Position numbers and translations under genes: made by a program
Shown: positions 1 through 64,000 of the stretch, in pieces
How positions within the stretch are numbered: the first letter of the stretch is position 1
Layout: each line of letters opens with the position of its first letter
Origin: Phycisphaerales bacterium
GTDB taxonomy: Bacteria > Planctomycetota > Phycisphaerae > Sedimentisphaerales > Anaerobacaceae
Length of the DNA stretch: 64,000 nucleotides
Direction: 5' to 3'
Assembly: GCA_030602885.1 (NCBI GenBank)
Contig: JAUVYV010000003.1
Location: forward strand, 62,001 to 126,000
Notes under the pieces: model-generated
Seen by the model: the letters and a program-made list of their open reading frames with translations, nothing else
Databases searched by the model: none
What the model was told of the DNA's origin: nothing

Positions 1-264
1 GCAGTTCGCACGCCGCATAACATAAAAATACGTAGTGTCACTCTCATGCAGCATATAATCAGGAACAGTCATCTCGCTCGCATCCACATCAGCAACAGCT
101 AGCACATCGTCAAAGTCAACAGAATCCATGCCGGCCCCGCGATACAGAAGACAGCAGCCGTTCACCCTCGACCAGAACCACCCCAACGAAAGCACAGTCC
201 CAAGCTTATACCCGTTCGCCGTCTGCCCGGCAAACAACGCCTCTTTCAACCACAACCGCTCCAT
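1..264 (-). CDS. Partial phage structural protein (C-terminus outside window)
   Basis: Open frame on minus strand from ATG at 264..262 overlapping the TGA of the upstream gene (TGATG); reads MERLWLKEALFAGQTANGYKLGTVLSLGWFWSRVNGCC... to the window edge. Confidence 0.6.
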   Translation of the reverse strand, partial: MERLWLKEALFAGQTANGYKLGTVLSLGWFWSRVNGCCLLYRGAGMDSVDFDDVLAVADVDASEMTVPDYMLHESDTTYFYVMRRANC

Positions 265-1379
265 CAACTCGGCGTCCTCGTAATGCTTGATTCACCCTCG
301 GCAGGCGTATGTGTCAATATCACTGTCTCACCGTCGTCATCGTAATACTCAATTGCACCGCTAAGCTTGTCCTGCACCGCCTTGTTCACTAACATCTTCG
401 CCGCCTTATCAAGACCGATTTCTGTCAACTCCCCCTTGATACCCTCCGACCAGCCATCCCCGCCCTGAGTTATCGTCCCGCTAACTGTCTCGTAGCTGCA
501 CCCCGACACCACAATCTTCCCGTTGACCTGCCATAAGTCAAAAGGCCCGAAACTCGGACTGCCCGACGACGCCGAATACACCGAGCAGTTCTTTAGCACC
601 GCAGCAGCGTTTGTGCCGTAACTATAAATACCACCAACTGGCCCTGTGTGATTTGAACCCGCCGAGACATCAAATACGCAGTTTGTGAACACAGCCCGCG
701 CATTATTTGACAGATACACAGCGAGCAGGAATTGGTCAGAAACATCATTACGCTTGGCAAGAAAAACGCAGTTCAGAAAACTTCCTCTGCCGATCCCGTA
801 AACGGCTCTACAGGGACTACTTGTGGCGTATGTGCCCAGGCCCTGAAAAATGCAGTTTTCGGCGACAATGCCCTCGGCTGAACCGGCATTCCACCCGTCG
901 TACTTGCCACGAACCCTGCTGTTGCGCAAAAAGACGTGCTTAGCACTATTGGCGTATAACCCATCGTATGCCCCGTAGATGTCACAATCCTCAATGACGA
1001 TATTTTCCTTCGCCAAGAAGCTGATGCCCTTGGCGTTAGTCGCCAAAGCCTCGACGGCGAGGTTCCTGACAACACAGTCATTTGCCAGTGACAATGCATC
1101 TCCCGCAGCCGGGATAATCTTCGACTTGTTTCGATGAGTCCCTATAAATGTTAACGCCTTACTGCCGGCGCTAACGTTCTCGGCATAGTCGCCGGGCCAG
1201 ATGATAATTGTGTCCCCGGAAGACACAGCCGACACAGCCGCGCCAATCGTCAGCTTCGCGTCATTGCCTAAGTTGACCGGATATTGCCCCGCATGACCGT
1301 TGTTGGCATCACTGCCTGCCTTTGAAACGTGCCACACCCTGCTCGAATCATTTAAATAAATCATCCTCATGTCCCTCAT
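264..1379 (-). CDS. Right-handed parallel beta-helix (pectate-lyase-fold) phage tail-associated protein
   Basis: 371 aa with repeated short beta-helix rungs (IVIEDCDIYGAYDGLYANSAKHVFLRNSRV...GIVAENCIFQG); sits in phage structural gene run. Confidence 0.7.
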   Translation of the reverse strand: MRDMRMIYLNDSSRVWHVSKAGSDANNGHAGQYPVNLGNDAKLTIGAAVSAVSSGDTIIIWPGDYAENVSAGSKALTFIGTHRNKSKIIPAAGDALSLANDCVVRNLAVEALATNAKGISFLAKENIVIEDCDIYGAYDGLYANSAKHVFLRNSRVRGKYDGWNAGSAEGIVAENCIFQGLGTYATSSPCRAVYGIGRGSFLNCVFLAKRNDVSDQFLLAVYLSNNARAVFTNCVFDVSAGSNHTGPVGGIYSYGTNAAAVLKNCSVYSASSGSPSFGPFDLWQVNGKIVVSGCSYETVSGTITQGGDGWSEGIKGELTEIGLDKAAKMLVNKAVQDKLSGAIEYYDDDGETVILTHTPAEGESSITRTPS

Positions 1380-1415
1380 AACTTCTTAGCTGCATTCCCT
1401 CAATTGTGATCTGTT

Positions 1416-2204
1416 TTACGTCTCTTCCGTCCACGTCCCGTTCTTCGCAATTACTGCCCAGGCACCGTTACTGTCCGCCACAAGCTTAAGACAGGCACCA
1501 ATAACACTGGCCGCCTTGTACTTGCCAGCAGTCTGCCCACTATCGTCACGAATCGCCGCAGACCCGGGAGCAATTCGAAGCTCCGTTGCCGTCTGAACTG
1601 CAAAGGTAAATACCGTCCCCTCGACGGCTGAATCAGGCAAAGTAAGCGTAACCGTCCCCGTCGCCCCCAGGTTTGTATGAACACTGCCCGACTCCGAAGC
1701 CCCAAGCGTATCATCGCTCGTGTGCGCTTCTATCGCCTGCGTAATACCACCTGCCCCGTAAGGCACAGCAAAACTATGGCCCCCGCGACAATCGGTTATC
1801 GATGTTATGTCACCATTTGATGTGGTCACTATCGCAAGCCGAATATGAGGCACCTGCGCCATATCCGGAAAGCCGCTGTATTCATCTGTAATGAGATTGC
1901 CTCCCGCATCTATGTATAGATAGATGTTCGCCTTGTCATCCACTAATGTATTACCCGACGAACCGGCGCAGCTTACCAGCTCCGTTCCCAGCCAGAACGC
2001 ACCCGCCTTAACTCCGATATCCAGACCACCCTCGTCGTACACCCGCAAGTCATTCGACCGCCTCGTCGCCAGCAGCAACCTGTAAAGCAGCTTGCGAAAC
2101 TGCAGATAGTAAGGCGACTGCCCGGTCGCTATATACTCGACACCCGTTTCACTGTCCGACTGTACGTTCAGCAGCTCATTATCACTCGGATACACCTCTG
2201 CCAT
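1416..2204 (-). CDS. Phage tail fibre/baseplate-like structural protein
   Basis: 262 aa, Gly/Thr/Ser-rich beta-type composition, co-directional in phage module. Confidence 0.5.
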   Translation of the reverse strand: MAEVYPSDNELLNVQSDSETGVEYIATGQSPYYLQFRKLLYRLLLATRRSNDLRVYDEGGLDIGVKAGAFWLGTELVSCAGSSGNTLVDDKANIYLYIDAGGNLITDEYSGFPDMAQVPHIRLAIVTTSNGDITSITDCRGGHSFAVPYGAGGITQAIEAHTSDDTLGASESGSVHTNLGATGTVTLTLPDSAVEGTVFTFAVQTATELRIAPGSAAIRDDSGQTAGKYKAASVIGACLKLVADSNGAWAVIAKNGTWTEET

Positions 2205-2224
2205 AACACACCTCTCGTTATCAC

Positions 2225-2998
2225 TTACACCACACTCAGAACCAGTTGATTCGCATCCTTGTCAAAAGATGAAACACTTACTGTCTCGGCAGGCCTTGCC
2301 GCCGGCACTACCGTCACCTCGCCCGTCTCGACATACTCGCTTTCATTACCACCCTCGTCACGGACCTTAACAGCAAACCTATACGCTCCCGCCTCCAAAG
2401 GCTCACTCACCCACTCGATAGCGTCGGTATCAACACCGAACTCATCCATCCCAAAGCTTCCTCTGCCAAACCCAACGCCTGCCGACCAATCTCGGCCAAA
2501 ATCACTCATCCCAAATCGACTCAATCCATACCCCGCCTTGTCCTGCCAACAAGGCCAAACACTTACCGGCTCAACCGTAAGCGGATTGTCGTAGTCAATC
2601 TCACCTGTTCCGTTGTCAAAATAGACTTCAAACATCGCCCCGACAGGCAAATGCTGACTCCTCAAAAGACAAATCCTCACCCGCCCGCTGCCGCCATAGC
2701 TCTCGAGTGCTTCACTGAAATCAACCCCTGCCTCTTCCGGCTCAACTGCAAAAACCTCAATCCGCATAGCCGTCTCAAATGAACTCGGCACACAAACCAC
2801 AATCTGCCGTTGCTCACAATTAACCGTCGCCCCCGCAAACTTGCCGTTCACATAAACCTGATAAAACTTATCACCCCAAATCGAATGCCACTTCACCAGA
2901 CACAGCCGATATCCACCGACAACCCTGCCATCAGCCCAGACACCGAGGGGTATCACGAATGCTGTAACTCTTCCTATTCCAGTGGCAATCAGTCCCAT
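2225..2998 (-). CDS. Phage structural protein, function unknown
   Basis: 257 aa ORF in co-directional phage module. Confidence 0.5.
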   Translation of the reverse strand: MGLIATGIGRVTAFVIPLGVWADGRVVGGYRLCLVKWHSIWGDKFYQVYVNGKFAGATVNCEQRQIVVCVPSSFETAMRIEVFAVEPEEAGVDFSEALESYGGSGRVRICLLRSQHLPVGAMFEVYFDNGTGEIDYDNPLTVEPVSVWPCWQDKAGYGLSRFGMSDFGRDWSAGVGFGRGSFGMDEFGVDTDAIEWVSEPLEAGAYRFAVKVRDEGGNESEYVETGEVTVVPAARPAETVSVSSFDKDANQLVLSVV

Positions 2999-3003
2999 CG
3001 CTT

Positions 3004-3390
3004 CTACTCTCCCAATTGGGTATAGATAATTTCATAATCAGCGACCAAGCCACCTCCGCTCACCCGCTCATCCTTGACCTTAAAAGAATCCATCCGCAAA
3101 TTCTCAAACTCCTCTCCGCTGCTCGTCACCAGCGTATGTGTCCTGCCCTCCATAAAAGCAGATACCGCTTCCACCCTCCTGTCCAAATCTGCCCTGCTTC
3201 TCGCCCGCAGCTCTCCAACCTGCCGTATCTGCCTGCTTCGTCGGCCCATGTCGATACTCAGCACGCCATCCAGACCCGCTGCTGCCCGCTCTATCGAAGC
3301 CCTTTGAGCACTGCCGACCTCGATTACCGTATGCCGTTCGTCAAACAACTTCTGCCCGTCCAACGTGACACTCATCGCCATTGCCCTCAA
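3004..3390 (-). CDS. Phage tail-associated protein, function unknown
   Basis: 128 aa ORF overlapping the upstream ORF start by 4 nt (3387-3390). Confidence 0.5.
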   Translation of the reverse strand: MRAMAMSVTLDGQKLFDERHTVIEVGSAQRASIERAAAGLDGVLSIDMGRRSRQIRQVGELRARSRADLDRRVEAVSAFMEGRTHTLVTSSGEEFENLRMDSFKVKDERVSGGGLVADYEIIYTQLGE

Positions 3391-4049
3391 TCCCGCACCA
3401 ATCTGCCGCTGCCGCCATATCTGGTGACATCAGCTACTCCATCCGAATCCAAATCAATACAAACCCGACACCGCTCTCGTGCCTTCTCGAACAGCTTCCG
3501 GTAATAAAGACTCTTCTCCCAGAAACTCTCATCCCCGACCTTGCTCGCCACCGTCGCATACACCGCCGATATAACCGCAAACACCGACGTCTGACCGAGC
3601 GCATCCGCATCGAGAATATCCGCCGCCTCAATGTCGCTTGCCGCATTCCCCGGCTTGATCCCCAGATACTCCGTCAGCCGAAACCCAACCTCCGTTGCCT
3701 GAGGTCTGTACGTGGTCACGCGATAAGAAATATCCGTTCCTGCCGGCGGCGCCACCGCCTCGCCGCTCGGATCCGCCCGGACCACCGAAACCGTAAGCTG
3801 TGTACCTGAATCTACCGACACTACCTCGTAACCACCATCTACTAAACCATCAGAAGATTGCAGATATACCACTCCTCCTGCCGCAACTCCTGCGCTTTCA
3901 AAATCCGCACCATTAGCCGTAAACGCCGTCCCGTTCAGCGCCCCTCCTGAGCCCGACGCCAAAACCTGGCTCACCAGAGCTAACTCGCCGAACAACACCG
4001 GCTCATACTTCAAAATGTCAACGTCATTCGAAAAAATTGCCATAATCAC
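3387..4049 (-). CDS. Phage head-tail/structural protein
   Basis: 220 aa ORF immediately downstream of the capsid gene; alternative start at 4043 (MAIFSNDVD). Confidence 0.5.
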   Translation of the reverse strand: MIMAIFSNDVDILKYEPVLFGELALVSQVLASGSGGALNGTAFTANGADFESAGVAAGGVVYLQSSDGLVDGGYEVVSVDSGTQLTVSVVRADPSGEAVAPPAGTDISYRVTTYRPQATEVGFRLTEYLGIKPGNAASDIEAADILDADALGQTSVFAVISAVYATVASKVGDESFWEKSLYYRKLFEKARERCRVCIDLDSDGVADVTRYGGSGRLVRD

Positions 4050-4062
4050 TTCTCCATATACT

Positions 4063-4127
4063 GGATGCGTTGTCGCGTGGATGAGTGAGCCCCCAACTCA
4101 TCCACGCTCTTTTTCAACAACGCATCC
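4063..4127. other. Nested perfect inverted repeats downstream of capsid gene
   Basis: Outer arms GGATGCGTTGT (4063-4073)/ACAACGCATCC (4117-4127); inner arms GCGTGGATGAGT (4075-4086)/ACTCATCCACGC (4096-4107). Confidence 0.85.
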
Positions 4128-4134
4128 GTCACCC

Positions 4135-5289
4135 TCAGCTCGCAGCTAAATCACGAATAAGCCCGTGGGCCGCTTCGTTCTTAAGTTCCAGCGTGTACTC
4201 ACCAATCAGCTCGCCGCACTCGTAGTCACCACCGCTCGCCAACGGCTTGAAGTGGAAACTGCGACCCGCCAAAGGCAGTACATTCGCCCGCGAAGAATCC
4301 AGCAGCAGCACCGCATCTTGCGGCAGCCACCGTGTCGTCACAATCCTACAAACACCAAAGTCGCTCTCATAGATGCTGATCATGTCAGTGTAAGTGGTCT
4401 CACCAGCCGCAAAGCTCCTGCTGCTGGCCGCAAAAGCGTTTATCTTTCGCTTCTGAAAACCGCCCACAACAATCAGGTCCACGTTACCGTTGCTGTTCTC
4501 CCATATCTGCCTCAACACATAGTTGATCTTCGCCTCATCCAACTCCGTCCCCGTCGGAAACCCACTGTCACCGGTGTGGAAGACATTCGTTGTCAGATGC
4601 TGGACAATCCCCTTCATTGTCCGTCGCACCGAGTCGTCCCCCTGCGGGCTTGTAGCCGGTTGTCCTCCACTGATCACCGTGTTCTCCAGATCGCGAATCA
4701 GCTCACGAAGCCGCTCCTGCTTCTGATAATCCATCTCATCGGCCAGACCAAGCTGGCTCGCTGCCATATCGGTCCCGCTCACCTCCACCGTCGCCGCAAA
4801 TATCTGCGTATAGTTGCCACACCTGTCGCGATTCGTAAACCTCGCACTCGGTTTGTCCGCACCCTCAAGAGCCGCATTACCTAAGATGTTGATGACCTGA
4901 TTGTCCGCCAGATCCTCAGCCGTCGTGCCCGCGTATCCGCGAACAACCGTCAGCGTGTCACTGTTCACAGCCGTCACCAGCATCAGCTCCTCGCTGTCTT
5001 GAATCTGAATCTGATCACCCACACGGAATCGACTGCCGTTATCCACATCAAAGTTCGTATCCGCAGCCGGATCGCTAAATGTGCTGTCATTGACCGCATC
5101 CTTGTTCGCCAGCAGCTTATCCTCCAGCCACTCATGATGCGTGCTTCGCACCTCCGTCAGCGGGTCACCCAGAGCATCCAGCAGCGGTGTCTCATATGGT
5201 GACACTATCCCAATCAAATCCGAAACGTCCTCTGCCAGCTCCGGCAAAGTCGTACCCGCCGAATATGTCGCCTTTCCTGTAAAAGCCAT
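4135..5289 (-). CDS. Major capsid protein, SU10/DUF5309-like
   Basis: 384 aa; N-terminus LPELAEDVSDLIGIVSPYETPLLDALGDP...STHHEWLEDKL typical of the SU10/DUF5309 capsid family. Confidence 0.8.
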   Translation of the reverse strand: MAFTGKATYSAGTTLPELAEDVSDLIGIVSPYETPLLDALGDPLTEVRSTHHEWLEDKLLANKDAVNDSTFSDPAADTNFDVDNGSRFRVGDQIQIQDSEELMLVTAVNSDTLTVVRGYAGTTAEDLADNQVINILGNAALEGADKPSARFTNRDRCGNYTQIFAATVEVSGTDMAASQLGLADEMDYQKQERLRELIRDLENTVISGGQPATSPQGDDSVRRTMKGIVQHLTTNVFHTGDSGFPTGTELDEAKINYVLRQIWENSNGNVDLIVVGGFQKRKINAFAASSRSFAAGETTYTDMISIYESDFGVCRIVTTRWLPQDAVLLLDSSRANVLPLAGRSFHFKPLASGGDYECGELIGEYTLELKNEAAHGLIRDLAAS

Positions 5290-5329
5290 TTGCCAACTCT
5301 CCTTCTAAATCAAAATCACACCAATCACT

Positions 5330-5857
5330 TCAAACAAAATTCCTTCGCAGCTTCAGATACTCCTGCAAATCCGTCCGATTACCCGTCGTCGCCGCCTTCT
5401 TCGCCGCACTCTCCAGAACTGTCCGACCGCTCGTCACTCGTTGTCTGACTCCCGCAGTTCTGTGGATAGTCGCCGGCCCACCGCCGCTGTCACCGAACAG
5501 ATATGGTTTCTCCCTTTTCAACTGCTCAATCACGCCGTCCAAATCCGCTTTGTCCGCACCTCCCAATCTGGCGTTTACAACCAGCAATGCCGTCTCCAAA
5601 TCATTCGTATGCTCCGAGACCAGTCTCCTCATCAGCTTCTGCTCCTCCTGCACGACATCCAACTGCTCAACCAGCTTGGCGGCTTCAGACTTGGCCTCGG
5701 CCAATTGACCTGCCAATTCTTCCGCCATTTTCTCAGCACTCTGTGCCCGCTTGCGATAGCGGATCGATTCGGCGACCGGAACAAACTTCACGCTCTCAAC
5801 ACCAGCCTGTTCCGCTGTCGTCTCCGATAACTCCTTCTCTTCGTCAATCTGACTCAT
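5330..5857 (-). CDS. Coiled-coil phage protein, possible scaffold
   Basis: 175 aa, charged coiled-coil segment between portal and capsid genes. Confidence 0.45.
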   Translation of the reverse strand: MSQIDEEKELSETTAEQAGVESVKFVPVAESIRYRKRAQSAEKMAEELAGQLAEAKSEAAKLVEQLDVVQEEQKLMRRLVSEHTNDLETALLVVNARLGGADKADLDGVIEQLKREKPYLFGDSGGGPATIHRTAGVRQRVTSGRTVLESAAKKAATTGNRTDLQEYLKLRRNFV

Positions 5858-7413
5858 TATTGCACTTGCTCCTCTACCTTGGTTTCATAACCTAATTCTC
5901 TGAGTACCTGCTCAGTCGGAACACCCAGCCCTTTCTTCATCTGGGCCTCCTTCAGCTTCTCCATAACATTCTCAGGCAGCGGACTTGGGAAAATAATCTC
6001 AACCTCCCTGTCCGCCTTGCTCGTACTGTAAATATTCGCCTTGTCGAGTATCTCCAGCACCATCGCCGTTATCTTCTTCAGGCCTTCGCCATAGGTGAAC
6101 TTCTTCCGTTCGGTCTTGCTCAGCATCCCCATTAGCGTAAGCCGCAGTGCAACCGCACTTGTAAGATTGCCAAGCTTGCTTTTCAACACACCTGCTACAA
6201 GCGGCGTCACCCCGCTTATCTTGTCCATCGCCTCTCGGATTTCCGCGATGTGCATACCTTCGCTCGGTGTCGCCGCATCCCCGCCGAACTCCTCAATCGT
6301 CGCCTCCGGATTGTCCGTGTACCACATCCTCCCAGGTGACACGGGCCTGTCCTCAAAGCCTTCTATCCCCTTGCCCAGATACATCTTGAAAGACTGAAAT
6401 GTAATCCTGTTCGCCCTGTCACTCAGCCGCGTATTAAGCTCGTCCTGTATCGGTATCAGCGGCTCGACATCGCTCAGCCCCTCGTAGTAGAACGGCTGGG
6501 CAATATTCTGAACGTGAACCACCGGCAGGAATCCCCAGGGCAGCTCTCCCTCCGCCACAAGCTCCTTGTCCTCGTACCTCTGCCACGCATCCGCCGATAC
6601 AACCTCCGTAACCGCAACCACCTGCCGTTTCTCAACCGACCCTCGACCAAGCAGCCGCGAAAGAAATGAACTCCCCTTGCTCAGCTCATTTCTCGCCTGA
6701 TGAAAATGCTGAACATACACGCTGATTTTCTTGTAATCATTCTCATCCAGGATAGGCAGTGCTCTCGGCGCCTCAATCAGTTCCAGCCCGATTGCTCGTG
6801 CCAATTGCAGCACTCCCTCGTGTGAGAGGGTTTTGGAGGAGTAGATGTGCTCGAAAACTTTTTCGCCAGGCCTGACCATACAATCGACGAAACCATAGAC
6901 ACTCCCGAGCACCGCCATATCCTGAAAGAACCCAATACCACCGTTAGCCGCAAACACTGCCTTTAATATCGCCTCAACTTCTGCACGTTTCGGCTTCTTC
7001 GGTGCCTTGGAAACAAAGCTTATCGGCTTGCCAAACAAAAAATCCACCGCTGCATTTATCCGCCACCCGATATCATTCTCAATCACTACCTCCTTGCGCC
7101 GTATATCCTTGGCCGCCCTGCCGCCAAATACCCCAGTCATCGCCGAGTGCGCCAATCCCGTTATCCGGGATGGGAGCCCATACTCCTGCGCTTGTACATA
7201 ACACCGCCCCGAATCACCTGCCTTTCGGCCGCGGGAGTGCACCTCTCCAACGTCCTCCATCCGGTTTGCGTAATACTCCCAAAGCTTCGAAAAGTGCCCT
7301 GCTATCTCAACCGACCGCTCATCGACAAGCCACTCAACGTAGTCAGCCACAAGCTGCTCATCTTTGAAAATCCCAAGGTCAAATCCCATACCTCTTTCTC
7401 CGCCTTTATCCAC
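5857..7413 (-). CDS. Phage portal protein
   Basis: 518 aa; portal-like sequence (DELNTRLSDRANRITFQSFKMYLGKGIEGFEDRPVSPGRMW; KISGVTPLVAGVLKSKLGNLTSAVALRLTLMGMLSKTERK), directly upstream of scaffold/capsid genes. Confidence 0.75.
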   Translation of the reverse strand: MDKGGERGMGFDLGIFKDEQLVADYVEWLVDERSVEIAGHFSKLWEYYANRMEDVGEVHSRGRKAGDSGRCYVQAQEYGLPSRITGLAHSAMTGVFGGRAAKDIRRKEVVIENDIGWRINAAVDFLFGKPISFVSKAPKKPKRAEVEAILKAVFAANGGIGFFQDMAVLGSVYGFVDCMVRPGEKVFEHIYSSKTLSHEGVLQLARAIGLELIEAPRALPILDENDYKKISVYVQHFHQARNELSKGSSFLSRLLGRGSVEKRQVVAVTEVVSADAWQRYEDKELVAEGELPWGFLPVVHVQNIAQPFYYEGLSDVEPLIPIQDELNTRLSDRANRITFQSFKMYLGKGIEGFEDRPVSPGRMWYTDNPEATIEEFGGDAATPSEGMHIAEIREAMDKISGVTPLVAGVLKSKLGNLTSAVALRLTLMGMLSKTERKKFTYGEGLKKITAMVLEILDKANIYSTSKADREVEIIFPSPLPENVMEKLKEAQMKKGLGVPTEQVLRELGYETKVEEQVQ

Positions 7414-7711
7414 TACAAACCCACGTACTACCCCATGATAATCTCGTTTTGGTCATTTGGATTTCGCCAACTCGAATTTCGTGCTTCAAATTTCGAACTT
7501 GTCCGTTAAGCCTTTCCTCGGCTCTCCGCTATTGGACGAACCTGCGCATTTGGTCCAATTTCCCGCCCGTTTGCTGTTCTTTTCTTCTCTCTAATTGCTT
7601 GCTCTGAAAGCACTAAAAAATTTTTCAAGATTCCCGATTTTGCTCTCCGGCTATATGCGCATTTGCGCCAAACGCGCGTTTGAAACATGCGCTCAAGTTC
7701 CCCCTGACTTC

Positions 7712-8283
7712 ATGTCAATCTACCATTACATCCTCCTGGCCTGCCCCCCGAGGGAATCGACTGCGCTCTTTTCGGTGAGAATTTTGTGGGGACATACTGG
7801 CTTTTGTCGAATGCTGAGGGCGGGGTCAAACTTAGTGCCTATCCTGATAATCGGCTCGTTATGAGGCCGAGCGAAAAGCCCCAGGCCAAGGCGGCAGGGG
7901 CAAAATTGCCGCAGGCGTAGCCTAAGCTACGTCGAGGACGATTTTGGCCCGACAACGCAGGCATCGGGCTTTGCAGCCGACCGTAATAGAGCGGGTTATT
8001 AGGATAGGCTCTTAAGGTCGGAGAATGTGATGCGGAGATGGCACAGCAGATACTGGCAGCGAAAGATGACGTAGTGCAGGAGCAAACAAAAGTACAAGGC
8101 GAAGCTGAGTAGCGGGATGAGGATTCGGGCGAGCCGCTCTGCCCGAAGTGCGGCTCGGACCTTGTGGAATACGAGAAGTACTCGAGAAAGATGTTCTTCC
8201 TGGGGATATTGTTTTTCAGAATTCCAGTGCCTTTTTCCGAAGGATAGTTACAGATGTCTTGGCTGCGGGCACGTCTGGAGGTA
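7712..8283 (+). pseudogene. Degraded DUF2007-like + Zn-ribbon gene, interrupted by a palindromic element
   Basis: Frame pieces: MSIYHYILLA... (from 7712); EGIDCALFGENFVGTYWLLSNAEGGVKLS (ends ~7837); after element CDAEMAQQILAAKDDVVQEQTKVQGEAE*RDEDSGEPLCPKCGSDLVEYEKYSRKMFFLGILFFRIPVPF(frameshift)PKDSYRCLGCGHVWR*. Confidence 0.65.
7838..8008. repeat. 171-bp imperfect palindrome (REP/MITE-like element or structured RNA)
   Basis: CCTATCCTGATAATCGGCTC... at left, ...GAGCGGGTTATTAGGATAGG at right; continues inward (AAGCCC/GGGCTT, GGGGCAAAATTG/CGATTTTGGCCC) to a GTAGC-CTAA-GCTAC apex. Confidence 0.8.
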
Positions 8284-8339
8284 AGAGGGATAGTGTCTGA
8301 ATCGCACTGCTTTTTCTGCGTGAGCCGGAGAGTATTGAG

Positions 8340-8475
8340 CTAAGCTACCTTGAATAAGTTTTTAGACAATAACAACCCCTTGTCATTCCCGCGAAAGCGG
8401 GAATCCAGTAGTAAAACAGCTTGAGACAAAGCTTCAATCAATCTATTGTCTAAAAACTTTGTAACAGTATCTTAG
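8340..8475. mobile_element. MITE-like element with ~31-bp imperfect terminal inverted repeats
   Basis: CTAAGCTACCTTGAATAAGTTTTTAGACAAT at left; reverse complement of right end is CTAAGATACTGTTACAAAGTTTTTAGACAAT. Interrupts a copy of the scpB 3' end. Confidence 0.65.
8394..8414. repeat. CATTCCCGCGAAAGCGGGAATCC palindromic repeat
   Basis: TTGTCATTCCCGCGAAAGCGGGAATCCAG at ~8390; a near-identical copy TTGTCATTCCCGCAAAAGCGGGAATCCAG at ~12634. Confidence 0.6.
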
Positions 8476-8534
8476 TCGGGTTTTTTTAGCTCTTCGGCTT
8501 TTGCACAGGTCTAACTTTGACAAGAACATATGTA

Positions 8535-8632
8535 ACTTGTCATTCTGAGCGCAGCGAAGAATCTCACACTAACAACGTGGTAAAATCTTAGGCCAGGGCC
8601 AGATGCTTCGCTTAGCATGACAGCTTGATATT
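8535..8632. repeat. MITE-like GTCATTCTGAGCG...GCATGACAG inverted repeat
   Basis: CTTGTCATTCTGAGCGCAGCGAAGAATCTC versus inverted GATGCTTCGCTTAGCATGACAGCTTG. Confidence 0.55.
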
Positions 8633-8832
8633 GGTCAGTTTGAGTGATGAAAATGGCTTGACTCTCTCTTTCAGAGATGTCCATAGTTTTGCCCCAAGCA
8701 ATTGGGTATGCTGGAGTCTGCTTTGAATGGACACGGCGAGAGAGAAATGATTGACAAAGAAGCCCGGGTAGCGTAATATGTGCGATGTGAATAGCCATCA
8801 ACTTTCAACTGTGGAAAGGACATCCTCAACTA

Positions 8833-9561
8833 ATGCCTAACCAAGAAAAGAAGGAGTACAAAATGAAAATAGTTGCTGGGACAATCTCGAGTCAAGGATG
8901 CGGGTACCCTACAGCTAACTCAAATCGTCTGGATCTTTATCGACAAATCTTATCACAGTCGCGAGAAAGAAATTGTGATGTGGTGTGTTTACCTGGCGGT
9001 TATCTGGCTGCTCAAAGCAACACAGAAAGAGATAAACTTGCAGAAAAGCTCGCAGAAGAAGCAGAAAAAAATAATATTGCGATTGTGATTGGGATTGATG
9101 TACTTGATAATAGATCCGCTTTTGCTGTATCATGGGTCCCCGCAGAGGAGCAAAGTTGGCACACATGGCAACAGCGTTCGAGTAATTCTACTGATTGGAG
9201 GCCCGAGAACGAAAGGTACTACGAGCAGCGTACTTTGACTTTGCCAGAGGGTGCAATTGAGGTGCTCATATGCGGGGAAATTTTCAATCCTGTGATACGT
9301 CGTAGTATTATAGAACGAAGTAATAATCTCACCGCTGTCGTTGATATTGCTCACCAAGCAGGAAGAGGTTTCAACCGAGCCACGAGGCCTATGCTGAGAT
9401 TGTCGAAGCAAGCTAATCTGGTGGTACTGTATTCAATAAACACACAGGGCCGGGGCATATATAAACACCTGTTTGACCACGGGGAAAACATGTCTACGGC
9501 AAATTCTGACATAGTTATGGAGGGTCCAACCTGGGCAGAGCTAAAGATTTGGGATGTCTAA
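8833..9561 (+). CDS. Carbon-nitrogen hydrolase (nitrilase superfamily)-like protein
   Basis: MKIVAGTISSQG... N-terminus, EVLICGEIFNP as candidate catalytic-Cys region, CDVVCLPGGYL as Glu-loop-like region (Glu not conserved); likely start at MKIV (8863). Confidence 0.5.
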   Translation: MPNQEKKEYKMKIVAGTISSQGCGYPTANSNRLDLYRQILSQSRERNCDVVCLPGGYLAAQSNTERDKLAEKLAEEAEKNNIAIVIGIDVLDNRSAFAVSWVPAEEQSWHTWQQRSSNSTDWRPENERYYEQRTLTLPEGAIEVLICGEIFNPVIRRSIIERSNNLTAVVDIAHQAGRGFNRATRPMLRLSKQANLVVLYSINTQGRGIYKHLFDHGENMSTANSDIVMEGPTWAELKIWDV

Positions 9562-9744
9562 CAAGGCTGTTTTTTGATACTATCGGCCTTTGAAATAGAC
9601 AGCCAGCACGATGTGGTTGCTAACCATAGGTTGAATAACTCAGCTATTGTTTTGTCACCCTTAGCCGCTTCCGGAGCGACTTTCGCCTTAAACTGAGCAC
9701 TCTGATTGCGTCTTTTGTTTTTCAAGAATATGCCTGCTGAACGT

Positions 9745-9843
9745 ATAAGGGACAGAGCTTGAATCGCACCGGCTTTTCTGCGTGAGCCGGAGAGTATTGA
9801 GCTACTCGGGTTTTTTTAGCTCTTCGACTTTTGGCAGGTCTTT
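9745..9843. repeat. Copy B of the scpB 3'-end repeat
   Basis: TGCGTGAGCCGGAGAGTATTGAGCTACTCGGGTTTTTTTAGCTCTTCGACTTTTG matches 8283-8511 minus the inserted element. Confidence 0.75.
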
Positions 9844-10566
9844 GATGGAGTTTAGGCCGAAGTGCTGGAGGAATTTTTTTGTGGTGCCGTAGAGCATTGG
9901 CCTGCCTAAGACTTCTGCGCGGCCGACGATTTTGACCAGTCCCTTGTACATCAGATTTCGAACCATCTCACCGGCTGCGACGCCTCGGATGACCTCGACG
10001 TCGGCTCGCATAATCGGCTGTTTATAGGCAATGATGGCCAATGTCTCCAGGGCGGCCTGGCTGAGCTTGCTGTCGTCGCGGGCGCGCAGCAGTTTCTTTA
10101 GCCAGTGGTTGTAGCCGCTGAGTGTTAGCATCTGGTATCCGCCTGCGATTTGCTCGATACGGAAGGCATTATTGGCGACCTTGTATTTTTCGTTGAGGCT
10201 TTTGACGTGCCGGCGAATCTGCTTTACCCCCGTCTCCACGATATCCGCCAGTCGCACGGGTGATAGCGGCTCATCGCTGGCAAACAGCACCGCTTCGACA
10301 ACGGATTCGACGGTCGGCTCGAAATCGGCTGGTGGCTGTGGGAGATCGGGCTGCTCCTGTGCGTTTTCTGCGTCGGCAACCTGAGGCTCATCTGACGGCA
10401 GAGCCTGCTGTTCGGCTTGTTGCTCCGGCTGCTGGTCTTCGATGGTTTGCTCGTTATCGACGATGGCTTCCTGCTCTTCTGTCATAGTTTTTTCCACGTA
10501 AACGGGTCTGCGTCTTTTCTGCTTACTGTTATTTTTACCTGTTTTAACATTTTTTGCAACCCCCAC
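9802..10566 (-). CDS. scpB: Segregation and condensation protein B
   Basis: VEAVLFASDEPLSPVRLADI...SQAALETLAIIAYKQPIMRADVEVIRGV...LGRPMLYGTTKKFLQHFGL. Confidence 0.95.
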   Translation of the reverse strand: MGVAKNVKTGKNNSKQKRRRPVYVEKTMTEEQEAIVDNEQTIEDQQPEQQAEQQALPSDEPQVADAENAQEQPDLPQPPADFEPTVESVVEAVLFASDEPLSPVRLADIVETGVKQIRRHVKSLNEKYKVANNAFRIEQIAGGYQMLTLSGYNHWLKKLLRARDDSKLSQAALETLAIIAYKQPIMRADVEVIRGVAAGEMVRNLMYKGLVKIVGRAEVLGRPMLYGTTKKFLQHFGLNSIKDLPKVEELKKPE

Positions 10567-10650
10567 CCCAACTTTTTCCCCTCAATTTTCCGTCCCCCCG
10601 GCACACCGACGGGTTACCAAAATCGCCTGCCCCGCAAACGACATCGCATG

Positions 10651-10711
10651 GGTGAAAAGAAAAACCCAAAACCCTCAACTTGTTGAGCAGGTGAAAAGAA
10701 AAAATTTCACC
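10651..10711. promoter_or_regulatory. Direct repeats and palindromes upstream of scpB (operator-like)
   Basis: GGTGAAAAGAAAAA at 10651 and 10690; CTCAAC-TT-GTTGAG at 10674-10687; GGTGAAA...TTTCACC at 10690-10711. Confidence 0.4.
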
Positions 10712-10733
10712 TCCCACCTTCCCCAGCCCTCTG

Positions 10734-11513
10734 CTATTCTTCCGCTTCGGCATACCATCCGGTCGTAAGGTTGTTTTTGACGCAGTAGTTTATATACCCG
10801 TGAGACTTCTTTATCGCCGTCATCGTCGTTGCGATATCCTTCTTGTTCATAACGTACATCCTCCCCCACTTCTGACCGTACTCCCCGCCGAACGCCTCAA
10901 CCCCTTTGATTTTCTTAGCGTTTGTAAAAAGATTCAAGTTCAGTCCCTTTTTCATAACCTTAACCGTAACAAACACTCGCTTCGGCGAATAATAGTAGAT
11001 CCGGTACTTGTGTGCCTTGTTATATATCCCGTCTCCTATCTTTTGTATCTTCCCATCGAGCTCATGGAAAAGTTTCGCGCTTTCCGCCGTTCCCTTTTTC
11101 AGATATTCATTAATCTCGTACGTGCTGCTCTTCGATATCTTATCAGGTGCCTCCACACTGATGTTTTCGAGCTTGCTGATTTCATTTTTCAATTCGAGCA
11201 CTTCCAGCGACTTCGGGCACTTCTGCCAGTCATGCTCCCAGCACACTATCATCTCCGCCTCTGCTACCGCGTGCTTATGCCTGGCAAAATCCGAAGACTT
11301 GAACTCGAATTCTATCTTTACTTCTTCCCACCTGTTCTTGCCGACAAAGCGTTTCGCTATACAATCCGGATATCCCGTCCGGATCAGTTCCACGTACATC
11401 CCGAATTCGTGCGCCACCTTGCCGAAAAGAAATACCACACCCTGTTCGTTCGTTGGCGCATAAACCAACCCCCTGAAATTGATCAATCTGCCTACTATGG
11501 TTCTTCTCTTCAT
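10734..11513 (-). CDS. PD-(D/E)XK nuclease-like protein with DUF5655-like C-terminus
   Basis: YPDCIAKRFVGKNRWEEVKIEFEFKSSDFARHKH...EMIVCWEHDW followed by AKLFHELDGKIQKIGDGI...YKHKYRIYYYSPKRVFVTVKV-type segment. Confidence 0.55.
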   Translation of the reverse strand: MKRRTIVGRLINFRGLVYAPTNEQGVVFLFGKVAHEFGMYVELIRTGYPDCIAKRFVGKNRWEEVKIEFEFKSSDFARHKHAVAEAEMIVCWEHDWQKCPKSLEVLELKNEISKLENISVEAPDKISKSSTYEINEYLKKGTAESAKLFHELDGKIQKIGDGIYNKAHKYRIYYYSPKRVFVTVKVMKKGLNLNLFTNAKKIKGVEAFGGEYGQKWGRMYVMNKKDIATTMTAIKKSHGYINYCVKNNLTTGWYAEAEE

Positions 11514-11554
11514 TTTAAACCTCGCTTATCCCTATCATTTCGAAATCCACATGT

Positions 11555-12280
11555 TCATCGCATCATTCTTGGTACGTCCACAACAACCCCTTCCCCAAAG
11601 ACATCGTAAACCAACCTGTCACAGGAGTATATGTGAATCTTGTCGAAAGTGAGAGCGTCCTTGAGTTTGAGTTCACCCGGCATCTTTTTAAGCAGATCTA
11701 TTGCACTCTCGAATCTGTAGGAAATAGACATTGGGCCGTCGTCTTCAACAATAAGTTCATCCCCTGCAAACCTACAAAAACTGGTCCTATTCAAAACTTG
11801 CGTTTTTTTCTGGATCGCATGCACGATTATCTCAACCCACTGCTTTTCCATCCCGTAATCACCCCATCCTGCACTTGTCAATTCTTCGCCCGGCATCTTC
11901 ATTGCAATATTGGATTTGTTTGGAAGCAATCCGTTAAGAGTATAATACGGGAGTTCCATTAAACTGCTTTCAGGATACTCTTCAAATTCCTTTTCATCCA
12001 TCTTGTATTTGCCTACTGTTGCCCTTGTGTGCTCTAATCCTAAATAAACATCAGCCCCGGATACCACAAATCTGAAATCCGGCGACTCCCCTCTCAGGAT
12101 TTCAACCGGCGTCTCGAGCTTGTGGGTCTTAATCCCTGCCAACAGGAAGATGCAGAGCGACCGGAGTTCATGCCCCGTTCTTGTGTTATCTTTAGCAAAC
12201 TTAAAGTACGCGCTGGTGATTTCAACCAGACCTTCCTCACCTCTCACATTTATTCTCTGCCCAACATCTGACAACACCAC
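11555..12280 (-). CDS. Hypothetical protein with possible PD-(D/E)XK-like motif
   Basis: 241 aa; GESPDFRFVVSGADVYLGLEHTRAT resembles a PD...(E)xT core; neighbour of the 10734 gene. Confidence 0.45.
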   Translation of the reverse strand: MVLSDVGQRINVRGEEGLVEITSAYFKFAKDNTRTGHELRSLCIFLLAGIKTHKLETPVEILRGESPDFRFVVSGADVYLGLEHTRATVGKYKMDEKEFEEYPESSLMELPYYTLNGLLPNKSNIAMKMPGEELTSAGWGDYGMEKQWVEIIVHAIQKKTQVLNRTSFCRFAGDELIVEDDGPMSISYRFESAIDLLKKMPGELKLKDALTFDKIHIYSCDRLVYDVFGEGVVVDVPRMMR

Positions 12281-12779
12281 GATACTCCCTCAGAGAAACT
12301 CAAGAAACTGGAATGACTGCAATTCACTTCTTGCATCTTTCTCTTTCAACCAGGCGCCACTCTCCACATCGTCCTTCTCTTGTTGCTGAACCGGAGCATG
12401 CTGGAGATGCACTTTCCCAATTCTATCCATACCCCATCTCGTTTCAACAACAAACTTCTCGTAGCTTACCCGCCATTCGTTTGACGGGCTTTGCCTTTTC
12501 CCTTTTGCCTTGCTTCTTATGCCCTCGCGACTTTTTTCTCCGTGTCCTCTTCTTTACTCAAAGTTAACTCAAACTGACCGTTTTTAGGGTAAGCACAGAT
12601 ATAAGTATTGTATTGATAAGAACATAGCGTAATTTGTCATTCCCGCAAAAGCGGGAATCCAGAATCTCAAAAACAGTGTTAATCTGCGTTATTTATCCGC
12701 CGTCCTTTTGGCGGAATCAGTATCTAAAAAACTTCGTGTCTTAGTGACTTCATAGCCAAAATCCGTGTCAATCCGTGGT

Positions 12780-13892
12780 TCAAAGCTCTTTCCACGTAAA
12801 CGGGTCCGCATCCTTCTTACTAATCCTAATCGTCATGCTTGACAGCCGTTTTTTTAATTGTTGCGCGAACTTTTTGAGTATGAACCTCTCGGACACCGTG
12901 TGAGAAAGGCACAGACAGGTCAACCCCGCTTCCTTGGCCGCTAAGGCCTGATGGTGCTTTAGCTCGCCGGTGACATAGAGGTCTGTTTTTGCAGCGATGA
13001 CCTGGTTGACGATATGGCCGCAAGAGCCGGCACAAACGGCTGCGGTCCTTACGGTGCGTTTGGCAGGGCCGACGATGCCGATGGCTTTTGCGCCGGTTTG
13101 CCGCTTGATTGCGGCGATGATTCTGCTCAGCGGTATTGGTTTTTCGAGCTTGCCTATTCTGCCTAAGCCGAACTTGTCCTTCTCGTTATAGAGTCTGAAC
13201 ACATCGAACGCCGGCGTTTCGTAAGGGTGCGATGTCAGTATCGCGTCTATTACATCTCGCAGCTTCTCAGCCGGTACAATCGTCTCGAATCGAAGCTCGG
13301 GGACTTTTTCGAGCCGGCCTTTTTTGCCGATGGCAGGCTTAGCACCATCGAGAGGCAGGAAGCTGCCCTCGCCCTGCCCCGTAAACCCGCAACGGCTGTA
13401 GTTACCGATATGACCGGCGCCGGCGGCAAAGACGGCGTTGGCGACTTTGGCGGCTGAGCCGGTGGGAACGAAGACAACAAGCTTGTAATTATCGCCTCCT
13501 GGTACATCGACGTAGTCGCCGAGCGGTTCGGCATCCTTGATACCGACAATCTCGGCCAGACCGTCGTTGACTCCGCCATCGACTACATCCAGTGCGGTAT
13601 GCACCGAGAACACGGCTATCTTCGACTTGACAAGCTCATGTACTACCGAACCGGACCCCGATGCGGTGACACTCTTTAGCCCATCCCATATCACGGGGTG
13701 ATAGCTGATGATCATGTCGGTCTTAAGCCGCTTCGCCTCTGCGAGGACGTCGGCGGTTATGTCGATTGTTAGCAGAATATTGCTTACTTTCTTGTCGGTA
13801 TCACCGACCAGCAGGCCGACATTGTCCCAGCCCTGCGCCAGTCGAAGCGGCACAATCTCCTCAATTTTCTTCGCAATTTCTTTAACATTCAT
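12780..13892 (-). CDS. Nif3-like dinuclear metal centre protein
   Basis: MNVKEIAKKIEEIVPLRLAQGWDNVGLLVGD...DMIISYHPVIWDGLKSV...VHTALDVVDGGVNDGLA; C-terminal GELKHHQAL. Confidence 0.92.
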   Translation of the reverse strand: MNVKEIAKKIEEIVPLRLAQGWDNVGLLVGDTDKKVSNILLTIDITADVLAEAKRLKTDMIISYHPVIWDGLKSVTASGSGSVVHELVKSKIAVFSVHTALDVVDGGVNDGLAEIVGIKDAEPLGDYVDVPGGDNYKLVVFVPTGSAAKVANAVFAAGAGHIGNYSRCGFTGQGEGSFLPLDGAKPAIGKKGRLEKVPELRFETIVPAEKLRDVIDAILTSHPYETPAFDVFRLYNEKDKFGLGRIGKLEKPIPLSRIIAAIKRQTGAKAIGIVGPAKRTVRTAAVCAGSCGHIVNQVIAAKTDLYVTGELKHHQALAAKEAGLTCLCLSHTVSERFILKKFAQQLKKRLSSMTIRISKKDADPFTWKEL

Positions 13893-14761
13893 CTCTTATT
13901 GCACGCCTTTTCCACGTACTTTTTGTAAAGTTTTGAAAGTTTTTTCACGTTTTCCCCCGGTCTTCCATCCCCGACCGTGTGCTTTTCCACCGCCACAACC
14001 GGCATTATTTCCATAATAACGTTGGTTAGGAAGATTTCATCGGCAACGAGCATATCATCAATAGACAAATCCTTCTCCATCAGCTTCATATTATTGCTTC
14101 GGGCAATTTCGCAGACGGTCTTTCGGGCTATGCCGCCCAGGACGGGCGTGCTTGTCGCGGGGGTCAAGACAGTTGAGTCCTTAACCAAAAAGACGTTGCT
14201 GACGCAGCCTTCAGCAAGTTTGCCGTCGGTGGTAAACCAGAGAGCTTCTGCGGCTCTTTTCTCGTGAGCTTGTCTTAGGGCGATCATACGCGGGAGATAG
14301 CTTGTGGTCTTGTGACCACAGGTTGGCTCGGTAACGTTTTGCCTGAAGGGGCAGAGCACGACGAGGACGCCTTTTTTGTAGTATTCAGCCGGATAGGGCT
14401 GGAGCTTCGTTGCCGCGATGAGCAAAGTGGCTTTTCGGGTTTCGTCCGATTGTGATATTGCCCCGGCCGAAAGAGTCAGGCGAATGCGGGCATCGGTCAG
14501 TTTGTTGGCCTTGAGAACATCGTACACTGCCTCGGTCAGGAATTTCCTGTCGTAGTCGTGCTCAATCGAAAGGGCCTTTGCGCTTGCGAACAGCCGGCCC
14601 AGATGGTCATCGAGTCGAAAGACCCCGCCCTTCGGAGGGGCGGGGTAACTTCGCATCGTCTCGAACAGACCGGCCCCGTACAGAAACCCACCGTCCGTTG
14701 CCGAGACACAGGCCTTCTCAGCATCTATCAGCGCATCATTTAAGAAAACCTTTTCTGCCAT
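13889..14761 (-). CDS. pabC: Class IV aminotransferase, probable aminodeoxychorismate lyase
   Basis: MAEKVFLNDALIDAEKACVSATDGGFLYGAGLFETMRSY; start 14761 overlaps the pabB stop (TAATG). Confidence 0.8.
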   Translation of the reverse strand: MAEKVFLNDALIDAEKACVSATDGGFLYGAGLFETMRSYPAPPKGGVFRLDDHLGRLFASAKALSIEHDYDRKFLTEAVYDVLKANKLTDARIRLTLSAGAISQSDETRKATLLIAATKLQPYPAEYYKKGVLVVLCPFRQNVTEPTCGHKTTSYLPRMIALRQAHEKRAAEALWFTTDGKLAEGCVSNVFLVKDSTVLTPATSTPVLGGIARKTVCEIARSNNMKLMEKDLSIDDMLVADEIFLTNVIMEIMPVVAVEKHTVGDGRPGENVKKLSKLYKKYVEKACNKR

Positions 14762-16173
14762 TATCTGCTTCGCTTGTTCCGGACGGCGTTGATGCCTGCG
14801 AGCAATGCCCTTGCTTTTGTTATTGTTTCGTTCCATTCGGCGTTGGGGTCGGAATCGGCGACGATGCCGCCACCTGTTTGAGCATAGGCCTTTTGTTTTG
14901 CGATGATAATGGTTCGTATGGCGATATTCAAGCAGGAGCTGCCGTCGAGGCTGATATAACCAATGCCGCCTGTATAAACGCCTCTTGCGGTCGGCTCGGT
15001 TTCGTCGATGATTTGCATCGCCCGGATTTTGGGAGCGCCGGTGATCGAGCCGCCGGGGAATATCGCCTTCAGGATGTCGCAGAACGTGGTATTTTCTCGA
15101 AGCCGGCCTGCTACCGTTGCGACTGCGTGAAAAACCGTCGGGTACGTCTCGATGGTTCTCGGCTGGGTGACTTTTCTTGTGCCGGGTACGCAGATTCTGG
15201 CGATGTCGTTGCGTTCGAGGTCGATTATCATATTCAGCTCGGCTTGTTCTTTTTCGCTTGTGAGCAGGTCGCTGAAGTTGTCGGCGTTGATTTGCTTCGC
15301 AGCCTCGTTTTTGTCTTCGATTCGCATTCGGGTGCCTTTGATCGGTTTTGTGCTGATGACGCCATCTTCGATTGTGATGAACATCTCAGGTGAGGCGCTG
15401 ACGACTTGAAAATCGCCTGCGTCAATGTAAGCTGAGTAGGGACTCGGGTTGTAGTGGTTTTGCCAATGGAAGAGATCTATCGGGTGGGCGGTGTAATCGC
15501 ATTCGAATCGCTGGGAGAGGTTTATCTGATAGACGTCACCATCGTAGATGTAGCGTTTTATTTTCCTTAGGGCCTTGAAGTAGTAGTCCGTGCTCATATT
15601 GCAGCCGATTTGAGAGAAGTCGATGTTTTCGATGTCCGCAAGTGACGGCTGTTCGAGGGAGATTTTTTGCGCCCGCTCCAACAGCTTTTCGAGACCAGCG
15701 AGTTTCCCTTCGGGGGTTTCAGTATCGTCGGCAAGGCCGAGGGCGATTAGCCAAAACTGCTGTTTCTTATGGTCGTATGCAATCAGCCGGTCGTAGAAGC
15801 ACAGACGAATCAGGGGCATCTTCAGGTCATCAACGGTTGTTTCAGGCAGCTTCTCTATGTACCTGCCAAGCTCATAGCTGAAGAAACCGATCCATCCACC
15901 GGTGAATATCCCCTTGGGAAAACAGAGATTTCCGTTTGCTTCAAACGTGTACTTGCCAAGTGCTTCCTGAAGTTTTGGAAATGGGTCGCTCTGTCCTGCT
16001 CGCAATTCCAGGACCTCTCTTGGCTCTGCTGCCCAGTAAGTGAGGCCGTCACCGTCGGTCTTTGCTGAATTGCCGCCCAGGATTGATGGATGCTTGAGCT
16101 GGGAGAATGTTTCACTCAGAGCAGGCAGACTTGTCGAGATGCGGACCTTTTTAGCGTGGAGTTTGCAGGCCAT
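14761..16173 (-). CDS. pabB: Aminodeoxychorismate synthase component I
   Basis: Chorismate-binding family: GDVYQINLSQRF, VSASPEMFI, KPIKGTRMR, ELNMIIDLERNDIARIC, FPGGSITGAPKIRAMQIIDETEP; ORF extends to 16437 but MACKLHAKK (16173) is the likelier start. Confidence 0.9.
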   Translation of the reverse strand: MACKLHAKKVRISTSLPALSETFSQLKHPSILGGNSAKTDGDGLTYWAAEPREVLELRAGQSDPFPKLQEALGKYTFEANGNLCFPKGIFTGGWIGFFSYELGRYIEKLPETTVDDLKMPLIRLCFYDRLIAYDHKKQQFWLIALGLADDTETPEGKLAGLEKLLERAQKISLEQPSLADIENIDFSQIGCNMSTDYYFKALRKIKRYIYDGDVYQINLSQRFECDYTAHPIDLFHWQNHYNPSPYSAYIDAGDFQVVSASPEMFITIEDGVISTKPIKGTRMRIEDKNEAAKQINADNFSDLLTSEKEQAELNMIIDLERNDIARICVPGTRKVTQPRTIETYPTVFHAVATVAGRLRENTTFCDILKAIFPGGSITGAPKIRAMQIIDETEPTARGVYTGGIGYISLDGSSCLNIAIRTIIIAKQKAYAQTGGGIVADSDPNAEWNETITKARALLAGINAVRNKRSR

Positions 16174-16205
16174 GGTTTCGGGCTGTGTTGTGGTTGTAGC
16201 CGTAG

Positions 16206-16898
16206 TCACTGCAGTTGTCCCGCCTTGAACTGCTCTATTATTTGTACTCCCAACGATGTCCCGATTCTTTCTGCTCCTGCTTCGAGCATATCGAGGGCCT
16301 GTTGTGCGGTTTTGATTCCGCCTGCCGCCTTTACCTTGCAGTGTGGGGCGTATTCTTTCATCAGTTTTATGTCTTCGACGGTCGCGCCGCCCGCGGGGTG
16401 CATGCCGGTACTGGTCTTTACGAAATCGACGCGGCATCTATCGGCGATCCGGCAAGCGAATATCTTCTGCTCGCGCGTCAGTGCCGCCGATTCGATTATG
16501 ACCTTGAGACAAACAGCCGGCCTCATCGAGCGGCAGACCTTCAAAACCGCCAGGAGCTCGTTGGCGAGATACTTTTCATTGCCTTCGATTATCGCCGCCA
16601 AATCAGCAACCATATCAATCTCGTCGGCGCCGGAAAGAATTGCTTCTTTGGCCTGGGCGACTTTGATTTTTGTAAAATCGGCGCCGAACGGCAGGGATAC
16701 TACTCCGCCAACGGCAACCTTCGAGTCGTGTAATAAATCAGCGGCAAGAGGAACCCAGCGTGGATTTACCGAGATCGCTGCAAAACCGAAGCTCTGCGCT
16801 TCAGCGCAGAGCTGTTTGATTTGCTCACTTGTTGTCTCGGGCTTGAGCAATGTGTGATCGATGAGAGCCGCCAACTGTTTCTCGTCTGAGATGGTCAT
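16206..16898 (-). CDS. deoC: Deoxyribose-phosphate aldolase
   Basis: IDHTLLKPETTSEQIKQLC...VCLKVIIESAALT...VDFVKTSTGM...KVKAAGGIKT. Confidence 0.95.
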   Translation of the reverse strand: MTISDEKQLAALIDHTLLKPETTSEQIKQLCAEAQSFGFAAISVNPRWVPLAADLLHDSKVAVGGVVSLPFGADFTKIKVAQAKEAILSGADEIDMVADLAAIIEGNEKYLANELLAVLKVCRSMRPAVCLKVIIESAALTREQKIFACRIADRCRVDFVKTSTGMHPAGGATVEDIKLMKEYAPHCKVKAAGGIKTAQQALDMLEAGAERIGTSLGVQIIEQFKAGQLQ

Positions 16899-17980
16899 GT
16901 CCCTATGTATCCTTTCTCTCTGAAAAATTCCATGGCCATGTCAACATCTTCGAATACTTTTGTTGCGGTTTGGCTGACGAATACCGAGGGGGTTTGTTTT
17001 GCGGGCCAGATGACATAGACTTCCTTTGCGGCTTCGTGGGCGTGCTGGAGCTCTCTTTCGACGCCGCTTGATATCGCGGCCCTGCCATCCGCCATGGTCG
17101 GGATAAAACTGATAATCATATCCGACTGGTCTATCAGCATAAAATCCCGCGCGTATGTCTGGCTATTGATGTCGCGCTCGATTTGCCGCACCTGTTCCAA
17201 ATCCAGCCGAACTGTCTGCCCGCAAATCGCCACCTCGATGAAGTCCTGGCCCTTCTGTGCCGCGTGCTCGGCGTACTTAGGAAGGTATGCCTCTTCAAGG
17301 TCGCCCGGGTCAAAGCAGGTGAAAAACTCCTTCACCCTGCTGCGGAACCCGTTGATTTTTATTTTCACGTCCTCCATCTCGGCAACAGCGGTCATCGGAA
17401 AGCTCAGATATGCCCGCTTTCTTTTCGGCTCGAAGAGGAGTCGGTAAAATGTTTCGATTGTTTGCTCGGCGGCGCCGCGTGCGAGGCAATAGAACGGGAC
17501 AGTATCGTCGATGCCTTTGCAGAGCATTTCAGTGCCGATGATTTCTTCCTCGCGCCATACGATGAGGTCTTTAAGGGTATGGTCGGTGGAATGCCCGTCA
17601 AGCAGACGGTTGTGTAGAGCGGCGACGCCGTCGATCATACAGATGTACATATCCGCGTCGAGCTGGCGCATCTGGTCGAAATCAACGGCTGGGAACAGCC
17701 CATGCCGCCAGCGGAAGGTCGCATGAGTGTTTACAATCAGATTTGGCGCTTTCCTTGCCTTTGCAATGATGTCCTTAAAAATGCTGCGACGCAGAGAGTG
17801 AAGCCTTTTGATCGGTATATCCAGAATTTTGCCGGGCGCTATGTCGGGGGCTTCTGCGTACATCATATCGCCTACGCTGCACAGCAGGACTTCCCTGCCA
17901 TTGTCCTGCGCCAGTTGACAGACGTTCTGCAGGTAGCTTTTCTTATCAAGTCCGACCATTCCAGTGACAACTATCACCAT
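16895..17980 (-). CDS. P-loop NTPase/kinase-like protein with nucleotide-processing-like C-terminal domain
   Basis: N-terminal VTGMVGLDKKSYL Walker A-like; C-terminal QSDMIISFIPTMADGRAAISSGVERELQHAHEAAKEVYVIWP; ATGA overlap with deoC. Confidence 0.55.
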   Translation of the reverse strand: MVIVVTGMVGLDKKSYLQNVCQLAQDNGREVLLCSVGDMMYAEAPDIAPGKILDIPIKRLHSLRRSIFKDIIAKARKAPNLIVNTHATFRWRHGLFPAVDFDQMRQLDADMYICMIDGVAALHNRLLDGHSTDHTLKDLIVWREEEIIGTEMLCKGIDDTVPFYCLARGAAEQTIETFYRLLFEPKRKRAYLSFPMTAVAEMEDVKIKINGFRSRVKEFFTCFDPGDLEEAYLPKYAEHAAQKGQDFIEVAICGQTVRLDLEQVRQIERDINSQTYARDFMLIDQSDMIISFIPTMADGRAAISSGVERELQHAHEAAKEVYVIWPAKQTPSVFVSQTATKVFEDVDMAMEFFREKGYIGT

Positions 17981-18007
17981 CGCTCACAGCTCCAGGGCAA
18001 GATTGGC

Positions 18008-19096
18008 TTAGAGATTCTGGAGTCGCTGCTGTCTGTCAGAATCTTTCAGTGCTGCGACAAGCTCGCTCATATCGCCGGCCATTATGCGGTCGAGCGAGTA
18101 GAGGGACAAGTTAATTCTGTGGTCGGTGACGCGGTTCTGAGGGAAGTTGTATGTCCTGATTTTCTGTGACCTGTCGCCAGAGCCAATCATTGTCTTTCTC
18201 TTTGCGTCGCGTTCGGTGCGTTTCTGTCTTTGGTAATGTTCGTAAATTCTGGTTCTCAGGATACGCCATGCTTTTGCGCGGTTCTTATGCTGGCTCTTCT
18301 CGTCCTGCATACTGACGGTGATACCAGTAGGGACATGTTTGAGCTTTATTGCGCTGCTTACCTTGTTGACGTTCTGGCCTCCGGGCCCTCCGGCTCGGCT
18401 GACATGCTCTGTTACATCATTCGGGTCTATTTGCACATCGATCTGGTCGGGCTCGGGCAAAACGGCGACGGTGGCGGCGGAGGTGTGTATTCTGCCCTGC
18501 GATTCGGTTTCGGGAACCCTTTGAACGCGATGTCCGCCCCCTTCATAGCCGAGCTCGGACCAGACGCCGGGTCCTTTGACGGAAAAGATGACTTCTCGAA
18601 AGCCGCCCATTTCGGAAGGACTGAAATCGAGCTGCTCAAGCTTCCACCGCCGGCTGTCGGCGTAACGGACATACATATTGTACAGGTCGTGCGCGAAAAG
18701 GGCCGCCTCCTCACCGCCTGTGCCTGCTCGTATTTCTACAATGATTGAGTCAATCGCTTCATCGTCGGCCATTACCAGTGTGTTTGTGATATCTTCGAGC
18801 AAGGCATTTTTCTTTTGAGTGAGCTGCTGCTTTTCTTCCCGGGCCAGCGACTTCAGTTCGTCATCCGTTTCATTACTTGCGATTATTTGCTCGGCTTCTT
18901 CCATTGCAGCTACTGTTTTTTTGTAGTCGCGGTATTTGGTAACTATAGGTCTGAGCCGGCCCTGGTCTTTGGATAAGGCGATTAGCTTCGCCGGGTCGCG
19001 ATTAGCGGCCGGGTCGGCAATTTGCCTGCCCAGCTCATCGAAACGCTCATCAAGCTCAATGAGCTTGGTCAACAAGGTATCCCTGGCATCAGCCAT
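18008..19096 (-). CDS. prfA: Peptide chain release factor 1
   Basis: [29 protein letters not shown] motif; [15 protein letters not shown]. Confidence 0.97.
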
Positions 19097-19208
19097 AAGT
19101 ATGTTTCCGCATTACGTGACGTGTTTGTAGGGCCATAGAAAAATCAAAGGCCCCAATTTTGCATCGAACGAACAAAAAGGGAGCCCCAATTATCAGCGAA
19201 CATCTGAG

Positions 19209-19442
19209 CTAATTCTTCTGGTTTTTCTTCTGTTTTTTGAAATAATCCGTGCCGTATTTCTTCTGAAACCGCTCGACGCGTCCTGCCGTATCGACGAATT
19301 TTTGCTTGCCGGTGTAGAAGGGGTGGCAGACGGAGCAGATTTCGGCGTGTATTTCGCCGATGGTGCTGCGGGTTTCGAAGGTATTTCCGCAGCCGCAGTG
19401 AACCACAACTTTCTCATATTTTGGATGTATGCCTTCTTTCAT
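19209..19442 (-). CDS. rpmE: 50S ribosomal protein L31
   Basis: [26 protein letters not shown]...[30 protein letters not shown]. Confidence 0.97.
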
Positions 19443-19739
19443 AACGGTTCTCCCAAATGCCAAAAAACGAATTATATCAATAATTCGGGGGACTTCAACA
19501 AAAATTTTCTATATTTGACGCGATATGAAGGCCTTTCAACAATGGTGGGCCCGCATATTTTATGAGACACAGCACAGTAAGACGGCGAGCTCCGGGCGGG
19601 AGCACCGCAGGCGACGGGCCGAAAAAACAGGCTTTTTTTCTGGAAACGTTGAAGCTTTATCGGTTTTTAATCGATAAGACTACTATCTATACTTTAGGTA
19701 GGAGGCCACATCTTATATGTTGGATATGGAGATGCCGTA

Positions 19740-20504
19740 ATGCAGATTCGCTATGTTGTTTCATCAATGGTGTTTTGGGGACGTCAGAGCAGGCTCAGTC
19801 TCGAACAGGAGTGCCAGCTTTTAAAGTCCCTTGGCTTTGGTGTGGAGCTGTGGCCCAACACCGGGGGACTTGACGAGTGCCGTTATGACAGGATCAACTG
19901 GCCCCGGCTCATCGCCGCTACTGAGGGTATGCTCGTATCCATGCGGTCTCGCAATGATAATCCCACTTTGGAGCAGTGGGCCGAACAAATCGAATGTGCG
20001 AAGCTGCTCAACGCCAATATCGTGGCTGACCTGCAGAGCCTCGGCATCCGTCAGGGCAGCGAAATCCACGGGTGGGATTTTGTCGGTGAAGTGGTCAAGA
20101 TCGCCGGCGAGAATGGTGTGAAGCTGTGCCTGGAGACGGGTTCGCTTGATAAAGTGAGACAGGTCGGTGAGAAATTCGACTCTGTGTCGTATTGCCTGGA
20201 CACCGGTTTTGCGAATATCGACCCGCAGTTCAGATTCAGAGAGTATGTGGACGGCCTTGCGGAGAGAGTGGCTCATCTGCACTTGAGCGATAATTTCGGG
20301 ACATCGGATGACCACGAGCCGTTGGGCTGCTGTGCCAGCATTTTACGCGAGGATTGGGACTATCTGCTGAATGCTTTGAACAGGTACGACAACGATATTA
20401 CCGGCGCGCTGGAAATGTCCCCGTGTCCGCCGATTGTGATGATACGCCAGGCGAGCGAATTTCTGTTCGATGATCTCAAATGGCCCAATCGTCCACACGA
20501 ATAG
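19740..20504 (+). CDS. Sugar phosphate isomerase/epimerase (TIM barrel)
   Basis: GVELWPNTGG..., CLETG, YCLDTGFANID, VAHLHLSDNFG. Confidence 0.8.
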   Translation: MQIRYVVSSMVFWGRQSRLSLEQECQLLKSLGFGVELWPNTGGLDECRYDRINWPRLIAATEGMLVSMRSRNDNPTLEQWAEQIECAKLLNANIVADLQSLGIRQGSEIHGWDFVGEVVKIAGENGVKLCLETGSLDKVRQVGEKFDSVSYCLDTGFANIDPQFRFREYVDGLAERVAHLHLSDNFGTSDDHEPLGCCASILREDWDYLLNALNRYDNDITGALEMSPCPPIVMIRQASEFLFDDLKWPNRPHE

Positions 20505-20771
20505 CCTACCCGCAACCAGCCGATATACGACCCGGACAGCAAGATCTGAAACCTGTGACAGCACGGTGAGCTTGCCCCAAACGAGTACGCATATCCAAAA
20601 GCAACGTGAAACGTTCGCCTTTCTCTGCCTTTCGAGTCTCGGCGTTACCGAAGAATTTTGCCTCAAGATTAGTCGGCTTGTGAGAAAAACAGTTGACGAG
20701 GAAGCGTCAATGTTGGATGCTGAATACGGTGTTGCTGTTTCTGTCAAGGAGTTTTGTTGGAGGTACGACTT

Positions 20772-21434
20772 ATGAGAACGGGATGTTTGTGTGCGTTGTT
20801 GGTTTCAGCTCTGGTCTTCTCCGGCTGTGCTGCGGGTGAGGGCGAGAGCCAGGCGAGAGCTGACTTTGACTTTGGCAAGCTGGACAAGGTGGCGGTTGTG
20901 GATGTTTCCGGTGCCGTGGTGGGCGATGCAGCCAAGAATCAGATTGGCGACTTCTTTGTGATGGAGCTGCTAAAGAAAGGATTTGCGCCGGTGGAGCGGG
21001 CACAGGTCCAGACGCTGCTCAAAGAGCAGAAGTTCCAGGTATCGGAGATAACTTCCACTGAGGACGCTGCGCGAGCCGGCAAGATCCTGAATGTTCCGGC
21101 GGTACTGCTGGTCAACATACCGAACTACGATGAAGAGATGTCGATGACGGCAAAGATGATAGACGTCGAGGACGGCAGCATTTTGTGGCTCGGGACCGGT
21201 TCGGGCAGGACGGGCAAGACCCTGGCGACGATATTTGGAGCCGCTGCGGGCGCAGGTGCCGGCGCTGCGGTGGCCGGGGGCGACAGCGGTGACAGAGTTT
21301 TGGGAGGCATCGCAGGCGGTGTATTGGGCGGCGTTGCAGGCAGGGCCTTGACGCCTCAGCAGGCGGAGCAAACCCAGAAGATAATCAAGATGATTTGCAA
21401 GACCTTGCCGTCGAGACTCCAACCCGGCAGATGA
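20772..21434 (+). CDS. Lipoprotein, CsgG-like N-terminal domain with glycine-zipper C-terminus
   Basis: MRTGCLCALLVSALVFSGCAAG lipobox; DKVAVVDVSG...; GAAAGAGAGAAVAGG; ORF extends to 20754. Confidence 0.65.
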   Translation: MRTGCLCALLVSALVFSGCAAGEGESQARADFDFGKLDKVAVVDVSGAVVGDAAKNQIGDFFVMELLKKGFAPVERAQVQTLLKEQKFQVSEITSTEDAARAGKILNVPAVLLVNIPNYDEEMSMTAKMIDVEDGSILWLGTGSGRTGKTLATIFGAAAGAGAGAAVAGGDSGDRVLGGIAGGVLGGVAGRALTPQQAEQTQKIIKMICKTLPSRLQPGR

Positions 21435-21463
21435 ACTGTTTTGCTATAGTTATCAAGCGGCCG

Positions 21464-21874
21464 CTAAAAGCCGTATACAGGTCTTAACTCGTCCTGGGTC
21501 GGCAGGTGGTCGTAGTATTCGCCTCTGGGGCCGACATAACCGGTGCCCTGCCTTTTGAGTTTGACCGGAGTCACCGAACCATTGCTGTTGGTAATGTTGA
21601 CCGTGACGGTGTCCGCCTGCTGAGAATACGTACCGGACTGGGCTTCAGCTTCCTTCTTGTCCTGTTCGTTTCCGATGATGTAGCCTGCCCCGCCACCAAC
21701 AGCAGCACCGATAAGTGTTCCTTCGGTATCTCCGCCTATGGCCTGGCCCGCCAGGGCACCAACACCGGCCCCGATGAGACCGCCTGTTTTTGCGTCGCTT
21801 TCACAACCCGCCGAAAACACCAGGATAGTGCCGGCAAGAAGTGCGGCAGGAATTGTCATCCAACTTCTGTACAT
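21464..21874 (-). CDS. Glycine-zipper lipoprotein
   Basis: FSAGCESDAKTGGLIGAGVGALAGQAIGGDTEGTLIGAAVGGGAGYIIG. Confidence 0.8.
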   Translation of the reverse strand: MYRSWMTIPAALLAGTILVFSAGCESDAKTGGLIGAGVGALAGQAIGGDTEGTLIGAAVGGGAGYIIGNEQDKKEAEAQSGTYSQQADTVTVNITNSNGSVTPVKLKRQGTGYVGPRGEYYDHLPTQDELRPVYGF

Positions 21875-22288
21875 AGCTAACCTCCATCAAATAATCATTG
21901 TCAAATGTCTCACACTCACATCATATATCGGCGTATCTGTGTCTTGCTCATCATTCTTGTTTCCAGAAGGCGGCGACGAACCATCTGCTGTTCTTACGTC
22001 TGGCGAAAGCGGCAGGTTCGCCGATTCTGCCGCCCTGCAATACGCTTGTTTCATCACACACAGACGGAATTCGCTTTATTATCTCGATCACAGGGCTTGA
22101 GCCGGTCGGTGCCAAAACCATTCGGGAAGAGCTTCCTGCCGGGCGGCGGGAAGATGCGCGAACGGCATTATGACGCCCTTGTAATGATTGACGGCTTCGG
22201 ATTTTACCGCCGCAGGGGATGTCGTTCCTTTCGGTTTCGATATGCCTTTGGCACCCTCTGTGCAAAGGCGCAGGAGGAGACAAGCCAA

Positions 22289-23590
22289 TCAAATAAGCTG
22301 TGTTTTCCCGGGCACGGCTACGGGTCTAACGGGCAGGTCACCAAATTCATATTTAGGCGGTGTCAAATCCAGTTTCGATGCCTTCATCACCCAGTCCCAC
22401 TTGAGTTCTCTTCCTGTATAGGCACTCATCCGTCCTAATATTCCGGCCATCGTGCTTTCGGCGACTCGCTTGCCCTCGTTGAGGCCCTTGCCGTCCTGAA
22501 TGCTCTTGATCAGGTCGATGTGTTCGAGTACGTACGGGTTTGCATTGTTGCCCTCACACTTATATGCATTCTCTCCTTCTATCCAGCCATTTGTCTCGTC
22601 GGTATAGCATGTCCCCTTCGTGCCGATGAGGAACTCGGAGACCCTGTCGCTGCAGCCGTTGATTTGCCTGGCCATGCTGGTGACGCGAACTCCGTTGGCA
22701 TATTCGTACTCTACAGCAAAGTGGTCCCATATATTGCCCTCCTTGCGGACGGCCCTGCCGCCCATACCGAGTGCCTTGACCGGATTGGCGCCGAGCGCCC
22801 ATTTCATAATATCGAGGTTGTGAACATGCTGTTCAACGTAATGGTCGCCGCTGGTCCATACATACCAGGGCCAGTTGCGGCACTGACCCTCCATCTCGTT
22901 GCTATACTCGCTCGGCTCATACCACTTCCAGTACCCCTTCATGTCTCCGCCGCACCAGTACGCATAGGCGCTCTTAATCTCGCCGATGGCGCCGTCGCGC
23001 ACTCTCTTCATAATCTCGATGTAATGCTTCTGGTGTCTTCTTTGAGTACCTGCCACTATCGCCAGGCCTTTTTGTCTGGCCAGTTCCGATGTTTCTATCA
23101 GCGAACGGATGCCGATCGGGTCAACGCCAGCGGGCTTTTCCATGAAGACATGTTTGCCCGCCTCGATTGCCGCCTTTATATGCTGCCCCCGCCAGTGGGG
23201 CGGTGTTGCATGGATAATCATATCGACATCCGATGCTATTACCTTCTTATATGCATCGAAGCCAACAAAAATCGTATCCCTAGTGGCCTTGAATCGGTCG
23301 CCAAGGACCTGTCTTAGTTTGTCACCGGAATCGCGCATTCGGTCCTTAAACAAATCTCCCATGGCAACCAGCTCAACATCTTTTACGCCCTTGGCGCAGT
23401 CTTCCATAGCGCCGGTGCCTCTGCCGCCACAGCCAATCAAACCGATGCGTATCTTGCCCGAACCCGATGCAAAGACCCTGCTTGCGCCTGAGCCCAGAGC
23501 CGCCAGGGACACTGCTGTGGATGTCTTGATAAAGTCTCTGCGGGAAAGCTCGTCACTTCTGCGGTTGTCTTTGGTACCCATTACTATCAC
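22289..23590 (-). CDS. Gfo/Idh/MocA family oxidoreductase with Tat-type signal
   Basis: SRRDFIKTSTAVSLAALGSGA; IRIGLIGCGGRGTG; KHVFMEKPAGVD. Confidence 0.9.
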   Translation of the reverse strand: MIVMGTKDNRRSDELSRRDFIKTSTAVSLAALGSGASRVFASGSGKIRIGLIGCGGRGTGAMEDCAKGVKDVELVAMGDLFKDRMRDSGDKLRQVLGDRFKATRDTIFVGFDAYKKVIASDVDMIIHATPPHWRGQHIKAAIEAGKHVFMEKPAGVDPIGIRSLIETSELARQKGLAIVAGTQRRHQKHYIEIMKRVRDGAIGEIKSAYAYWCGGDMKGYWKWYEPSEYSNEMEGQCRNWPWYVWTSGDHYVEQHVHNLDIMKWALGANPVKALGMGGRAVRKEGNIWDHFAVEYEYANGVRVTSMARQINGCSDRVSEFLIGTKGTCYTDETNGWIEGENAYKCEGNNANPYVLEHIDLIKSIQDGKGLNEGKRVAESTMAGILGRMSAYTGRELKWDWVMKASKLDLTPPKYEFGDLPVRPVAVPGKTQLI

Positions 23591-23636
23591 CTTTCAATTA
23601 CTTGCTGTTATCTACTGCCACAGTTGAGTGAACGTA

Positions 23637-24548
23637 CTAAAAGTCGTCGCACCAGCGATAGGCCTTGATAAGCGCCTTTTCACCTTCTTTACCCGGCTTG
23701 CTTTTGCCGTGCTCCATACACAATACGCCCTTGTAGCCTTTCTTGTGCAGGTGCTTAAAGATGTTGCGATAGTTGATTTCGCCGGTGGTCGGCTCTTTTC
23801 TGCCGGGGTTGTCGCCGACGTGGAAAGCACCAATTTTGTCGTACGCCATGTCGATATTCGGAATCAGGTTGCCCTCGGTAATCTGTTGATGATAGAGGTC
23901 ATTGACCATCTTGCAGTAATCGCTGCCCACCGCTTTGCATATCTGGTATGCCTGAGCTATTTTATGCAGGAACATTTGCGGATGGTCGGTCCAGTTGTTT
24001 AGCGGCTCGACCAGAACAGTGAAGCCCGCTGGCTCAGCTACCTCGCAGCAGTACTTGAGGTTATCAACCATGTTGGCTGTCTGGTATCCCCATTCCAGAT
24101 TCGTCGCATATACCCCGGGTGCATATACTGCGTACATACAGCCGGTTCGCTTGCCCACGTCGATGGCCGCTTTCGTCCTTCTGATAAACATCTCACGCAG
24201 GGACTTGTCCTTGAGAACAAAAGTCGGCTTGCTGAACTCGGCATAGGCGACGAAAGGCCCCATTGCCAGGCCCAACCTTTTGCACTCAGCCGCAATTTTG
24301 TCCTGCAGCTCTTTGGGTTTGTTAGGCAGCCCGTTATCGAACATCGCCGTAAAACCCGTATCCGCCATAAACTTCAATTGGTCGATCAGGTCCTTGCCTG
24401 CGTGACCCTCGAACATGCCGAAATAGGGGCCATAGCCGAGTTTGAACTTGCCGCCTGAAGATGCGGCTTGGGTTTTCGAAGCAGCCACCGACGAAATCGC
24501 CACCGCACCGGCTGCCAATGATGTGGAGATGAATGTTCTGCGATCCAT
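23637..24548 (-). CDS. Hydroxypyruvate isomerase-like TIM-barrel protein, Tat-type signal
   Basis: MDRRTFISTSLAAGAVAISSVAAS; LVEPLNNWTDHPQMF; GAFHVGDNPGRKEPTTGEINYRNIF. Confidence 0.85.
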   Translation of the reverse strand: MDRRTFISTSLAAGAVAISSVAASKTQAASSGGKFKLGYGPYFGMFEGHAGKDLIDQLKFMADTGFTAMFDNGLPNKPKELQDKIAAECKRLGLAMGPFVAYAEFSKPTFVLKDKSLREMFIRRTKAAIDVGKRTGCMYAVYAPGVYATNLEWGYQTANMVDNLKYCCEVAEPAGFTVLVEPLNNWTDHPQMFLHKIAQAYQICKAVGSDYCKMVNDLYHQQITEGNLIPNIDMAYDKIGAFHVGDNPGRKEPTTGEINYRNIFKHLHKKGYKGVLCMEHGKSKPGKEGEKALIKAYRWCDDF

Positions 24549-24713
24549 TGAGTTACCTCCTTATGTCAAAAATGCCGGAATTGTTTTGTTAAATGACACA
24601 TAACTTTAGACGGTCTTTTACCACTTGGGAGGCGCCATATCAAGAGGGGACGAGATTTTTCTTTTGGACTTTTCACGCTTTTTCCGTATTATCATTCTCG
24701 GGAAAGAAGACGT

Positions 24714-24971
24714 ATGTTCCGAGGTTCTGGTATGATACGGCTTGTCGAACAGAATATTGAAGCGGTCAGGGAACTCAGGAGCGACCTGGATTTTCTGGTT
24801 GAATTTAAGCCGCTTAAGGAAGGTGAATATGCCAACGCCTATTTTGGCTTGCTCGAAGCGATTGAGGATCTGTTTGACAGACACGTTGATTTGGTGATGC
24901 CCCGTGCTGTAACGAACCGCTATTTTCTTGAGGCAATCAACAGCAGTCGAGAGGTACTGTATGCGGCTTGA
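24714..24971 (+). CDS. MNT-type nucleotidyltransferase-like antitoxin lacking the GS motif
   Basis: RSDLDFLVEF...LLEAIEDLFDRHVDLVMPRAVTNRYFLEAINSSREVLYAA; no upstream hFGS segment. Confidence 0.7.
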   Translation: MFRGSGMIRLVEQNIEAVRELRSDLDFLVEFKPLKEGEYANAYFGLLEAIEDLFDRHVDLVMPRAVTNRYFLEAINSSREVLYAA

Positions 24972-25305
24972 GAGCAAAAAACTTCCGGAGGATATTCGGC
25001 AGTCAGCTCAACAGACACTTAAATTCACTGCAAACAAGACACTAAGCGGATACTGTGACGATCCTATGCTGAAAAGCGCTGTCGAGAGGCAGTTTGAGAT
25101 AGTCGGCGAAGCATTGAAACGACTCGCAAAAACAGAGCCTGAAGTGGTGGAGCAAATTAGCCGCTATAAACGTATCATCTCTTTTCGTAACATTCTGATT
25201 CACGGATATGATGTTGTTGAAGACATCGTGGTCTGGGATGTTATAAGAAAAGACTTGCCGGTGCTGTTCGAGCAGGTAAATGCGCTGCTGGGCGGCAGCA
25301 ACTGA
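24960..25305 (+). CDS. HepT-like (DUF86) HEPN toxin
   Basis: KSAVERQFEIVGEALKRLAK...YKRIISFRNILIHGYDVV with RX4H motif (RNILIH); start at MRLESKKL overlaps MNT stop. Confidence 0.85.
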
Positions 25306-25410
25306 GACGACACGCCGCGACTATGTACTGCTTCTGACAAGAAGCGAATAAATAACCATTCAGTGAACCAGCGGACTCCGTGTTGACTACTCTTCGTGAG
25401 ACGTGCAATT

Positions 25411-26826
25411 ATGAATAAGGTCTTTTTTGAAAACAAGAGCGTACTGGTGATGGGTCTGGGTAGGTTCGGCGGGGGTGCGGATGTTGTAAGCTTTTTGTGC
25501 CGGGCCGGCGCGAAGGTGACAGTTACCGATTTGTCTGCCCCTGAGCGGCTTGCAGATTCGATGAGTCGGCTTGAGGAGCTTGCAGGCGTTGAATACCGTT
25601 TGGACTCGCATAACAGGGACGATTTTGAGCGAACAGACGTTCTGGTGGTCAATCCTGCGGTTAAGCCCAACAATGAGTATGTTCAGATTGCGCGTAGTGC
25701 CGGCGCGCTCGTCACTTCGCAGATAGAGATATTCTTCGAGCTTTGCCCCGCAAGAATCATCGGCATCACGGGAGCCAACGGCAAGAGTACGACAGCGGCG
25801 TTGACGGCACACCTTTTGAGGGGCAGATACCAGCAGCCAGCCACGGGTCACGAGTCACGAGTCACGAGTCACGAGAGTGTTTGGCTGAGCGGCAACATCG
25901 GCAATGAGCCGCTGCTGACCATACTCGACGAAATCAAAGGCGGCGACCTGGTTGTGCTCGAGCTGTCGAGTTTTCAGATTGAGCAATTGGCTCCAACCAA
26001 CAAGGTGCCGCACGTAGCGCTGCTTACGAATCTTACGCCCAATCATCTGGACCGGTACGGGACATTCGAGGCATATTGCCGGTCGAAAGAGCCCCTTTTT
26101 CAATACCAGAAACTCGATGAGCGTAACCCTGCCGTTTCAATATTCAATGCGGAGGACGAGATTGGCTGTGAGTGGTTTGACAGGTACAGCAGGGAACGTG
26201 GCAGGAGTTGCATGAAATTCTCAGCGGATGAGTTGAGCGGCGGGATTCGCAGCAGGTTTGCTTTGCCGGGAAAGGCGAATCTATCCAACTTGGCTGCTGC
26301 TGTCTGCATTGCGGGTTATTTTGGGGTAGATGAGGGACACATAAGCGATTGTTTGCCGAGCTTTAAGGCACTGCCGCATCGGCTTGAACCGGTTGGAGAG
26401 ACTGAGGGCGTGCGGTGGTACAACGATTCGAAGGCGACGACGCCGCTAAGCGCGATTGCGGCGCTGGAGGCGTTTGAGCAGCCGGTGATTATTATTGCAG
26501 GCGGGTATGACAAGGGGATTTCGTTCGATGAGCTGGGCAAAAGGATAGCGCAGCGGGCCAGGGCCGCCGTTCTGATAGGGCAAACCGCCGAAAAAATTGC
26601 AGGTGCGATTGAAAAGAAGTTAGCCACAAAGGACACAGAGAGGGTCATAAAAGTTGAGGTTGTCGGTTCACTTAATGATGCGGTTGATTCAGCCGGCAAG
26701 CTTGCTGTCAGGGGTGATGTCGTTTTGCTCAGTCCTGCCTGTGCAAGCTATGATATGTTTGACAATTTCGAACAGCGTGGACAGGAGTTTGCGGAGTTGG
26801 TGCGGGCGAAGCAGCGGCCGTTATAA
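25411..26826 (+). CDS. murD: UDP-N-acetylmuramoylalanine--D-glutamate ligase
   Basis: RIIGITGANGKSTTAALTAHLL; LSSFQIEQL; LTNLTPNHLDRYGTFEAYCRSK; WYNDSKATTPLSAIAALEAF. Confidence 0.95.
   Translation: MNKVFFENKSVLVMGLGRFGGGADVVSFLCRAGAKVTVTDLSAPERLADSMSRLEELAGVEYRLDSHNRDDFERTDVLVVNPAVKPNNEYVQIARSAGALVTSQIEIFFELCPARIIGITGANGKSTTAALTAHLLRGRYQQPATGHESRVTSHESVWLSGNIGNEPLLTILDEIKGGDLVVLELSSFQIEQLAPTNKVPHVALLTNLTPNHLDRYGTFEAYCRSKEPLFQYQKLDERNPAVSIFNAEDEIGCEWFDRYSRERGRSCMKFSADELSGGIRSRFALPGKANLSNLAAAVCIAGYFGVDEGHISDCLPSFKALPHRLEPVGETEGVRWYNDSKATTPLSAIAALEAFEQPVIIIAGGYDKGISFDELGKRIAQRARAAVLIGQTAEKIAGAIEKKLATKDTERVIKVEVVGSLNDAVDSAGKLAVRGDVVLLSPACASYDMFDNFEQRGQEFAELVRAKQRPL
25847..25874. repeat. Four perfect tandem copies of GTCACGA inside murD
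   Basis: GTCACGAGTCACGAGTCACGAGTCACGA, read in frame as ...GHESRVTSHES... Confidence 0.95.
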
Positions 26827-27045
26827 GGACGTTGGGCCGTGGGGCGGAGAAAATCACAATAAATTTTTCATTATCATTTCCTATAAAGATCGGCCTCTGT
26901 GAATAGGGGGCTTTGGTCTTTTCATCTCGCTGGCGGCGTTTACCGGGTGTTGAGAGAGGTATCGCGGTCTAATCGGGCAGGGCCGGAGCCGGCGACGGTC
27001 TCTAAAGCGGGGCTTTGAAGCGGTCGATTCTGAGGGTGTGAATGT

Positions 27046-27462
27046 GTGAAGATTTTGAGGGGCCGGCAAATGGAAAACACGCTCGAGCGAAGAAGGGAAA
27101 AACGGCTGAGGTATCACTGGCCCATCTGGTTTGCCGAGGACTTTAACGCAGTGCTCTCTCAGGGTCAAATGGTCGATGTCTGCAGTGAAGGAGCGGCGTT
27201 TACGTGTCGTGCCGACAGTAGCTGCCCGTATCCCGGTCAACAGTTGACGGCCCGATTCAACGTGCCGCGTTACGGGCCCGACGAATCGTTTGACGTGGCT
27301 GATTTTATCCGCTCCGGTCACATCTGCCGGGTGGAGCATGTCAACGGCCATTTGCGGCGAGTTGCGATACGATTCTTCGAGCCGCTGCCTTTCAAGCCGG
27401 GTGAGCAGGAAGAGAATCAATTCGAAACGCAGGAAGACCTTGATGCAATGGCGGTCTGCTGA
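27046..27462 (+). CDS. PilZ-domain protein
   Basis: MENTLERRREKRLRYHWPIWF...GQMVDVCSEGAAFTC. Confidence 0.75.
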   Translation: MKILRGRQMENTLERRREKRLRYHWPIWFAEDFNAVLSQGQMVDVCSEGAAFTCRADSSCPYPGQQLTARFNVPRYGPDESFDVADFIRSGHICRVEHVNGHLRRVAIRFFEPLPFKPGEQEENQFETQEDLDAMAVC

Positions 27463-27615
27463 TTGCACGTCCTGCGGTTTTTTGAGTATTTGAACACCCT
27501 GCCACTTTCGCTATCAGCGTTTTGCGCACCGCGCTGAAGGTCCATCTCTCTGTTTTAAGGTTGGCCCGAGCGATTTTTGATTTTCAATTTTGGGTTTTGG
27601 CCTTAATATAGCTGC

Positions 27616-28158
27616 ATGCTTGAGAAGGGATTAGTACAGATTTATACCGGCGACGGCAAGGGCAAGACCACGGCAGCGTTCGGGCTTGCGCTGCGGGCGG
27701 CAGGACAGGGAAACAAGGTTCTTATCTATCAGTTCCTAAAACCACCATCACTCGATATCGGTGAGCGCTTCGCCCTGCAGTTAGGCGCGGTCCGCATCAG
27801 GGTAGAGGCCCTCGACGTGCCCTGGGACATGTCAAAGTCGCCCGGCGACGAAAAGGCGGTTGCCCGGACTCGAGTTGCAGTCAGCAAGGTTCTTGAGCGG
27901 CTCGCCGAAACCGCCGAGAAGAGGTTCTACGACGTCATAATCCTGGATGAGATTGTCTATTGCCTTTCGAAAGGACTGACGACCATCGACGAAATCAAAC
28001 GCCTCATCAGCAGAAGAGACAGCCGTGTTGAGATTGTCATGACCGGAAGAGACGCTCCGCAGGAGCTCATCGCGCTTGCGGACCTCGTGACCGAGATGAA
28101 CAGCATCAAGCATCCCTTCGACTCCGGATTCAGCGCCCGCCGAGGCATCGACTATTGA
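27616..28158 (+). CDS. cobO: Cob(I)yrinic acid a,c-diamide adenosyltransferase
   Basis: GLVQIYTGDGKGKTTAAFGLALRAAGQGNKVLIYQFLK; FYDVIILDEIVYCL; VMTGRDAPQELIALADLVTEM. Confidence 0.93.
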   Translation: MLEKGLVQIYTGDGKGKTTAAFGLALRAAGQGNKVLIYQFLKPPSLDIGERFALQLGAVRIRVEALDVPWDMSKSPGDEKAVARTRVAVSKVLERLAETAEKRFYDVIILDEIVYCLSKGLTTIDEIKRLISRRDSRVEIVMTGRDAPQELIALADLVTEMNSIKHPFDSGFSARRGIDY

Positions 28159-28234
28159 CATTTTTCTCTCGTCGGATATCCTGTCTATATGAAACACCTA
28201 AGCTCAATGGGCTTTTAAAACGAAAGGACCAAAT

Positions 28235-29107
28235 ATGCCAGCACGATTTGAAATCTCCCGACGTCGAGTCTTGACCGGCGCTGCAGGTGTCGCCGCTACC
28301 GGCGTCTTCAATCTGCCAAGAGCTGGCGGCGCCGAAATCCAGCGAGTCGTCAGGAGCGACCGAATCAATCAGTCCGTCAGCAGATGGTGCTACAGCAAGA
28401 TTCCGCTCGAAAAGTTCTGCGAAATCTGTAAGACAATGGGCCTGGTCGGCATCGACCTGCTCGAACCTGGGGAGCTGCCTGTAGTCAAGAAGCACGACCT
28501 GGTGTGCACAATGCTGTTCTCGCACAGCCTGACCGAAGGCCTTGCCCATAAGAAAAACCACGCCGAATGCCTCAGCAAGATTCGCAGGAGCATCGACGCC
28601 GCCTCCGAATTCGGCTTCAAGAACGTTATTACTCTCTCCGGCAACCGCTACGGCATCAGCACCGACGAAGGCATCGCAAATATCGTCGAGGCACACAAGG
28701 AAATCATCGGTTATGCCGAGAAGAAGAAAGTTACGCTTTGTATGGAGTATCTGAACAGCAAGGTGGACCACAAAGACTATATGTTCGACAACATTGCGTT
28801 CGGCGTTGAGGTTTGCAGGCAGGTCGGCTCGGACAACTGCAAAATCCTCTATGACATCTACCACGCGCAGATTATGGAAGGCGACATCATCCGAACTATC
28901 CGCGATTTCCATCAGTACATCGGCCATTACCATACCGGCGGCAATCCCGGCAGGAACGAAATCGACGACACGCAGGAGCTCTACTATCCCGCCATTATGC
29001 GGGCAATTGTCGCCACAGGTTTTTCCGGCTACGTCGCCCACGAGTTTGTTCCCAAGCGCGACCCGTTGAAGTCTCTGGCCGAAGCGATAAAGATCTGCGA
29101 TGTGTGA
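28235..29107 (+). CDS. Hydroxypyruvate isomerase-like TIM-barrel protein, Tat-type signal
   Basis: ISRRRVLTGAAGVAATGVFNLPRAGGA; YIGHYHTGGNPGRNEIDDTQELYYPAI; GYVAHEFVPKRDP. Confidence 0.85.
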   Translation: MPARFEISRRRVLTGAAGVAATGVFNLPRAGGAEIQRVVRSDRINQSVSRWCYSKIPLEKFCEICKTMGLVGIDLLEPGELPVVKKHDLVCTMLFSHSLTEGLAHKKNHAECLSKIRRSIDAASEFGFKNVITLSGNRYGISTDEGIANIVEAHKEIIGYAEKKKVTLCMEYLNSKVDHKDYMFDNIAFGVEVCRQVGSDNCKILYDIYHAQIMEGDIIRTIRDFHQYIGHYHTGGNPGRNEIDDTQELYYPAIMRAIVATGFSGYVAHEFVPKRDPLKSLAEAIKICDV

Positions 29108-29122
29108 CGGAGCGTAGTTGCA

Positions 29123-29863
29123 ATGTCGAAAAAGGTTGCAGCGATAATATGTGCTGCGGGGCCCGGCAGACGGTTCGGCGGTAAGAGAAAAAAGCAGCTC
29201 GTCGATGTGGCCGGCAGGGCGGTCTTTCTGCGAAGCGTCGAGCTCTTCGCCAATCGCGATGACGTCAAACAAGTTCTTCTCGGGATCGCGCCGGACGATG
29301 AGGAGCTCGTAAAGGTAAGATGGGGCGCGAACCTGTCGCTTTTCAATATAAAGATATTCTTCGGCGGTGCAACGCGATTCGAGACCATCAACATCGCCCT
29401 GGGCCTGGTTAAAGACGACATCGACCTTGTTGCCGTTCACGACGCGGCCAGGTGCTGTGTAACGGAAAAGTGGGTCAGTGACGTAATCGCCGCCGCCGCC
29501 AAGACGGGCGCCGCCATACTCGCCGCCCCCATCTCAGCCACCGTCAAAGAGGTCAAGGACGGTATGATAGTCAAGACCGTGGACCGGTCATGTCTGTACG
29601 AAGCCCAGACGCCTCAGGTCTTCGAGACAGCACTTTTGAAAAAGGCGCACAAAGAAGCCGATACCGGCGATTGTGAAAAGATAAGCGATGACTCTCTGCT
29701 GGTCGAGGCCCTCGGCCATGAAGTCGCCATAGTCGAGACAGACTCCTCCAACATCAAGATAACCTTCGGCAGCGATATCGCCATCGCCGAGGCCATCCTC
29801 AAGACCCGCTCCAAACGCAAACCGAAAGGCCCCATCGGCCCATACGCCGACGCACAGTGGTGA
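29123..29863 (+). CDS. ispD: 2-C-methyl-D-erythritol 4-phosphate cytidylyltransferase
   Basis: AAIICAAGPGRRFGGKRKKQLVDVAGRAV; VAVHDAARCCV; YEAQTPQVFE. Confidence 0.92.
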   Translation: MSKKVAAIICAAGPGRRFGGKRKKQLVDVAGRAVFLRSVELFANRDDVKQVLLGIAPDDEELVKVRWGANLSLFNIKIFFGGATRFETINIALGLVKDDIDLVAVHDAARCCVTEKWVSDVIAAAAKTGAAILAAPISATVKEVKDGMIVKTVDRSCLYEAQTPQVFETALLKKAHKEADTGDCEKISDDSLLVEALGHEVAIVETDSSNIKITFGSDIAIAEAILKTRSKRKPKGPIGPYADAQW

Positions 29864-30051
29864 TTCTCGTCGCGCGTATTTCGTACTGCCTTCGGCGGGT
29901 AAAATTGCGTACTACGTGAAGGAAAGGATTTAACCGGCTCGCCCCTCAATCCGAATACAATCAGGGCTTGTGGACGTTTTTTCTTTTTTACTTTCCTGCT
30001 ATATGCTAAAATCCGCTCGATGGAACCACAATCATTATCAGGGATGGACGT

Positions 30052-31524
30052 ATGCCCAAGCCGAAAATAGAAACCTGTCAGTACAGGATAAGGGCGGCAC
30101 ATCGATATGAAGTGGTCGAGACGGTTTCGAGGCCGAGCGTGGTAGGCAAGAGATTGCATTTTATAGGTGCAGGCGGCGTGGGTATGAGCGGGCTGGCAGA
30201 GCTTCTCATCAAACACAAGGCCATTGTCAGCGGCTCGGACCAGATGCCGGGCGAGGTGGTCAATCGGCTGCGCAGCTCGGGAGCCGATATAAAAATCGGC
30301 CATAGCGCCGCGAACCTAAGCCCGCAAACAGATGCGGTTGTTGTATCGGCAGCCGTAAAGGAAGACAATCCCGAGCTTAGACTTGCTCGTGAGCTGGGGC
30401 TGAAGGTCTATAAATATGCTGAGATGTTAGGCTGGGTCTTCAATCGCTACCGCGGCATAGCGGTCGCGGGTACACACGGCAAGAGCACCACCAGCGGCTG
30501 GTTGGTGTATTGTCTCAAAGAAGCAGGGGTGGATCCCAACTTCATCGTCGGGGCAGATATCACTCAGCTTGGCTACTCCTCGGGCATTGGCGATGGTGAC
30601 TGTTTTGTCGCCGAGGCGTGCGAATATGACCGCAGTTTTCTGAACCTAAAACCGCAGTTTGCCTGCATCCTTAACATCGAGCCCGACCATCTCGACTATT
30701 ATAAAGACATCGACGACATTATCGACGCATACACGGATTTCGCCTGCAATACAATTCCAGGCGGCACTGCAATAATGAACGGCGACGACAACAACACAGC
30801 TAAGCTCATAGCAAACCTGCCCCACGAGATATCCTGTCAGACGTTCGGCCTCAACGATACCTGCACCTGGCGCGCCGCCAATGTCACCGAAAAAGACGGC
30901 TTGTACGAATACGACATTTACCGCAACGGCGACAGACTCGGCAAAACACGAAACTCCCTGCCGGGCATTCACAACGTATATAACGGCTTGGCTGTGATCG
31001 CTATGGCCATCAACGCCGGAGTCGAACCCAAGGTCATTCTGCAGGTCCTGACTGAATTTACCGGCGTGGACCGTCGGCTGATGTCCAAAGCCGTCGTCGA
31101 TGGTGTAACCATACTTGACGACTATGCCCATCACCCGACGGAAATCAGGGCGTCGCTGCGGGCGATACGCGAAAGGTTCAGGCCCAAACGGCTGTGGTGC
31201 ATCTTCCAGCCGCACCAGTACAGCAGAACAAGGTTTTTGCTTGATGATTTTGCCGAAAGCTTTACCCTTGCCGATATAACCATTGTGCCCGAAATCTACT
31301 TCGTTCGGGACTCCGAGGCAGCCAGAGAAAAGGTCAACTCGCAGATACTCGTTGACAAGATGCGTGCCGGGGGAGCCGATGCGATTTTTATCGACGGCTT
31401 CAGTACGATTTGTAATTATCTGAAGGACAATGTAAGCGCCGGCGATGTGGTCGTCACGATGGGCGCCGGCGACGTTTGGAAGGTGGCAGATGAATATATT
31501 CAGTGGCTTGGAAAAAATCGTTAA
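30052..31524 (+). CDS. murC: UDP-N-acetylmuramate--L-alanine ligase
   Basis: HFIGAGGVGMSGLAELL; VAGTHGKSTTSGWLVYCL; NIEPDHLDYY; LDDYAHHPTEIRASL. Confidence 0.97.
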   Translation: MPKPKIETCQYRIRAAHRYEVVETVSRPSVVGKRLHFIGAGGVGMSGLAELLIKHKAIVSGSDQMPGEVVNRLRSSGADIKIGHSAANLSPQTDAVVVSAAVKEDNPELRLARELGLKVYKYAEMLGWVFNRYRGIAVAGTHGKSTTSGWLVYCLKEAGVDPNFIVGADITQLGYSSGIGDGDCFVAEACEYDRSFLNLKPQFACILNIEPDHLDYYKDIDDIIDAYTDFACNTIPGGTAIMNGDDNNTAKLIANLPHEISCQTFGLNDTCTWRAANVTEKDGLYEYDIYRNGDRLGKTRNSLPGIHNVYNGLAVIAMAINAGVEPKVILQVLTEFTGVDRRLMSKAVVDGVTILDDYAHHPTEIRASLRAIRERFRPKRLWCIFQPHQYSRTRFLLDDFAESFTLADITIVPEIYFVRDSEAAREKVNSQILVDKMRAGGADAIFIDGFSTICNYLKDNVSAGDVVVTMGAGDVWKVADEYIQWLGKNR

Positions 31525-32371
31525 GGAAAAGCGCCCTCTGGCGAAGGAGACGTGGTACGGCCTGGGCGGGCCTGCGGACTATTTTGTCAGGCCTGAAAGC
31601 GTAGAGCAGCTCAGGGAGGTTGTCGTACGCTGCAACGAGAACAACGTGCCGATATACGTGCTCGGGTTCGGCTCTAATCTGTTGATAAGTGACGAGGGTG
31701 TCCGCGGTGCGGTGGTGCAGCTTAAGGCCGATGAGTTTGCGAAGGTGGAATTTGAAGATGAACGTGTCCGGGCATGGGCAGGAGTGGAGCTGAGCAAGCT
31801 GGTACTGGATTGCGTCAAGAAGGGACTTTCGGGTATTGAGACACTGACGGGCATTCCCGGTTCGGTGGGCGGGGCCGTTCGGATGAACGCGGGGGGCAAT
31901 TTCGGTGATATCGGGGCGGTTGTCGAGTCGGTGACATTGATGGACAGGCAGGGCAACGTTTTTGATAAGAGCAAGCCGGAGCTGGAATTTGATTATCGGC
32001 GCACGAATATCACGGCCAAGTTTATTCTTAACGCTCAGATGAAGCTTAGCAGCGGTGACCCCGAGCAGATTATGCGTACGGTCAAGGAGATATGGGTTTA
32101 TAAGAAGAACAACCAGCCGTTGAATACGACAAATTCCGGTTGTATCTTCAAGAACCCGCGAGGCGAATCAGCCGGGGCGATAATAGACAGAGCGCAACTG
32201 AAGGCCCTGCAGGCCGGCGGGGCGGTGGTCAGTGAAAAGCACGCGAATTTCATCATTGCTCAAAAGGGATGCACCAGCAAGGATGTGATGCAACTGATAA
32301 AACTCGTCAGAGAGCGCGTCAAGAAACGGTTCGATATCGAGCTGGAGCTTGAGATTGAGATCTGGAAATGA
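31490..32371 (+). CDS. murB: UDP-N-acetylenolpyruvoylglucosamine reductase
   Basis: TWYGLGGPADYFVRP; LGFGSNLLISDEGVRG; GIPGSVGGAVRMNAG; NSGCIFKNPRGESAGAIID; start overlaps murC. Confidence 0.96.
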   Translation: MNIFSGLEKIVKEKRPLAKETWYGLGGPADYFVRPESVEQLREVVVRCNENNVPIYVLGFGSNLLISDEGVRGAVVQLKADEFAKVEFEDERVRAWAGVELSKLVLDCVKKGLSGIETLTGIPGSVGGAVRMNAGGNFGDIGAVVESVTLMDRQGNVFDKSKPELEFDYRRTNITAKFILNAQMKLSSGDPEQIMRTVKEIWVYKKNNQPLNTTNSGCIFKNPRGESAGAIIDRAQLKALQAGGAVVSEKHANFIIAQKGCTSKDVMQLIKLVRERVKKRFDIELELEIEIWK

Positions 32372-33378
32372 CGATGGGTGTTGCATCTTCTGCAAATGTG
32401 GAATCTTCTGATATCGGCAACGATGTGAAGGTTGCTGTATTGATGGGGGGCGTGAGCCGGGAGCGGGACGTAAGTCTGGCGAGCGGCAGGTTCGTGGCCC
32501 AGGCCCTGCGTGAGGCGACAGTAGAGGTTGTCACGTCGGACATCGGGCCTGACAATCCTGGCATACTGGAGGACGACGGTATCGATGTATTTTTTATTGC
32601 GCTTCACGGCAGGTTTGGCGAGGACGGCCGGCTTCAGCAGATACTTGGGAGCAGGGGGCTTGTCTATACGGGCAGCGGGCCTGAGGCGAGCAGACTGGCG
32701 TTCGACAAGATGGCGACCAAGAAGGTCTTTACCAACTCGGGCGTTGTCACTCCTGTTGCTGTCGAGTTCACTCCCGACATCCCTAAGTCGGACATTCGAC
32801 GTCGGCTCGATGACCTTGGTGGCAGGTACGTCATCAAACCAATCCGCGAGGGTAGTACTATCGGTGTTTCAATTGTGGATGACGCCGGCTTGGCGATGGA
32901 GGCGGCACACAACTGTTACGATGAATTCGGCGATTGCATGATCGAGCAATACATCGCGGGCAGGGAGCTGACCGTCAGCATATTGGGCAATACCCCGTTG
33001 CCAATTATCGAAGTCAGGCCAAAGGGCGGATTTTATGACTACGATGCCAAGTACATTGCCGATGATACCGAGTACCTCTTTGACACGGTGGACAGCGACA
33101 AGCTTGCAGAGGACATCCAAAAATCCGCCGTTGCATGTTTTAATGCGCTCGGATGTCGGCACTTTGGGCGGGTTGATTTTATTCTGGGCAATGACGGGGC
33201 AGCTTACGCCCTCGAGGTCAATACAATTCCGGGTCTTACCAGCCATTCGCTTTTGCCGAAGGCGGCGGCGAAGGTCGGTCTGTCGATGAGTGATTTGTGC
33301 GTCAGAATCGTCAAGTTAGCATTGGCGGGCCGAAGGGCGGAACATCCGGTTAATCCTGCGATGGGCGATACAGGTTAG
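32368..33378 (+). CDS. ddl: D-alanine--D-alanine ligase
   Basis: VAVLMGGVSRERDVSLASG; ALHGRFGEDGRLQQIL; EGSTIGVSIV; ALEVNTIPGLTSHSLLPKAA. Confidence 0.96.
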   Translation: MTMGVASSANVESSDIGNDVKVAVLMGGVSRERDVSLASGRFVAQALREATVEVVTSDIGPDNPGILEDDGIDVFFIALHGRFGEDGRLQQILGSRGLVYTGSGPEASRLAFDKMATKKVFTNSGVVTPVAVEFTPDIPKSDIRRRLDDLGGRYVIKPIREGSTIGVSIVDDAGLAMEAAHNCYDEFGDCMIEQYIAGRELTVSILGNTPLPIIEVRPKGGFYDYDAKYIADDTEYLFDTVDSDKLAEDIQKSAVACFNALGCRHFGRVDFILGNDGAAYALEVNTIPGLTSHSLLPKAAAKVGLSMSDLCVRIVKLALAGRRAEHPVNPAMGDTG

Positions 33379-33380
33379 CG

Positions 33381-34319
33381 ATGGCCAGAGGAAGAACAAA
33401 AAAGGGCAAGGCGAAACGGATATCGTTCACGTCCGGGGTATCGAAGAGAAAGAAAAAAGCCCGGACGGCAGGTGGTCCGTCTCTGAGAGGGTTTCTGAAA
33501 GCGCTGGCCGTCGTCTTTGTGCTGGCCGCTCTGGTGGTCGGCCTTATCTATCTTGATAAATACCTAAAGCAGGACCTTGGCATCGGCGCCAGGGCCGGAG
33601 TGATTGAATTTGCAGGCGAGATGCCGGACTGGGTGTCAGAAGAGCTCAGCAAGCGAGTTTATGCGGCAGCGACCGCAGGCGGTGAGGATTTGCGACTCGA
33701 TGAAGATGCAGCGGCCTCGGTGCAGCAGAGCATCGAAACACGCGTCCCCTGGCTTGCCGAGGTCAGAGTGGAGGTGACGGGCGAGAAGATACGGGTGTAC
33801 GGACGGTGGCGCAGGCCGACAGCGCTTGTCAAGTGGGGTTTGGAAAAGTTCTACGTTGACGACGAGCTTGTTGTGCTCGATTATGTACCGGTCTCGAATC
33901 TGCCCATAGTGACAATAACGGGGCTGACGGTCGGGGCAAATGCACCGGTCGTCGGGGACATTTGGTCGGGTGAGGACCTGAATGCCGCTTTGGCCGTGCT
34001 GACCCGGCTGGAGCGGATGGATGCCGTTGTGACGCCGGACAAACCGCTGCTTGCCGAAATCGAAACCATCGACGTCGCCAACTTCGAGGGCCGGCGGGAC
34101 GCACGGGATGCACATATTGTGCTTTACGCCAAGGACCGTACGCAGATTATCTGGGGCGCTGAGGTCGGGATGTGGCAGCGATATCTCGAGGCCACCGACG
34201 AGCAAAAGCTGGCGAAGCTGTACACGTATTACGAAGAGTATGGCACACTGTCCGGCGTCAAGTACATCAACCTCCGCGACCCGCAGCAGACTATCCACCT
34301 GCCGATTGATAAGTATTAA
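33381..34319 (+). CDS. ftsQ: FtsQ-like cell division protein
   Basis: Single N-terminal TM (FLKALAVVFVLAALVVGLIYL) and extracytoplasmic POTRA-like region; directly after murC-murB-ddl. Confidence 0.7.
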   Translation: MARGRTKKGKAKRISFTSGVSKRKKKARTAGGPSLRGFLKALAVVFVLAALVVGLIYLDKYLKQDLGIGARAGVIEFAGEMPDWVSEELSKRVYAAATAGGEDLRLDEDAAASVQQSIETRVPWLAEVRVEVTGEKIRVYGRWRRPTALVKWGLEKFYVDDELVVLDYVPVSNLPIVTITGLTVGANAPVVGDIWSGEDLNAALAVLTRLERMDAVVTPDKPLLAEIETIDVANFEGRRDARDAHIVLYAKDRTQIIWGAEVGMWQRYLEATDEQKLAKLYTYYEEYGTLSGVKYINLRDPQQTIHLPIDKY

Positions 34320-34497
34320 CCCGCATTTCTCACAGCCCTGTGATTTCAGGCGTTTTTTTTGTGGCAAACGGAGGTTGAATTGTCCCGAATCTTTTTCCGG
34401 GCATCGATTTTCAGATGCGGTGCGGGTTCTGCGCGGCCCTGCCGGGTCGGTTGAAAATTGGTCCCCGGTTTGAGGTCTGAACTGGGCCCCGCACCAC

Positions 34498-34790
34498 GAT
34501 GGGTGCGGGGTTCTGCGCTGCCCTCGACAGGCTCCGGCAGCTTGAAAAATTGGGTTCGTTTTGGGTTTGATTGGGTTCGTTTTTTCATTGTCGCAACTCG
34601 CGATTTTCGTCTTAACTCTTTCTTGAATAGAGGGTTAGGTCTATTTCTTGCATTTTTTGAATTGGGTTTGAATTGGGTTTGTTTGGGTTTGTTTTTCCGC
34701 AGTCCGAAGGTCGCGTATTTTCCGTAATTCCTTTTCTTATAGAGAGTTAGGTTCATTTTTGTTTTTTGGAAATTGGGTTCGTTTTGCATA
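34498..34790 (-). repeat. Degenerate repeat tail encoding NEPN/KQTQF-type peptides
   Basis: Recurrent AATTGGGTTTG/AATTGGGTTCG on + strand and two ~100-bp degenerate units containing GTTAGGTYYATTT...; minus-strand translation MQNEPNFQKTKMNLTLYKK...KNKPKQTQFKPNSKN...KRTQSNPKRTQFFK. Confidence 0.7.
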
Positions 34791-34791
34791 A

Positions 34792-35337
34792 TTACACTGT
34801 TTGGCGGATGATGTTTAGCCGTTGGATTTCGAGTATTGTTTTGTAGAGACTGTGCTCGATTCTGCGTTCGTACATGAGGAGTCGTTCGAGGACCCTTGCA
34901 TTTGACAGGTCGTTTATGGCGGCCCGGCCGAGGGCTAAGGAATCGTCTGAGGGGTTTTGGCCGGGGTTTGAGCGGTCGGGGAGGTTCAAGTGGAGCGATT
35001 GGGCGAGTTTTGCCAGTGGGTTAGAGCTATTACGCTGGAGCATGGCGTCGATGGCCTGGTTCTGGAAGCGGACGGAGCGTTTTAGCCGCCAGGAGAGGGA
35101 GATAACGCGGTCTGCGAGCATTGATTCCATTGGGCTGGTGGGGTTTAGCTCGGTGAGCATCTGGTCTCGGTAGAGGTCGAAGTCGGCCTGTGATTCGCCG
35201 GCGATTACGGGCTGGCGGGCTAAGAGGCCGTGTTTGAGGGAGTTTTGCGCGGCGACGGCCTTGCCCCTGGGGGTGCGTGGGCCGGTTGATTTTAGAGCGT
35301 TAAGACGGTTTGCTTTGTTTTGAGCCGTTGTAGCCAT
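34792..35337 (-). CDS. STGPRT-motif hypothetical protein
   Basis: NKANRLNALKSTGPRTPRGKAVAAQNSLKHGLLA...ADRVISLSWRLKRSVRFQNQAIDAM...NARVLERLLMYERRIEHSLYKTILEIQRL. Confidence 0.75.
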   Translation of the reverse strand: MATTAQNKANRLNALKSTGPRTPRGKAVAAQNSLKHGLLARQPVIAGESQADFDLYRDQMLTELNPTSPMESMLADRVISLSWRLKRSVRFQNQAIDAMLQRNSSNPLAKLAQSLHLNLPDRSNPGQNPSDDSLALGRAAINDLSNARVLERLLMYERRIEHSLYKTILEIQRLNIIRQTV

Positions 35338-35966
35338 GATTTGGTCCTCCGAATTTTTGATACTGTATTAAGTTTTTAATTGTTAGATGGGTATTATACA
35401 ACATAGGAAGTTAGATGTCAAGTTAATTTTTTTTAATTTAGCCACCCTTCGACAAGCTCAGGGCAGGCAGAGTTCACAGAGATTCATTTTTTAGACAGGA
35501 TTGACAGGATTAGCAAGATTTCTGTTCGCTGTGGACAGAGGGGAGGTTTACCACGAAGGACACGAAGGGACACGAAGATTACAGCGGGCAGATTGGCTTT
35601 GTGTACTCGGCAGGTTACTCTCTGAAAGCGAGCTTTCTCCGAGTAACCATACCTTCGTCCACGGAATCGCTACGCGTTTCTCTTTGGGAGCCAATCTGTC
35701 CTATGGGTGGGTAGATGGAGTTGGGGCAAAGGGGGCTTGAAACCGCTAAATATTAACAGCGAAAAAGACTTGCTTTCTCGGGCTATCTCTATAGGATGTG
35801 GTTATGGAAAGTTGTGGATTGTTTGGACAGATTGGCAGTTAAGGGAGAGGCATCCTCTGTCAATTCGGCAGGTGAGTCGCTTTTTTGTAAAGATGTTTTT
35901 AAGATGACACGCCGATTTCTTGTCGAAAAACGACATATTTTTCATAATACCAAGAAAACAGGTAGC

Positions 35967-35982
35967 TTGGCACGCGTTTTGC
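35967..35982 (+). promoter_or_regulatory. Sigma54-type -24/-12 promoter candidate
   Basis: TTGGCACG-CGTT-TTGC: GG and GC dinucleotides separated by 10 nt; ~160 bp upstream of the Zn-ribbon ORF. Confidence 0.5.
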
Positions 35983-36143
35983 GGGAGAGTAAGTAAATAT
36001 TTGGAATAGTCAGTTGCCGAAGGGTCGGCGGCTGGACAAGGTTAGCATCGTACGGATTTAAAGCATCACACACCGCCTACCGTTTCTTCTGGCTTCCGGA
36101 TGACAATATAAACACAGAGCCAATTAGCTTGAAAGGGAAAAAC

Positions 36144-36347
36144 ATGGCAGGGAAATGCCCACATTGTGGCAAAATTATAACGTCGTTGCGATTCAAGTCA
36201 GTGGATGCCTCTGAGCCGTTTGGATTGTCCTGGAAGGCGATCACATATAACTGTCCATTCTGCAATTCTGTCCTTGGCTGTCAAATCGATCCTATCGCGG
36301 TTAAAACTGATATCGTCAATGCAATAGCCAAGAAGTTATCGATCTGA
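36144..36347 (+). CDS. Small double CPxC zinc-ribbon protein
   Basis: MAGKCPHCGKIITSLRFK...ITYNCPFCNSVLGCQ; ORF track start 36129. Confidence 0.65.
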   Translation: MAGKCPHCGKIITSLRFKSVDASEPFGLSWKAITYNCPFCNSVLGCQIDPIAVKTDIVNAIAKKLSI

Positions 36348-36360
36348 TGCGACGTTAGCC

Positions 36361-37944
36361 ATGGCACAAAAGATTGCAACAAATAAGCTAAGCATCTATC
36401 TTATCAAGAACGAATATACCGAGCATGGGGATATTTTAAAAGATTCCTCTTCGTCCCTGAAGCATAAGAAAGTGGCGGGGATAGGGACTTTCTATTATGG
36501 GGAATCTCATTCTTTTCCGCCTTCTTGGATATCTAAGTTTTTTGGCTCAGCGCTGGGCGATGATGTCAATATCTTCAGCGCGAGCGCAAAAGGGTTATTG
36601 CTAATGGAGGTTAAGGAAAGAATCTTTGCTCTTGCATTCGGTTATGGATGGCAATTCTTGAGGCCCGGCATCTATGAAGAGCGGTTTGGTTTGAAAACGG
36701 CATTGAGCATCATTGACTCCGAAAACCTGAGGAAGATTGAGAAGAAAAACATGGTTACAGTTCCCAAGGATACGAGCGAGCAGTTGAGCAAGGCGGGCAT
36801 CGCTGCTGATTTTGGGATAGACATAGAACAGGATTTAATCCGTGCGATTACTGGCAAAACCATAGACGAAAAGCGATATGGCAAAAGCGTAACGGGAAAA
36901 GACTCGTTAAGTGTATCAGTAAAGGTCGAACTTGGTTCGGTCAGGGATTTCCTCAAGTTGTGCTACGAGTGTTATTTGAGCAATGGTTACAAAAAGAATT
37001 TCGACTGGATCGACCAAATTTCGGAGATCAAAGACCCCAATCTCACTGAGGCGCTTAATGAAGGATTGGTGGATAACCTCAAAAACGGTGATCTGAAAAA
37101 GACGTGGATGGCGGTGCCCGAATTATTGGATTGGGAGAAAGTTTCGGGTTTCAAGTACTCGACGGCTCGCAAGGAACAAGTGAAGGACGACATTGATATT
37201 CCAACATTCCTGAGTTCTCTTACCACGGATCAAAGGGACAACCTCGACATCGACCTTCTTAAAAGAAAATCAGCTTATTGCATCGGGACACAAAATGACG
37301 AGATAATGCATCATTGGAACGCTTTTAGTTGCTTGTACTGCGAAGAGCATGACGCCAGCAAGATGAAAACGTACCTACTAAGTAATGGCAAATGGTATGA
37401 AATCGAATCGAATTTTGCAGCGGAAGTGAATGAGGATTTCCAAAATCTAAGAAATACTGGTTCGTCAATAATCCTTCCGCCTTTCAACCATAAAAACGAA
37501 AATGAGTACAATAGAGCAGTCGCACAAAGCAACGGCACATTCTGTTGCATGGATTGCAACCTTATTAATCATGGTGGAGCGCACAGCAAGATTGAATTCT
37601 GCGATTTGATGACCAATGACAAGAAGTTTATACATGTTAAGCGCTACGGCGCATCTCGTGTGTTAAGCCACCTATTCTTCCAAGGGTTGATATCTGGAGA
37701 ATTGTTCTTGGGGGATCAAGCATTCAGAGAGAAAGTGAACGCAATACTTCCGGATCGTTTCAAAATAAGTGATCCAACAGCAAAGCCAATACCTGCCAGT
37801 TACGAGATCATATATGGAATTATTAGCACTTATCCCGGTGATTTGGAAATTCCGTTCTTCAGCAAAGTTAGCATAAGAACGGCAAGAAGACGATTAGAGA
37901 CTTTTGGATACAAGGTCTCTCTGCTAAAAATTGCAACAATTTGA
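36361..37944 (+). CDS. TIGR04141/DUF6119-like sporadically distributed protein
   Basis: 527 aa: LSIYLIKNEY...FGYGWQFLRPGIYEERFGLKTALS...IHVKRYGASRVLSHLFFQGLISGELFLGDQAFREKV. Confidence 0.75.
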   Translation: MAQKIATNKLSIYLIKNEYTEHGDILKDSSSSLKHKKVAGIGTFYYGESHSFPPSWISKFFGSALGDDVNIFSASAKGLLLMEVKERIFALAFGYGWQFLRPGIYEERFGLKTALSIIDSENLRKIEKKNMVTVPKDTSEQLSKAGIAADFGIDIEQDLIRAITGKTIDEKRYGKSVTGKDSLSVSVKVELGSVRDFLKLCYECYLSNGYKKNFDWIDQISEIKDPNLTEALNEGLVDNLKNGDLKKTWMAVPELLDWEKVSGFKYSTARKEQVKDDIDIPTFLSSLTTDQRDNLDIDLLKRKSAYCIGTQNDEIMHHWNAFSCLYCEEHDASKMKTYLLSNGKWYEIESNFAAEVNEDFQNLRNTGSSIILPPFNHKNENEYNRAVAQSNGTFCCMDCNLINHGGAHSKIEFCDLMTNDKKFIHVKRYGASRVLSHLFFQGLISGELFLGDQAFREKVNAILPDRFKISDPTAKPIPASYEIIYGIISTYPGDLEIPFFSKVSIRTARRRLETFGYKVSLLKIATI

Positions 37945-38212
37945 TTCAACCGATACCGCCCACCTTTGAATCCGATGTCGAAGAATTTTTAATTGAGTTT
38001 CTGCAAGCGCAGAGTTCCGGTAATTTGGTTTGATTCCCGTTTCAGTCCTTTTGTGATAATCATTTCACAGCTCAAAGCAGCATAAAATGCTGGCATAGAC
38101 CTCAACGACAACTCTCTCGCGCTGAGCTGCGACCAAGCCAACAGAAAAACGTGGCGGAAAAAATGCCAGAAAGCTATCATAGCCGGAAAATGCAGGTTTT
38201 GAGGATATTGGA

Positions 38213-38893
38213 ATGGATGAGCAATACGGCCTGATATTCGACCTTGACGGCGTCATCGCCGATACCGAATCGGTCAACGTCCGCGCAACGGCAAAGGCAT
38301 TCGATGAGCTTTTCGAAATTGCGGACGTAAAACCGGAAGATTTCGAGGCCGGGCTCGGCAGGGGGGCTGAAGAATACGTCAAGGCCGGTGCCCGAGCACA
38401 CGGCATTGAGCTGACCGACGAGCAGGCAAGGCAAGCCGCGAAACTGCGACAGCAATGCTTTCTGCAAATCCTCACAGCCGAACCGCTCCCGCCTTACCCC
38501 GGCGTTATGGCCCTTATTGATGCAGCCCTCGTATCGGAAAATGTTAAGGTTGGTATCGCTACATCGGGCACACTCGAAAAATCCCGTGCCGCACTCGAAG
38601 CCGCTAAAATACCTTACCGGAAGATGGTCTATGTCAACGGCGGCGACGTCAAAAACAAAAAGCCCGACCCCGAATTATTTTTGACCGCTGCTAAGCGTAT
38701 GAATCTTACCCCCGAACGATGCGTCGTCATCGAAGACGCCCCCAACGGAGTCGAAGCCGCCAAAGCCGCCGGCGCAAAATGCATTGCCGTCACCAACACC
38801 ACTTCTGCGGACAAGCTTGCACAGGCAGAGATTATCGTAGAGTCTCTGGAAGATATCGATTTGAACAGAATCATCGGTTTGATAGACGGGTGA
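38213..38893 (+). CDS. HAD-superfamily hydrolase (beta-phosphoglucomutase-like)
   Basis: GLIFDLDGVIADTESVN; VGIATSGTLEKSRAAL; KKPDPELFLTAAKRM; VVIEDAPNGVEAAKAAG. Confidence 0.93.
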   Translation: MDEQYGLIFDLDGVIADTESVNVRATAKAFDELFEIADVKPEDFEAGLGRGAEEYVKAGARAHGIELTDEQARQAAKLRQQCFLQILTAEPLPPYPGVMALIDAALVSENVKVGIATSGTLEKSRAALEAAKIPYRKMVYVNGGDVKNKKPDPELFLTAAKRMNLTPERCVVIEDAPNGVEAAKAAGAKCIAVTNTTSADKLAQAEIIVESLEDIDLNRIIGLIDG

Positions 38894-38903
38894 ATGGGGG
38901 GAT

Positions 38904-39629
38904 TTACATGTGTGGCGACAGGTCAATAATCCGGGCGTGGGCAAGTCTTTGTTTGATGATTTCCGCCGCAAGGTTCACCCACTTCTTACAGCCGTCAAGA
39001 ACAACACTATCGCTGCTGGCGACAATATGTTCTGATTTAATCAAGCGGGCATCGGGACTGATTGTAAGTTCGATTTCCCAATCCCATTCGTTGTCGCGTG
39101 CGAGTTCTCCGATTAGAGTTTTCAGCCGTCCGCTGTTGGAAACGGGACTATCCAAAAGCCACAATACCCGGCCTGGTTTCGCCTCTTCCAGGAAGCTTCC
39201 TATCAGCTCAATCGCGGGTATAGTCTCGGTGACTTTGCGATATGTCCCGTGTATGCCCGCTAAATCCCGAAAGCAGCCGTCCCGTCCTTTGAAAATCAGA
39301 CCCCCGCTCATTGCCGCTTCGACGGTGATGAGACAATTATATCCGTCAATGGCAATATCCCGCCCGTTTATAGCGTCGGGCTTAACCAGTTTTTGCGTTC
39401 TTAATTCAAGCTGCTCATCCGAACACGCGCTTCGCATAACCGCCAATCGCTGCCGCTGTGTCAGTGCAAACCGGTCACCCACTAATTTCAAAGCGCTCTT
39501 TTCCGCATACCCCTTCGAAAGCAAAAGCGAATAGTCAGCCAGCGCAGACCGCAGCTCACACATCATCTCCGGCGCAAAAAGCTTCGCATCCGCCGGATGT
39601 TGTCCTCTATGTGTCCTTTTGTCGGGCAT
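38904..39629 (-). CDS. DUF434-domain protein
   Basis: MPDKRTHRGQHPADAKLFAPE...ADYSLLLSKGYAEKSALKLVGDRFALTQRQRLAVMRSACSD...IDGYNCLITVEAA; ORF extends to 39725. Confidence 0.8.
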   Translation of the reverse strand: MPDKRTHRGQHPADAKLFAPEMMCELRSALADYSLLLSKGYAEKSALKLVGDRFALTQRQRLAVMRSACSDEQLELRTQKLVKPDAINGRDIAIDGYNCLITVEAAMSGGLIFKGRDGCFRDLAGIHGTYRKVTETIPAIELIGSFLEEAKPGRVLWLLDSPVSNSGRLKTLIGELARDNEWDWEIELTISPDARLIKSEHIVASSDSVVLDGCKKWVNLAAEIIKQRLAHARIIDLSPHM

Positions 39630-39810
39630 GGCACTGGCCCTTTGTCTCTTTGCCTTCGAGCCTATCCTAAAACAGGCTCTTACTTGTGGACACGATAACA
39701 CATCATTTTCGTGCGGACAACTCAATTCCGTTCGCTACTGCCCGAACAGATAGAATCGAATTGACACCGCTCGTTTCTATGCCTACCATTAGTTCTTCGC
39801 AGGTTCGCTT

Positions 39811-40698
39811 TTGCAGGAATTACAGATGCCCAGTCATAACCTGGCACAGGTAAAGATTGATGATTTGGAAATCATCGGTTACTCGGTCGCAGGCGAAGAA
39901 ACCGTGGTCGCTGTGCCGCGGCTCGACGTCTGCTTCGACATCGGCAAGGCCCCAAACCAGGTCATCTCCATAAATCACGTCCTGCTCACCCACGGCCACA
40001 TGGACCACGCCGCCGGAATTGCTTATTACCTTTCCCACCGTAAATTCTGCGGCCAGTCACCCGGCACCATCCTTGCCCCGACAAATCTGCTGCCCTGGAT
40101 AGAGCAGCTCATCAACGTCTGGTCTCGCCTCGACGGCAATAAGGTCCCTGCAAATCTCGTCGGTGTAAAACCCGGCGACGAATATCAGATAAAGCCAAAT
40201 CTCTTCACCAGGGTCTTCCCCACAAAGCACACCCGCGGCTCCGTCGGCTATACCGTCCTCGAAAAGCGAAAAAAACTTAAACCCGAATACACAAAGCTCA
40301 CCGGCGGACAGATTGTCGAGCTCAAAAAGCAGGGCGTCACCATCGATTATCCCCTCGAAATACCTATCGTTACCTACCTCGGTGACACACAGCGCGTTGA
40401 TTTCTCACAGCTAAAGTACATCGCCCAGAGTAAAATCCTTATCGCCGAATGTACCTTCTACGTCGATGAGCACATCAGAAGGGCCGAAGCCGGCAGGCAC
40501 ATGCACATCAACGAGTTCGTTTCACTTGTAGAATCACTAAATAACGAGCACATCATAATCACGCACGCTACACAGCGAACCCCTCTGCGAGAAATACGCA
40601 GGATTCTAAAAGAAAACCTGCCCCCCGAAAAATACAAGCGAGTAACGCTGCTTATGGCCGACAGACAAAACCCCCGCCGCCGTCACTCGCCCCAGTGA
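39811..40698 (+). CDS. Metallo-beta-lactamase-fold, ribonuclease Z-like protein
   Basis: VLLTHGHMDHAAGI; TKHTRGSVGYTV; IVTYLGDT; LIAECTF; HMHINEF; IIITHATQR. Confidence 0.8.
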   Translation: MQELQMPSHNLAQVKIDDLEIIGYSVAGEETVVAVPRLDVCFDIGKAPNQVISINHVLLTHGHMDHAAGIAYYLSHRKFCGQSPGTILAPTNLLPWIEQLINVWSRLDGNKVPANLVGVKPGDEYQIKPNLFTRVFPTKHTRGSVGYTVLEKRKKLKPEYTKLTGGQIVELKKQGVTIDYPLEIPIVTYLGDTQRVDFSQLKYIAQSKILIAECTFYVDEHIRRAEAGRHMHINEFVSLVESLNNEHIIITHATQRTPLREIRRILKENLPPEKYKRVTLLMADRQNPRRRHSPQ

Positions 40699-41019
40699 GC
40701 TGCCGTTGCTGCTCTCTTTTTAGCAAAAGGCCTCTTATCGGTCCGGCATATCTTTGAGCTTGCCCTGCTTTCTCAACACATTCGCAAGATTGCCCCGTGC
40801 TACCGGGTAGTCGGGCTTCAGATTTCATGCAAGACAAATCCCAAATCAGCTCAAACCGTGAGCCGCTCAAAGTGGAACTTCTTTAGACACAGATTAACAC
40901 TGATTTACACGGATTTATATTTTTATGTCTCTGTGTTCTCTCCTGGGGAGTCCTACCGGACTGTGACCTCTGTGGCTAATACAAATTCCTATACCATCAA
41001 GCTGACGCTTCATTATCGC

Positions 41020-42102
41020 TTAGCTGGCCCTGCCTTTCGCTTTTTCGGCCTCTCTGCGAAATATCTCCGCATATACCTTCTCGTAGCCCGCCGCCATCTT
41101 ATCTATCGTAAAATTCGCCTCAACGTGCTCTCTGCAGCGCTTGCGACTTATCTTCTCGATTTTCCCAGCCGCTTCAACCGCCTCATCCACGTTGTTCACC
41201 AGATACCCCGTTTCTTTATCGGCGATTACTTCACGACACGACCCCAGATCCATCGCAATAACCGGCACTCCCGCCGCCATCGATTCAGCCATCACCAGAC
41301 CGAAACGCTCCGGGATTGTATTGAGATGAATAACCGCATAAGCTTCCTTGAGAAGTGCGTCACGCTGTACAGGGTTCACCGGCCCGATATACCGAATCGA
41401 GCTGTCATTGACATACGGTTTGATGAAATTATCGAAGTAGCTCTCGTCCTGAATTATCCCTGCTATTATCAAATCCATCCCACACTTCCGGGCGACCTCT
41501 ATCGCCAGATGTGCCCCTTTGTCCGGATGTATCCGCCCGAAGAAGACCAGATTGTCCCCGGGCTTGTCTCTGAACGTCAGATTCGAAAGGTCAATCCCGT
41601 TATATACCGTCGCCACATAAGGCAGCTCCGCATCTCTGTCCGAATCGCTTATCGATACGTAATATGTCTCTTTGTGGTCGCGATAAACCCGAAGTATGTC
41701 CGGGTCTGAAAAGCCGTGGATGGTTGTCAGCATAGGCGTTTTTATCAACGGCAGATACGTCAGCGGGATATAATCGAAATTACTGTGAATCAAATCGAAC
41801 TCGCCCGCACGCTTCATCACCTTGCCGATGTGCAGAACCGTCGAGACCAGCGGGATTTGGCTTTTGTCCTCTTCGTAGCCGCGCTCGACAAAACCAACGA
41901 GCTTCGCCTTCGTCTGCGATTCCTTTGTGGCAAAGAGCGTTACATTCTTCCAGCCGCGGGCCACGAGCCCTTCGGTTATGTTGCTTGCCACCGTCTCCCA
42001 CGCACCGTACGCTCTTGGCGGTGTTCGCCACGCAACCGGCGCCAAAATCGCTATCCGTTTGTCCTTGATATCCATTCTTGTTATTCCTCCAGCCGGCACC
42101 AA
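41020..42102 (-). CDS. Glycosyltransferase family 4 protein
   Basis: RIAILAPVAWRTPPRAYGAWE; FGRIHPDKGAHLAIEVARKCG; ERFGLVMAESMAAGVPVIAMDLGSCREVI. Confidence 0.88.
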   Translation of the reverse strand: MVPAGGITRMDIKDKRIAILAPVAWRTPPRAYGAWETVASNITEGLVARGWKNVTLFATKESQTKAKLVGFVERGYEEDKSQIPLVSTVLHIGKVMKRAGEFDLIHSNFDYIPLTYLPLIKTPMLTTIHGFSDPDILRVYRDHKETYYVSISDSDRDAELPYVATVYNGIDLSNLTFRDKPGDNLVFFGRIHPDKGAHLAIEVARKCGMDLIIAGIIQDESYFDNFIKPYVNDSSIRYIGPVNPVQRDALLKEAYAVIHLNTIPERFGLVMAESMAAGVPVIAMDLGSCREVIADKETGYLVNNVDEAVEAAGKIEKISRKRCREHVEANFTIDKMAAGYEKVYAEIFRREAEKAKGRAS

Positions 42103-42106
42103 TCTC

Positions 42107-43747
42107 TTATCTGCTGCTCTTGCGAACCTCTTCCTTGATGCGCTGAATATGGCCCCGGCCGAGACCTTTCACCTCACAGCCCAGCTTGAAATAACGTAGT
42201 ATCTTATCGTCACCGAGTATCCCGAAGCAGTCAATCACGGCAATCGGCCCGCCTGCCCACTCTACTATCTTTTCCGGCTCCAGCTCCAGATACGGCTCGT
42301 GTGGAACCGCCAGAATCAACGCCGAAACTCCCTTTATCGCCGAGTCGATATCCTTCTGAACCCTGACGTTCACCAAATCATCCTGATTCCGGAAGAATCT
42401 GGCCCACGAATGACCCGGCGCCGGATAGACGTCCTGCTTCTCAAGCTCGTACCAGTGCTCCACATAAGGGTCGTGAACCGTCATCTCTGCCCCCATCTCC
42501 GTGAGCTTTCGCACCACTATCTCAGAGCCGCTGTAACGCGTATCCCCTACATCTTGTCGGTAGCTCGCTCCGCAAAGCAGTATTTTCGCTCCCGCAATCT
42601 GACTGCCCATATTCCGAAGCGCATCACGAGTCAGCTCCGCCACGTGCAGGCCCCGCGTGTCATTGATATCAATCGCCATCGGTGTAATCTTGAATATGTC
42701 ATCCTGGAACCCGAGAATATGCTTATATGCCCAGTAGCCCAGCCCTCCATCCTTCGGCAGACAATATCCACCTATACCCGGCCCCGGGAATATCATATTG
42801 CTGTGGGTCGGCCGAATCTTTATCGCCTTGATAACCTTAGTCAAATCAACGCCGTTGCGCTCGGCGAACAAACTCCACTCATCCAGAAATGCCAGTGTTG
42901 TTGCTCGATAGGAATTTTCCACGATTTTCGTCGTCTCCGACTCAATCGGCCGGTCCATCACAGTCAACGGATACTCTTCAGTGTTCAATACCTCGTGCAG
43001 GAACTTCTCAACTCGCTGCCGCGCCTCCTGATTACATCCGGAACAAACCCGCCAGAAGTCCCGTATCGATGAAACGTAATGTCTGCCCGGCATAACACGC
43101 TCAAAACTGTGTGCAAGAAGCGGCTCGGTCTCTATCCCGCGGGCTGCAAACGCCTTCTTCATTATCGGCCACGCCACAAATTCCGTCGTTCCCGGCGCCA
43201 CCGTCGTCTCTATCAGCGTCAGGCACTTCGCCGGCACTTTCTCGCTGATAGTCTTCATCGTCGCCTCGAGCGCCCCCATCTCGACCTCGCCCGTCCGCAT
43301 ATTTCCAAGGTCGTTCTTCGTATAATCGCACTGAACGTCAACCACGACGCAGTCCGCCAATTTGAGACAGTCATTGTTATATGTCGCTACCAGTGTCTTC
43401 TTATCAAGAACACAACGACGTATCATCGGGTCTACTTCAGGGTCTTCTGCCTTTACCGGACTGTTGCCCTCGTTCAGCATCGGTATCTTCCAGTAGCTCC
43501 GCGTGCTCGGCCGCTGGCAGCCAATAACGAGCTTGCTCGGCTCACCCGTCTTCTTATCCACCGTATCTGCGACGATTGCCGCCATCACCGCACCGACAAA
43601 CCCCACCCCCATCACAACAACAATCTCCCTGCCCTCGCTGCGGGCCGCACCAGCTAACGAGGTAATTCGTTCAAATTCCGCAGCATACTCCTGCTCCTGT
43701 GGAATAGCGTATTTTTCGCCCTCAGGACTGATTGAATAATCTGACAT
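42107..43747 (-). CDS. Nucleotide-sugar (UDP-glucose/GDP-mannose type) dehydrogenase
   Basis: VVVMGVGFVGAVMAAIVADT; LIETTVAPGTTEFVAWPIM; PGPGIGGYCLPKDGG; GASYRQDVGDTRYSGSEI. Confidence 0.88.
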   Translation of the reverse strand: MSDYSISPEGEKYAIPQEQEYAAEFERITSLAGAARSEGREIVVVMGVGFVGAVMAAIVADTVDKKTGEPSKLVIGCQRPSTRSYWKIPMLNEGNSPVKAEDPEVDPMIRRCVLDKKTLVATYNNDCLKLADCVVVDVQCDYTKNDLGNMRTGEVEMGALEATMKTISEKVPAKCLTLIETTVAPGTTEFVAWPIMKKAFAARGIETEPLLAHSFERVMPGRHYVSSIRDFWRVCSGCNQEARQRVEKFLHEVLNTEEYPLTVMDRPIESETTKIVENSYRATTLAFLDEWSLFAERNGVDLTKVIKAIKIRPTHSNMIFPGPGIGGYCLPKDGGLGYWAYKHILGFQDDIFKITPMAIDINDTRGLHVAELTRDALRNMGSQIAGAKILLCGASYRQDVGDTRYSGSEIVVRKLTEMGAEMTVHDPYVEHWYELEKQDVYPAPGHSWARFFRNQDDLVNVRVQKDIDSAIKGVSALILAVPHEPYLELEPEKIVEWAGGPIAVIDCFGILGDDKILRYFKLGCEVKGLGRGHIQRIKEEVRKSSR

Positions 43748-44108
43748 CTTCGGTTCCTCTTCTGATAATTAAACGAAATTTAATTCAGACAGCATAGGTT
43801 GTCTCGCATCTTCAAAAATGCGCCCTGTCCACCTCTTTGTCCTGTCGATGATTGTTACACCTTATCCGCCCGTGCGAGGCAGGCCGACACCGAAAGTGTA
43901 TCAACAACCCGCCGTATTTCAACAGTTTTCATGAACAATAGGGCATGTACAAGTTCATATGGCGCCGACGCGAGCTTTTTATGTCTCTGCCTTTTGTCGC
44001 TTGAGTGGACCGGCGTGCAATTGAGTTGAAAAAAACCTGCCATGATTGAAAGGCGGCTATTCGCCTGACGCTGCCTTTGTCGCCTTGCATCCAAACGTTG
44101 TTCCGTAC

Positions 44109-44462
44109 TCAGCCGCCCTTCGCATTGTTGGCGCCCTGAGCAAGCGGCTGCGGCTCGACTACCTTGCGATAGCCGAGTGCTTTTATTACCTCAAGAACCT
44201 CTGTCCATGTTGGAAATGGTCGCGTGTTCCGACGCTTATATTCGTCGATTGCCATCAGAAATTCAAACTGCTCGTCCGACATTTGTCCTTCTTCGGCACT
44301 GCGTCGCTCATCGCTTCTCCGTCTGCCAGGCCCGCGGCGCCTGTCAAGACCCAAATGTTGATTGTCGGCATTCCGGCGGCGGTCCAGCCCTGAACGCCTG
44401 TCCACAACGCTTTGCCGCCGGTCACTGCCGCTTCTATGCTCTACAAAATCGTCCTGGTCCAT
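44109..44462 (-). CDS. Hypothetical protein with DRR repeats
   Basis: [22 protein letters not shown]...[18 protein letters not shown] followed by [37 protein letters not shown]. Confidence 0.6.
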
Positions 44463-44576
44463 TTATGACTATTACCCCCTTTGGTATTCCATTTGCACTC
44501 ACAGACGGTTCGGCCTACGCCCGCATACCATCGCATCGGCGAACGCTCTGAGTACCTGATCCCTGTCTTATACGTT

Positions 44577-44897
44577 CTAAAAATCGTCATCGAAGAACTC
44601 TGCGCCAAGGTCACTGTCGTCCTGCTCATCTAATGCAAAGTCATAAAAGTCATCGTATGCGTCCTGAGATTCAATGACCACATGCGCTTCGTCCACAAAT
44701 TCTTCCGGCACGAGCACAGCCACTCGTTCTTTGTCTGAAGAATCGTCTCTCTGTTCCCGTATTATTGCCGGTATGTCATTGTTTTTCAGAAGCGTTTCAT
44801 AGTCTCGCGCCTGTTCCATGTCATCGGCAAAGGCAACAACGACCAGCTCCTGAACTCGTGCCTGACCTTTCTGGCTTCTCGGACTATGCTTTACCAT
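44577..44897 (-). CDS. DUF2007-like signal-transduction protein
   Basis: QELVVVAFADDMEQARDYETLLKNNDIPAIIREQ...VAVLVPEEFVDEAHVVIE. Confidence 0.6.
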   Translation of the reverse strand: MVKHSPRSQKGQARVQELVVVAFADDMEQARDYETLLKNNDIPAIIREQRDDSSDKERVAVLVPEEFVDEAHVVIESQDAYDDFYDFALDEQDDSDLGAEFFDDDF

Positions 44898-45196
44898 TTC
44901 TTCTCTCCGAAACAGATGGATTATTTCGGCCCTTTTTCAGAAAAACCTTCGTCGAAATCTTGTCGTCAAAATAAGTCCGTGGAATTATCAAAAATTTGAA
45001 TGTTTTTTGCAGAAAGCCGGCTCCTCGCCCCATCTTGTATGTCGGCTGACAGGCGATTTTGGACCCTATAAAAATTTAGCGATACGCCCGATTTTTTTGT
45101 TGCAAATAGACACCGGTTCGGCAATAACAATCCTCTGAGTCGCGTTGTGGACTATTAGAATGTCACTTTTTAACTTGTTATGGAGGTTTATCGCAA

Positions 45197-45382
45197 ATGG
45201 CAAAGAAAAGAGAATCGTTGATTGTTGCGAGCAAGGTAAAGGCCTACATCAAGGCCAAGAAGATGATGACCTCATCCGAAGCGCTTGGGACTATTAGTGA
45301 TGCGGTCTATGCAATGCTTGATGTTGCGGCGACGAGAGCAAAGGCAAATCGTCGCAGTACCATAAAAGCGCAGGACATCTGA
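45197..45382 (+). CDS. Bacterial histone-fold protein
   Basis: 61 aa: IVASKVKAYIKAKKMMTSSEALGTISDAVYAMLDVAATRAKANRRSTIKAQDI; upstream GGAGG. Confidence 0.75.
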   Translation: MAKKRESLIVASKVKAYIKAKKMMTSSEALGTISDAVYAMLDVAATRAKANRRSTIKAQDI

Positions 45383-45448
45383 GACCCAATTGCTGTAACA
45401 ACTGCTGAGGCAGTATCTTATAGTTAAGCGCGTGACTATGTTGACCGA

Positions 45449-45485
45449 GCCGTTCCGCACTGCGGGTGCGGAACGGCGTTTTTTT
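45449..45485 (+). terminator. Intrinsic terminator after histone-like gene
   Basis: GCCGTTCCGCAC-tgcgg-GTGCGGAACGGC followed by GTTTTTTT. Confidence 0.85.
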
Positions 45486-45807
45486 GCGTCTATGGGCTTC
45501 TGCCATCCGGCGGCCTGACGGCTAATCTCAGTTATCAGTCCTTGTCCGAAATCCCGGAAACTATTCCGCGTGTTTGGTTTATCGAAGACCCGCCTGCGTT
45601 CTTTTTGACTCACACGCCGCACCGCCCTTCGCTGACCGGTAAAATCCGCCTTACCGCCACAAAAACGCCGCTTTTTAGAAAATTTACTGGATTTGGCAAT
45701 GTGAAAAACCCGATTAGTACAACAGGAACTGTGATTATAAGAGTGTTTTTCTATCTGTGCCCGATTAAGGCCATATTACTTCGTGCCGATAACCTGCTTA
45801 CCAGCAG

Positions 45808-45842
45808 AGTGCAGTCGGGCTGTGCAAGTCCCCAACTGCACT
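45808..45842. promoter_or_regulatory. Stem-loop upstream of glycogen-synthase-like gene
   Basis: AGTGCAGTCGGG...CCCAACTGCACT. Confidence 0.45.
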
Positions 45843-45915
45843 GATTGCTTACCTGAGGTGGACTGTAAGCTGCTGGTGGATAGGCAGTTACAAAAGAGAA
45901 GCAGCGAGGAGTTAA

Positions 45916-47208
45916 ATGAGAGTCTTCATGTTGGGTTGGGAGTTTCCGCCGTTTATCAGTGGGGGGCTGGGGACGGCTTGTTACGGTCTGACCAAGGCGC
46001 TGGACCAGCTCGGCACGGAGGTCATCTTCGTCCTGCCAACCATGGTCCAAAGCAGGTACACTACCCACGTAAAGCTTCTTACCCCCGATTTGGCGATGTC
46101 CGAAGCCCCCTTCAAGGTTCACCAGCTCAAGAACGTGTTGTTTCGGACAATCACTTCTCCCCTTCAGCCATATCTGACATCAAGCGATTATCAGCAGCAT
46201 ATCGAACAATCCCTGGCGCATATCCAGAGGCAGCGAGGACAAACCTATGACCTCTGCGGCGGTCTCGACTACAGCGGTGATATGTTTACCGAGGTCGCCC
46301 GTTATGCCCAGATTGCCGTCAAACTCGCCGAAAATGAGCATTTTGACGTCATACACGCCCACGACTGGATGACCTATCCCGCCGCCGTCGCCGTCGCCGC
46401 AGGGCTGCACAAGCCGTTGGTCGTGCACATCCATTCCACTGAGTTTGACCGAAGCGGAGAGCACGTTAACCAGCCCATATACGATATTGAGCGGGAAGGC
46501 ATGCATGCTGCCGACAAGGTTATCACCGTCAGCCACTACACCCGCAGCATATTAATCAGTCGCTACGGAATCCCCGGTGAAAAAGTTGAAGTTGTTCATA
46601 ATGGCGTCGAACGCAATGGAAATCAGAACTGGTCATTGGCCGACGGCGAGATCAGCAAGGACGAGAAAATTGTGCTCTTCCTCGGCCGAATCACGATGCA
46701 GAAGGGCCCCGAATACTTTCTGAGAGCGGCCAAAAAGGTCCTTGAAAAAATGGATAATGTCAAATTTGTCATGGTCGGCTCCGGTGACCTTATGCATCGA
46801 GCTGTTGAAATCGCAGCCGAGCTCGGAATCGGAAGCAAAGTCCTCTTTACCGGATTTCTGCGAGGTGACGATGTTCACAAGATATACAAAATGGCCGATT
46901 TGTATGTCATGCCATCGGTTTCTGAGCCCTTCGGAATCACCCCGCTTGAGGCCCTTGAAAATGACGTGCCCGTCATCATAAGCAAGCAGAGCGGAGTATC
47001 AGAAGTCTTACAGCACGCGCTCAAAGTCGATTTCTGGGACGTCGATGAGATGGCCAACAAAATTATCGCCGTTCTCAAGTACGCACCACTCGAAATAACG
47101 CTGCGAAACCACGGCAATTTTGAAGTCAGAAGACTGCGATGGATCGATTCCGCCGAAAAGTGTCTGAGAATTTACGACGATGCTTTAGCCGCAGTCGCAT
47201 ACGCATAA
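45916..47208 (+). CDS. Glycogen synthase-like GT4/GT5 glycosyltransferase
   Basis: MRVFMLGWEFPPFISGGLGTACYGLTKALDQLG; HAHDWMTYPAAVAVA; EPFGITPLEALENDVPVIISKQSGVSEVL. Confidence 0.85.
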   Translation: MRVFMLGWEFPPFISGGLGTACYGLTKALDQLGTEVIFVLPTMVQSRYTTHVKLLTPDLAMSEAPFKVHQLKNVLFRTITSPLQPYLTSSDYQQHIEQSLAHIQRQRGQTYDLCGGLDYSGDMFTEVARYAQIAVKLAENEHFDVIHAHDWMTYPAAVAVAAGLHKPLVVHIHSTEFDRSGEHVNQPIYDIEREGMHAADKVITVSHYTRSILISRYGIPGEKVEVVHNGVERNGNQNWSLADGEISKDEKIVLFLGRITMQKGPEYFLRAAKKVLEKMDNVKFVMVGSGDLMHRAVEIAAELGIGSKVLFTGFLRGDDVHKIYKMADLYVMPSVSEPFGITPLEALENDVPVIISKQSGVSEVLQHALKVDFWDVDEMANKIIAVLKYAPLEITLRNHGNFEVRRLRWIDSAEKCLRIYDDALAAVAYA

Positions 47209-47250
47209 CACCACCATCGACGGTTAGGCATAAAGCAGGGAGTAACGGAT

Positions 47251-48504
47251 ATGGCTTCGGTATGTTTCTACTTTCAGGTACATCAGCCCGCGCGGCTTAG
47301 ACACTATACCGTCTTTGACAACAAAGCCGATTATTTTGATGACTACAAAAACGCCGAAATCTGCAGAAAGGTCGCCAACAAATGCTATCTACCTGCCAAT
47401 CGATTGATCCTTGATATCATACGCAGATGCGACGGCAGGTTTAAGGTTGCCTACTCGCTCACAGGCATTCTCCTCGAGCAGCTCTTTTCATTCTCCCCGG
47501 AAGTGATGAGCACTTTCGATGCGCTTGCCCAGACCGGCTGCGTCGAGTTCCTTGCCGAAACATATTATCACAGCTTGAGTTTCCTGTATTCGCACGACGA
47601 GTTTGTTGAGCAGATAAATAAGCACGCTGAAACCATTGAGAAGCTCTTTGGCCAAAAACCACGTATCTTCAGAAATACTGAGCTTATTTATAACAATGAC
47701 CTTGCTGCACTGATTGAATCCACCGGTGCCTTCGATGCGATCATAACCGAAGGAGCCGACCACATCCTTGGCTACCGCAGCCCAAATTTCATCTACAGGC
47801 CAAAAGGATCTGAAAAGCTGAAGTTGTTGCTCAAAAATTATTCGCTCAGCGACGATATTGCCTTCAGATTCTCAAATCGCCACTGGACGCAGTGGCCCCT
47901 GACCGCCGAAAAGTTTGCCCGCTGGGTCAACGACGTCAACGGCAACGGCTTTGTCGTGAACCTCTTCATGGATTACGAAACATTTGGCGAGCATCAGTGG
48001 GCCGATACCGGTATCTTCGAATTCATGCGACACTTGCCGGAAGAGGTGCTCAAATACCCGGATAATGGCTTCAAAACACCTTCCGAGGTCATCAAAGCGT
48101 ACGAGGCCGTAGATACTGTCGATGTCCCGCATTTGATTAGCTGGGCCGACACCGAAAGAGACCTCTCCGCCTGGCTCGGAAATGCCATGCAGTCAAATGC
48201 CATACATGAGCTCTACCGAATGGAGAAGAATATCAAAAGCAGCGGCGATCAGGATTTGATCGCGGACTGGAGGCGACTGCAGAGTTCCGACCATTTCTAC
48301 TATATGTGCACCAAGTACTTCGCCGATGGCGACGTCCATAAGTATTTTAATCCATATGATTCGCCTTATGACTCATACATCAACTTCATGAACGTGCTGG
48401 GCAACCTGCAAAGTCGCTGTGCTAAAAAAACTTCCGGGCCGAATCTCCGCGAAATCACCCGGAACGAAATACCGCCTGACCTCCGCACGCAGGCAGTCCA
48501 TTGA
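47251..48504 (+). CDS. Glycoside hydrolase family 57 alpha-amylase-like
   Basis: VCFYFQVHQPARLRHYTVFD; FRNTELIYNNDLA; NLFMDYETFGEHQWADTGIFEFM. Confidence 0.88.
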   Translation: MASVCFYFQVHQPARLRHYTVFDNKADYFDDYKNAEICRKVANKCYLPANRLILDIIRRCDGRFKVAYSLTGILLEQLFSFSPEVMSTFDALAQTGCVEFLAETYYHSLSFLYSHDEFVEQINKHAETIEKLFGQKPRIFRNTELIYNNDLAALIESTGAFDAIITEGADHILGYRSPNFIYRPKGSEKLKLLLKNYSLSDDIAFRFSNRHWTQWPLTAEKFARWVNDVNGNGFVVNLFMDYETFGEHQWADTGIFEFMRHLPEEVLKYPDNGFKTPSEVIKAYEAVDTVDVPHLISWADTERDLSAWLGNAMQSNAIHELYRMEKNIKSSGDQDLIADWRRLQSSDHFYYMCTKYFADGDVHKYFNPYDSPYDSYINFMNVLGNLQSRCAKKTSGPNLREITRNEIPPDLRTQAVH

Positions 48505-48556
48505 ACGTTGCAGATCGCTGCCGAACCATACAGACTTCTGACATCGGAGCGCAGCC

Positions 48557-50581
48557 GTGTTGGCATTGCAGAAGCAAACGAAAAACCTCGCTATCTCGGT
48601 CCCGACAGATTCCAGGCCGCTTGACGAGCTGCTCGCTAAGGAATGGCTTCTCTCCAACAGCAGGGGCGGCTACGCCTCTTCAACCGTCGTCGGCTGTAAT
48701 ACCAGACGTTATCACGGCCTGCTCGTCGGCGCCCTCAACCCGCCTGCCAACAGGATTATGGCCCTGGCAAACTGCCTCGAGATGCTCGTACTGAACGGCC
48801 GTAGCTACAATCTCGCCACTTTTCAATTCCCCGACACATTCGCTCCTGATGGCTATAAATACTTAAACGCGTTTCGCAGGGACACGGGCGCTCACTTCGA
48901 TTATCAATGCGACGACATTGCAATTACAAAATCCGTCTATCTGCTGCCTGACTCTGACACAGTTGTTTTGGCCTACCAGTTCCACTCACTTCCCGAGTCC
49001 TGTGAATTTATCATCAGGCCTTTCATAGGCCTGCGGGACTTCCACTCGCTCCAGAAATCCTATGCTTCTCTGCATTGCACACCCATTGAGGATGGACTGC
49101 TTATCAGACATGATGTCCCCCAAAGCTGTGAGCTTTTCCTGACCTGCCCTGATTCAAACTTCGAAAAAGACCCCCAGTGGTGGTTCAATTTCACCTACTC
49201 TGTGGACAAAGAAAGAGGCCAGGAGTTCGCAGAAGACCTCTGGACACCCGGCTTCTTCAGGGCAGCCATTAATTCTCCCGGTACAATTGTGCTGTATGCA
49301 AATCTAAGCACAAAATATACTCATGATCAGGCAAAAACACCCGACATCGATGCGGTTCGCTCCACGCTTGATAGGCACCAAAGGACAATAAGCGCACCTG
49401 CCAACGCCGACAAGACACTGGCTGCTTTGTACTTAGCCGCCGACCAGTTCATTGTACACCGTTGCTCTCAGGGCCGCGACCATACTACCATACTGGCCGG
49501 CTACCCGTGGTTTGACGATTGGGGCAGAGATGCCTTTATTGCTTTACCAGGCCTGCTGCTCGCCACAGAACGTCTCGACCAGGCAAAATCCGTCCTGACT
49601 ACCTTTGCAAACGCCGCCGATAACGGAATGATTCCAAATCGCTTCGATGATTATAGCTGCGCTGCTCACTTCAACAGTATCGACGCATCGCTTTGGTTCA
49701 TCAACGCCGCGTTCCAGTATCTCGATGCCTCGCGCGACCGGCGGACCTTCACCGAGCTTCTGCTGCCGATGATTCTCGCAATCACCGATGCATATCGCAA
49801 TGGCACCGGATTCGGCATTCACGCCGACGATGACGGTCTTATAACCGCCGGTGACCGTGACACTCAGCTTACTTGGATGGATGCGAAATATGCCGGAATC
49901 GCCTTTACGCCGCGATATGGAAAAGCGGTTGAGGTCAATGCCCTCTGGTATAACGCCCTTATGCTCCTCGCAGAGTTCTACGAAAACAGCGATGCAACTG
50001 ACACGGAGCATTCGCATGATACTTTCCTCTCGACAGCCGAAAAGGTCAGGCAGAGTTTCTCCGCGATATTCTGGAATCACCCGCTCGGTCACCTCAATGA
50101 TTGTGTGCTACCCGACGGCTCGGTTGACAACACACTGCGCCCGAATCAGATATTCGCCGTCTCTCTACCCTTCTCGCCTTTGTCCCGCGAAAAGCAAAAG
50201 TGCGTCGTTGACACAGTCCGCCGAAAACTGCTCACTCCCTGTGGTCTGCGGACCTTGCCCCGGGATGACCCTCGCTACCAGGGCGCCTATACAGGCCCGC
50301 GGCAGCAGCGAGACCGGGCCTATCACCAGGGAACGGTGTGGCCCTGGCTCATCGGCCCCTTCGTCGAGGCGTATCTTAAGGTCAATAACTTTAGCCGAAA
50401 AAGTAAGACAAAAGCCGCCGAGTTCATCGAGCCGTTGCTTACGCATCTCACTGAGCGGGGCTGTATCGGCCAGGTCTGCGAAATCTGCGACGGCGACCAC
50501 ACACACGAACCAAAAGGCTGCTTCGCACAGGCCTGGAGCGTAGCCGAGCTGATCAGGGCATATCTCCTGATTAACCGCTGA
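48557..50581 (+). CDS. Amylo-alpha-1,6-glucosidase (glycogen debranching enzyme)
   Basis: EWLLSNSRGGYASSTVVGCNTRRYHGLLVGALNPP; ILAGYPWFDDWGRDAFIALPGLLLAT; WMDAKYAGIAFTPRYGKAVEVNALWYNAL. Confidence 0.93.
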   Translation: MLALQKQTKNLAISVPTDSRPLDELLAKEWLLSNSRGGYASSTVVGCNTRRYHGLLVGALNPPANRIMALANCLEMLVLNGRSYNLATFQFPDTFAPDGYKYLNAFRRDTGAHFDYQCDDIAITKSVYLLPDSDTVVLAYQFHSLPESCEFIIRPFIGLRDFHSLQKSYASLHCTPIEDGLLIRHDVPQSCELFLTCPDSNFEKDPQWWFNFTYSVDKERGQEFAEDLWTPGFFRAAINSPGTIVLYANLSTKYTHDQAKTPDIDAVRSTLDRHQRTISAPANADKTLAALYLAADQFIVHRCSQGRDHTTILAGYPWFDDWGRDAFIALPGLLLATERLDQAKSVLTTFANAADNGMIPNRFDDYSCAAHFNSIDASLWFINAAFQYLDASRDRRTFTELLLPMILAITDAYRNGTGFGIHADDDGLITAGDRDTQLTWMDAKYAGIAFTPRYGKAVEVNALWYNALMLLAEFYENSDATDTEHSHDTFLSTAEKVRQSFSAIFWNHPLGHLNDCVLPDGSVDNTLRPNQIFAVSLPFSPLSREKQKCVVDTVRRKLLTPCGLRTLPRDDPRYQGAYTGPRQQRDRAYHQGTVWPWLIGPFVEAYLKVNNFSRKSKTKAAEFIEPLLTHLTERGCIGQVCEICDGDHTHEPKGCFAQAWSVAELIRAYLLINR

Positions 50582-50694
50582 AAGCCGACATCTGTCGTAT
50601 CGCCAATGCCACTCTTTCCTCACAAAGTCTCACAACCGCCGCACTTTTTAACCCTTCTCTACGTACACTATCTTGTGGTATAATTATCTCAAAC

Positions 50695-50722
50695 CGACCG
50701 TTTTGTTCCAAAACGGTCAGTT
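50695..50722. terminator. Terminator-like hairpin
   Basis: GACCGTTTT-gttcc-AAAACGGTC followed by AGTTTT. Confidence 0.5.
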
Positions 50723-50843
50723 TTCGCGTCGCTAGTCGCTCGTGACTCGTCGCTCGTTTTGTTGAAGCCGACTTCGTCGGCAGTGATTTATCCGCCTAAT
50801 GATATAAAAGCCAAAGTGAACAACTTATTTGGGAGAACACAAA

Positions 50844-51698
50844 ATGAAGAAGCTCCTGCTCATCACACTTATATCCCTGTTTGCTTCCGCCCTCGCCGTC
50901 ACCACGCTCCTTGCTCAACAGGCCGACAGCTCATCCACATCCGAGACGCAAACCTCTTCCCGTTCCGATTCTCTTTACAGAAGGGCAAAACCCAGAATCG
51001 ACTTCGTAACAATAGCGGAATTTTACCTTCCCGATGGACAGGCAGTCTCCGGCAGGCTGATTTCAGAAGACAAAAACCAAATCGTCATAGAAGAATTCGT
51101 TGAAAGCACCCTCACTACACGTTCCTACAGCAAAAGAGAGATTGACTCGCGAAGTCTCAGTAAACGCAAGATTCCCGAATCAAAGCACTATACCCAGATC
51201 GCCGACTATTTTGCCGCAAGAACCTGGGACTTCCGCGACGACCCGGACGACTTCATCCAGGCCATCCGAGCATACGAAAAAGCCAGGCAAATCCTCCAGG
51301 ATTCCGACAGGGCTGAAGACCAGCAAATCGCCCAAGTCGACAGGGCAATCGCAAAGCTTAACGAAGACCGCCGGGTCTGGACGAGAGAAGTCGAATCACG
51401 CGCAAAACTCAAAGACCTCGAATTCGAAGCCGAGCTTCCAAAACGACTCAAGCAGATTGAACGCCTGCTGGCGGAAAACGCTGTCCGTCTCGATGAAAGC
51501 ATCAAATTCGTCGAGAGAACCGTCGCAGACCTCAAAGCCGACAACCGGGCAATTCAGGAAAATCTCGCACGCATGAACAAGGAATTCACACAACAGATAC
51601 GCATCCTCGACACTCGAATCCTCGAAAACAGAGCATCCATAAACAACCTCTGGTACCGCGGATTCATTGTGCCGGGCTCCGGTGGTAGCACCAACTAA
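50844..51698 (+). CDS. Secreted coiled-coil protein, unknown function
   Basis: MKKLLLITLISLFASALAVTTLLAQ signal sequence; long coiled coil; ORF track start 50829. Confidence 0.6.
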   Translation: MKKLLLITLISLFASALAVTTLLAQQADSSSTSETQTSSRSDSLYRRAKPRIDFVTIAEFYLPDGQAVSGRLISEDKNQIVIEEFVESTLTTRSYSKREIDSRSLSKRKIPESKHYTQIADYFAARTWDFRDDPDDFIQAIRAYEKARQILQDSDRAEDQQIAQVDRAIAKLNEDRRVWTREVESRAKLKDLEFEAELPKRLKQIERLLAENAVRLDESIKFVERTVADLKADNRAIQENLARMNKEFTQQIRILDTRILENRASINNLWYRGFIVPGSGGSTN

Positions 51699-51742
51699 AC
51701 GATGCCCTGCCGCATCCCTCCGCCACCGCCGCGGGCGAGTTT

Positions 51743-52375
51743 CTAAAAGCTACTGGCTGTCTGCCGCACCTTCTCAATCGCTGCACCCCGTTTTTCCTTC
51801 GCAACCTCGCCACCGCCCGCCAGTGTCGGCTCAACAACAATCGCTCTGATATCCGTAAAACCGATAAAGCCTAATATAAGCTCGATATACTTCTTCTGCA
51901 TATCGAACGCTGCACCTGCCGAACCCTCGGCGTATTCACCGCCCCTCGCGTAAACCGCAAGTATCGGTTTGCCCGTCACTAATCCCTTGTAGTTGCCGCT
52001 CTCATCGACGGTAAACGTCTGGCCGGGCTGAACGATGATATCGATATACTGCTTCAGCCGATACGGTATCCCGAAATTCCACATCGGCGCCGCAAGCACA
52101 TACTTATCCGCCGATTTGAAATGCTCGATTAAAGCCGTTACCTTCGCCCACGCCTGCTTCTCCTCTGCCGAATGCTCCTTGCCGTGCATTATCTTGTACT
52201 TGCCCGATACCGCCGCACCGTCAAACGCAGGTAGCTGCGACTTGAACAAATCCAGCACCTCCACCTCGTCACCCGGATTTGCCTTTTTATACGCCTCGAC
52301 AAAAGCATCCGTCACCGCTACCGAATGCGACCTCTCACCCCGCGGCGACCCTTTAATATAAAGCACCTTGCTCAT
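51743..52375 (-). CDS. azoR: FMN-dependent NADH-azoreductase
   Basis: KVLYIKGSPRGERSHSVAVTDAFVEAYKKANPGDEVEVLDLF; APMWNFGIPYRLKQYIDIIVQPGQTF. Confidence 0.92.
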   Translation of the reverse strand: MSKVLYIKGSPRGERSHSVAVTDAFVEAYKKANPGDEVEVLDLFKSQLPAFDGAAVSGKYKIMHGKEHSAEEKQAWAKVTALIEHFKSADKYVLAAPMWNFGIPYRLKQYIDIIVQPGQTFTVDESGNYKGLVTGKPILAVYARGGEYAEGSAGAAFDMQKKYIELILGFIGFTDIRAIVVEPTLAGGGEVAKEKRGAAIEKVRQTASSF

Positions 52376-52532
52376 TTGATTGCCTCCTTATATCGTACTT
52401 GCCATACTCCCACACTACAGAGCATGATTCTACAACCAGATTCCTGGCCGTCAACTTCTAAGGGCTATACCGGCGCAAAACAGGCCATGTGCGCAAAAAA
52501 AAGATGTAGGAGCAGTAAAGGTAGGATGCAGT

Positions 52533-53339
52533 TTACTGCGTCGGTCCTTCCGCCAGTGCCTGCTTCACAGTTGCTATGAATTCCGATATCTCCGCCACCG
52601 CCTTGTCCTTATCGTCTAAGTTCTCTTCAATCAGCCCAACTATCTTCGAACCGATTATCACGCCGTCCGCTCCTGCGGCGGCGACCGTCTTTGCGTGTTC
52701 GGGTTTGCTTATCCCAAAGCCGACGCACACCGGAACGTCCGTTACGCCCTTTATCTTTTTGACTAATCCCTCGACCGCGCCGCTAAGCTCGTTCCTGCTG
52801 CCGGTAACCCCTAATACCGACACCGTGTAAATAAAACCCGTTGTCTTCGATGCAATCAGCTTCATCCGCTCGGCATCCGTATTCGGCGTCACCATAAAAA
52901 CCGTATCGAGCCCCGCACCTCTTGCAGGGTCCGCCACCTCATCGGCATCATCGATACTCAAATCGGCAATCAGGACGCTGTTGACGCCCGCCTTATGAAA
53001 ATCACTGAAAAATTTCTCCGTCCCGTATTGATACACAAGGTTATAGTACATCAGCAGACCAATGGGGATATCCCTGTGGACTTTTATTTGCTTGATGAAT
53101 TCGAGAGCTTTCTTGACCGTCATGCCATTGCTGAGTGAGCGAATATCCGCCTTTTGTATCGTAGGCCCGTCCGCAATCGGGTCCGAAAACGGTATCCCAA
53201 GTTCAAGTATGTCCGCCCCGGCATCAATTGCAGCTTTGACTATCTCTATGCTCGTCTCGAAATCAGGGTCACCAATTACAAAAAAAGGTATCAACGCCGC
53301 CCCGTCCACTTCCGAAAAAACCTGGCTGTACGTCTTCAT
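52533..53339 (-). CDS. trpA: Tryptophan synthase alpha subunit
   Basis: ILELGIPFSDPIADGPTIQKA; GFIYTVSVLGVTGSR; VCVGFGISKPEHAK. Confidence 0.97.
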   Translation of the reverse strand: MKTYSQVFSEVDGAALIPFFVIGDPDFETSIEIVKAAIDAGADILELGIPFSDPIADGPTIQKADIRSLSNGMTVKKALEFIKQIKVHRDIPIGLLMYYNLVYQYGTEKFFSDFHKAGVNSVLIADLSIDDADEVADPARGAGLDTVFMVTPNTDAERMKLIASKTTGFIYTVSVLGVTGSRNELSGAVEGLVKKIKGVTDVPVCVGFGISKPEHAKTVAAAGADGVIIGSKIVGLIEENLDDKDKAVAEISEFIATVKQALAEGPTQ

Positions 53340-53385
53340 CCCTTAGAACCTCATCCTCAACTTCTCAATAATCAATCATCAATAC

Positions 53386-54564
53386 TCAGTCCTTCACCGG
53401 CCGATACTTTTCCACAATCCCCACGTCCTTATCGCCTCTGCCCGATAGATTCACAACAACAACCGTTTCCGGATCGAGCTTACCCTTCAGGCCGACTAAA
53501 TGCGCCAGTGCATGTGCGCTCTCCAGCGCCGGCAGTATCCCCTCGGTCTTGCTCAGAAGCTCGAACGCATCCAGCACCTCCTTGTCCTCAGCAGCCACAT
53601 ACTCGACCCTGCCCGAATCTTTCAGCATACAGTGCTCAGGCCCGACCGCCGGGTAATCCAGACCCGCGCTTACCGATTCGGTTTCATACACCTGTCCCTC
53701 GTCATCCTGTAAAAGGTAGGCCTTCGCACCGTGAAGAACACCCACACGACCGGCCACTAAAGTCGCCGCGTGCCGACCGCTGCTCAAACTCCGCCCGCCT
53801 GCCTCGATGCCTATGAGCTTGACGTCCTTATCATCGATAAACTCGTTGAATATCCCTATAGCATTGCTGCCTCCGCCCACGCACGCCAAAACCATATCGG
53901 GCAGTCTTCCGATTTCGTCCAGACACTGCTGCCTGGCTTCGATGCCGATACATATCTGAAAGTGCTTTACTATCGTCGGATACGGATGTGGCCCGCACGC
54001 CGAGCCGAACAGGTAAAACGTATCTGTCACATGTGCCGTCCAGTACCGAAGCGCATCATTTATCGCGTCCTTTAATGTCCCCGTCCCGCCTTCCACGTCG
54101 ATAACCTCAGCCCCGCATAACTTCATCTTGTGGACGTTGACGCTCTGCCGTTCAATATCCACCACCCCCATGAAAATCTTCGTCTCCATCCCGAACAGAG
54201 CACCAATCATCGCCGTCGCTAATCCATGCTGGCCGGCGCCGGTCTCCGCTATCAGTTTTGTCTTACCCATATATTTGGCGAGCAATCCCTGCCCTAAAGT
54301 GTTGTTCACTTTATGTGCTCCGCCGTGCAGCAAATCTTCCCGTTTTAAATAGACCTTGCAGCCAACATGCTCGCTGAAGCGCTTCGCATAATAAAGAGGC
54401 GAGGGCCGACCCGCATAGTGCCGCGAAAGGTCCTCGAGCTCCGACACAAACTCATCGTCCTCATAGAATCGATAAAACGCCTCCTCCAATTCCTCCAGTG
54501 CCGGTATAAGAACCTCGGGAACATAAAACCCGCCGTAATCACCAAATCTGCCTTTCTGCTTCAT
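53386..54564 (-). CDS. trpB: Tryptophan synthase beta subunit
   Basis: [13 protein letters not shown]-type region ([19 protein letters not shown]); [37 protein letters not shown]. Confidence 0.98.
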
Positions 54565-54573
54565 GCCTTTAAC

Positions 54574-55197
54574 TCATCCTCTCAAATGTTCTATGTTATC
54601 GAACAACGCTTTCATCTTCTTATGGTCCTTCTTGCCCGGCTCGACCTCTATCCCGCTGCATACATCTATCCCGTAAACGCCGAGCTTAACCGCCTTCACA
54701 ACATTATCAGGGTTTATACCACCAGCTAAAAAAACACGCTTGGTTATGTGACCTATTATATTCCAGTCAAACGTAAGACCTGTGCCTCCGTATTTCTCCG
54801 GATCGTACGCATCCAGCAAAATCGCATCCGTAAAATACTCCTCCGCTCGTTCGATATCGTTCTCATCTTTCACCCGTATCGCCTTCATTGTCCGCACGTT
54901 TACCGTCCGAAACTGCTCGCAGAACTCCGGCGTCTCGTCTCCGTGAAGCTGCACCCAATCGAAACTATATCTCCCAAGCGGCTCCTGAATCTCTTCCAAT
55001 GACGAATTAACAAAAAGCCCCACAGTATCCACAAAACCCGGCAGCTTTCCTATGATCTCCGCCGCTTGCTCGGTCGTCACATACCTCGGGCTTTTCGGGT
55101 AAAAATTAAAACCCAGCAGGTCCGCGCCCATATCCACCGCTGCCATCGCATCTTTGTAGTTCGTAAGACCGCAAATTTTGACCTTTACTATCAACAT
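54574..55197 (-). CDS. trpF: Phosphoribosylanthranilate isomerase
   Basis: KVKICGLTNYKDAMAAVDMGADLLGFNFYPKSPRYV; FDWVQLHGDE; GIDVCSGIEVEPGKKDHKKM. Confidence 0.97.
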   Translation of the reverse strand: MLIVKVKICGLTNYKDAMAAVDMGADLLGFNFYPKSPRYVTTEQAAEIIGKLPGFVDTVGLFVNSSLEEIQEPLGRYSFDWVQLHGDETPEFCEQFRTVNVRTMKAIRVKDENDIERAEEYFTDAILLDAYDPEKYGGTGLTFDWNIIGHITKRVFLAGGINPDNVVKAVKLGVYGIDVCSGIEVEPGKKDHKKMKALFDNIEHLRG

Positions 55198-55212
55198 CCC
55201 TGCTAATTCTCA

Positions 55213-56235
55213 CTACTGCCGACCGTTCGAAATCTCAATCAACCTCTCCAGACACCGATTTGCCTTCCCCTCATCGACCGACGCCCCTGCCAGCTCCAGT
55301 GCCGACTTGAAATCATCTGCAAGCCCCCCCACGATGATTCCCGCCGCAGCATTCAGCAGCACAATATCACGCCTCGGCCCCTTCCCCGAGCCGCTCAAAA
55401 TCTCTCGTATCACCTGTGCATTTGCAATCGCGTCGCCCGTCTCAAGCTCCTCTATCGCCGTGCTCGATATCCCCAGCTCTGACGGGTCAAGCTCCGACGA
55501 AACAATCTGACCGTCCCGGACCTCCCGAATCTGCGTCGTCCCGAGTATGCTTATCTCATCCATACCCTGGCCGTGAACGACCATCGCACGTTCTGCCCCG
55601 AGTATCTTCAGTGTCTCGGCTATTCTGTCCAAAAGTGCCGCATCCGCTACACCCATCACCTGCCGCTTTACCCCCGCCGGGTTCGCCAGCGGCCCTAAGA
55701 TATTAAACGCCGTTCGAAAATCTAAGCTCTTGCGTATCGGCTGAACGAACTTCATTGCCGGATGAAACTTCGGCGCAAACATAAAACCGATATGCGCCTC
55801 TTCTATGCACTCTGCCACTACCTCAGGCCCCGGCTCGATATTCACGCCAAGCTCCGCAAGAACATCCGCAGAACCGCAACGGCTCGTAATTCCTCTATTG
55901 CCGTGTTTCGCCACATACACCCCTGCTCCCGCTGCTACCACCGCTGCCGCCGTCGATATATTGAACGTCTTAACCGTCGCTCCTCCCGTTCCGCACGTAT
56001 CTATCAGCGGCTCGGCGTTCACCTTGACCGACACCGCATGCTCACGCAGCGACTTGGCCAGACCGGCGATCTCACCGCTCGTCGCACGCTTCATCCGCAT
56101 CATCGCCAGAAAAGCCGCAATCTGAACCTCGCTCACCTCGCCGGTGAATATCCTGTCCTGCAGAGATTTGGCCTGCTCGAACGTCAAATCCCTGCCCTCA
56201 AGAATTATCTCAAGAAACTCCGTTATCGTCGCCAT
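55213..56235 (-). CDS. trpD: Anthranilate phosphoribosyltransferase
   Basis: DTCGTGGATVKTFNISTAAAVVAAGAGVYVAKHGNRGITSRCGSADVLAELG. Confidence 0.98.
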   Translation of the reverse strand: MATITEFLEIILEGRDLTFEQAKSLQDRIFTGEVSEVQIAAFLAMMRMKRATSGEIAGLAKSLREHAVSVKVNAEPLIDTCGTGGATVKTFNISTAAAVVAAGAGVYVAKHGNRGITSRCGSADVLAELGVNIEPGPEVVAECIEEAHIGFMFAPKFHPAMKFVQPIRKSLDFRTAFNILGPLANPAGVKRQVMGVADAALLDRIAETLKILGAERAMVVHGQGMDEISILGTTQIREVRDGQIVSSELDPSELGISSTAIEELETGDAIANAQVIREILSGSGKGPRRDIVLLNAAAGIIVGGLADDFKSALELAGASVDEGKANRCLERLIEISNGRQ

Positions 56236-56250
56236 TACTCACTGCTCCTG

Positions 56251-56850
56251 TTATCCTTTTTTTGAAAGCGCAATCCCCAGCACATTCTCGATAATCTTGC
56301 CGCCCGCAGGCGTCAATATGCTCTCCGGGTGAAACTGTACGCCGAATATCGGCAGCTCCCTGTGTCTGATACCCATATTTATCCCTTCAAACTCCGCCGT
56401 CTCCTCCAGGCACTCCGGCAGTTCCACGCTGCACAAACTGTGGTATCGGCCTGCCTGCAGCGGATTCTCGATACCGGTAAATATGCCCTTACCGTTGTGC
56501 GTAACACGCGACGGCTTACCGTGCACCGGCTCCGGGGCATAACCTATCCTGCCGCCGAAATACTCCACTATAACCTGATGGCCAAGGCAAACCCCGAATA
56601 TCGGCACCTTATCCTTAAAATACTCCACCGCCGAAAGTGACACTCCTGCGCTGCTCGGATTGCCGGGCCCGGGGCTAATCAGGAGCAAATCCGGCTCGAA
56701 CTTCTCGGCCACTCGCCTCAAATCCTCAAGCGACGTATCTGCCCGATAAACCTTCGCTTCGCAGTTGCGCTTGCAGAAATCATCCACCAGATTATAGGTG
56801 AACGAATCGAAATTGTCGATGAACAAAACCTTCCTCGGCTTACCTTCCAT
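56251..56850 (-). CDS. trpG: Anthranilate synthase component II (glutamine amidotransferase)
   Basis: VLFIDNFDSFTYNLVD; LLISPGPGNPSSAG; VPIFGVCLGHQVIVEYFGG; GVQFHPESILTP. Confidence 0.97.
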   Translation of the reverse strand: MEGKPRKVLFIDNFDSFTYNLVDDFCKRNCEAKVYRADTSLEDLRRVAEKFEPDLLLISPGPGNPSSAGVSLSAVEYFKDKVPIFGVCLGHQVIVEYFGGRIGYAPEPVHGKPSRVTHNGKGIFTGIENPLQAGRYHSLCSVELPECLEETAEFEGINMGIRHRELPIFGVQFHPESILTPAGGKIIENVLGIALSKKG

Positions 56851-56868
56851 ACTATTCTCCTTGCATTA

Positions 56869-58464
56869 CTACTTTTCCCTTATTGCCCGCATGCACGAGC
56901 CGGCCTTGTGCTCGGTCTCTTCGAACTCCGTCTTCGGAACACTGTCGTGAACAATCCCCGCGCCTACACGAATGTACGCCGCATGGTCCTTAATCTGTAA
57001 GCTCCGTATCGTAATACAACTGTCGAACTGACCGTCAACCGTCAGATACATCACCGCTCCGCCGTAATAGCCCCGCTTCGTCTTCTCTAACCGGCGGATT
57101 ATCTTCATCGCCTCTATCTTCGGAGCCCCCGTCAATGTCCCCATATTCATCGTCGCAAGATACGCGCTCAGCGCATCAAGATTATCGGCTAATGTCCCCT
57201 TCACATTGCTGACTAAATGCTGAACCGACTCATACTTCTCCACCGTCAAAAGCTCGGTAACCATTCGGCTGCCCGGCTCAGCCACCCTCGCAATATCGTT
57301 TCGAGCCAAATCGACTAACATCATATGCTCGGCTAATTCCTTGCGGTCTATCTTCAGCTCCGCCTCATACCTGAAATCAATATCCGCATCAATCTTCCCG
57401 CCTGTCTTACCTCTCGGCTTTGTACCGGCAATAGGCCGAATCTCCACACTCCGCTCCTCCGTCCCTCTTACCCGAAGGTTCAGCTCCGGGCTTGAACCCA
57501 GCAGAACCGTATTCGGCGTATGCAGATAGAACATGTACGGCGACGGATTCAGCTCTCGAAGCCGCTTATAGACATCTAACGGCTCATCTACGCACGGCTC
57601 CATCTTGGTCCTGCTCAGAACCACCTGACAAATATCGCTGTCCAGAATATGCTGCTTCGCCTCTTTCACCATCGCTTCATATTCCGGCTGCTCCGTATCG
57701 GTCGAGCTGTCCGCCGGCTCGCCCGTGTATATCTCCCCGGTTGGCGTCTCGAATCTCGCGATATTCGCGTAATAGTCAAAACAATCCTGCGCTTCGCTTA
57801 TCGCTGCCTCGCGGTCACCGTTCGTTATTATTACGTTCACGACCACATACCCCTGGCTGTGCTCGTGGTCCACAAGGAAGATGTTGTCCGCAAAGTAAAG
57901 CTCATAATCCGGGTTGCCTAATATGTCCTCCTTGTTGACGGGAAGCTTCTCGAACTGGTCTATGAAATCGTAGCTCAGTGCCCCCAACAGTCCGCACGTA
58001 ACTCGAAACGGCTTGCTCGCTAACTGAAATCCAAACGCCACCGCACGAAGAACATCCATCTGATTTGTGCACCCAAGCCGCGTCTGCTCGTCAACCAGCT
58101 CCTCAGTGTGTTTGATTCTTCCCTTTATCAGGTCGGTTTCGAAATCAACCTCTTCACAGAAGTCGAATCTCTCGGCATTTGATGTCAGGTACGCTATCAT
58201 TCGCATCCCCGTCTTGTTCAGCGCCTTTATGGTAAATTTCCTGCCGGTCCCCATAAGGTACAGCGCCGGCCTGGCCGTCCCGAAGCTCAGCGCACCGGCC
58301 CCCTTCATGTACTCGCGCGACTCGAACAGGCAGCAGTTCTTCGCTCGGCCGTAGTCGCTTATCTTCGCAAAGAAGTCCATCGGGTCAGCCATTGCGACCT
58401 GTTTGACAATCGGCACTATCTGCCCGGGCTTGGCATTCAATATGATTTGTCTGTAATCTTCCAT
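56869..58464 (-). CDS. trpE: Anthranilate synthase component I
   Basis: ELAEHMMLVDLARNDIARVAEPGSRMV; MGTLTGAPKIEAMKIIRRLE; likely start MEDYRQIILN at 58464 (AAGGA ~10 nt upstream); ORF track runs to 58560 through the leader. Confidence 0.96.
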   Translation of the reverse strand: MEDYRQIILNAKPGQIVPIVKQVAMADPMDFFAKISDYGRAKNCCLFESREYMKGAGALSFGTARPALYLMGTGRKFTIKALNKTGMRMIAYLTSNAERFDFCEEVDFETDLIKGRIKHTEELVDEQTRLGCTNQMDVLRAVAFGFQLASKPFRVTCGLLGALSYDFIDQFEKLPVNKEDILGNPDYELYFADNIFLVDHEHSQGYVVVNVIITNGDREAAISEAQDCFDYYANIARFETPTGEIYTGEPADSSTDTEQPEYEAMVKEAKQHILDSDICQVVLSRTKMEPCVDEPLDVYKRLRELNPSPYMFYLHTPNTVLLGSSPELNLRVRGTEERSVEIRPIAGTKPRGKTGGKIDADIDFRYEAELKIDRKELAEHMMLVDLARNDIARVAEPGSRMVTELLTVEKYESVQHLVSNVKGTLADNLDALSAYLATMNMGTLTGAPKIEAMKIIRRLEKTKRGYYGGAVMYLTVDGQFDSCITIRSLQIKDHAAYIRVGAGIVHDSVPKTEFEETEHKAGSCMRAIREK

Positions 58465-58518
58465 TTCTTTCATATCCTTATTATAAATCTTTGTGTTCTC
58501 TGTGTCCTCTGTAGCCAA

Positions 58519-58556
58519 TAAAAAAAACGACCTGCTGTTGTCCAACAGGCCGCGTT
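58519..58556 (-). terminator. trp attenuator terminator hairpin with T8
   Basis: Minus strand: GCGGCCTGTTGGACAACAGCAGGTCG followed by TTTTTTTT, upstream of trpE. Confidence 0.8.
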
Positions 58557-58609
58557 TCATACGCTTAACGGATTTTCCTATCTATAGCAGTCGTCCGCTC
58601 GCCTGCCGG

Positions 58610-58663
58610 CTATCCAACAGGCCACCACCATACCCAACTGGTTGTGCGGACTATCTGACTCAT
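58610..58663 (-). CDS. trpL: trp leader peptide MSQIVRTTSWVWWWPVG
   Basis: Minus strand ATG AGT CAG ATA GTC CGC ACA ACC AGT TGG GTA TGG TGG TGG CCT GTT GGA TAG; four Trp codons in 17. Confidence 0.85.
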   Translation of the reverse strand: MSQIVRTTSWVWWWPVG

Positions 58664-58671
58664 AATACCGC

Positions 58672-58700
58672 ATTGTATCACAATTCTGAGAATCTGTCAA
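58672..58700 (-). promoter_or_regulatory. Consensus sigma70-type promoter of the trp operon
   Basis: Minus strand TTGACA (58700..58695) - 17 nt - TACAAT (58677..58672). Confidence 0.85.
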
Positions 58701-58789
58701 TACCCCTGACACAAATTTAAAATAAAATTTCCCTTCCTGTAAAGCTGCTCCTGCTTCGGTCTTTTTATCGGTCCAATACCCAAAATTTC

Positions 58790-59161
58790 TCAGTCAAACC
58801 ACTCATCGGCCGGGTCAAAAGCCGGTATCGGCACGTTGACTACCCGCATCTTCCCCACCGCCCGATGCCGGCAGCCAGGCCGAATAAACACCGCCGTCAT
58901 CGGCCTCACCGCCACCAGCTCACCGTCTAATTCCATATGTCCTTCACCTTCGAGTATCAGATAAAGCTCTGTGAGTCTCTTGTGATAATGAACCTTTGCA
59001 TCCTCGATAATATCGACCATGTGCATAGTGGCCGTCTGGTTGTCGTCCGCCACAAAGGCCCGCCGTGAAAACCCGCACGGGCACCTCGCTGGCTCAATCT
59101 CATCCAACTGCGCAACCATATAATTCGCCATCGTGTACCTCAGTCCTGTCGCCGATGTCAT
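58790..59161 (-). CDS. Cupin-domain protein
   Basis: VHYHKRLTELYLILEGEGHMELDGELVAVRPMTAVFIRPGCRHRAVG. Confidence 0.85.
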   Translation of the reverse strand: MTSATGLRYTMANYMVAQLDEIEPARCPCGFSRRAFVADDNQTATMHMVDIIEDAKVHYHKRLTELYLILEGEGHMELDGELVAVRPMTAVFIRPGCRHRAVGKMRVVNVPIPAFDPADEWFD

Positions 59162-59541
59162 TGCTCTAACTCAGGACAGGTGTTACACACTTTGTCGATA
59201 ATAGCCTGGGCCTTCGCTATAGCGAGTTCTGCATCACTCCGTGAAACCTGTATCAGTCCCCCGTAGTCGCCGGTTTCTCGCAGGTCCATCAAAAAATCAA
59301 ACGCCTTACCGAGATCAATAGGCCATTGGCTCGTTTTAATAAGGTCACGGTGCAGCGCTGCACGCAGTGCAGAATGCTTTGAGAAGCTTTGGCCTCGAAA
59401 CGCAAACAGTGTAGTAAGTGCATGAAAGGCCGCATAGTAAGCACGGGAAGCAGCCGAGTCAGGGTCGGTCTCAATAAGCTGCCTTGCCGAAGACAGTGTG
59501 CGTAGAGCACGTTCCCATTGCGTCATGGCAAATTCATTCAT
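59158..59541 (-). CDS. HEPN-domain protein
   Basis: SAASRAYYAAFHALTTLFAFRGQSFSKHSALRAALHRDLIKT; start MNEFAMTQWERAL at 59541, ATGA overlaps with both neighbours. Confidence 0.8.
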   Translation of the reverse strand: MNEFAMTQWERALRTLSSARQLIETDPDSAASRAYYAAFHALTTLFAFRGQSFSKHSALRAALHRDLIKTSQWPIDLGKAFDFLMDLRETGDYGGLIQVSRSDAELAIAKAQAIIDKVCNTCPELEQ

Positions 59542-59852
59542 AGCACTATCCCTTCGCGCCGAGCGGCTCGAAAGAGGGGACAATCAAGCCGTTCATAATC
59601 GGACGCGAGAATCGGCTTGGCGCTAATGCGACGACCAAGCTGCAGGGACACAGGATAAAGAGCGTCAAGGTTAGTCTGCAAATCACGACCATAATCTAAT
59701 GGCCCATCAAGCAAAACGAGGATATCCACGTCACTGTCTTCTCCGGTTTCGCCACGGGCCTCAGAACCGTACAGAACTACCGCTCGAAGACGGTCGTGGT
59801 ATGCAGCTATCAAACGGGACCTGATTTGCCGCATTAAGTCTTCTCTGGTCAT
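59538..59852 (-). CDS. MNT-type nucleotidyltransferase
   Basis: AVVLYGSEARGETGEDSDVDILVLLDGP with intact GS...DxD. Confidence 0.88.
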   Translation of the reverse strand: MTREDLMRQIRSRLIAAYHDRLRAVVLYGSEARGETGEDSDVDILVLLDGPLDYGRDLQTNLDALYPVSLQLGRRISAKPILASDYERLDCPLFRAARREGIVL

Positions 59853-60000
59853 TAGTCGTGCTCACAAATACGATATTTTTGCCGCCACGTACGATTATAT
59901 CTGTTTTTTCTCCCGCGGTCAACAGAGCAAAGTCAGCAGTAAAAGCAACCGGTTGTCGCAAATACACTCTATTATAGTGCCGGCACTCGGATTTCGGATT

Positions 60001-61722
60001 TCAGCTCTTGAGCTGCTTATAGCTGTCTTCGCCGCCGTTTATCAGATGAATCAACGGCTGAGGCCGGTCAACCCCCTCGATAAACCTCGGCCTTGCCGCC
60101 CACGGTGTCACGCTGAGTACGTTTGTCATGTCCATCCAGTACTGAAGCCGCGCCACAGGCAGATTCCACGTCATATGGAAATGATTGGCAGGGGGGTACT
60201 GCTTGTACTCAACCATCGTCGCATACCTCGGTACCACAAACGTATGAGGCCACGTCGGCGTCGTCAGCTTGCACATCGCCTGCCCCAACTTCTCCGGCAC
60301 TTCCGTAGTAGACGCCTCATCCCATATCATACTAAACAGGCCATTGACTTTACTGAAAGCCATTCGTGCCGCAACGCCCTCGATTCCGCCGGGCGTCATG
60401 AATGTCACGCTGTTGCCCCCGCCCGGAAAATAACCCGCATCCGCCAAAGGCATGCTCACTCCGTCCATAATCTTTTTAACGCTCGCCCCCGGCTTCGCCG
60501 CCCAGTCAAACGACGCACTGCCCGAATTGTCACCGTCAACCAATCCCTTCTGATACCAGGCCGCCTTCTTGTCTAACCGCTTCAAGCCGATCTTCTTCGC
60601 CAACTCCCGTATCTCCCACGCCTCCCAAACCTTCCGAAAATCCATAAACAAAGGCGGATTACCACCGCTAAGATACGTCATAAACAGCATCGTAAGTAAT
60701 CCTTGCACATCCGCTTCGGTTGCGTATGGCAGGGGGGCTTTACGACCTTGATGGTCAAATGTACTGTTAAAAAGCGACTCCATCGCATCCGCTACCGGCA
60801 GGGGGGTCCCTCGCAAATCACTGCCCCACTCAAGCTGACTCATGAAACCGCCCCCGACCGCATTCAGCTCCGCCATCAAATCCCGCACAATCAGGTACAT
60901 CCCCAAGCTCTGATTGAACCGCTCACTGTCCGCTTCATCCCGAAGCTCCAAACGCTTCCCCACGTACTTATCAATCCATCTCCGCAGGGCCTTCAACTCC
61001 TTCCCGTCGTATGCTCCCTTGCTGAGCATATCGCTAAGCAGTTTCATATCTAATCGCGTAATCTCTAAGCCGAACGTGTTCCTCGTCGGTATCACATGCG
61101 CCAGCGCCGTCTCCATCCCCATCGAGTCATGTCCGAATATCACAACCCGCCGACCACGCAGGCCTACTGCCGTCACTGCCGCATAGCACCAGTCGATAAG
61201 CCAATTCGCCGTCTGCTCGCTCATTTTTGGATTTGCACCCGTATCAGGCCAGTTGCCGACGTTCAAAGTCGCCGGCCGTCCGTATTGAGCCAGCGCACCA
61301 TTCAGCGCATGCGCATAGACAACGCCGGGCTTCGGCCCGCTGTTACCGCACGTAATGTTGATTGGCGTCTCCTTCGGAAACTGCTGCAGCAGTGATATCG
61401 TCGTAAGCTGTGGAAATGCCCACGTATCCGGCACGCAAACAAGAATATCCACTCCCGCCTTTCGGAACTGCTGCGCGACAGTATCTGCCTGCCGCTCGCC
61501 GTCCACAAGGACCGTCGAATACACCACCGGCACCGGCGTGCCGTCCGGCAGCACCACCGCACCATTGATAGTATCTGCCGCCATCTTCACGATATTCCGG
61601 CACCGCTTCCTGCTCGCCTCATCAATCCGCGGGTCGCTCGTCGCAAATACAGCAATCACCGGCTCCTTCGGCTCCGCCCTGCGAATATTCGACAATCGCA
61701 CCGCTCCGCTTTTCTTAACCAT
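60001..61722 (-). CDS. L-fucose/L-arabinose isomerase family protein
   Basis: VDILVCVPDTWAFPQLT; ATEADVQGLLTMLFMTYLSGGNPPLFMDF; ANHFHMTWNLPVARLQYWMDMTNVLSVTPWAARPRFIEG. Confidence 0.8.
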   Translation of the reverse strand: MVKKSGAVRLSNIRRAEPKEPVIAVFATSDPRIDEASRKRCRNIVKMAADTINGAVVLPDGTPVPVVYSTVLVDGERQADTVAQQFRKAGVDILVCVPDTWAFPQLTTISLLQQFPKETPINITCGNSGPKPGVVYAHALNGALAQYGRPATLNVGNWPDTGANPKMSEQTANWLIDWCYAAVTAVGLRGRRVVIFGHDSMGMETALAHVIPTRNTFGLEITRLDMKLLSDMLSKGAYDGKELKALRRWIDKYVGKRLELRDEADSERFNQSLGMYLIVRDLMAELNAVGGGFMSQLEWGSDLRGTPLPVADAMESLFNSTFDHQGRKAPLPYATEADVQGLLTMLFMTYLSGGNPPLFMDFRKVWEAWEIRELAKKIGLKRLDKKAAWYQKGLVDGDNSGSASFDWAAKPGASVKKIMDGVSMPLADAGYFPGGGNSVTFMTPGGIEGVAARMAFSKVNGLFSMIWDEASTTEVPEKLGQAMCKLTTPTWPHTFVVPRYATMVEYKQYPPANHFHMTWNLPVARLQYWMDMTNVLSVTPWAARPRFIEGVDRPQPLIHLINGGEDSYKQLKS

Positions 61723-61754
61723 CGCTATTACTCCTGACTCATAACCACGCCAAA

Positions 61755-62723
61755 CTAACTGCCCGTACTCTGCAATTCTTTTCCCTTCGAACGCGCCAGT
61801 TGGTCAACTGAGACCGCGATAACGATAATCAGACCAATCACTATCAACTGAGCATTCGTCGATATCCCTAACAGCGTACACCCGTTCCGCAGGAAACTTA
61901 TCAGCAGCGTCCCTATAATCGTCCCGACTATCGTCCCCTGCCCGCCCGCCAGGCTCGCCCCGCCTATCACCACCGCCGCAATAACATCCAGCTCCGTCCC
62001 AAGTCCCGCGGTCGGCTGGGCCGACACCGTCCGGCTTACCTGTATCATCGACGCTATACCGACCAGCACACCTATAAACATATAAATGCAGATCAGATTC
62101 AAATCGACATTAACGCCCGCATGAAATGCCGCCTCACGGTTCGACCCTATCGCGTATGTGTATCGCCCTAACTTCATATATCGAAGGATGAATATTGCCG
62201 CTGCTGTGATAACCGCAAAAATAATAATCGAAACCGGCACAGCTAAAATAGAACCCTCACCAAGATACTTGTAATCAGCAATGTTAATCGGCTGACCGTC
62301 CCGCATCACCAGCGCTATCCCGCGATAAAAGCTCATCGCCCCCAGCGTCACTATAAACGGCTGCAGCCGAAGCTTCGTTATCAAAACCCCATTCAGGAAC
62401 CCGCATACGACCCCGACACCAATCCCTGCGATTGTCCCATACACTAATGACGCACCCTGTGGATTAGCCCCGCCCATCGCCTCCATCACCGCCGCTCCCG
62501 CCATCCCGCAAAGAGCCAGCATACTCCCCACCGATAAATCAATCCCCGCCGATATAATCACAAAAGTCATCCCTATCGCAATTATCCCATAGACGCTTGA
62601 CCGCCGCAGAACGTTAAGGAAATTATCCATCGTCAAAAACGTATCGGGCCGAAACGCCGACAGAATACATATTATCAGCACTAAACTGCCGAACGGCAGC
62701 AACTGCCTCACGAACTTACTCAT
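61755..62723 (-). CDS. Ribose-type ABC transporter permease
   Basis: IIAIGMTFVIISAGIDLSVGSMLALCGM; AAVVIGGASLAGGQGTIVGTIIGTLLISFLRNGCTLLGIS. Confidence 0.93.
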   Translation of the reverse strand: MSKFVRQLLPFGSLVLIICILSAFRPDTFLTMDNFLNVLRRSSVYGIIAIGMTFVIISAGIDLSVGSMLALCGMAGAAVMEAMGGANPQGASLVYGTIAGIGVGVVCGFLNGVLITKLRLQPFIVTLGAMSFYRGIALVMRDGQPINIADYKYLGEGSILAVPVSIIIFAVITAAAIFILRYMKLGRYTYAIGSNREAAFHAGVNVDLNLICIYMFIGVLVGIASMIQVSRTVSAQPTAGLGTELDVIAAVVIGGASLAGGQGTIVGTIIGTLLISFLRNGCTLLGISTNAQLIVIGLIIVIAVSVDQLARSKGKELQSTGS

Positions 62724-64000
62724 TTGCTTCCTCCACTGCCGCCAGGTGCATTATCTCTTCCTGACTCGTTTCGCTCGTCTTCAGGTTGCCCACTAACTTG
62801 CCTCGCCGCATCACAAGTATCCTGTCCGTCACACCTAAAAGCTCACCTAACTCCGACGAAATAAACAAAATTGCCTTGCCCTCTTTCGCCAATTTGTTGA
62901 GCAGACCATAGACCTCCTTCTTCGCCCCGACGTCAATCCCGCGTGTCGGCTCGTCAAAAATCATAAATCGCGACTCTGTTAGAAGCCACCTCGCAATCAC
63001 GAGTTTCTGCTGATTACCCCCGCTAAGCGATTCTGCCGGCGCATCAGCCCCAGCCCATTTGATAGCCAACTGCCTGCCCAGCTTCTCGGCGATACCGTTC
63101 TCCTTAGCCGGGCTGATTGTTCTGCTCATCCCAATCAAGTCCAGACCAGCCAGCGTTATGTTCCACGAGCACGCCAGATTCAAACACAACCCCGTTCGCT
63201 TCCGGTCCTCCGTCAAAAAAGCAATCCCGTTTGCTATTCCCTCGCCAGGGCTCTTAATCGTCACCGCCTTGCCGTCCAGCGAAACCTTCCCCGTCGCCTT
63301 CTTGTCAATACCGAAAATCGCCCTCGCTACCTCCGTCCGCCCCGCGCCGACAAGACCCGCCATCCCCACAATCTCACCGGCCCCGACCTCAAAACTAACG
63401 TCCCTTATCTTCGCGCCTGAATTCAGCCCCTCAATCTTCACCCTCGTCTCGCCGATTCTTACGTCACGCGCAGGGAAAAACTCCGTCAGCTCACGACCTA
63501 CCATGTGACGTACAATCGTCGCAATATCCAGCTTGCTCATCGGCTCGCTGTGTACCACCTGCCCGTCCCGAAGCACCGTCACTTCATCAGCTAATCCAAC
63601 TATCTCCTCCAGGCGATGCGATATATAAATCACCGAAATCCCGTTGCTTCGCAGCCGCCTCACTATCTCGAACAGCCGCTCAACCTCGCTCTCCGAAAGC
63701 GAGCTCGTCGGCTCATCCATCACGATAATCGATGCCTTCCGCGCAAGCGCCTTGAGTATCTCCGCGACCTGGCAGTCACCCGTCGAAAGCTCCGCCACCA
63801 CCGCCCCCGGCTCAATATCAAAATGAAAATTCTCAGCCAATTCCGCCGTGTTGTTCACCATTACATTGTTGTCAATCATAAACGGCAGTGCTCCCCTCGG
63901 CTCATTCCCCAAAAAAACATTCTCCGCCACCGTCAGATGCTCGGCTAAGTCCGGGTCCTGATAAATCATCGAAACCCCCGCCTCTATCGCCTTCTCAGGC
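62716..64000 (-). CDS. Sugar ABC transporter ATP-binding protein (5' end beyond window)
   Basis: IYQDPDLAEHLTVAENVFLGNEP; VMDEPTSSLSESEVERLF; SGGNQQKLVIARWLLTESRFMIFDEPTRGIDVGAKKEVY; frame open to the window edge. Confidence 0.92.
   Translation of the reverse strand, partial: PEKAIEAGVSMIYQDPDLAEHLTVAENVFLGNEPRGALPFMIDNNVMVNNTAELAENFHFDIEPGAVVAELSTGDCQVAEILKALARKASIIVMDEPTSSLSESEVERLFEIVRRLRSNGISVIYISHRLEEIVGLADEVTVLRDGQVVHSEPMSKLDIATIVRHMVGRELTEFFPARDVRIGETRVKIEGLNSGAKIRDVSFEVGAGEIVGMAGLVGAGRTEVARAIFGIDKKATGKVSLDGKAVTIKSPGEGIANGIAFLTEDRKRTGLCLNLACSWNITLAGLDLIGMSRTISPAKENGIAEKLGRQLAIKWAGADAPAESLSGGNQQKLVIARWLLTESRFMIFDEPTRGIDVGAKKEVYGLLNKLAKEGKAILFISSELGELLGVTDRILVMRRGKLVGNLKTSETSQEEIMHLAAVEEANE

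Follow-up and report, generated by a model that had tools for sequence, protein, structure and literature searches.

A probable ribosome-mediated attenuator with a predicted leaderless leader gene ahead of the trp operon in Sedimentisphaerales

Results

The trp operon and the anatomy of its leader

The window, a stretch of 64,000 nucleotides from a Phycisphaerales bacterium (contig JAUVYV010000003.1, positions 62,001 to 126,000), carries a trp operon on its minus strand at 52533-58464. The operon begins with trpE, encoding an anthranilate synthase component I of the E. coli type (NF010079; 56869..58464), and continues with trpG (anthranilate synthase glutamine amidotransferase, 56251..56850), trpD (anthranilate phosphoribosyltransferase, 55213..56235), trpF (phosphoribosylanthranilate isomerase, 54574..55197), trpB (tryptophan synthase beta, 53386..54564) and trpA (tryptophan synthase alpha, 52533..53339); trpC, for indole-3-glycerol phosphate synthase, is absent from it. 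A mechanical call of open reading frames starts trpE at 58560; this start was rejected, as the frame from it traverses the terminator described below and is not conserved. The conserved start is the ATG at 58464, as an earlier sequence-only reading of the region had implied. That reading had also guessed the lineage from gene content, and the DNA does belong to Planctomycetota, Phycisphaerae, Sedimentisphaerales. Between the terminator and trpE (58488-58512) lies a dispersed repeat, ACAGAGGACACAGAGAACACAAAGA; a 16-mer of it is found at nine genomic sites when up to one mismatch is allowed (control, 0). The trp promoter is preceded by a cupin gene, and just upstream of that gene a HEPN domain protein and an MNT nucleotidyltransferase form a toxin-antitoxin-like pair (59158-59852). 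A plasmid search gave no match.

Upstream of trpE, the sequence-only reading had proposed a complete trp attenuator, and we found its parts in place on the minus strand. A sigma-70-type promoter, TTGACA-17 nt-TACAAT, spans 58672..58700, with boxes at 58700-58695 and 58677-58672 that score 11 of 12 and the TG of an extended -10 element ahead of the second box. The unannotated leader ORF, which we call trpL, follows at 58610..58663; it encodes the 17-residue peptide MSQIVRTTSWVWWWPVG, contains four Trp codons and ends in TAG. Further downstream, an intrinsic terminator occupies 58520..58553, its hairpin (58553-58527) having an 11-pair stem and a 5-nt loop and being followed by U8. The repeated segment that had been described over the Trp codons and stop region and again in the left arm of the terminator is GCCTGTTGG. 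Its first copy, region 1, lies at 58614..58622, with its first base in the third position of the last Trp codon; its second copy, region 3, lies at 58542..58550 and can serve either as the left arm of the terminator or as a partner of region 2. The earlier proposal that an intervening GGCAGGC could pair with either copy needs adjustment: a middle segment does pair with both, but region 2 is better given as CCGGCAGGC (58601..58609), which lies immediately 3′ of the stop codon and is complementary throughout to both copies of GCCTGTTGG, forming nine pairs, two of them G-U.

Conservation of the leader gene among relatives

TrpE homologues were collected from 60 related genomes, and the 45 readable upstream regions were aligned. 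Left out were two upstream regions that end at contig ends and L006, whose leader start reads N and in which a WWWPAG end, region 2 and the terminator are visible. The sequence-only reading had made its proposal depend on conservation among relatives: a Trp-containing leader ORF, the three helices and a U-run terminator are found in all 45 of these regions from Sedimentisphaerales. A micro-ORF with an ATG start, 8-40 codons and the peptide motif WWW or WWR is present in the 330-nt upstream regions of 38 of the 45 relatives, versus 8 of 4500 dinucleotide-preserving shuffles.

The consensus of the 45 aligned leader peptides is MRQINRKNTGNWWWPxG. In three leaders of family f7 (L043-L045), WWW is replaced by WWR or WRR, so that only one or two Trp codons remain, with Arg codons (CGG or CGA) behind them. 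Judged from these codons, the regulatory codons of the three have partly moved from Trp to Arg, and the Trp sensor there is presumably weak or altered. Five others (L036, L039, L009, L050 and L029) carry small palindromic, repeat-like in-frame inserts such as CCGCTAAGGGATGCCTTAGG and GCTTCGACAAGCTC ahead of the Trp codons, and their leader ORFs are unbroken.

Competing helices and an additional outer helix

Folding of the full leader gives -55.5 kcal/mol, compared with -40.9 ± 3.6 for shuffled sequences (z = -4.1), and none of 200 shuffles was as good. The alternative pairings postulated by the sequence-only reading, region 1 with 2, region 2 with 3, and region 3 with its partner in the terminator (3:4), were borne out both by folding and by covariation. 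In the 45-sequence alignment, hairpin 1:2 has a covariation score of 0.296, versus 0.218 for shuffled (0/500) and at most 0.101 for slid controls, and the antiterminator 2:3 has a score of 0.311, versus 0.274 (2/500) and at most 0.129. In terminator 3:4, 93.8% of cells are paired over the 45 sequences, with double changes in 6 of 9 pairs. All three helices exceed both controls in percentage paired and in covariation score, the shuffle controls leaving the relatedness of the 45 sequences in place. Region 2 has to match regions 1 and 3 alike, which ties the three helices to one another.

A further helix, at 58589..58660, encloses hairpin 1:2 and emerged from the minimum free energy fold as well as from covariation. 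In this outer helix, the start-proximal codons of the leader (58660-58646) pair with the segment 3′ of region 2 (58598-58589); in consensus, GCAAAUUAACCG in the first leader codons pairs with GCGGUAAUUUGC after region 2. Double changes were counted in 49 cells, versus 31.4 ± 4.9 in shuffled alignments (0/500), and 65% of cells are paired, so that the outer helix is weaker than the other helices. Such a covarying helix over the start-proximal codons is a new feature, and it offers an explanation for the conserved N-terminal codons of the leader, RQINR.

The position of this RNA matches that of the trp T-boxes of Firmicutes, and a T-box or amino-acid riboswitch would sense tRNA-Trp or tryptophan directly. 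The conserved part, however, consists of a presumably translated Trp ORF and three simple competing stems, and an Rfam scan of the leader found no T-box or other family at the gathering score. At E values up to 10 the weak matches were unrelated and no relevant family appeared, including the Trp_leader family RF00513. Direct sensing of this kind is thus exceedingly improbable.

Placement of the ribosome relative to the helices

In all 45 leaders, region 1 starts either in the third position of the last Trp codon or exactly one or two codons further on, and thus always in the same codon phase. The consequences of this placement were modeled by masking an assumed ribosome footprint of 14 nt. When the ribosome occupies the last Trp codon, RNA transcribed as far as region 3 folds into 2:3 in 39 of 45 sequences, the leader in the window giving 8.98 of 9 expected pairs. 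When it occupies the stop codon, region 2 is masked and 3:4 folds in 42 of 45. RNA free of a ribosome folds 1:2 and 3:4. About 10 relatives have their stop codon beyond the usual place, so that a ribosome at the stop sits downstream of region 2; in these, the passing ribosome would still displace region 2.

A terminator followed by trpE would, taken alone, look similar if it were constitutive or controlled by TRAP or another RNA-binding protein, the W-rich ORF being incidental. The recurrence of the WWW or WWR micro-ORF far above the shuffled background, the constant codon phase of region 1 relative to the last Trp codon and the covariation of the antiterminator all argue against an incidental ORF. 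Likewise, no gene for TRAP (MtrB, PF02081) was found in any of 11 genomes of Sedimentisphaerales, in a search that matched the B. subtilis positive control. We consider a terminator of this kind very improbable. TrpR is present in 2 of the 11 genomes of the order and was not found in that of the window; both TRAP and TrpR were therefore rejected as regulators here.

The promoter and the start of the leader gene

In all 45 relatives, a TTGACA-like box, a spacer of 17-18 nt and a -10-like box lie in the same place and score 9-12 of 12 (a score of 9 is reached by 5.6% of shuffles and one of 10 by 0.7%). The family pattern is TTGACA-17/18-TNTAAT at a fixed distance from the leader ATG: the end of the -10-like box is separated from the ATG by 5-13 nt in all 45 loci and by exactly 9 nt in 23 of them. 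In the window, this distance is 8 nt. If transcription starts at the usual 6-8 nt past the -10 box, as we assumed, most 5′ UTRs of the family are 0-5 nt long. An SD-like four-mer occurs at none of the 45 leader ORF starts, versus an SD-like motif at 25 of 33 trpE starts. Because the spacing between the -10 box and the ATG is so short and SD-like motifs are absent from the 45 leaders, trpL of the window is predicted to be leaderless or to have a 5′ UTR no longer than about 3 nt, and its translation appears to begin from the first base of the RNA. The same geometry argues against a transcription start downstream of the leader ORF, which the sequence-only reading had named as grounds for rejecting its proposal.

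The leader gene might instead have an ordinary 5′ UTR, with a promoter further upstream and initiation that is SD-dependent or otherwise; the logic of attenuation would then stand and the leaderless part would fall. Other weak promoter-like sites do lie nearby (for example 58743-58714, scoring 9 of 12), and the start site in the window is itself deduced from sequence. Set against this are the invariable placement and high scores of the promoter before the ATG in the 45 loci and the difference in SD-like motifs between leader and trpE starts, and we regard an ordinary 5′ UTR as improbable.

Distribution of the attenuator and the type of trpE

The attenuator is common to nearly all relatives that have an E. 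coli-type trpE, and the named records with the same leader are Sedimentisphaerales and Phycisphaerae metagenome genomes. Of 299 genomes of the class Phycisphaerae, 54 gave a match to a covariance model of the leader, and 52 of these belong to Sedimentisphaerales. Both matches outside the order were discarded: one (G226), on a contig of 2.3 kb, is probably contamination, and the other (G144) is weak (E 0.009) and has no Trp leader. Genomes of the order that lack a match belong mainly to family f5 and in part to family f4; those of f4 that we tested carry the other TrpE type.

TrpE of the window scores above the cut-off of the E. coli-type model NF010079, whereas in the rest of the class TrpE is mostly of the common type (TIGR00564). 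In a tree of TrpE, that of the window stands apart from the TrpE of the class with 100/100 support and groups with DPANN archaea and Neomarinimicrobiota. The attenuator is found only alongside this E. coli-type trpE, which differs from its counterparts elsewhere in the class. This pattern suggests horizontal acquisition; on these sequence data, acquisition of trpE in Sedimentisphaerales is the simplest reading.

Other putative leaders were seen beside trpE genes. Two loci of the same order with the other TrpE type (L152 and L153; family f4, genus g44) have a Trp leader of another sequence, MI(T/S)(C/S)AYNSFYWCWLPEK, accompanied by a purine-rich stretch that resembles an SD motif and, ahead of trpE, by a strong hairpin. 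Three loci of the same class (L157, L161 and L165; families f16/f26) have W-V-W micro-ORFs before trpE, for example MSNFFQSWVWRRPGRAAGRVSA, whose ATG lies 8-9 nt past a -10-like box and which have no U-run terminator. Trp leaders may thus be wider in Phycisphaerae. In other Planctomycetota (L076 and L079) and in Neomarinimicrobiota (L068), trpE genes of the same broad clade are preceded by WWW micro-ORFs and, after these, by strong hairpins that resemble terminators; in L079, TTGACA-17-TAAGAT lies 7 nt ahead of the ATG.

We also inspected other amino-acid genes. Upstream of leuA, the window's own genome (L222, G000:C118) and seven further loci (L217, L218, L220, L221, L224, L225 and L226) have a Leu-rich micro-ORF ending, for example, in SIGLLGLGLLLRL and a stop codon. 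Its ATG lies 4-9 nt past a TATAAT-like box, and a hairpin, TGCGCC-GGCGCA, spans the stop codon. The micro-ORF probably represents a leaderless leucine leader, and in most cases a clear U-run terminator is lacking. Upstream regions of hisG and ilvB gave no conserved His-rich or branched-chain-rich leader.

Discussion

We conclude, with a probability of roughly 0.94, that a classical ribosome-mediated transcription attenuator controls trpEGDFBA. The basis for this conclusion is the anatomy of the leader, its order-wide conservation, the covariation of its helices and the geometry of the ribosome relative to them; from these we infer the transcription start, translation and Trp-dependent readthrough. 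Three elements had been overlooked by the sequence-only reading: the predicted leaderless leader, the foreign, E. coli-like type of trpE, and the outer helix.

These observations suggest the following model. RNA polymerase would start at the AUG of the 17-codon leader gene or no more than about 3 nt away from it, and a ribosome would initiate at the leaderless 5′ end. When Trp-tRNA is scarce, the ribosome would stall in the run of UGG codons and mask region 1, leaving region 2 free to pair with region 3 as it emerges; with 2:3 formed, transcription would run on into trpE. When Trp-tRNA is ample, the ribosome would reach the UAG and mask region 2, 3:4 would form, and the U8 terminator would end transcription. 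Should translation fail, hairpin 1:2, lengthened by the outer helix over the first codons, would favor termination again.

The mechanism itself is textbook; what is new is the lineage, an undescribed RNA family and the extra covarying helix. Like the window's leader, the enterobacterial trpL of E. coli (RF00513) combines a short leader ORF bearing tandem Trp codons with the 1:2/2:3/3:4 switch and an intrinsic terminator before trpE, and the TrpE proteins of both are of the E. coli type. Unlike trpL of E. coli, which is SD-led, the leader in the window is predicted to be leaderless, has the additional outer helix, lies in a genome without TrpR and has no match to RF00513 even at E values up to 10.

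A leaderless trpL is not new in kind, as the arrangement is known from two other bacteria. In Sinorhizobium meliloti, the trp attenuator transcript (trpL/rnTrpL) starts with the trpL ATG (PMC7298713). S. meliloti resembles the window's genome in lacking TrpR-type repression; it belongs to a different phylum, its peptide and RNA sequence differ, and its sRNA and peptide have roles in trans. In Streptomyces lividans, trpL1 is a leaderless leader of 18 residues, MFAHSTRNWWWTAHPAAH, with three Trp, located before trpE and accompanied by a terminator (PMC8079986). There, in an actinobacterium, trpE is monocistronic, whereas the window has the operon trpEGDFBA and three clean competing helices.

We found no report of trp attenuation or leader peptides in Planctomycetes in the open-licence literature, and an earlier report elsewhere is possible. 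The distribution of such systems is reportedly treated in reviews by Merino, Jensen and Yanofsky and by Lopatovskaya and colleagues. According to a survey from 2010 (PMC2965389), no leader-peptide system was known beyond Proteobacteria and Actinobacteria until the His leader that the survey itself described in Firmicutes.

A more far-reaching interpretation is a speculation that we think rather unlikely to hold in full. The attenuator would be self-gating, the outer helix shutting off the first codons once region 2 and its flank have been made, so that about one ribosome would be admitted per transcript. The module and the foreign, E. coli-like trpE would have come into the order together. Leaderless leader peptides, for trp and in the Leu-rich form before leuA, would be a general means of amino-acid control in this planctomycete lineage.

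Our findings place a probable case of classical ribosome-mediated attenuation, a mechanism that requires transcription and translation to be closely coupled, in Planctomycetota, and an order-wide covariance model is now available for an RNA outside Rfam. As the attenuator occurs only with an apparently horizontally acquired trpE, the origin of the switch, whether carried in or evolved in place, can be tested across the leaders of the E. coli-type TrpE clade.
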